IMG/VR virus record: IMGVR_UViG_3300029265_000554
Location: 1-21,536 of that record
DNA from: a virus
Strand: one strand, 5' to 3'
Length of the DNA: 21,536 nt
The position numbers were made by a program, and so were the translations under genes. Position 1 is the first letter of the stretch. Each line of letters starts with the position of its first letter. The notes beneath the pieces are model-generated. The model saw nothing but the letters and a program-made list of their open reading frames with translations, made no database searches and was not told the DNA's origin. Shown here one piece after another: positions 1 to 21,536 of the stretch.

Positions 1-193
1 AACCTGAAGAACCTGAAGTTCCTGCTAAACCTGAAGAACCTGATGAACCTGAAGAACCTGAAGAGCCTGCTAAACTTGCTAAACCTGATGAGCCTGTAGT
101 ACCTGAAGAACCTGATGAACCTGATGAACCTGAAGAGCCTGAAGAGCCTGAAGAGCCTGCTGTTCCTGCTAAACCTGAAGTACCTGATGAACC
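1..193 (-). pseudogene. In-frame continuation of the collagen repeat after the ochre codon
   Basis: After TAA (194-196) the same frame continues without another stop to the window edge. It encodes [16 protein letters not shown] and more triplets, including another LASLAG interruption. The phase and 144-bp spacing are kept exactly. No start codon or ribosome-binding site is visible for a separate gene. It is either the rest of the fibre gene, cut off by a nonsense change, or a readthrough extension; an assembly error in the repeat is also possible. Confidence 0.65.
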
Positions 194-788
194 TTATGAG
201 CCTGATGAGCCTGCTAAACTTGCTAAACCTGATGAGCCCGTAGTACCTGAAGAACCTGAGGAACCTGATGAGCCTGATGAACCCGAAGAACCTGAAGAAC
301 CTGAAGTTCCTGCTAAGCCTGATGAGCCTGAAGAGCCTGAAGAGCCTGATGAGCCTGCTAAACTTGCTAAACCTGATGAGCCCGTAGTACCTGAAGAACC
401 TGAAGAACCTGAAGAACCTGAAGAACCTGATGAACCTGAAGAGCCTGCTGTTCCTGCTAAACCTGAAGAGCCTGATGAGCCTGATGAGCCTGATGAGCCT
501 GCTAAATTTGCCAAACCTGATGAGCCTGTAGTACCTGAAGAGCCTGAAGAACCTGATGAACCTGAGGAACCTGAAGAACCTGAAGAACCTGAAGTTCCGG
601 CTAAACCTGAAGAACCTGAAGAGCCTGAAGAGCCTGAAGAGCCTGCTAAACTTGCTAAACCCGATGAGCCTGTAGTGCCCGAAGAACCTGATGAGCCTGA
701 AGAACCTGAAGAACCTGAAGAACCTGAAGAACCTGAAGTTCCTGCTAAACCTGATGAACCTGAAGTACCTGAAGAGCCTGAAGAGCCT
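1..788 (-). repeat. 144-bp higher-order tandem repeat (48-aa unit) in the fibre gene
   Basis: The plus-strand anchor GCTAAACTTGCTAAACC (one copy has ATTTG and CCAAACC variants) starts at 69, 213, 357, 501 and 645, spaced exactly 144 bp each time. Each unit encodes 16 triplets: LAG, TSG or TAG, six [12 protein letters not shown] or LAN, LAG, four SSG. Between anchors the copies differ mainly at synonymous Gly and Ser third bases (GGT/GGC/GGG, TCA/TCT). The phase is unbroken across the ochre codon. Confidence 0.92.
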
Positions 789-2932
789 GCTAAACCTGAT
801 GAGCCTGAAGAGCCTGAGGAACCTGAGGAACCTGAAGAGCCTGATGAGCCTGAAGTATTACTTTCTCCTGAGGAGCCTACTAAACCTGATGAACCTGAAA
901 TACCAGAAGAACCTGCTGTTCCTGATGATGCACTTAAGCCTGAAGAACCTGCTACGCCTGAAGAACCTGAAGTACCTGATGTAGAACCTGAAGATGCCAT
1001 ATCAGAAGCAAGTATAGTAATTACTAAGTCACCACCTACAGTACCCATGTTACCATCAACATTCATTTTAGTTTGGCTTACTGTTATTGTATCACCCGCT
1101 AAATACCCACCTACACCAACATCTGATATTGTTGCATTTTGAATTGAAGTACCTGGATTACCTACTTCAAAATTATTAACTATTATTGTTGCTCCTGTAC
1201 CTGAACCATTTGAAGTTGTTGTTAATGCTGTTGTTTGACCATTAGCAGTTGTTGTAATTACTGAAACTGGGAGATCTAATGCTCGGGATGCTTTAAATTG
1301 ACCATTCAGAGCAACACCACCTGAAGTTCCTGATGATCCTGTAGTTCCTGATGTACCCGATAATGTACTTTCACCATTTGTTCCTGCTACTCCTGTTGTA
1401 CCATTTGTACCTGAAGTACCACTTGTACCTGATTCTGAGTTTTCACCATTTGTTCCGGCTACTCCTGTTGTACCATTTGTACCTGAAGTACCACTTGTAC
1501 CTGATGCATTACTTTCTCCACTTGTTCCTACATCTCCTGTTGTACCTGATGTACCGGATAAACCTGAAGTACCTGATAAACCATCTGCGCCTGAAGTTCC
1601 TGTTGAACCCGATGTACCCGAAGTACCTGATAAACCTGATGTACCGGCTAAACCTGATTCTCCTGAAGTTCCTGTTGAACCCGATGTACCAGAGGTACCA
1701 GATTGACCTGATTGACCATTAGTACCGAATATACCTGTTGTACCATTTGTACCACCTGAACCACTTGTACCTGTTAATCCTGATTCTCCTGAAGTACCAT
1801 TGGCACCTGATGTACCATTAGCACCTGAAGTACCTGAGGTACCATCTATACCAGATGTACTACTAGCACCAGAGGTACCAGTTGAACCTGAAGTACCACT
1901 TGTACCTGATTCTCCTGAAGTACCATTTGTACCGTTCTCACCAGATATACCTGATGTTCCTATACCGCTTGTTCCTGATGTTCCGGCAGTTCCTGAGGTA
2001 CCATCTATACCAGATGTACCGTCTATACCAGATGTACCTACTGAACCTGAAATACCACTTGTACCTGATAAACCTGAAGTACCTGCTAAACCATCTGCGC
2101 CTGAAGTTCCTGTTGAACCTGATGTACCAGAGGTACCAGATTGACCTGATTGACCATTAGTACCAAATATACCTGTTGTACCATTATCACCTGAAGTACC
2201 TGATGTACCACTGGCACCTGAAGTACCTGATGTTCCTGTTAAACCTGAAGTACCAACTACACCTGAGGTACCTGATGTTCCGGTTAAACCTGAGGTACCT
2301 GATGTTCCGGATTCACCACTTGTACCACTTACCCCAGATGAACCCATTGTACCTGATGTACCACTTGTACCTGCTGTACCTCCAGCTCCTGGTAAAAATC
2401 TATATTGAAGAGCACCTGTTGATGGATCGTATGTAGCTACTGTAACTAAATCTGATCTTTCGGTTAATGTATTTATTGTAAGAGGATTTGTTCCTTTCAA
2501 ATCAAGGGATCCTGTTATTGTTGCTTTATTTGTAGTATAATTAAATGTGAAATCACCCGAACTACTAAATTTAACGTCAGGTGCCGAACCAGATGCAAAT
2601 TGCATTTCAGTATCTAAACCGGAAGCTGATGAGTCTGCAATATCTATTAATACTCCTCCCCCAGCTAAAGATGTTACGTCAACACCCGAACCTGTAAAAT
2701 AAAATGAATTGGCAAAGTTTACTTGGGAATCATTATAGTAAACTTGAACACCCCCCAATCCAGGAAGTGCACTTAAATCAACACTTTCAGAAACAGGTGG
2801 AGTACTACCTGTGAAATAAAAATGTATTATGCTACCAGCTAAGGAACTTGAATAAAAAAGTGATGAAAAATTTCCATCTACCTCATTAAAAGTTAATTCT
2901 GATCCTTTTGTTTGTCTTAATATAATACTCAT
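194..2932 (-). CDS. Collagen-like tail or neck fibre
   Basis: This frame has 912 codons. Residues 1-183 form a non-collagenous head: [19 protein letters not shown] is a motif common at the N-terminus of phage fibre proteins, and beta-rich sequence follows. Residues about 184-537 are Gly-X-Y triplets dominated by GTSG. About 538-645 is a beta-like spacer without triplets ([20 protein letters not shown], then [12 protein letters not shown]). From about 646 onward triplets are dominated by GSSG in a 48-residue super-repeat. A long trimeric fibre is predicted. Its place after gp13-14-15 suggests a whisker, head or tail fibre; the exact site is unknown. The start ATG overlaps the gp15-like stop as ATGA. 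The TAA at 194-196 differs by one base from the TCA expected in the repeat, and the same frame stays open to base 1, so this end may be a truncation rather than the native C-terminus. Confidence 0.88.
1374..1517 (-). repeat. 72-bp direct tandem duplication in the GTSG domain
   Basis: Two 72-bp units (from 1374 and from 1446) encode nearly the same 24 residues, [12 protein letters not shown] followed by a short variable part and SGTSGTSGT. Most of the unit is identical apart from a T/G difference in CCTGCT versus CCGGCT. The variable end carries triplet-breaking residues (ENSESG, ESTLSG). Confidence 0.85.
1662..1746 (-). repeat. Dispersed 85-bp repeat, copy B, in the GTSG domain
   Basis: This copy matches 2100-2184 with only two differences that I can see, both synonymous (TCG/TCA Ser and TTC/TTT Phe on the coding strand). 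It encodes [17 protein letters not shown] and then a TSG-rich tail. The two copies are 438 bp apart, a multiple of three. Confidence 0.85.
2100..2184 (-). repeat. Dispersed 85-bp repeat, copy A, in the GTSG domain
   Basis: This is the partner of 1662-1746. Near-identity over 85 bp, against much looser similarity elsewhere in the domain, indicates a recent duplication or gene conversion within the fibre gene. Confidence 0.85.
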
Positions 2933-3876
2933 TTCTCATTAAAGCTTGTAGGGTTATTATTATTATTAATCTCTATTCCTGGTGGAGTCGTATCATTATC
3001 CAAATCATCTAAGTTGGTTAATGTTTCCATATTAAATATAATTTGTGATCTAGTATTTAATTTCTTAAGTGATGTTAATTCTTTTTGAATTGTGTCTGGT
3101 ACTATGTATCCATACAATTTTAGGCTAAATGTTGATTTAACTGATCTTTCTCCACCACTAATTAACTCCACAGGTGTGGCGAAGTTATTAATTGTTGCTT
3201 TAAACTGATAACGTTCTGGATTACCCCAATAACTATCTGATGCGTAGTTAATGGCTTCTATGATTTTATTCAATTGTTCGATGTAATACGTTGATACAAT
3301 AAAATCATACGTAATATTTACATAATCAGGCATCACAACAGCATAATTTTGTTTTACTGGTATTCTATTATTTAATATACTGAAATTATCATAAGTGTTC
3401 TGTGGGGAATATGATTTTTGAAACATTTGAACATTATTAGGATTATTAGCATCTAACTTATTAGCTAAACTTCTAACCTTTTCAATATTATTTCGTTTAA
3501 ATGTAATGAGGGGCATCATTATTTTGCCTTTTAAATCTCTATAATACCCATCTTTTTGTATCTGCTTCCACCTTTCAGGTGAACCATAAATAAATGGTAC
3601 TTTTTGAACTACACCATTTTGTTGGATTGTAGGTTTAATTACATTATCCATATAATACATGATAGCCTCATCAATTTCCTTAAATCCTAAAGAGAATGGT
3701 TTTGTTGTGTCGCCTCTAAATGATGTTTGTTCACCCCTATTAAAGGTTGATTCAGGGTTAGGATTACCGGTTTCTGAAAAACCTACAGCCCCATCTGGTG
3801 GTGTGTAAGGTTTTATCTGAGAATTCATTATTTCTCTTTGTGTTTTTGGTATTGGTATTTTTCCTTTTTCTGCCAT
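2929..3876 (-). CDS. gp15: Tail sheath terminator/completion protein (gp15-like)
   Basis: This 315-residue protein parallels T4 gp15, the hexamer that caps the tail tube and sheath and docks to the neck. Shared landmarks by eye are [14 protein letters not shown] (T4: VPITYASKEHF), [11 protein letters not shown] (T4: LPRINL), [20 protein letters not shown] (T4: IYELSIFTRYEDDMFQ) and [14 protein letters not shown] (T4: WSLTFEVNGWMYPP). The first 60 residues are polar and Pro/Gly-rich, an extension relative to T4, and the last 30 are Asn/Asp/Pro-rich and probably disordered. The ATG overlaps the gp14-like stop by one base. Its own stop overlaps the fibre start as ATGA, so neck and fibre genes are translationally coupled. 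Confidence 0.8.
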
Positions 3877-4439
3877 TATATAAATCTTTCTCGTGTTATA
3901 CCTACCCTATCAGCTGGGACATAATGGGCTTCACAAATGATTGAAATATTACTCCCAAAATCTTCTAAATCTGGATTCCAATTTCCAGGTTGATTTGGAT
4001 AATCAGGGTTTTTACCCATAAAGTATTGATTTGCTTGGATTGAATCTACTTCATAATAACCATCATTGTATAATATAATATCTCCAACTTCTGGGACTAA
4101 ATCCGCCCCATAGTTATGATCTGTAGGTGCATAATTTTTATTAAATTCTTCGGTTGCCGATAAGAGATCGTCTCTAAGGAATTTAAATGTAGCGCCCCAA
4201 CTAAAATCAGTACCTAAATCTGTTTCAGGATATTCTTGATTTTTTCTCTCAATTAAGCAGTCTAAAAGAACAGGACCCATATAATATTTCTCCTCAGCAG
4301 ACTCACCATATAAGTTGACTTTTGTTTCTTCTATTTTATACTTATAAAAAGCACATTGTTGAGTAATAACATTACCCATCAATTCTCGATTAACGTGTCT
4401 AAATAAACTTATATCTCTCTGTCCACCAAATAATGCCAT
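3876..4439 (-). CDS. gp14: Neck protein (gp14-like)
   Basis: This 187-residue protein resembles part of T4 gp14. It starts with a helical segment (RHVNRELMGNVITQQCAFYKYKI). YYMGPVLLDCLIERK and DLGTDFSWGATFKFLRDDL follow, and then the most telling stretch, VPEVGDIILYNDGYYEVDSI (about 114-133), followed by QYFMGKNPDYP. This parallels EGDLIYFPMDNSLFEINWV and FYQLGQN in T4 gp14. It lacks the long polar C-terminal tail of the T4 protein and so is about 70 residues shorter. The protein would bind gp13 at the portal end of the head. GGATAAG precedes the ATG as a plausible ribosome-binding site. Its TAA stop shares one base with the ATG of the gp15-like gene. Confidence 0.77.
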   Translation of the reverse strand: MALFGGQRDISLFRHVNRELMGNVITQQCAFYKYKIEETKVNLYGESAEEKYYMGPVLLDCLIERKNQEYPETDLGTDFSWGATFKFLRDDLLSATEEFNKNYAPTDHNYGADLVPEVGDIILYNDGYYEVDSIQANQYFMGKNPDYPNQPGNWNPDLEDFGSNISIICEAHYVPADRVGITRERFI

Positions 4440-4442
4440 ATC

Positions 4443-5606
4443 TTATCCTATATAAATTGCTCTTGGGACTTTATTTAATTCTTGCTCAACAAAATTACTT
4501 TCAGCGTTTCTTCGTTCCAATAATTTTTCTCTTGATGTTTCGCCTAAATAAGCTCTTAGCCTATCAATTAATCTTTCTTTTTCATTTGTAGCAGCTGTAA
4601 TTAAATCTCCTTGATTTAGAGAAACTGTATCTCCAGGAATTGGTACTGTTTGATATTTACCACGAACATAGCCTAACATTTCCTTACACAATGCTAATGC
4701 GTATTCAAATATCCAACTTCGACCTACTGAGTTTATTTTATTATAATTTGGATTTGAATATGGGACATCGTAGATGTTAGATATAGTACTACTACCTCCT
4801 ACTACAAATGAAGCGTCTGATCTCTCAGAATTTAAAATATATTCAAAGTATAGTTTATGTACTGAACCATCGGGTATTGGGAATATTCTTAAGTTATTGT
4901 TATGCATCTCAAATGAAAAGTTAGATCTTCTAATCGTATCATTAAGTTCAATCTGTTGGATTACTTGTAGATCATAATTTAAAGGCATTAGTACAAAATT
5001 GACTCCAGGTGAATACGCACCCCACCCAAAATTTTCCATCATACCTCCTTGATCCTGCATCCCAGCTCCGGCGTTAGGATCAAAAAATCTTGTAATTGCT
5101 GGTGGAGCTTCGTAAAACACTCTCATTATTTCAATATCGTGATTCTTATAATGTGGGATTGTTGATTTCGCCCAATCTTCTAAATTATAATCTTGAATAC
5201 TTGCTGTTAAATTAACAGAACCCGTATGCCAATCTACATTACCACCTGTACCAGCTTCGACACCATATTGTTCAGACATTTTAATAATTCTCCCTAAAGA
5301 TGGAACTACAACTGTATTTTCAATATCCATGTTGGCAGCATCTGCACCCTCTAGAGTTAAATAGTTATCTCTTGTTTGATATGCATACAATTCATTTGCA
5401 TAAATAGTTACTGCTTCTTCTAAGGCAGCATAGAAATTTAAATTTTGCAATTCAACATCTACAATAGGATAACCTAATCTACGGGATGCAAACACTGCAA
5501 ATTTATCTGCGTCTACTTGAAATTCCAAATCATTATCATAAAACCCAAAAGGTGTATCACCTGGGGCGAATGAGCTAGATCCGGGCCATATTGCTATATT
5601 TGCCAT
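4443..5606 (-). CDS. gp13: Neck protein (gp13-like head completion/connector)
   Basis: This 387-residue protein is called mainly from its position directly before gp14-like and gp15-like genes and its neck-protein look. The N-terminal helical part has FASRRLGYPIVDVELQNLNFY, then AALEEAVTIYANELYAYQ (about residues 40-77), resembling connector/adaptor proteins that bind the portal. A central beta-rich part includes MPLNYDLQVIQQIELNDTIRRS and LRIFPIPDG. A C-terminal helical part has WIFEYALALCKEMLGYVRGKY and ERLIDRLRAYLGETSREKLLERR. In T4, gp13 and gp14 close the filled head and give the tail docking site. It is longer than T4 gp13. The start is ATG. The next gene starts 3 bp after its stop, implying translational coupling. 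Confidence 0.75.
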   Translation of the reverse strand: MANIAIWPGSSSFAPGDTPFGFYDNDLEFQVDADKFAVFASRRLGYPIVDVELQNLNFYAALEEAVTIYANELYAYQTRDNYLTLEGADAANMDIENTVVVPSLGRIIKMSEQYGVEAGTGGNVDWHTGSVNLTASIQDYNLEDWAKSTIPHYKNHDIEIMRVFYEAPPAITRFFDPNAGAGMQDQGGMMENFGWGAYSPGVNFVLMPLNYDLQVIQQIELNDTIRRSNFSFEMHNNNLRIFPIPDGSVHKLYFEYILNSERSDASFVVGGSSTISNIYDVPYSNPNYNKINSVGRSWIFEYALALCKEMLGYVRGKYQTVPIPGDTVSLNQGDLITAATNEKERLIDRLRAYLGETSREKLLERRNAESNFVEQELNKVPRAIYIG

Positions 5607-5617
5607 TATTTTATTTT

Positions 5618-6079
5618 TTATCCGTTAACTACTACATACTCTACGTCCATACTTTGACTTAAAGCATAAACTGATATGAATTCTATACTTTGACCAAAAG
5701 TTCCATCAAATGCACTTCCTGTTACGTTGGCACTTGAAAATACAAGTGAAGATGTTGGTGTACATTCCATACTCCAATAATTTCTCCCACTACCGGCATC
5801 AGATGAAGTAAAACTAACTGCCAGTGATGATGTATTTTCTAAATTAGTAATTCTAACATATTTCATACTACTTGATGGGAAAGTTCCAGGACCAGGATTA
5901 ACACCGTTTACATTGATTAAATCAATAGATGTAGAAGGTGGAACTGTTAAGATTCTTCTATCTACATTGGTGATGTTACCTATGGTAAAGAAGGTTTCAT
6001 TAAGAGTTTTAATCCCCTTAACTACGTGTTCCTCTTTTATCTTTACCTGGAATGAGGTAGGTTGTATTGTGGATGCCAT
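5618..6079 (-). CDS. Small beta-rich virion-like protein, unknown
   Basis: This 153-residue protein is Ser/Thr/Val/Asn-rich with few charges after residue 30 and alternating hydrophobic segments, suggesting a beta-sandwich (for example SMKYVRITNLENTSSLAVSF and IEFISVYALSQSMDVEYVVV). There is no signal peptide or membrane segment. It sits between phoH and the neck genes and shares the ATATTTATAAC leader element, so it may head the neck operon. A minor head, neck or decoration protein is plausible from composition and place. I do not recognise a family. The start is ATG (CAAAATGG) without a Shine-Dalgarno. The gap to the gp13-like gene is 11 bp. Confidence 0.7.
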   Translation of the reverse strand: MASTIQPTSFQVKIKEEHVVKGIKTLNETFFTIGNITNVDRRILTVPPSTSIDLINVNGVNPGPGTFPSSSMKYVRITNLENTSSLAVSFTSSDAGSGRNYWSMECTPTSSLVFSSANVTGSAFDGTFGQSIEFISVYALSQSMDVEYVVVNG

Positions 6080-6090
6080 TTTGTTTTTGG

Positions 6091-6100
6091 TTATAAATAT
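6091..6100 (-). promoter_or_regulatory. Recurrent ATATTTATAA motif upstream of the 153-aa gene
   Basis: The minus strand reads ATATTTATAACCAAAAACA, 11 bp before the ATG. It is preceded by a CCCCCC tract (6102-6107). The extended match to the copies before the portal and the 113-aa gene supports a shared signal at the head of the neck-gene cluster. Confidence 0.42.
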
Positions 6101-6154
6101 TGGGGGGAATGTTTCAATTTAAAAAATATTAGAAGACCGCATAAATATATGAAA

Positions 6155-6892
6155 TTACTTCTTTTTCTTCTGACCTGAAGTTCCAGATAATCCTAAGTTT
6201 ACACCTCTTTCGAATGCTTCTTCATAAACTGAAATTAAATCATCCACAATTGGATCTCTATGGTTTTGCATTAAAGTAATAGCACACATTCTTTTAATCC
6301 TACGTGCGGCCGTATATAAAAACCTAAAACCTGAATCACGTTTTGACTTTAAATCAACTTGATAGTCATCACCACACACAACCATTTTGGATCTTAATCC
6401 AATTCGTGTAGCAATCATTTCCATTTGTTCGTGAGTTACATTTTGTGCCTCATCTACAATGATGCATGAATCTAAAAATGTTCTACCCCTCATAAACGCT
6501 AGAGGTACAATTTCTATTTTACCATCTTCAATAAGTTTTTCAATTTTTACTTTATCATATAATGCATACATATTTTGATAAATTGGTTGAATCCATGGAT
6601 CCATCTTTTCTCTTAAATCTCCGGGTAAAAATCCTATCTCTTCCTTAGATACAGTTGGTCTAGTGATTATTATTTTCTCATACTGTTTTCTAAATATGCC
6701 ATCTAATGCTATCTGACATGCTAGTAGTGTTTTACCAGAACCTGCCTTGCCTGCTAGTATTGTTAAAGTGTTATTTAAAATTTGCTCCTTGGCTAACTTC
6801 TGCTCGTCATTGAGTTGTAATTTAAATTTAATTGGATTCTTTATTATTTTCTTCTTTTTAAAAATTTCATCTTCGTGATGATTTGACGACAT
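6155..6892 (-). CDS. phoH: PhoH-like P-loop ATPase
   Basis: This protein of about 245 residues is a PhoH-family NTPase, common in marine phages; its role in infection is not settled, with RNA metabolism and stress response both proposed. It has Walker A GKAGSGKT (48-55), Walker B CIIVDEAQN (143-151, Asp147-Glu148), the family signature FMRGRTF (133-139) and IIITRPTVSKEEIGFLPGD (74-92). The N-terminus is Lys-rich. The C-terminal tail is odd: GLSGTSGQKKKK, where GLSGTSG equals a repeat unit of the collagen-like fibre of this phage. I chose the ATG at 6892; an in-frame TTG two codons upstream is possible. It follows the capsid terminator and a leader of about 240 bp, so it likely has its own promoter. 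Confidence 0.93.
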   Translation of the reverse strand: MSSNHHEDEIFKKKKIIKNPIKFKLQLNDEQKLAKEQILNNTLTILAGKAGSGKTLLACQIALDGIFRKQYEKIIITRPTVSKEEIGFLPGDLREKMDPWIQPIYQNMYALYDKVKIEKLIEDGKIEIVPLAFMRGRTFLDSCIIVDEAQNVTHEQMEMIATRIGLRSKMVVCGDDYQVDLKSKRDSGFRFLYTAARRIKRMCAITLMQNHRDPIVDDLISVYEEAFERGVNLGLSGTSGQKKKK

Positions 6893-7130
6893 ACTCAATT
6901 GTTTTTAGTTAATAAATTAATAAATAAATGTAGAATCTGCATTGTGGGTAGTTTAACATGGAGATATGTTAGATGTTGGTTCATATTGAGCATTAACGTT
7001 AAAATATGGCAATAATTCACTAACTACTAACAACAACACATTGTACCTACCCATAACATAGCTACACTAAATCATTTGATTATACATATTGGATTTTATC
7101 CTGTTTATGATGGTAAAAAATAGCGTATGT
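6893..7130 (-). promoter_or_regulatory. Gene-free leader between capsid terminator and phoH
   Basis: No open frame longer than about a dozen codons was found here. The region holds a TAACAT/ATGTTA hairpin (6954-6971, 6-nt loop), a perfect palindrome TTAACGTTAA (6993-7002) and a longer-range pair TGGGTAG (6945-6951) with CTACCCA (7047-7053) that would enclose both. On the minus strand the phoH-proximal part is AT-rich (TTTATTAACTAAAAACA), resembling the A-rich leaders of other genes here. The capsid terminator upstream implies a promoter in this segment, but no exact ATATTTATAA or TATAAATA box is present. It could be a structured leader or small RNA; I cannot show either. Confidence 0.45.
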
Positions 7131-7154
7131 AAAAAAGGGGCGCAAATGCGCCCC
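7131..7154 (-). terminator. Rho-independent terminator after major capsid gene
   Basis: On the minus strand GGGGCGC-ATTT-GCGCCCC forms a 7-bp all-G/C stem with a 4-nt loop (extendable by one or two A-T pairs), followed by TTTTTT. It is the most GC-rich element in the window and sits 33 bp after the capsid stop. Confidence 0.93.
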
Positions 7155-7187
7155 TCCTTATTATTTAACCTTTATGGTTAGTAAATA

Positions 7188-8831
7188 TTATAAAGTGTTT
7201 AATCCACTTACAATAATTTTACCATAAAATTCCGGTCTAACCACTTTCTTCGCGTAACGAGTCAATAGACCTTTACGTGGAGTAAATGTTTCTGGATCAT
7301 AAACTAATGGAGTCATGATTAATGGAATGTATGGAGCAAATACTGCACCTGCTTCCAAGAATTGACCACCTCTGAATCCCATTAAAATGGTATTCTCAGT
7401 CATGTAAGGATTTTTATAAACTGTATATCTACTGTTTATAGCACCTGCTTTTTGTACACCAAATGCATAAGAAGCTTTAGATACATCACCGTCTGAGTTA
7501 CTAGCGTATCCTGGAATTGATTCCAAAATCGTAGCTACTGTTGGAGAACATACTAAGAAATTAGCACCACCTCTAAGAGTTTTCTGATGAATGATATTAC
7601 TTAACTTTTGCATTTTAGTTCCTAACGTTTGGAACCATTGTCCTTGCGTGTTATAGAAACCAGCTGTGTTGTCAAATGCAGTTGCTGTAGCATTGATTTG
7701 ATTGTTATTAACAGCAGACCAGAACTCAGTTCCAGCAGCAGCAGAATCAATTAACATTTCAAGAATTTCTAAGTCGATTTCTAATGAAATATACTCACTC
7801 ATAATTGAAGTTAATTCAGCTTCAGCATCCAAAGAATGGTAAGCGTTTAAATCTTGAGCAAACTCAGGAGTCCAAACAGCTTTCAATTTACGTGTTTTAG
7901 CAACAATTGCTTCACTACGCATTTGAACGTTTACTTCAGGAATAGTTATTGATGGAGCGTTAGTTCCGTTTGGTAAAGGATTAGCGTCTTCGAAATCACC
8001 TCTATCATTATCTGTTGTTTGAAGAACGTAGTCCATAGTAATTGCTGCTGTTGCTGCATCAGCTGCAAGAACAGTTGGAGATAAAGATCCTGTAACAATA
8101 AATTCAAAACTTTCTCCTACTATCTTAGTAAATGCTGATAGTTGAACTCCAGCTTGTCCTGCTACTACAGAACCAGAATGTAATTGGAATGCTCTAACTG
8201 CTTCTTTATCTGCAAATGCAAATGAAGCTGTTGGAACCGATACTTTTCTAAATGTAGCAAAAGATGCTGAGTATGTAGAATCGAAATTCATATCCGCCCA
8301 TGTTACTGATGCAGTTGTTGAATTTATTAAAGATGAAGTATCAGCTATAGAATAACTAAATCTACCAGGACCATAAAGTCCACCTGTGTTTGTATTTCCG
8401 AATGGTGCAGCATTACCTGTATCTCCGTACATTGACTCACCTGTTTGAAATGGTGATTTTGCAGTTCCATATTGGAAATCCAAATAAAATACTAAACCAG
8501 AAGGTAAATTCATAGGTTGAACCGAAACGAATTCTTTCGCTGCGATTTGACCAAACACTTTTCTTACTAATGGTAAAGCTACTCCAGCCCATTGTGCACC
8601 AGTACCTGGTGTAAATGTTCCTGAACCTGCTCCGCCGCCTGTGTTTGATTCTTCCATAACTAATTGCTTAGCTTGGTTTTCAAGGATCATAGACATATTG
8701 TTTTTGTCAGTTTCGTTTCCGACACCTTCTAACAATCCTGTTCTATTCCACTTGTTGGCTAATCTAGCAGAATCACTTTGTAGTGATTTGTAAGGATTAG
8801 CACTTTCCAAAAGGGATTTTAATTGTGACAT
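7188..8831 (-). CDS. gp23: Major capsid protein (gp23-like)
   Basis: This 547-residue protein is the main shell subunit. It aligns by eye with T4 gp23. An N-terminal propeptide of about 60 residues ends QAKQLVMEESNTGGG, where processing after Glu60 or Glu61 is predicted. The next part matches the T4 pattern: GTGAQWAGVALPLVRKVF, then VSVQPMNLPSGLVFYLDFQYG. The body contains SEAIVAKTRKLKAVWTPEFAQDL and AYHSLDAEAELTSIMSEYISLEIDLEI, both typical of the family; the C-terminus has LTRYAKKVVRPEFYGKI. The start is ATG after an A-rich leader (ACAAAAAACAATG) with no Shine-Dalgarno. A strong terminator lies 33 bp after the stop, as expected for a highly expressed gene. No gp24-like vertex gene is visible. 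Confidence 0.96.
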   Translation of the reverse strand: MSQLKSLLESANPYKSLQSDSARLANKWNRTGLLEGVGNETDKNNMSMILENQAKQLVMEESNTGGGAGSGTFTPGTGAQWAGVALPLVRKVFGQIAAKEFVSVQPMNLPSGLVFYLDFQYGTAKSPFQTGESMYGDTGNAAPFGNTNTGGLYGPGRFSYSIADTSSLINSTTASVTWADMNFDSTYSASFATFRKVSVPTASFAFADKEAVRAFQLHSGSVVAGQAGVQLSAFTKIVGESFEFIVTGSLSPTVLAADAATAAITMDYVLQTTDNDRGDFEDANPLPNGTNAPSITIPEVNVQMRSEAIVAKTRKLKAVWTPEFAQDLNAYHSLDAEAELTSIMSEYISLEIDLEILEMLIDSAAAGTEFWSAVNNNQINATATAFDNTAGFYNTQGQWFQTLGTKMQKLSNIIHQKTLRGGANFLVCSPTVATILESIPGYASNSDGDVSKASYAFGVQKAGAINSRYTVYKNPYMTENTILMGFRGGQFLEAGAVFAPYIPLIMTPLVYDPETFTPRKGLLTRYAKKVVRPEFYGKIIVSGLNTL

Positions 8832-8863
8832 TGTTTTTTGTTTTTTTTTAGTTTTGTTTAAAA

Positions 8864-9976
8864 TTAAATTATTCCGGCTAATTTTTTAAATCTGTTAACC
8901 ATTTCATCTGACTCCATAATTGGTTTCTTCTTAGTTACTCTTGGAGCTGATATCGATTTTGAAGCTGATCCTAATTTGCTTTCGTTTACTTTTTTAATGT
9001 TTTTGAAAGTATAATTTTCACTAATAGTAGTATATACTATTTTTGCTTCTTTAACCGTTGTTGCCTTATCAAAAGCACCTAAAACTCTAGCCTTTTGAGA
9101 CTCGTTCATGTTGTTGGTTTTAAAGATTTTGTTTGCATAAAGAAGCTTAGCGTTAAGTAAATTAATTTCATTAAGTTCTGATTTTAAAGCTACAACAGTA
9201 TCCATTGCTTGTTTTAAATCTTCTCTTAAATCCTCATCTACTACTTCTTTATCCATTTGACTATCTCCGGCATATTTTCTTTTACCTTTAGCTTTTTCCA
9301 TGTTTTCAGAATCAGCTCTTCTTTGAGCCATATCTTGTTTCTTCTTACCATGTTTAGCGCCTTCAGCATCGTCTAATTTGTCGTTATAGCCTTGATCTTC
9401 ATCTATAGTTACTTCTAATTCATCTTCAGTTTCGATATCCATGTCATCTTCAACTTCGACTTCGTCTTCGTCTTCAACTTCCATTTCTTCTCCTGCTTCT
9501 AACTCACCGGCCTTAACCATATCTGCGATTACATCTTCAATAAAAGATTTTAGATCGTCTTCTGACATTTCTTCAAGATCGATTTCTTCATCGTCCTCAC
9601 TTTCAACATCTTTAGCCTCGTCTTCTTCACCATCTAAATAACCTTCTTCTTCAGATTCTTCATCAGAATCATCTTCTTTAAGTGATAATTTTGTAGTGTT
9701 AGACTTTTCTAAATCTTTTTCGAGTTCTGCTAAGATTTCATTTAAATCCATATCTTCCTCAGATGTGTCTTTTTCTTCCTTAACCTCTTCGTTTGCTTCT
9801 TTCATCTTGTTTTCTGCTTCTTCATCCATGTTATCCATTTCTTCGATTTTTGTAGCGAACATGGCTTGTAATTGAGGGGTGAAAGCTTCTTCAAGAGCGA
9901 CTTTAGCGTTTGCGATTGCTGATTCTTTCATTGTTTTAGCATCAGCGATTGCTTCTTTTAAAAATTCTCTGTTCAT
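8864..9976 (-). CDS. gp22: Prohead scaffold core protein (gp22-like)
   Basis: This 370-residue protein is extremely acidic: about residues 45-200 are dominated by Glu and Asp (for example EEVKEEKDTSEEDMDLNE). The N-terminus is an amphipathic helix (LKEAIADAKTMKESAIANAK, then VALEEAFTPQLQAMFATKIEE). The C-terminus is helical and ends MVNRFKKLAGII, a tail typical of T4-type and related scaffold proteins that contacts the capsid shell. The protein would fill the prohead interior and then be degraded by gp21; ALEE and similar L-x-E sites are present. The gene order protease-scaffold-capsid supports the call. It is longer than T4 gp22, mostly in the acidic region. It has an AAGGA ribosome-binding site. 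Confidence 0.9.
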   Translation of the reverse strand: MNREFLKEAIADAKTMKESAIANAKVALEEAFTPQLQAMFATKIEEMDNMDEEAENKMKEANEEVKEEKDTSEEDMDLNEILAELEKDLEKSNTTKLSLKEDDSDEESEEEGYLDGEEDEAKDVESEDDEEIDLEEMSEDDLKSFIEDVIADMVKAGELEAGEEMEVEDEDEVEVEDDMDIETEDELEVTIDEDQGYNDKLDDAEGAKHGKKKQDMAQRRADSENMEKAKGKRKYAGDSQMDKEVVDEDLREDLKQAMDTVVALKSELNEINLLNAKLLYANKIFKTNNMNESQKARVLGAFDKATTVKEAKIVYTTISENYTFKNIKKVNESKLGSASKSISAPRVTKKKPIMESDEMVNRFKKLAGII

Positions 9977-10108
9977 TTTCCTTAAATTTGTTTGTGGAAA
10001 TACGTTTATTAATAAAAACGTAATGGGGGGTTTATATATAAAAATATAAATGCCATATTGAAAATGGCATATTGACTGCTATACATATACGAAAATTATT
10101 GAGGATAC
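9977..10108 (-). promoter_or_regulatory. Scaffold-gene leader with two inverted repeats
   Basis: This gene-free leader follows the protease terminator and precedes the scaffold ATG. It holds two inverted repeats: ATGCCAT/ATGGCAT (10050-10070, 7-bp arms, 7-nt loop) and ACGTTT/AAACGT (10002-10021, 6-bp arms, 8-nt loop). It also has an AT-only run next to a CCCCCC tract (10025-10030). AAGGA lies 4 bp before the ATG and is one of the clearer ribosome-binding sites in the window. A promoter is expected here because a terminator lies upstream, but I cannot fix its -10 and -35 boxes. Confidence 0.5.
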
Positions 10109-10130
10109 AAAAAGCGCCCAAGAAGAGCGC
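10109..10130 (-). terminator. Terminator-like hairpin after the prohead protease gene
   Basis: On the minus strand GCGCTC and GGGCGC pair over 6 bp (one G-U) around a TTCTT loop, followed by TTTTTG. It sits 43 bp after the protease stop. The stem is short and the U-run has five bases, so it may be partial, letting some transcription through to the scaffold gene. Confidence 0.6.
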
Positions 10131-10172
10131 CTAATGTTTAAAGTCCGAAAGTAGTGTCCATTGGGAATAATA

Positions 10173-10778
10173 TTAAATTGGACATTGTCCTTTCGAGCAA
10201 AGTATTTCTGATATTATAGAATTAACTTTTAAATAATTGGATTGAGATTTAATTTCTAAACCTTCTTTTACCAAATGCATGAATGAATCGGGATTTGAGG
10301 GTGTTGAGACAAAATCCCAACATAATAATTCAAAGTCATCTTGTACTTCTAACATACCACCAGTTTCACGTAATGAACCCATCCCACGAGATGACACACC
10401 TACTGTAATGTTTGATTCAATTAATGCTTTAAGTATGTTTCCGTTAGGAGTAGGTAATATTTCTATTTTACCCATTACATTATCTCCATCCCACCACATT
10501 TTTGATATATTATGGGATACATTTTGTAAATTTATCACTGATGATTCAGGGTGGTCTAATTCACCCATTGCTCTATGTTCTTCAACTAGGACGCTATATT
10601 TGTCAATTTCTCGCTCCCATAAATCTCTAGAATAATAACGACCATTACCATTTTTAATTTCAGCTGTTGCTAAAATACCTTCTACAATAGGATTACCACG
10701 ATCAGAAAGTTTACCCTCTACAAGTGATATAGGGTTAGCTTTGAAAAGCTGTGTTTCAATAAGTAATTTAGTTTTCAT
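10173..10778 (-). CDS. gp21: Prohead core protease (gp21-like)
   Basis: This 201-residue serine protease is of the T4 gp21 type (MEROPS S80 clan). It cleaves scaffold and capsid proteins during prohead maturation. The catalytic His is in GELDHPES (His76) and the Ser in TVGVSSRGMGS (Ser129/130). A conserved acidic residue follows in LLCWDFVSTPSNP (Asp155). NGRYYSRDLWEREI (46-59) is also typical of the family. The length matches T4 gp21 closely. The start is ATG within an AT-rich leader. It directly precedes the scaffold and capsid genes, as in T4, but a terminator-like hairpin lies between it and the scaffold gene, which would allow lower protease than scaffold/capsid expression. Confidence 0.94.
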   Translation of the reverse strand: MKTKLLIETQLFKANPISLVEGKLSDRGNPIVEGILATAEIKNGNGRYYSRDLWEREIDKYSVLVEEHRAMGELDHPESSVINLQNVSHNISKMWWDGDNVMGKIEILPTPNGNILKALIESNITVGVSSRGMGSLRETGGMLEVQDDFELLCWDFVSTPSNPDSFMHLVKEGLEIKSQSNYLKVNSIISEILCSKGQCPI

Positions 10779-10787
10779 ATTTTTATA

Positions 10788-11996
10788 TTAAAATAATGGA
10801 TCTGCTAATAGAGATAATACTACTTCGTATTTTTTATCTTCGGGGTAAATTTCTAAATACATTTCTACTGCTTCAGTTGCATTACCCACTTGATCAACAT
10901 ACGATTCTAATTCGTCCTTCATTGCTGATAAAATATCTTCACTAGGAGTGACAGGACTATTATTTTCTTCATCAATTTGAGTTTCGCCTACTATTTCTTT
11001 ATTAGTATAAGACTTACCACACATTTTTTCATACAACTTTTCCATCTTAGCTTTTCGCTTTTCTAAAAACTTGATTTCTTTCTTAATTTCCATCAATTTT
11101 CTCGTATCTACTAACTCAGATAAACTATCATCTTCAGATACTAGAGAAATTCTTTCATTTTTACTTGAAATTATTCCTTCTAATGCTTCTATTTGCATTT
11201 CTAAAGTAGCAATTTTACCATCAGTTTCAATCTTAGCCAATTTAGAATCTGTTGTTTCTTTTTTAACTTTTTTAGTTTTTGTCTTCTTAGGTGATTTTTC
11301 ACCTAATGGGAGACCTTCCACCAAATTTACTAATGATATCATTTTGTTTTCTTTTACTTCAATATAACCGGTTCCTATATTTCCCTCTGGAAATTCTTTC
11401 TTAGTAGCTTCACCATAACCACCACCTATACCGGGGTTTTTAACTTGTGTTGGTTTTAATCCTGGTTGGTTTTTGCTGTATCCTATTCCCTTAATACCAA
11501 ATTGAGCTTCTTCAACATAGTATTGTGGATTTTTATCAATATTTTTAATTACTAAATTAATTAATTCTTGTTTTGTTTTATCAGCGTTTGCTTCATCTGT
11601 AAGTTCGGTGTAGTAACCTTGACGGAATTGCTCACCAGCTACATTATTAAGTAATTCATCATTTTTATAATCATACCCTCTACCAGGTGCTTGTAAATCT
11701 GTTACCTGTTTTGATGTTTTTTTCTCGGCAGCCTTAGCTTCTTCTTCTGAAATAAGGTTCATATTTTCATCAAACACTTTAAACCAATCTGGTTGTGTTG
11801 ATTTTTGTGTTGCTATACCCCAAAGATTTTCGGATATAATATGACCATGTTTTAAACTGGCGATTGTTTCTGTTAAGGTTGCGGCGTTACGAACCATGTT
11901 TGGAAATTGTCTTTTAGCGGATTTCATAAATATTTCGCTGTTACCCTTTCCTTTGCTAACTAGGTTGTATTGTTCTTGTAGTGTTTTTTGTTTCAT
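10788..11996 (-). CDS. Unrecognised coiled-coil protein upstream of prohead protease
   Basis: This 402-residue protein is charged, with no membrane segment. N-terminal residues 1-60 include MKSAKRQFPNMVRN, found in an amphipathic helix. The region of about 80-210 is Gly/Asn/Lys-rich and low in hydrophobics. A Lys-rich patch (KSPKKTKTKKVKKE, about 234-247) precedes a long coiled coil (about 250-330: LEMQIEALEGIISSKNERI, then KKEIKFLEKRKAKMEKLYEK). The C-terminal domain ends VEMYLEIYPEDKKYEVVLSL. It lies between portal and protease, so a scaffold or prohead-core role is plausible by position. The Lys-rich patch could contact DNA or the acidic scaffold. I do not recognise a family. The gap to the protease gene is only 9 bp. 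Confidence 0.72.
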   Translation of the reverse strand: MKQKTLQEQYNLVSKGKGNSEIFMKSAKRQFPNMVRNAATLTETIASLKHGHIISENLWGIATQKSTQPDWFKVFDENMNLISEEEAKAAEKKTSKQVTDLQAPGRGYDYKNDELLNNVAGEQFRQGYYTELTDEANADKTKQELINLVIKNIDKNPQYYVEEAQFGIKGIGYSKNQPGLKPTQVKNPGIGGGYGEATKKEFPEGNIGTGYIEVKENKMISLVNLVEGLPLGEKSPKKTKTKKVKKETTDSKLAKIETDGKIATLEMQIEALEGIISSKNERISLVSEDDSLSELVDTRKLMEIKKEIKFLEKRKAKMEKLYEKMCGKSYTNKEIVGETQIDEENNSPVTPSEDILSAMKDELESYVDQVGNATEAVEMYLEIYPEDKKYEVVLSLLADPLF

Positions 11997-12003
11997 GTTA
12001 TTT

Positions 12004-12924
12004 TCATGTTAATAGGTTTTTTATATCTTTAATATAATCTAGAATTAAATCAGTTGGTTTAAGAACATTATATGAACTTGAATTATCTGTATAATATTGA
12101 ACTGTTTCGTTTTTAGCATTACTTAACATCTTATAAATATTATTCATCTCTTGTTCAATTACATCAAATGAAGCAATTCTTTCTTTTTGGAATGTATCAG
12201 GTGTTTTTGATTCGTTGAATAATTGGTTTACTTCTAAACCAGATCCTTTTTGTACATAATTACCTTTTTTGTTTTTAGGTACAAGTTTGTATTTATATTG
12301 GTTAATGTAAGCATTATCTTTAACCCCATCTCCAGTTGCTACTGGTCCTGGCCCTAAATCTTCACCTGGGTGTTGATTATCTTCTTTTACGGGTTTATAC
12401 CCTATTTCTTTATAAGCTTTATCGTTTGCCTTTTTACCTTTTAACCTAAAAGCATAAGGGGTTGCATATTGCATCCCTGTACCACCAGTAAATGAAGCTG
12501 ATCCTGCTCCCCCACCAGTTGTTGATATTTCTTCTAAATCCTCGTTTACCTTCTTGGATTTATTATATTGTTCAGGATAAAACTTTCTCAAGTGAGTTCT
12601 GTATCCATTAAATACGTCTTTTAAATCTCGTTGGATTTTTCTAATTTCAACATCGTTTCGAGCTTCGTCCTTACCCAATAATCTCTTTAATGATATAACA
12701 GCATCTGACATCTTTTTCAGGGCATCACTAAAACTTGCTAATTCAATTAATTTATGATCAATGCCCCCAGTTGATGGGTCAACAGAAACGGTTTTATAAT
12801 ATCTTGTTAAATCATCAGTCCAAAAATCATTCACAGCATCAATTGGGCCGTGAGTATCCTCCATTCGTTTTATGAATTCAGGGTTAAGATCTTTAACTTT
12901 AATATTTTCGTTCAATTTACCCAT
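12004..12924 (-). CDS. Unrecognised head-region protein with GGGAG peptide
   Basis: This 306-residue protein has a helical, charged N-terminal part (1-130). A Gly-rich stretch follows: STTGGGAGSASFTGGTG (134-150), then MQYATPYAFRLKG. This stretch closely matches SNTGGGAGSGTFTPGTG in the major capsid protein of this phage. It is preceded by NEDLEEI, where Leu130-x-Glu132 fits the (L/I)xE cleavage rule of T4-type prohead proteases. The middle is Lys/Gly/Asn-rich and probably disordered, and the C-terminus is helical. Position and the possible processing site suggest an internal head or scaffold-associated protein cut during maturation; this is inference. Its ATG overlaps the upstream stop by 8 bp, and the next gene starts 7 bp downstream. 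Confidence 0.75.
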   Translation of the reverse strand: MGKLNENIKVKDLNPEFIKRMEDTHGPIDAVNDFWTDDLTRYYKTVSVDPSTGGIDHKLIELASFSDALKKMSDAVISLKRLLGKDEARNDVEIRKIQRDLKDVFNGYRTHLRKFYPEQYNKSKKVNEDLEEISTTGGGAGSASFTGGTGMQYATPYAFRLKGKKANDKAYKEIGYKPVKEDNQHPGEDLGPGPVATGDGVKDNAYINQYKYKLVPKNKKGNYVQKGSGLEVNQLFNESKTPDTFQKERIASFDVIEQEMNNIYKMLSNAKNETVQYYTDNSSSYNVLKPTDLILDYIKDIKNLLT

Positions 12925-13774
12925 TTGATGTAGTAAGTTCTTCTAGAAGACTATGATATTGGAGGAGATCTACCAGATGATGATTTTTAATTCCTTGCCT
13001 TTTGTCTAATTCTTGAATATGTTTAGAAACTTCTTGCAATTTAATTTTAATTGTTTTTGAAGGTGTTTTCTTAATCTCAAGTATTAGTTTTTCTTGGATA
13101 TATTGTATTTCAGAATTATAGAATTCTTTTAATTGGGTTGTTGAATCTACGGATTCAATAAATTCTTTAAGGATTTGTTTTTGTTTTGGATTTAAATCTG
13201 TGTACTTATCGTTAAATTTCTCTAACATAATTTTATAAGTTAATGTACGGAGATCTTTATCATAAGATTTAAATTCTTCAATTACGTCATCCTTAACTTC
13301 TCCTCTCCCAACTTGTGATTGGGTTAAGTGTTCTAATAAAGTAATCTTATTATCTATAATTTGGTTGGGGGATGTTGGTTTATTAGTAGAATAAACTTCA
13401 AATAGAGTATAAAGTGAAGCCTGCGCTTTGTAGTCGTAAAGTTTAGTTTTAAATAAATCTTCAACGTTATAATGCTTTTTAAGTTCCTTAATAAGATTAT
13501 ACTTTTCTCTCCTCAAATGTGTTTTGTTAAGTTTTTTTGAGGCTTCAACTACTGTAGATATTACAATATTGGCTTTATTTTCACTAATATTTTTAGTCTT
13601 AAATACCGTTTCGTATAATTTGTATTCTTTACCTAATTCAGTATTAACAAAATATTCTTTTAATATCGTGATAGCTGGAGAGTTCCTACCTGATAAGGTA
13701 TCTGAGGTAATCTTCTTTACTAATACCTCAAATAAGATACCAGTATTTTTAAATTTTGAATGTTTTATATACAT
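12917..13774 (-). CDS. Unrecognised helical protein between portal and protease
   Basis: This protein of about 285 residues is strongly basic and acidic with long predicted helices and no membrane segment or signal. The N-terminus MYIKHSKFKNTGILFEVLVKKIT has a mixed alpha/beta look. The rest (about residues 80-285) is Lys/Glu/Leu-rich and could form coiled coils (for example KQKQILKEFIESVDS and EVSKHIQELDKRQG). It occupies the place where T4 has the small prohead-core genes 67 and 68, so a head-assembly role is a positional inference, but it is much larger than those. The ATG at 13774 is preferred; an in-frame TTG lies one codon upstream. It overlaps the next gene by 8 bp. Confidence 0.7.
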   Translation of the reverse strand: MYIKHSKFKNTGILFEVLVKKITSDTLSGRNSPAITILKEYFVNTELGKEYKLYETVFKTKNISENKANIVISTVVEASKKLNKTHLRREKYNLIKELKKHYNVEDLFKTKLYDYKAQASLYTLFEVYSTNKPTSPNQIIDNKITLLEHLTQSQVGRGEVKDDVIEEFKSYDKDLRTLTYKIMLEKFNDKYTDLNPKQKQILKEFIESVDSTTQLKEFYNSEIQYIQEKLILEIKKTPSKTIKIKLQEVSKHIQELDKRQGIKNHHLVDLLQYHSLLEELTTSNG

Positions 13775-13788
13775 CAATGTTTATTTAT

Positions 13789-13798
13789 TTATAAATAT
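13789..13798 (-). promoter_or_regulatory. Recurrent ATATTTATAA motif upstream of the 286-aa gene
   Basis: The minus strand reads TATATTTATAAATAAATAAA in the 37-bp gap between the portal stop and the 286-aa gene, with 14 bp between the motif and the ATG. The downstream flank is AT-rich but lacks the AACAAAA extension seen at the other three sites. Confidence 0.35.
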
Positions 13799-13811
13799 AC
13801 TAAAATATTTG

Positions 13812-15680
13812 TTATTTAATGTTAGATTCGTTAAGAAGTGGACTTTCGATTTTATCTTCCTCAAATACCAATTGTTTTTTACCATATGGAATTTTCTTTA
13901 ACATGTCTTTATGTTTAAGAGCTGTTAAATTTTCTAAAGCTAAAGATGATTTACCTTTTTGATTGTAATCTTTTTTCATACCATCGGCTCCTAATCTGTC
14001 CTTACCAAAGTTACTATCCTGTGTATTTCTATTTGATATTTTTTCTTGTGGACGACCTAAATCGGCATCATCATACCCCTTTGGAACATTGTTTGGATCT
14101 GAATCTAATCTACCTTTACCATATAGTGAAGCTAAATCATGAGGTGTACCATAAGATTTACCTGTATCCACAGGATCATTACCTTCGGCTTCAATTTGGC
14201 CTAAACGGAATTTACGTTTAGCATCTTCTCTAATTAAATCCCTAAATTCATCATATTGATCTTCACTTAAGTGGAAAATATTATCATAAATCCAATCTGT
14301 TGGAAATAGGTTAGTATCAGTCATTGCTGTAGCTAAATCCATTTTTTCTTTCATCAGTGCAACTCTTTCCTGATCATAAATGATTGAAGGATTAGTTAAT
14401 GATAGTGTGAAATTAGCTAATTGTTCATCTCTATAACCTTGAGTGTATAAGTGTACTAATGCTATTTTAGTTAACTCAGATACCATGATTCTTTGAATAC
14501 GCTCTATGGTACGAGCAAATCTAATATCTTGGGCTGCTAGTGTTGCTTTACCATCTGTATCTTCATCATAACCCATAAATGCTTTAGGCACTTTGAGAGC
14601 AGCAAATAGTTTATCTCTTAAATATTCAACATCGGCAATACCATCCCACTGCATACCATTAGCAGTATCAATTTTTGTTGATTGATCATTTCCACGGACT
14701 GGTATATAATAATCTTCAAGTAAATTTTGCATGTTGTACTTTAAATTATATTCACCTGTATTTTGATCAATATAAGGAGTACGTTTAAGTTTACTTAATG
14801 TTTTTTCCATAAACGCATCTACTTCATTTGGAGGTATTGAACCTACATTCATGTAAAATATACGTTTTTCAGGCGCACGAACAATTCTATGGATTAACAT
14901 TGCGTCTTCCATTAGTGTATACTGTTTAAACAGCTTACGTGCGGGTTCAATGTAGCTTCTACCATAAGGTAAGAAATTCATATCAGATATTAGTCGGAAA
15001 TGAGCCATTTCATAATTGTCAAAGATTATACTTCTACCATCATGTTCTTGGTTTGGGACACTGGAAAAACCATAAGAAGAGGCATCAACTCCATCTGGTT
15101 GGAATCTATATTTTACTTCTGTTGCTCCATCTTCTCCCCCACCTTCTAATCTTTCAATGTGAAATGCCGTATAAGGAATAACATTATAAACACCAAATTT
15201 CTCAGCAATTTCTAACTTTAAGAAAAAATCACCATATTTACACATATTACGAATCCAAGGCCAAAGGTTGAATTCAATATTTAGTACATCATAAAATAGA
15301 TTGTATAATATTTTTTGAATATCTTCATCTGATGAACGAATGGCTAATACTTCGCCCATATCGTTTTTAAGTGTAGATTCATCAGCTACAATGTCAAGGG
15401 CAGATGCTATAATTGCATCTGTATCCATCGCATCATAATCAGAGTAAAGTTGAGGTCTTAAATATTGGTAGTTAAAATTAACTTGCTGACCATATAGTGA
15501 AGTTGAAGAATTAGTGTAGATTTTATTGAATCTATCTACTAAAGCGTTAGTTTCAAACTCACCAGTTTGCTGTATTGAATTAACATCAAATACTTTAAGT
15601 TGGTTACCACCTACGTTGCGTATAACCACATCAGTGGAAAATATTCTTTGTAATCTTGAAAATAAACCTTTGTCCGCCAT
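13812..15680 (-). CDS. gp20: Portal vertex protein (gp20-like)
   Basis: This 622-residue protein would form the dodecameric portal through which DNA enters and to which the neck attaches. It resembles T4 gp20: an N-terminal helix (LFSRLQRIF), YSDYDAMDTDAIIASALDIVADES (about residues 79-102), an acidic wing, a central segment with RIVRAPEKRIFYMNVGSIP and a stem/crown region with PKAFMGYDEDTDGKATLAAQD. The C-terminal 100 residues are polar and probably disordered (SYGTPHDLASLYGKGRLDSD). It is somewhat longer than T4 gp20. The start is ATG with an A-rich leader (ACAAAACAAAAATGG) and no Shine-Dalgarno. It lies directly after terminase, with no tail sheath or tube genes between as there are in T4. 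Confidence 0.93.
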   Translation of the reverse strand: MADKGLFSRLQRIFSTDVVIRNVGGNQLKVFDVNSIQQTGEFETNALVDRFNKIYTNSSTSLYGQQVNFNYQYLRPQLYSDYDAMDTDAIIASALDIVADESTLKNDMGEVLAIRSSDEDIQKILYNLFYDVLNIEFNLWPWIRNMCKYGDFFLKLEIAEKFGVYNVIPYTAFHIERLEGGGEDGATEVKYRFQPDGVDASSYGFSSVPNQEHDGRSIIFDNYEMAHFRLISDMNFLPYGRSYIEPARKLFKQYTLMEDAMLIHRIVRAPEKRIFYMNVGSIPPNEVDAFMEKTLSKLKRTPYIDQNTGEYNLKYNMQNLLEDYYIPVRGNDQSTKIDTANGMQWDGIADVEYLRDKLFAALKVPKAFMGYDEDTDGKATLAAQDIRFARTIERIQRIMVSELTKIALVHLYTQGYRDEQLANFTLSLTNPSIIYDQERVALMKEKMDLATAMTDTNLFPTDWIYDNIFHLSEDQYDEFRDLIREDAKRKFRLGQIEAEGNDPVDTGKSYGTPHDLASLYGKGRLDSDPNNVPKGYDDADLGRPQEKISNRNTQDSNFGKDRLGADGMKKDYNQKGKSSLALENLTALKHKDMLKKIPYGKKQLVFEEDKIESPLLNESNIK

Positions 15681-15690
15681 TTTTGTTTTG

Positions 15691-15700
15691 TTATAAATAT
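15691..15700 (-). promoter_or_regulatory. Recurrent ATATTTATAA motif upstream of the portal gene
   Basis: The minus strand reads ATATTTATAACAAAACAAAA, 10 bp before the portal ATG and immediately after the terminase stop. The match to the copies upstream of the 113-aa and 153-aa genes extends into AACAAAA. It is a candidate phage promoter or translation-leader element. Confidence 0.4.
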
Positions 15701-15701
15701 G

Positions 15702-17270
15702 TTATAAAAGCCATTTAATGCTTTCGTTTTTTCCCCCAATTTCTTGTGTATAGGGATTGTCTACTGAATTTTGTGAATAACCACCGCTCCAACTTACTTT
15801 ACTTGTTTTAACACTACCCAATGTTGCACGGGCCATATCAATACTCTGTTGTTGAAATTTTAACGAGGTATCTCTTAGAAACATACCAACTCCAAATGGC
15901 ATAACCAAGTCATCATTATAACCACCCTGAGCTTCTGGTCTTCCATTTTTCCAAATGAATACTTTCATTTCCTCTAATAGTCGTTTTGAACGAATAGTTA
16001 CTGATTTATCACCAACAAATTCTCTAAACTTGTTAATACAAAGTGGTCTTGTTCTCATTGACATCGTAAATCCTGGTATCATTTCACTATTACCCTCGTA
16101 TGCTCTTTGATATGATTCTGCTGTTAATTGATCTGATTTTGTTGAGTGATATAGATTTCTATATCCTCTTTCTTGTATCGCATCTAATGTAGCCCAACCA
16201 ATATTAGCATTTTCTACTACTAACATTGCGTTGTTATATTCTGTAGCTAATCCTGTTAAGAAGTAGCCAAAATCTTTTGGTGGAAGTTGGCCTTTATATT
16301 CAGCTACTTGTGTATTTGTCAGAATATCAAGTACATGGCAACCCGAGTAATCTTTACCATCACCACGAGCTACATCGGCTACAACCATATAATCTCTTGA
16401 ATAATCCGCGGGTTCCCATACCCATAAATTTTGATCAATACCCCTACGTTCAATAGGTTCTTGAATTGTTGTTGAATTTATAAATTCTAACCATTCAGAA
16501 TGGAATACCGTATCTCCCGATGTACTAAAGTCGCAATCACACTCTTGTGATGCTAGTCTAGGATCACCTAATAATTCATCTTGTCTTATTCTCCATGACT
16601 CATCTCGTTCAGGGTGGACATACCAAGGTAATTTAATTGGGATAAAATCATTTTCATTATTTTCAGCTGAAACCCACGTCTTGTGGAACCAGTTACCTGT
16701 TCCATATGGTGTTGATAATACAATAGCACCCCCACCTGTTGCTAAAGTTTGTTGTGCTGATGCCCAAGTTTCGGCAATATTATCAATAAATGCTGCCTCA
16801 TCAATTATTAGTAAAGATACTGCCTCTGAACGAGCGGCATCGGCATTAGATGATTTTGCTTGTATCTTTGAACCATTTGTAAACCTTAATGATAATTTGT
16901 TATTTTCAACTGAATCTACTTTAAGCCATGATGGGAGATTATCCCACATAAATTGAACTTTAGTTACTAGATTTCGAGCTGTAGCTTGTGTCGTTGCTAG
17001 TGCTAATACATTTCGATCTCTATGAAATGTCATTAACCATAAAGAATAACCTGCTGCCAGTGTAGATATACCTAACTGTCTTGATTTTAATATTGCAGTA
17101 TAATCATTGGTTTGAAATACTTTTAATACTTTTTCTTGAAATGGGTATAAATTAAATTGTATCTTACCTCTTTGAGGGTGTTGAATGTGGCAGTACTTTT
17201 TCATAAAATGTACAGGATCTGCTGCGCATTTTAAATATTCCTGCCTAATTATTTTTTTAAAATCACTCAT
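15702..17270 (-). CDS. terL: Terminase large subunit (gp17-like)
   Basis: This 522-residue packaging motor translocates DNA into the prohead and cuts it. The N-terminal ATPase shows a Walker A variant SRQLGIST (63-70), Walker B LLIIDEAA (153-160, catalytic Glu next to Asp157) and a coupling motif LSTPYG (185-190). The C-terminal RNase H-like nuclease shows its acidic triad: VVADVARGDGKD (Asp299 region), LVVEN (Glu353) and GGYNDDLV (Asp453/454). The length is close to other T4-type large terminases. I chose the ATG at 17270 because it overlaps the upstream stop as ATGA; an in-frame TTG at 17285 would add five residues. The portal follows within about 20 bp. No candidate small subunit is certain, although the 113-aa protein is a possibility. 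Confidence 0.96.
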   Translation of the reverse strand: MSDFKKIIRQEYLKCAADPVHFMKKYCHIQHPQRGKIQFNLYPFQEKVLKVFQTNDYTAILKSRQLGISTLAAGYSLWLMTFHRDRNVLALATTQATARNLVTKVQFMWDNLPSWLKVDSVENNKLSLRFTNGSKIQAKSSNADAARSEAVSLLIIDEAAFIDNIAETWASAQQTLATGGGAIVLSTPYGTGNWFHKTWVSAENNENDFIPIKLPWYVHPERDESWRIRQDELLGDPRLASQECDCDFSTSGDTVFHSEWLEFINSTTIQEPIERRGIDQNLWVWEPADYSRDYMVVADVARGDGKDYSGCHVLDILTNTQVAEYKGQLPPKDFGYFLTGLATEYNNAMLVVENANIGWATLDAIQERGYRNLYHSTKSDQLTAESYQRAYEGNSEMIPGFTMSMRTRPLCINKFREFVGDKSVTIRSKRLLEEMKVFIWKNGRPEAQGGYNDDLVMPFGVGMFLRDTSLKFQQQSIDMARATLGSVKTSKVSWSGGYSQNSVDNPYTQEIGGKNESIKWLL

Positions 17271-17857
17271 CTTCCAATTTTCCAAAACATGCGACCAGAT
17301 ATAACAGGTTTTAAATCTTGATTAATACCCAGACCTAAACTATATATTTGGTGTTTTTTCGTTTTTAATAATAACTCGCCTCCTAAGTAGTTGATTTGGT
17401 CTGTTTTACCAGATAAACCTAATCCCCAATAAAGCTCTCTTTTATTAATATAAACTGTGTTTGTAATCGTTTTATTTGGTATTAATATATTTGTTTCAAT
17501 ATTCCGTGATAAAAATGAGTTACGTGTGATTGTATCGTTAATAACCGCGTAACCTAATGTATCTATATACAGTGTATCAGTATAGAAATATTTAGCATAA
17601 TAATCTTTTAAAATTGCTAAAGTATCAACATTAACTGGTATTGTATCTGTTTTAGTTTCCCACTTAGTTTTCCATTGGGGGACATAGCTAATTTTGTCTA
17701 TGAAGATAGTATCATACCCAACTATAGTATCTGATTTTGTGATAGGATCTACAATACTACTATCCTTATTACCACCACCACAACTACGCATGGTTATAAT
17801 AACTATAACCAATACTATAATGAGTAAGGTTTTTATATTTTTAAAGAAGTCCTTCAA
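17267..17857 (-). CDS. Membrane-anchored protein with beta-rich C-terminus, TTG start
   Basis: This 196-residue protein has a short basic N-terminus, a hydrophobic segment (about residues 10-23, LLIIVLVIVIITM) and then RSCGGG. The middle is polar with repeated DTI/DTL elements (DTIVGYDTIFID, DTLYIDTLG). The last 55 residues form four strand-like segments rich in alternating Gly and aromatics (YWGLGLSGK, YLGGELLLK, IYSLGLGIN, VISGRMFWK). The only start after the upstream in-frame stop and before the hydrophobic segment is TTG. Cys26 could be a non-canonical lipid-attachment site, though Arg at -2 argues against this. A spanin-like or other lysis/envelope role is possible from layout only. It overlaps the preceding gene by 17 bp, and its stop overlaps the terminase ATG by 4 bp. 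Confidence 0.6.
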   Translation of the reverse strand: MKDFFKNIKTLLIIVLVIVIITMRSCGGGNKDSSIVDPITKSDTIVGYDTIFIDKISYVPQWKTKWETKTDTIPVNVDTLAILKDYYAKYFYTDTLYIDTLGYAVINDTITRNSFLSRNIETNILIPNKTITNTVYINKRELYWGLGLSGKTDQINYLGGELLLKTKKHQIYSLGLGINQDLKPVISGRMFWKIGR

Positions 17858-18182
17858 GTTCTTTTTTAATTTTAGATAGTTCTTTTAAACGATTTTTAAG
17901 TTTGTCTTTAGCAGGACCTTCTTCAGATTTAGTCCATCTATTTACTACTTTTCTCATTTCAAGAGTAGTTTCACCTAATTTATTTGATATTTTAGAAATT
18001 GAGTCTCCTTTTAATTGTGATGCTGTTGGTTCTTTATCATCTTCACTTTCTTTCATTAACTGTTGGGTTTTTTCTAATTCAGCATTATATGCCTTTTGTG
18101 TTTTAACATCATCAACAGTTATTGCTTCTAATATACCAAGTATTTCTTCTTTTATTGATGCCTTGAATTCTGATTTTTTCAT
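17841..18182 (-). CDS. Short helical charged protein, unknown
   Basis: This 113-residue protein is highly charged (Lys/Glu-rich), with no membrane segment. It looks almost wholly helical: an N-terminal helix (KKSEFKASIKEEILGILEAI), a polar hinge around residues 45-60 (ESEDDKEPTASQLKGDS) and a C-terminal basic/acidic heptad-like region (about 85-113). It lies two genes before terminase, where T4-type phages often carry the small terminase subunit. Its size and helical character would suit a small terminase, but I see no DNA-binding motif to prove it. The start is ATG with AGGAG about 4-5 bp upstream in CTCCTATAATG-like context read on the opposite strand; this is weak. The 3' end overlaps the next gene by 17 bp. 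Confidence 0.6.
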   Translation of the reverse strand: MKKSEFKASIKEEILGILEAITVDDVKTQKAYNAELEKTQQLMKESEDDKEPTASQLKGDSISKISNKLGETTLEMRKVVNRWTKSEEGPAKDKLKNRLKELSKIKKELEGLL

Positions 18183-18198
18183 TATAGGAGTGTTTTTG

Positions 18199-18208
18199 TT
18201 ATAAATAT
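18199..18208 (-). promoter_or_regulatory. Recurrent ATATTTATAA motif upstream of the 113-aa gene
   Basis: The minus strand reads ATATTTATAACAAAAACA, ending 16 bp before the ATG. The same decamer occurs upstream of the portal, the 286-aa gene and the 153-aa gene. It is a candidate phage promoter or upstream element. It begins at the last base of the kinase stop codon. Confidence 0.4.
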
Positions 18209-18738
18209 CATAAAGAAATTGCTTGTTTCATTTGTTTTATGCGCTCCATAGTATTACCCGATAATGTGTGGAGATTTTTGATACGATGATTATAACGATT
18301 CAATAAATTATTGATTTTTAAATCAATCAAATCTCTATAATCTGAGTTAGTTTCTCTAATACCATTATCCTCAATTCTAACTCCCTCGGGTGAAACATAG
18401 AAGATGTGGGTGTATTCTCCAATTAATTGTGATGCTAGGGTTTCAAAATCATCCTTCTGGATTATATTCATTGAGGTTGATGAATTAGCAAATGCCATAA
18501 CATCAATTATAGTTCGATCTGTAATGATGTTTTCTGACATTAATTCACCGGCTCTTTCTGCTAAAAAGACACATTGTCCCTTTAACGTAGAATCTGTGTT
18601 CAAGGGAATACCTTGAGCCATTAAATGTTTAGAACGTTCTGTCCTAAAATCATAATCTTTAAATTCCGGTAGCTCTTTAAGAGCATTAACAAGTGTAGTT
18701 TTACCTACAGATACTGTTCCACATAATCCTATTCTCAT
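18208..18738 (-). CDS. P-loop nucleotide/nucleoside kinase-like protein (AAA_28/NadR-like)
   Basis: This protein of about 176 residues begins MRIGLCGTVSVGKTT, a Walker A loop (G7-x4-G12-K13-T14) at the extreme N-terminus, as in small-molecule kinases. ITDRTIIDVMAFA (about residues 72-84) resembles the DR(S/T)xxD segment of NadR-type and deoxynucleotide kinases. An Asp/Arg-rich C-terminal helix follows. Its likely role is phosphorylation of a nucleotide, nucleoside or NAD precursor, but the substrate is not readable. I chose the ATG at 18738: it overlaps the methyltransferase stop as ATGA and has GGAG just upstream. An in-frame TTG at 18747 would add only three residues. Translational coupling to the methyltransferase is likely. 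Confidence 0.75.
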   Translation of the reverse strand: MRIGLCGTVSVGKTTLVNALKELPEFKDYDFRTERSKHLMAQGIPLNTDSTLKGQCVFLAERAGELMSENIITDRTIIDVMAFANSSTSMNIIQKDDFETLASQLIGEYTHIFYVSPEGVRIEDNGIRETNSDYRDLIDLKINNLLNRYNHRIKNLHTLSGNTMERIKQMKQAISL

Positions 18739-19424
18739 ACTCTCCAAATATAAATAAAACTTTGATGTTCTCCAACTTCACTTTGAAGTTGATTAAATCC
18801 TTTACTAAGGAAAAATCGGGTAAAATTGTCTCGCTCTACATTTCGAGCATATTCTGATATATCAGTATTTTCATGATATTCTATAAACATTTTATCGATT
18901 TTATCCCATGTTTCCTGCTTAACATCCCCAAATACATATTTTTCATGTCCCTCAATATCAACTTTCATATAATCAATATGGGTAATATTGTTATTTTCAA
19001 GGAAATTATCCAACGTAATACATGGACGAGATTCATTCTCCCACCAATTAGGCCATTTTGGGATATCTATTTCACCATTAATATTGGATATTGCAATATT
19101 AAATGTTTCCCAATTTTCACCTTTATTCATATTAAGTGCTGAATGTACTCCTGGGTCTGGTTCTATACAGTATAATTTAGAAGCACCTTTTAATTCTGCG
19201 TTCATAGCAGACATACCAATATTTGCTCCTAAATCAAGATAAATGTCTCCAGGTTTAATACCTGGGCCTTTTGCATTTAACTCATCGTGAATTAAATTAC
19301 CCCAAGCCATAGCACCTTCCCAACCATAACGATTTCCCAAATCCATAGCATTTCCTGAAGTATTCCATTCTGTAATGTCTATTATCTTTTCGTCTTTAGT
19401 ATAAAACTGTTTTCCCCTTACCAT
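18735..19424 (-). CDS. FkbM-type SAM-dependent methyltransferase
   Basis: This 229-residue protein has the class I methyltransferase core. Motif I is YLDLGANIGMSA (about residues 62-73). An acidic SAM-ribose ligand lies in YCIEPDPG (Glu88). DYMKVDIEGHE (about 151-161) is the hallmark of the FkbM family (Methyltransf_21). Known members usually O-methylate sugars or small molecules; the target here is unknown. The first 60 residues are family-variable and include a Gly/Trp-rich stretch (RYGWEGAMAWG). The length is normal for the family. It lies 7 bp after the DGPA gene, and its last codons overlap the kinase start as ATGA. Modification of host surface glycan, phage glycan or a nucleotide are all possible; none is proven. 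Confidence 0.85.
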   Translation of the reverse strand: MVRGKQFYTKDEKIIDITEWNTSGNAMDLGNRYGWEGAMAWGNLIHDELNAKGPGIKPGDIYLDLGANIGMSAMNAELKGASKLYCIEPDPGVHSALNMNKGENWETFNIAISNINGEIDIPKWPNWWENESRPCITLDNFLENNNITHIDYMKVDIEGHEKYVFGDVKQETWDKIDKMFIEYHENTDISEYARNVERDNFTRFFLSKGFNQLQSEVGEHQSFIYIWRV

Positions 19425-19431
19425 AATTTAA

Positions 19432-19695
19432 TTAGTGTCTTGCATTTATTGATGCTTGTTTATACCAAGGTAAACCCTCTCTATTACCTAGTAGCTCTCT
19501 ATATGTTTCTAAATCATATTCCATACCATTGAGATAGTATGCTTTTTTTAGACTACAAACTTTACCTTCAATAGGTTCAATTGCTGGGCCGTCCCAACTA
19601 TGATATTTCCAATTTTCTTCACCCATCATTCTAATAAAGTGATGTTTTGCCCCCTGAGATTTCATTGTTTTATATTCGTATACTTTTTCTGACAT
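19432..19695 (-). CDS. Small DGPA-motif protein, function unknown
   Basis: This 87-residue protein contains SWDGPAIEP (about residues 33-41) followed by KKAYYLNGMEYDLETY (about 50-65). That order, DGPA then YYxNGxxY, resembles one unit of the DGPA/MORN-like small repeats found in many phage hypothetical proteins. Here there is a single unit. It is Trp- and Tyr-rich, with no membrane segment or signal. The start is ATG, 25-30 bp after the dehydrogenase stop, with an A/T-rich leader and no clear Shine-Dalgarno. It sits 7 bp before the methyltransferase gene, so the two are probably co-translated. I cannot assign a function. Confidence 0.6.
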   Translation of the reverse strand: MSEKVYEYKTMKSQGAKHHFIRMMGEENWKYHSWDGPAIEPIEGKVCSLKKAYYLNGMEYDLETYRELLGNREGLPWYKQASINARH

Positions 19696-19723
19696 TTGTA
19701 TTTATTTAAATGTTTATAATATT

Positions 19724-21157
19724 TTATTTATTAGTATTTTCTTTTGGCATTGTTAAACCTCCTATAAGATTTTTATGCATGTCACCCATTTCATGTGGCT
19801 CTTTATTATTAACAGGATTATTTAGAAAATCATTAACTTCTTTATCTAATAACATTATTTGTTCTGCTACTAATGTTCCTTGTGCTCCCGATACTGTAAT
19901 TCCTCTTGCACTTAATGCATCACCTACAAAGTGTACATTAGGGTATTTTGTTAAACTTAAATCCTCATAATTAACTAATGGTTCTGGAGAGAGATATTTT
20001 ATTTCAGGCACATATACACCCCAATCGTCTCCTAATGTTGGGAATACTTTTTTCATATCTTCAATAAAATCATCAATGTATGTATAATAACCTTGAAATG
20101 CTTCTCTAATTTTATCTAATGAGTCAATTTGGATAGCACTTACATCTACTCCTTCAGAAGTTGTTGTTGGTTTACGAGTAGGACTATAAAATAATCCTGT
20201 ACCTTCTTCTTGTACTTTACCTACTAATTCTCTAGACCATTCAAATGGTTTTTCAATACCCTGAACTTCCATTAAGATGCCAAAGTTTGTCATATCATTT
20301 CTAAATGCTTCATCTTTTTTAGCATGTCCATTATAGCTATGATCACCATATGTTTCTTCAACTGCTACATAAGCCGCATTATTATTTGTACAAAATGAGC
20401 GAAGCGATACACCTTTATCTTCATATTTTCTATATAATTTGAAATCATAACTTACATCAATTAGTTTTTGGAAGTGTTTCTGTGGTGCTTCAAATCGAAC
20501 ACCTATTTGTACTGGTTTGGGTTCAGTTGGTAAGTCATATTGTTCAGCTAATTGTTTACCAAAGTCAATACCTGATTTACCTACACCAAATATAAGTTTA
20601 TCATAATCATGGTGGTCATTTCTCTTTTCACCTTTATCATCTACCCACTCACCAAATGCTTCTTTTTTTTCAAAGTCAATGCTTGTAATTTTGGTTTCCC
20701 AGTGAAATTCTACACCACCATCTACTAAAAAGTCATACCAATTTTTACCTATCTCATGTAAATAATCTGTGCCAACATGCCATACAGGGAATAGTCTTAA
20801 ACCAAAATAGGGTTTAATAAATTCAGGTTCTGCTTGAGGATCTGAACATTGTACTTCTGATGGGTTAGGGTGAAAACGTTTGAAATTACCAATCACTTGA
20901 TCAAATAACTCCATTGCTTTTTCTTCACCAACATATTTAGATAGTTGACCACCAATAGATGTATGATAAGTTAATTTACCATCAGACCAACCACCAGCTC
21001 CTAAAAATCCTTCCATTACTTCACTATATTTTCTGTCATATGGATTTTTACCCATATCAATAATAGTGATTTTACCTTTAAAACCCTCATCAATTAATTT
21101 AGTAGCAGCGTTTACATTTGCTACTCCTGCTCCTACCATTACTATATTTTTGCTCAT
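19724..21157 (-). CDS. FAD-dependent dehydrogenase, COG2509-like
   Basis: This 477-residue protein is predicted to be a soluble flavoprotein oxidoreductase. The N-terminus has a dinucleotide-binding Rossmann motif (G9-A-G11-V-A-N14) with Asp34 at the end of the second strand. The C-terminus has a second FAD-contacting segment, VHFVGDALSARGITVSGAQG. In the middle, IGVRFEAP followed by SFCTNNNAAYVAVEE and HSYNGHAKK resembles the GVRxE, FCxxPGG and NGHS signatures of the uncharacterised dehydrogenase family COG2509. The family's usual PGG is NNN here. Its substrate is unknown. The ATG has an AAGGA ribosome-binding site 7 bp upstream. It heads the accessory block after a terminator. I am sure it is an FAD oxidoreductase and less sure of the exact family. 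A metabolic enzyme of this kind is unusual among T4-type structural genes. Confidence 0.8.
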   Translation of the reverse strand: MSKNIVMVGAGVANVNAATKLIDEGFKGKITIIDMGKNPYDRKYSEVMEGFLGAGGWSDGKLTYHTSIGGQLSKYVGEEKAMELFDQVIGNFKRFHPNPSEVQCSDPQAEPEFIKPYFGLRLFPVWHVGTDYLHEIGKNWYDFLVDGGVEFHWETKITSIDFEKKEAFGEWVDDKGEKRNDHHDYDKLIFGVGKSGIDFGKQLAEQYDLPTEPKPVQIGVRFEAPQKHFQKLIDVSYDFKLYRKYEDKGVSLRSFCTNNNAAYVAVEETYGDHSYNGHAKKDEAFRNDMTNFGILMEVQGIEKPFEWSRELVGKVQEEGTGLFYSPTRKPTTTSEGVDVSAIQIDSLDKIREAFQGYYTYIDDFIEDMKKVFPTLGDDWGVYVPEIKYLSPEPLVNYEDLSLTKYPNVHFVGDALSARGITVSGAQGTLVAEQIMLLDKEVNDFLNNPVNNKEPHEMGDMHKNLIGGLTMPKENTNK

Positions 21158-21167
21158 ATTGTATCCT

Positions 21168-21175
21168 TATTTATA
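21168..21175 (-). promoter_or_regulatory. TATAAATA, T4-late-promoter-like box
   Basis: The minus strand carries TATAAATA, identical to the T4 late-promoter consensus. It lies just after the terminator and just before the FAD-dehydrogenase start. It is followed by AAGGATACAATATG, where AAGGA can serve as a Shine-Dalgarno. The box is only 10 bp from the ATG, which would give a very short leader, and such an octamer can occur by chance in AT-rich DNA. Some promoter is needed here because a terminator lies immediately upstream. Confidence 0.4.
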
Positions 21176-21191
21176 TGTTAATATACGAAAG

Positions 21192-21224
21192 AAAAATGTG
21201 GCATCCAAATTATTAGATGCCACA
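21192..21224 (-). terminator. Rho-independent terminator after the right-edge gene
   Basis: Read on the minus strand, TGTGGCATC and GATGCCACA form a perfect 9-bp stem around a 10-nt AT-rich loop, followed directly by TTTTTC. It lies between the stop of the right-edge gene and the start of the FAD-dehydrogenase gene, so it would separate two transcripts. Confidence 0.85.
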
Positions 21225-21289
21225 GATACCATGTTAATTTTAAGATCGAATAGGCTATGAATCTATTCTATATGTTTTTATTTTATAAT

Positions 21290-21536
21290 TTATACTAATT
21301 CTTTAGATTTAATTTTAATAAATTCATCATCACTACGATCAGTTCCTAGGGATAAAGTATAAGAATATTTACTATCCCCTAAATCTCTTGTGAATGAAGT
21401 TGTTCCACCTTTAATCATTGATTGAATTTTATCAAAGAGATTTTTAGATTTATCATCTCCATACATATCATCCATTTCGTATTTATAGACTGTTACATCA
21501 TCACCAGCTCCAGCCATAACATCTTTTAGAAAATTA
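21290..21536 (-). CDS. Unrecognised acidic protein, 5' end outside window
   Basis: The reading frame is open to the right edge of the window. Before the first in-window methionine (codon at 21515-21517, MAGAGDD) it reads NFLKDV, with no stop and no Shine-Dalgarno-like sequence, so that ATG may be internal and the gene probably begins outside. The visible part is about 80 residues, charged and rich in Asp, Lys and Ser, and ends in ...KIKSKELV-TAA. I see no signal peptide, membrane segment or family motif, and I do not recognise it. A strong terminator-like hairpin follows about 65 bp downstream, so this gene is likely the last of its transcript and separate from the dehydrogenase gene that follows. 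Confidence 0.6.
   Translation of the reverse strand, partial: NFLKDVMAGAGDDVTVYKYEMDDMYGDDKSKNLFDKIQSMIKGGTTSFTRDLGDSKYSYTLSLGTDRSDDEFIKIKSKELV

Follow-up and report, generated by a model that had tools for sequence, protein, structure and literature searches.

Why should two different proteins of one phage head operon carry almost the same glycine-rich peptide, each time directly behind a possible protease site? The question is raised by a 21.5-kb IMG/VR virus record (21,536 nucleotides, hereafter the window). Its minus strand carries a head operon of the T4 type, in the order terminase, gp20 portal, 286-aa protein, 306-aa protein, 402-aa protein, gp21 protease, gp22-like scaffold and gp23 (Table 1). 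Window proteins match the Pfam families Gp23, Portal_T4 and Terminase_6N, while the gp22-like scaffold has no Pfam or PHROG match. As the nearest named records are Flavobacterium phage immuto (58%), Microcystis phage Mel-JY01 (50%) and Rhodothermus RM378 (38%), the window phage is probably one of the Far-T4 phages, judging by these and the Pfam matches. The minus strand also encodes, at 194-2932, a tail-fibre-like 912-aa protein made up mostly of GTSG/SGSSG repeats.

Table 1. Head genes of the window and subdivision of the two proteins with the shared peptide (the 306-aa protein is termed the partner).
Feature	Position	Strand	Evidence or remark
gp20 portal protein	13812..15680	-	Pfam PF07230, E=2.2e-67
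286-aa conserved protein, portal/partner gap	12917..13777	-	present in 74/76 genomes
Partner, N-terminal folded domain, residues 1-132, ending L-E-E132 (predicted cut)	12529..12924	-	pLDDT 90-96, residues 11-120
Partner tag, residues 133-154, ISTTGGGAGSASFTGGTGMQYA	12463..12528	-	disordered in model, pLDDT about 40
Partner, TPYAF motif (155-159) and Lys-rich, largely disordered stretch to ~236	12217..12462	-	pLDDT about 46-54
Partner, C-terminal helical module, residues 237-306	12007..12216	-	pLDDT 90-97 from residue 241
402-aa protein, partner/gp21 gap	10788..11996	-	present in 43/76 genomes
gp21 prohead protease	10173..10778	-	Pfam PF03420, E=1.7e-28; PHROG head maturation protease
gp22-like acidic scaffold	8864..9976	-	position and composition
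gp23 propeptide, residues 1-60, ending V-M-E60 (predicted cut)	8652..8831	-	Pfam PF07068 match starts at residue 79
gp23 tag, residues 61-82, ESNTGGGAGSGTFTPGTGAQWA, predicted mature N-terminus	8586..8651	-	position of T4 N-fist
gp23 body, N-arm helix onwards	7188..8585	-	Pfam Gp23, E=1e-74

A peptide common to gp23 and its partner

Both peptides were confirmed where the preliminary description had placed them, at residues 58-78 of gp23 (VMEESNTGGGAGSGTFTPGTG) and 130-150 of the partner (LEEISTTGGGAGSASFTGGTG). Each is preceded by a Glu site close to the T4 gp21 rule [LI]xE, namely V58-M-E60 and L130-E-E132. Counted from P1', directly behind VME60 and LEE132, 15 of 22 residues are identical, and the likeness continues four residues past the end noted earlier, to GAQWA in gp23 and GMQYA in the partner. 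A tblastn search of the window with the 47-aa partner tag segment hit two places only, the gp23 match having E = 7e-6. This likeness is far above chance, as revealed by more than 120 Far-T4 loci and by permutation tests (see below).

Alignment to T4 gp23 places the predicted cut site of the window gp23 at the T4 cut after E65; 65 N-terminal residues are removed from the T4 protein (PMC9958956). The gp23 tag is the segment from the cut to the N-arm, as is the T4 N-fist (phmmer against gp23* in the PDB; T4 sequence). In an AF2 model of gp23 alone, which is of low confidence (pLDDT 58.9), the tag is not predicted to be ordered in the monomer.

Architecture of the partner and conservation of the predicted cut sites

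The partner has no match in the Pfam or PHROG libraries, and comparison with the PDB by sequence gave chance matches only. A fold search related its N-terminal domain (residues 36-133) to ribosomal protein S15 with Z 8-9 over 65-77 residues; for a helical hairpin, this likeness may just reflect a common helical arrangement. The best BFVD match of the partner model is an uncharacterised viral protein. The AlphaFold model of the partner places a folded domain ahead of the predicted cut, leaves the tag and the Lys-rich middle disordered and ends in a helical C-terminal module. Residues 133-236 have a net charge of +6. Among 34 aligned relatives, only E132, T155, A158 and F159 are invariant, which include the predicted P1 residue and part of the TPYAF motif. 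The C-terminal helical module is fused in some relatives and missing in many, the protein then ending ...LF in the alignment. Where the module is joined, LFE is common at the junction and could be an extra gp21 site (LFNE in the window). The order of tag module and helical domain is swapped between three partners (L061, L073, L077) on one side and L056 and the window on the other.

In gp23, E60 is invariant in 38 relatives. P3 of the partner site is L, I, V or M in 98 of 121 tagged partners (strictly L or I in 73), that is, in 81% of the tag sites versus 33% of other Glu residues of the same proteins; P1 = Glu is circular in this survey since the sites were located by their Glu. The predicted cut lies 9-25 residues from the first Met in roughly half of the genomes; in most others, the distance is 67-366 residues. 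In 42 of 53 partners with a long N-terminal part, [LIVM]xE occurs within the first 22 residues, compared with 17.7 expected. The window protein itself has a possible additional cut site, LNE6, in its N-terminal domain. Many partners (for example L021 and L016) begin with M(A/G)YKYK(L/V/I)(K/S)E, which probably serves in targeting and would be cut separately, at residue 9.

Distribution among related phages

The preliminary description had suggested looking for the tag behind a Glu site in related phages, and counterparts were found in more than 120 distinct Far-T4 loci. Both genes are present in 129 distinct loci; Glu site and tag were recognised in 122 (74 long and 48 short tags), the remaining seven lying outside the search pattern. 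The first loci were scanned with a profile of 27 partner tags. In 56 of them it detected one non-gp23 protein per genome, upstream of gp21, together with the gp23 N-terminus; it found nothing beyond these two in the first loci, where other Gly/Ser-rich ORFs stayed below score. Occurrence in many non-head proteins, which had been named as an observation that would speak against a common role in the head, was not seen: no third tagged protein was present in twelve larger records, of which four measured 160-190 kb. A tblastn search of phage records with the tag gave a single match (L090), which we judged to be due to chance.

The partner is short in the cultured Flavobacterium phage immuto (gp072, 73 aa, EEMSTTGAVGGYLTKNAF; predicted cut ...LEE|MSTTG) and in Mel-JY01 (178 aa, NEENVTGNVDGYETPYAF). 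Short tags such as STSGGAGAYxTPYAF, found in 48 of the 122 loci, imitate gp23 little, indicating that full mimicry is dispensable. When gp23 type is compared with tag length, there are 26 T/long, 17 Q/short, 11 T/short and 0 Q/long cases; a gp23 of the FxSQT type, which is mainly one clade, is thus never paired with a full-length partner tag. The 160-190 kb genomes behind L065, L068, L085, L086, L195, L257 and L235 each have a single gp23-type gene (PF07068) and thus no recognisable gp24 vertex paralogue.

The two tags co-vary within genomes

Tag pairs from the same genome resembled each other more than swapped pairs in permutations that preserve composition (n=26, z=7.1). The effect persisted after thinning at 80% gp23 identity to a single genome per group (n=17, z=6.1) and for the part from P7' to the end alone (z=6.3 and 5.4 before and after thinning), and with 76 genomes z was 13.8. 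Phylogenetically independent contrasts were formed from about 22 genome pairs whose connecting paths in the gp23-body tree do not overlap. For the 76-genome set, they were positive in 14.5 and negative in 3.8 cases (median Wilcoxon p=0.0026; distal tag part, p 0.0041); an earlier, underpowered contrast test on 26 genomes had not reached significance (median sign p 0.14). As examples, L235 has TGGGVSNGATFTPGTGEQ in both proteins, and the pairs are TNTIATNSSFTSGTEGENWA with INSISSNSSFNSGTEGENYA in L139, ANTSNVGGASFSAGQGEQWA with ANVTNVGGATFTPGQGAQYA in L275 and ANVNTSGGAGFSAGAGETWA with ANVTQVGGSGFTAGAGETYA in L287.

Per-position matching is raised at P1'-P9', as it is at the majority of variable positions as far as the third one counted from the aromatic-Ala end. 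Upstream of the tags there is little likeness except for the P1 Glu, and downstream of the aromatic-Ala end almost none. The coupling spans P1' to about P22', its edges being partly a matter of power as gp23 is nearly invariant on both sides of its tag. Protease subsites alone are too short to explain a coupling of this length.

Recent copying of DNA between the two genes is unlikely, as codon identity is close to that expected from codon usage. At 928 shared residues, 463 codons are identical versus 422 expected from per-locus usage (z 2.76); the first set gave 166 versus 152. Even the 18-residue identity of L235 has only 9 of 19 codons in common (7.5 expected), so that about half differ. Gene conversion was thus rejected as the cause of the likeness. 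The slight excess would allow for some DNA exchange in the past, and selection on the peptide would be the simpler cause.

The partner tag follows the gp23 body

To which protein the partner tag is tied was analysed by distance correlations. A partial r of 0.28 (p 0.0007) linked partner tag distance to the gp23 body with portal, 286-aa protein, gp21 and gp22 removed; this lead over gp21 could be inflated, as the slowly evolving body may be the best proxy for phylogeny. Once the gp23 body was removed, the partner tag followed none of the other four proteins, and gp21 was tracked by neither tag (partial r about -0.13 to -0.18). On the DNA, gp21 is nearer than gp23 to the partner gene, yet it is the gp23 body that the partner tag tracks. 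The correlation of tag with tag remained significant after removal of all five (0.21, p 0.0013).

Proposed function and alternative explanations

In T4, the N-fist, which locks neighbouring capsomers, comprises residues 66-91 of gp23* and is disordered where it faces the portal rather than a capsomer (PMC7136217); at the portal vertex, this concerns five subunits. The N-terminal regions of gp23 are disordered inside the prohead; when the head expands, they pass to its outer surface and form the N-fist, and this region then touches four subunits and helps to build the Soc site (PMC9958956). Since the gp23 tag is the N-fist segment, we propose that the partner is a gp21-processed protein of the prohead core whose new N-terminus would mimic the N-fist and dock on the shell. 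We give this reading about even odds (probability near 0.5). With its gene in the gp67/gp68 position, the partner would be a core protein and, as the conserved sites suggest, would be cut by gp21 after E132 in the same wave as gp23 after E60. Both mature proteins would then expose a nearly identical, flexible Gly-rich N-terminal peptide. By homology and the T4 literature, that of gp23 should pass to the outside on expansion and clamp neighbouring capsomers. That of the partner may dock into a like site on the gp23 shell, anchoring the Lys-rich tail to the head. If the docking site drifts, both peptides would have to follow, giving the matching within genomes. The absence of long tags alongside FxSQT-type gp23 fits a docking site that may no longer accept the mimic. 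Co-maturation and a common binding partner, as put forward in the preliminary description, thus gain from the conserved [LIVM]xE sites, the prohead-core gene position and the co-evolution of the tags; we infer cleavage of the partner, its docking and its location in the virion. That the mimic fills N-fist sites which gp23 cannot, for example at the portal vertex, acting as a capsid plug in lock-step evolution with gp23, is a doubtful extension.

The other idea of the preliminary description, a tag recognised by gp21, found no support: coupling reaches about P22', and it is the gp23 body, not gp21, that is tracked. Both tags do begin at P1' of a gp21-type site and P1'-P6' also co-varies, but an extended recognition element, with the primed side read far past the cut and substrates following gp21, is unlikely given that P7' to the end co-varies independently. 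Further, T4 gp21 is described as cleaving after a short motif, L/I-X-E (PMC9026906), neither tag tracks gp21 beyond the gp23 body (partial r -0.18 and -0.15), and the profile found no third tagged protein in the loci. An explanation by the protease alone was rejected, in view of the co-variation of the distal part and the lack of tracking of gp21. Binding of both peptides to a third head factor instead of the shell (gp22, another core protein or a decoration protein) would fit the same co-variation data, and the T4 N-fist does contribute to the Soc site (PMC9958956); we consider it somewhat unlikely, since the weak correlation of gp22 distance with the partner tag (simple r 0.18) adds nothing beyond the gp23 body (partial r -0.00).

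It is quite improbable that the two proteins have no functional link and that the partner segment duplicates the 5' region of gp23, the likeness arising by recombination or composition. The small excess of identical codons and the low-complexity Gly/Ser/Thr character of the tags would agree with this, but the divergence at synonymous sites is close to that predicted from codon usage, even within the 18 identical residues of L235, permutations preserving composition still reach z 13.8, and other Gly/Ser-rich ORFs in the loci fail to score. Finally, the partner could be an internal protein of the T4 type, from which an N-terminal targeting peptide is removed, the rest being packaged and injected and the tag being a mere spacer. 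The cut at 9-25 residues in about half of the genomes, similar to T4 capsid targeting, the frequent early [LIVM]xE (42 of 53) and the Lys-rich disordered product are in line with this; a mere spacer, however, would not co-vary with gp23 residue by residue, which makes this reading very improbable. Packaging as such is compatible with an N-fist mimic and may be true as well.

Comparison with known systems

Proteins of the core that are cut by gp21 are already known. Like T4 gp67/gp68, the partner gene lies in the gap between portal and protease (T4 order 20-67-68-21-22-23), but three genes instead of two fill this gap in the window. T4 gp67/gp68 are cut by gp21, and gp68 has a basic tail, a further likeness to the partner; unlike the partner, they carry no gp23-like tag, and reading the T4 sequences revealed no evident sequence likeness. 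The T4 capsid-targeting sequence of IPI-III and Alt is an N-terminal peptide of about 10 residues removed by gp21, and the short predicted propeptide of many partners ends in [LIVM]xE. In contrast to IPI-III and Alt, the partner is encoded in the head operon, its product would begin with a capsid-like peptide, and in many cases a folded domain precedes the predicted cut. The difference from the T4 N-fist is that the Far-T4 sequence is another one and that a second, unrelated protein has a copy of it. In the open-licence literature, we found no report of a core protein that copies and co-evolves with the mature capsid N-terminus.

In a 484-kb uncultured phage (L103, LR756508.1), the portal ORF (19-2472, 817 aa) and the gp21 ORF (9029-10753, 574 aa) have, by eye, long intein-like insertions with possible homing-endonuclease parts. 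Between them, at 4953-8932, is a run of small ORFs, several of which share an N-terminus of the type KLR.II(R/K).E(I/L)K that looks like a common capsid-targeting propeptide.

The localisation of core proteins in the T4 prohead has been called still mysterious (PMC9958956). The co-evolving peptide common to the partner and gp23 would identify a point at which a core protein directly contacts the shell, in a large and abundant group of aquatic, T4-related phages that is almost uncultured. Matching of short disordered peptides within genomes can hint at shared binding sites without structures.
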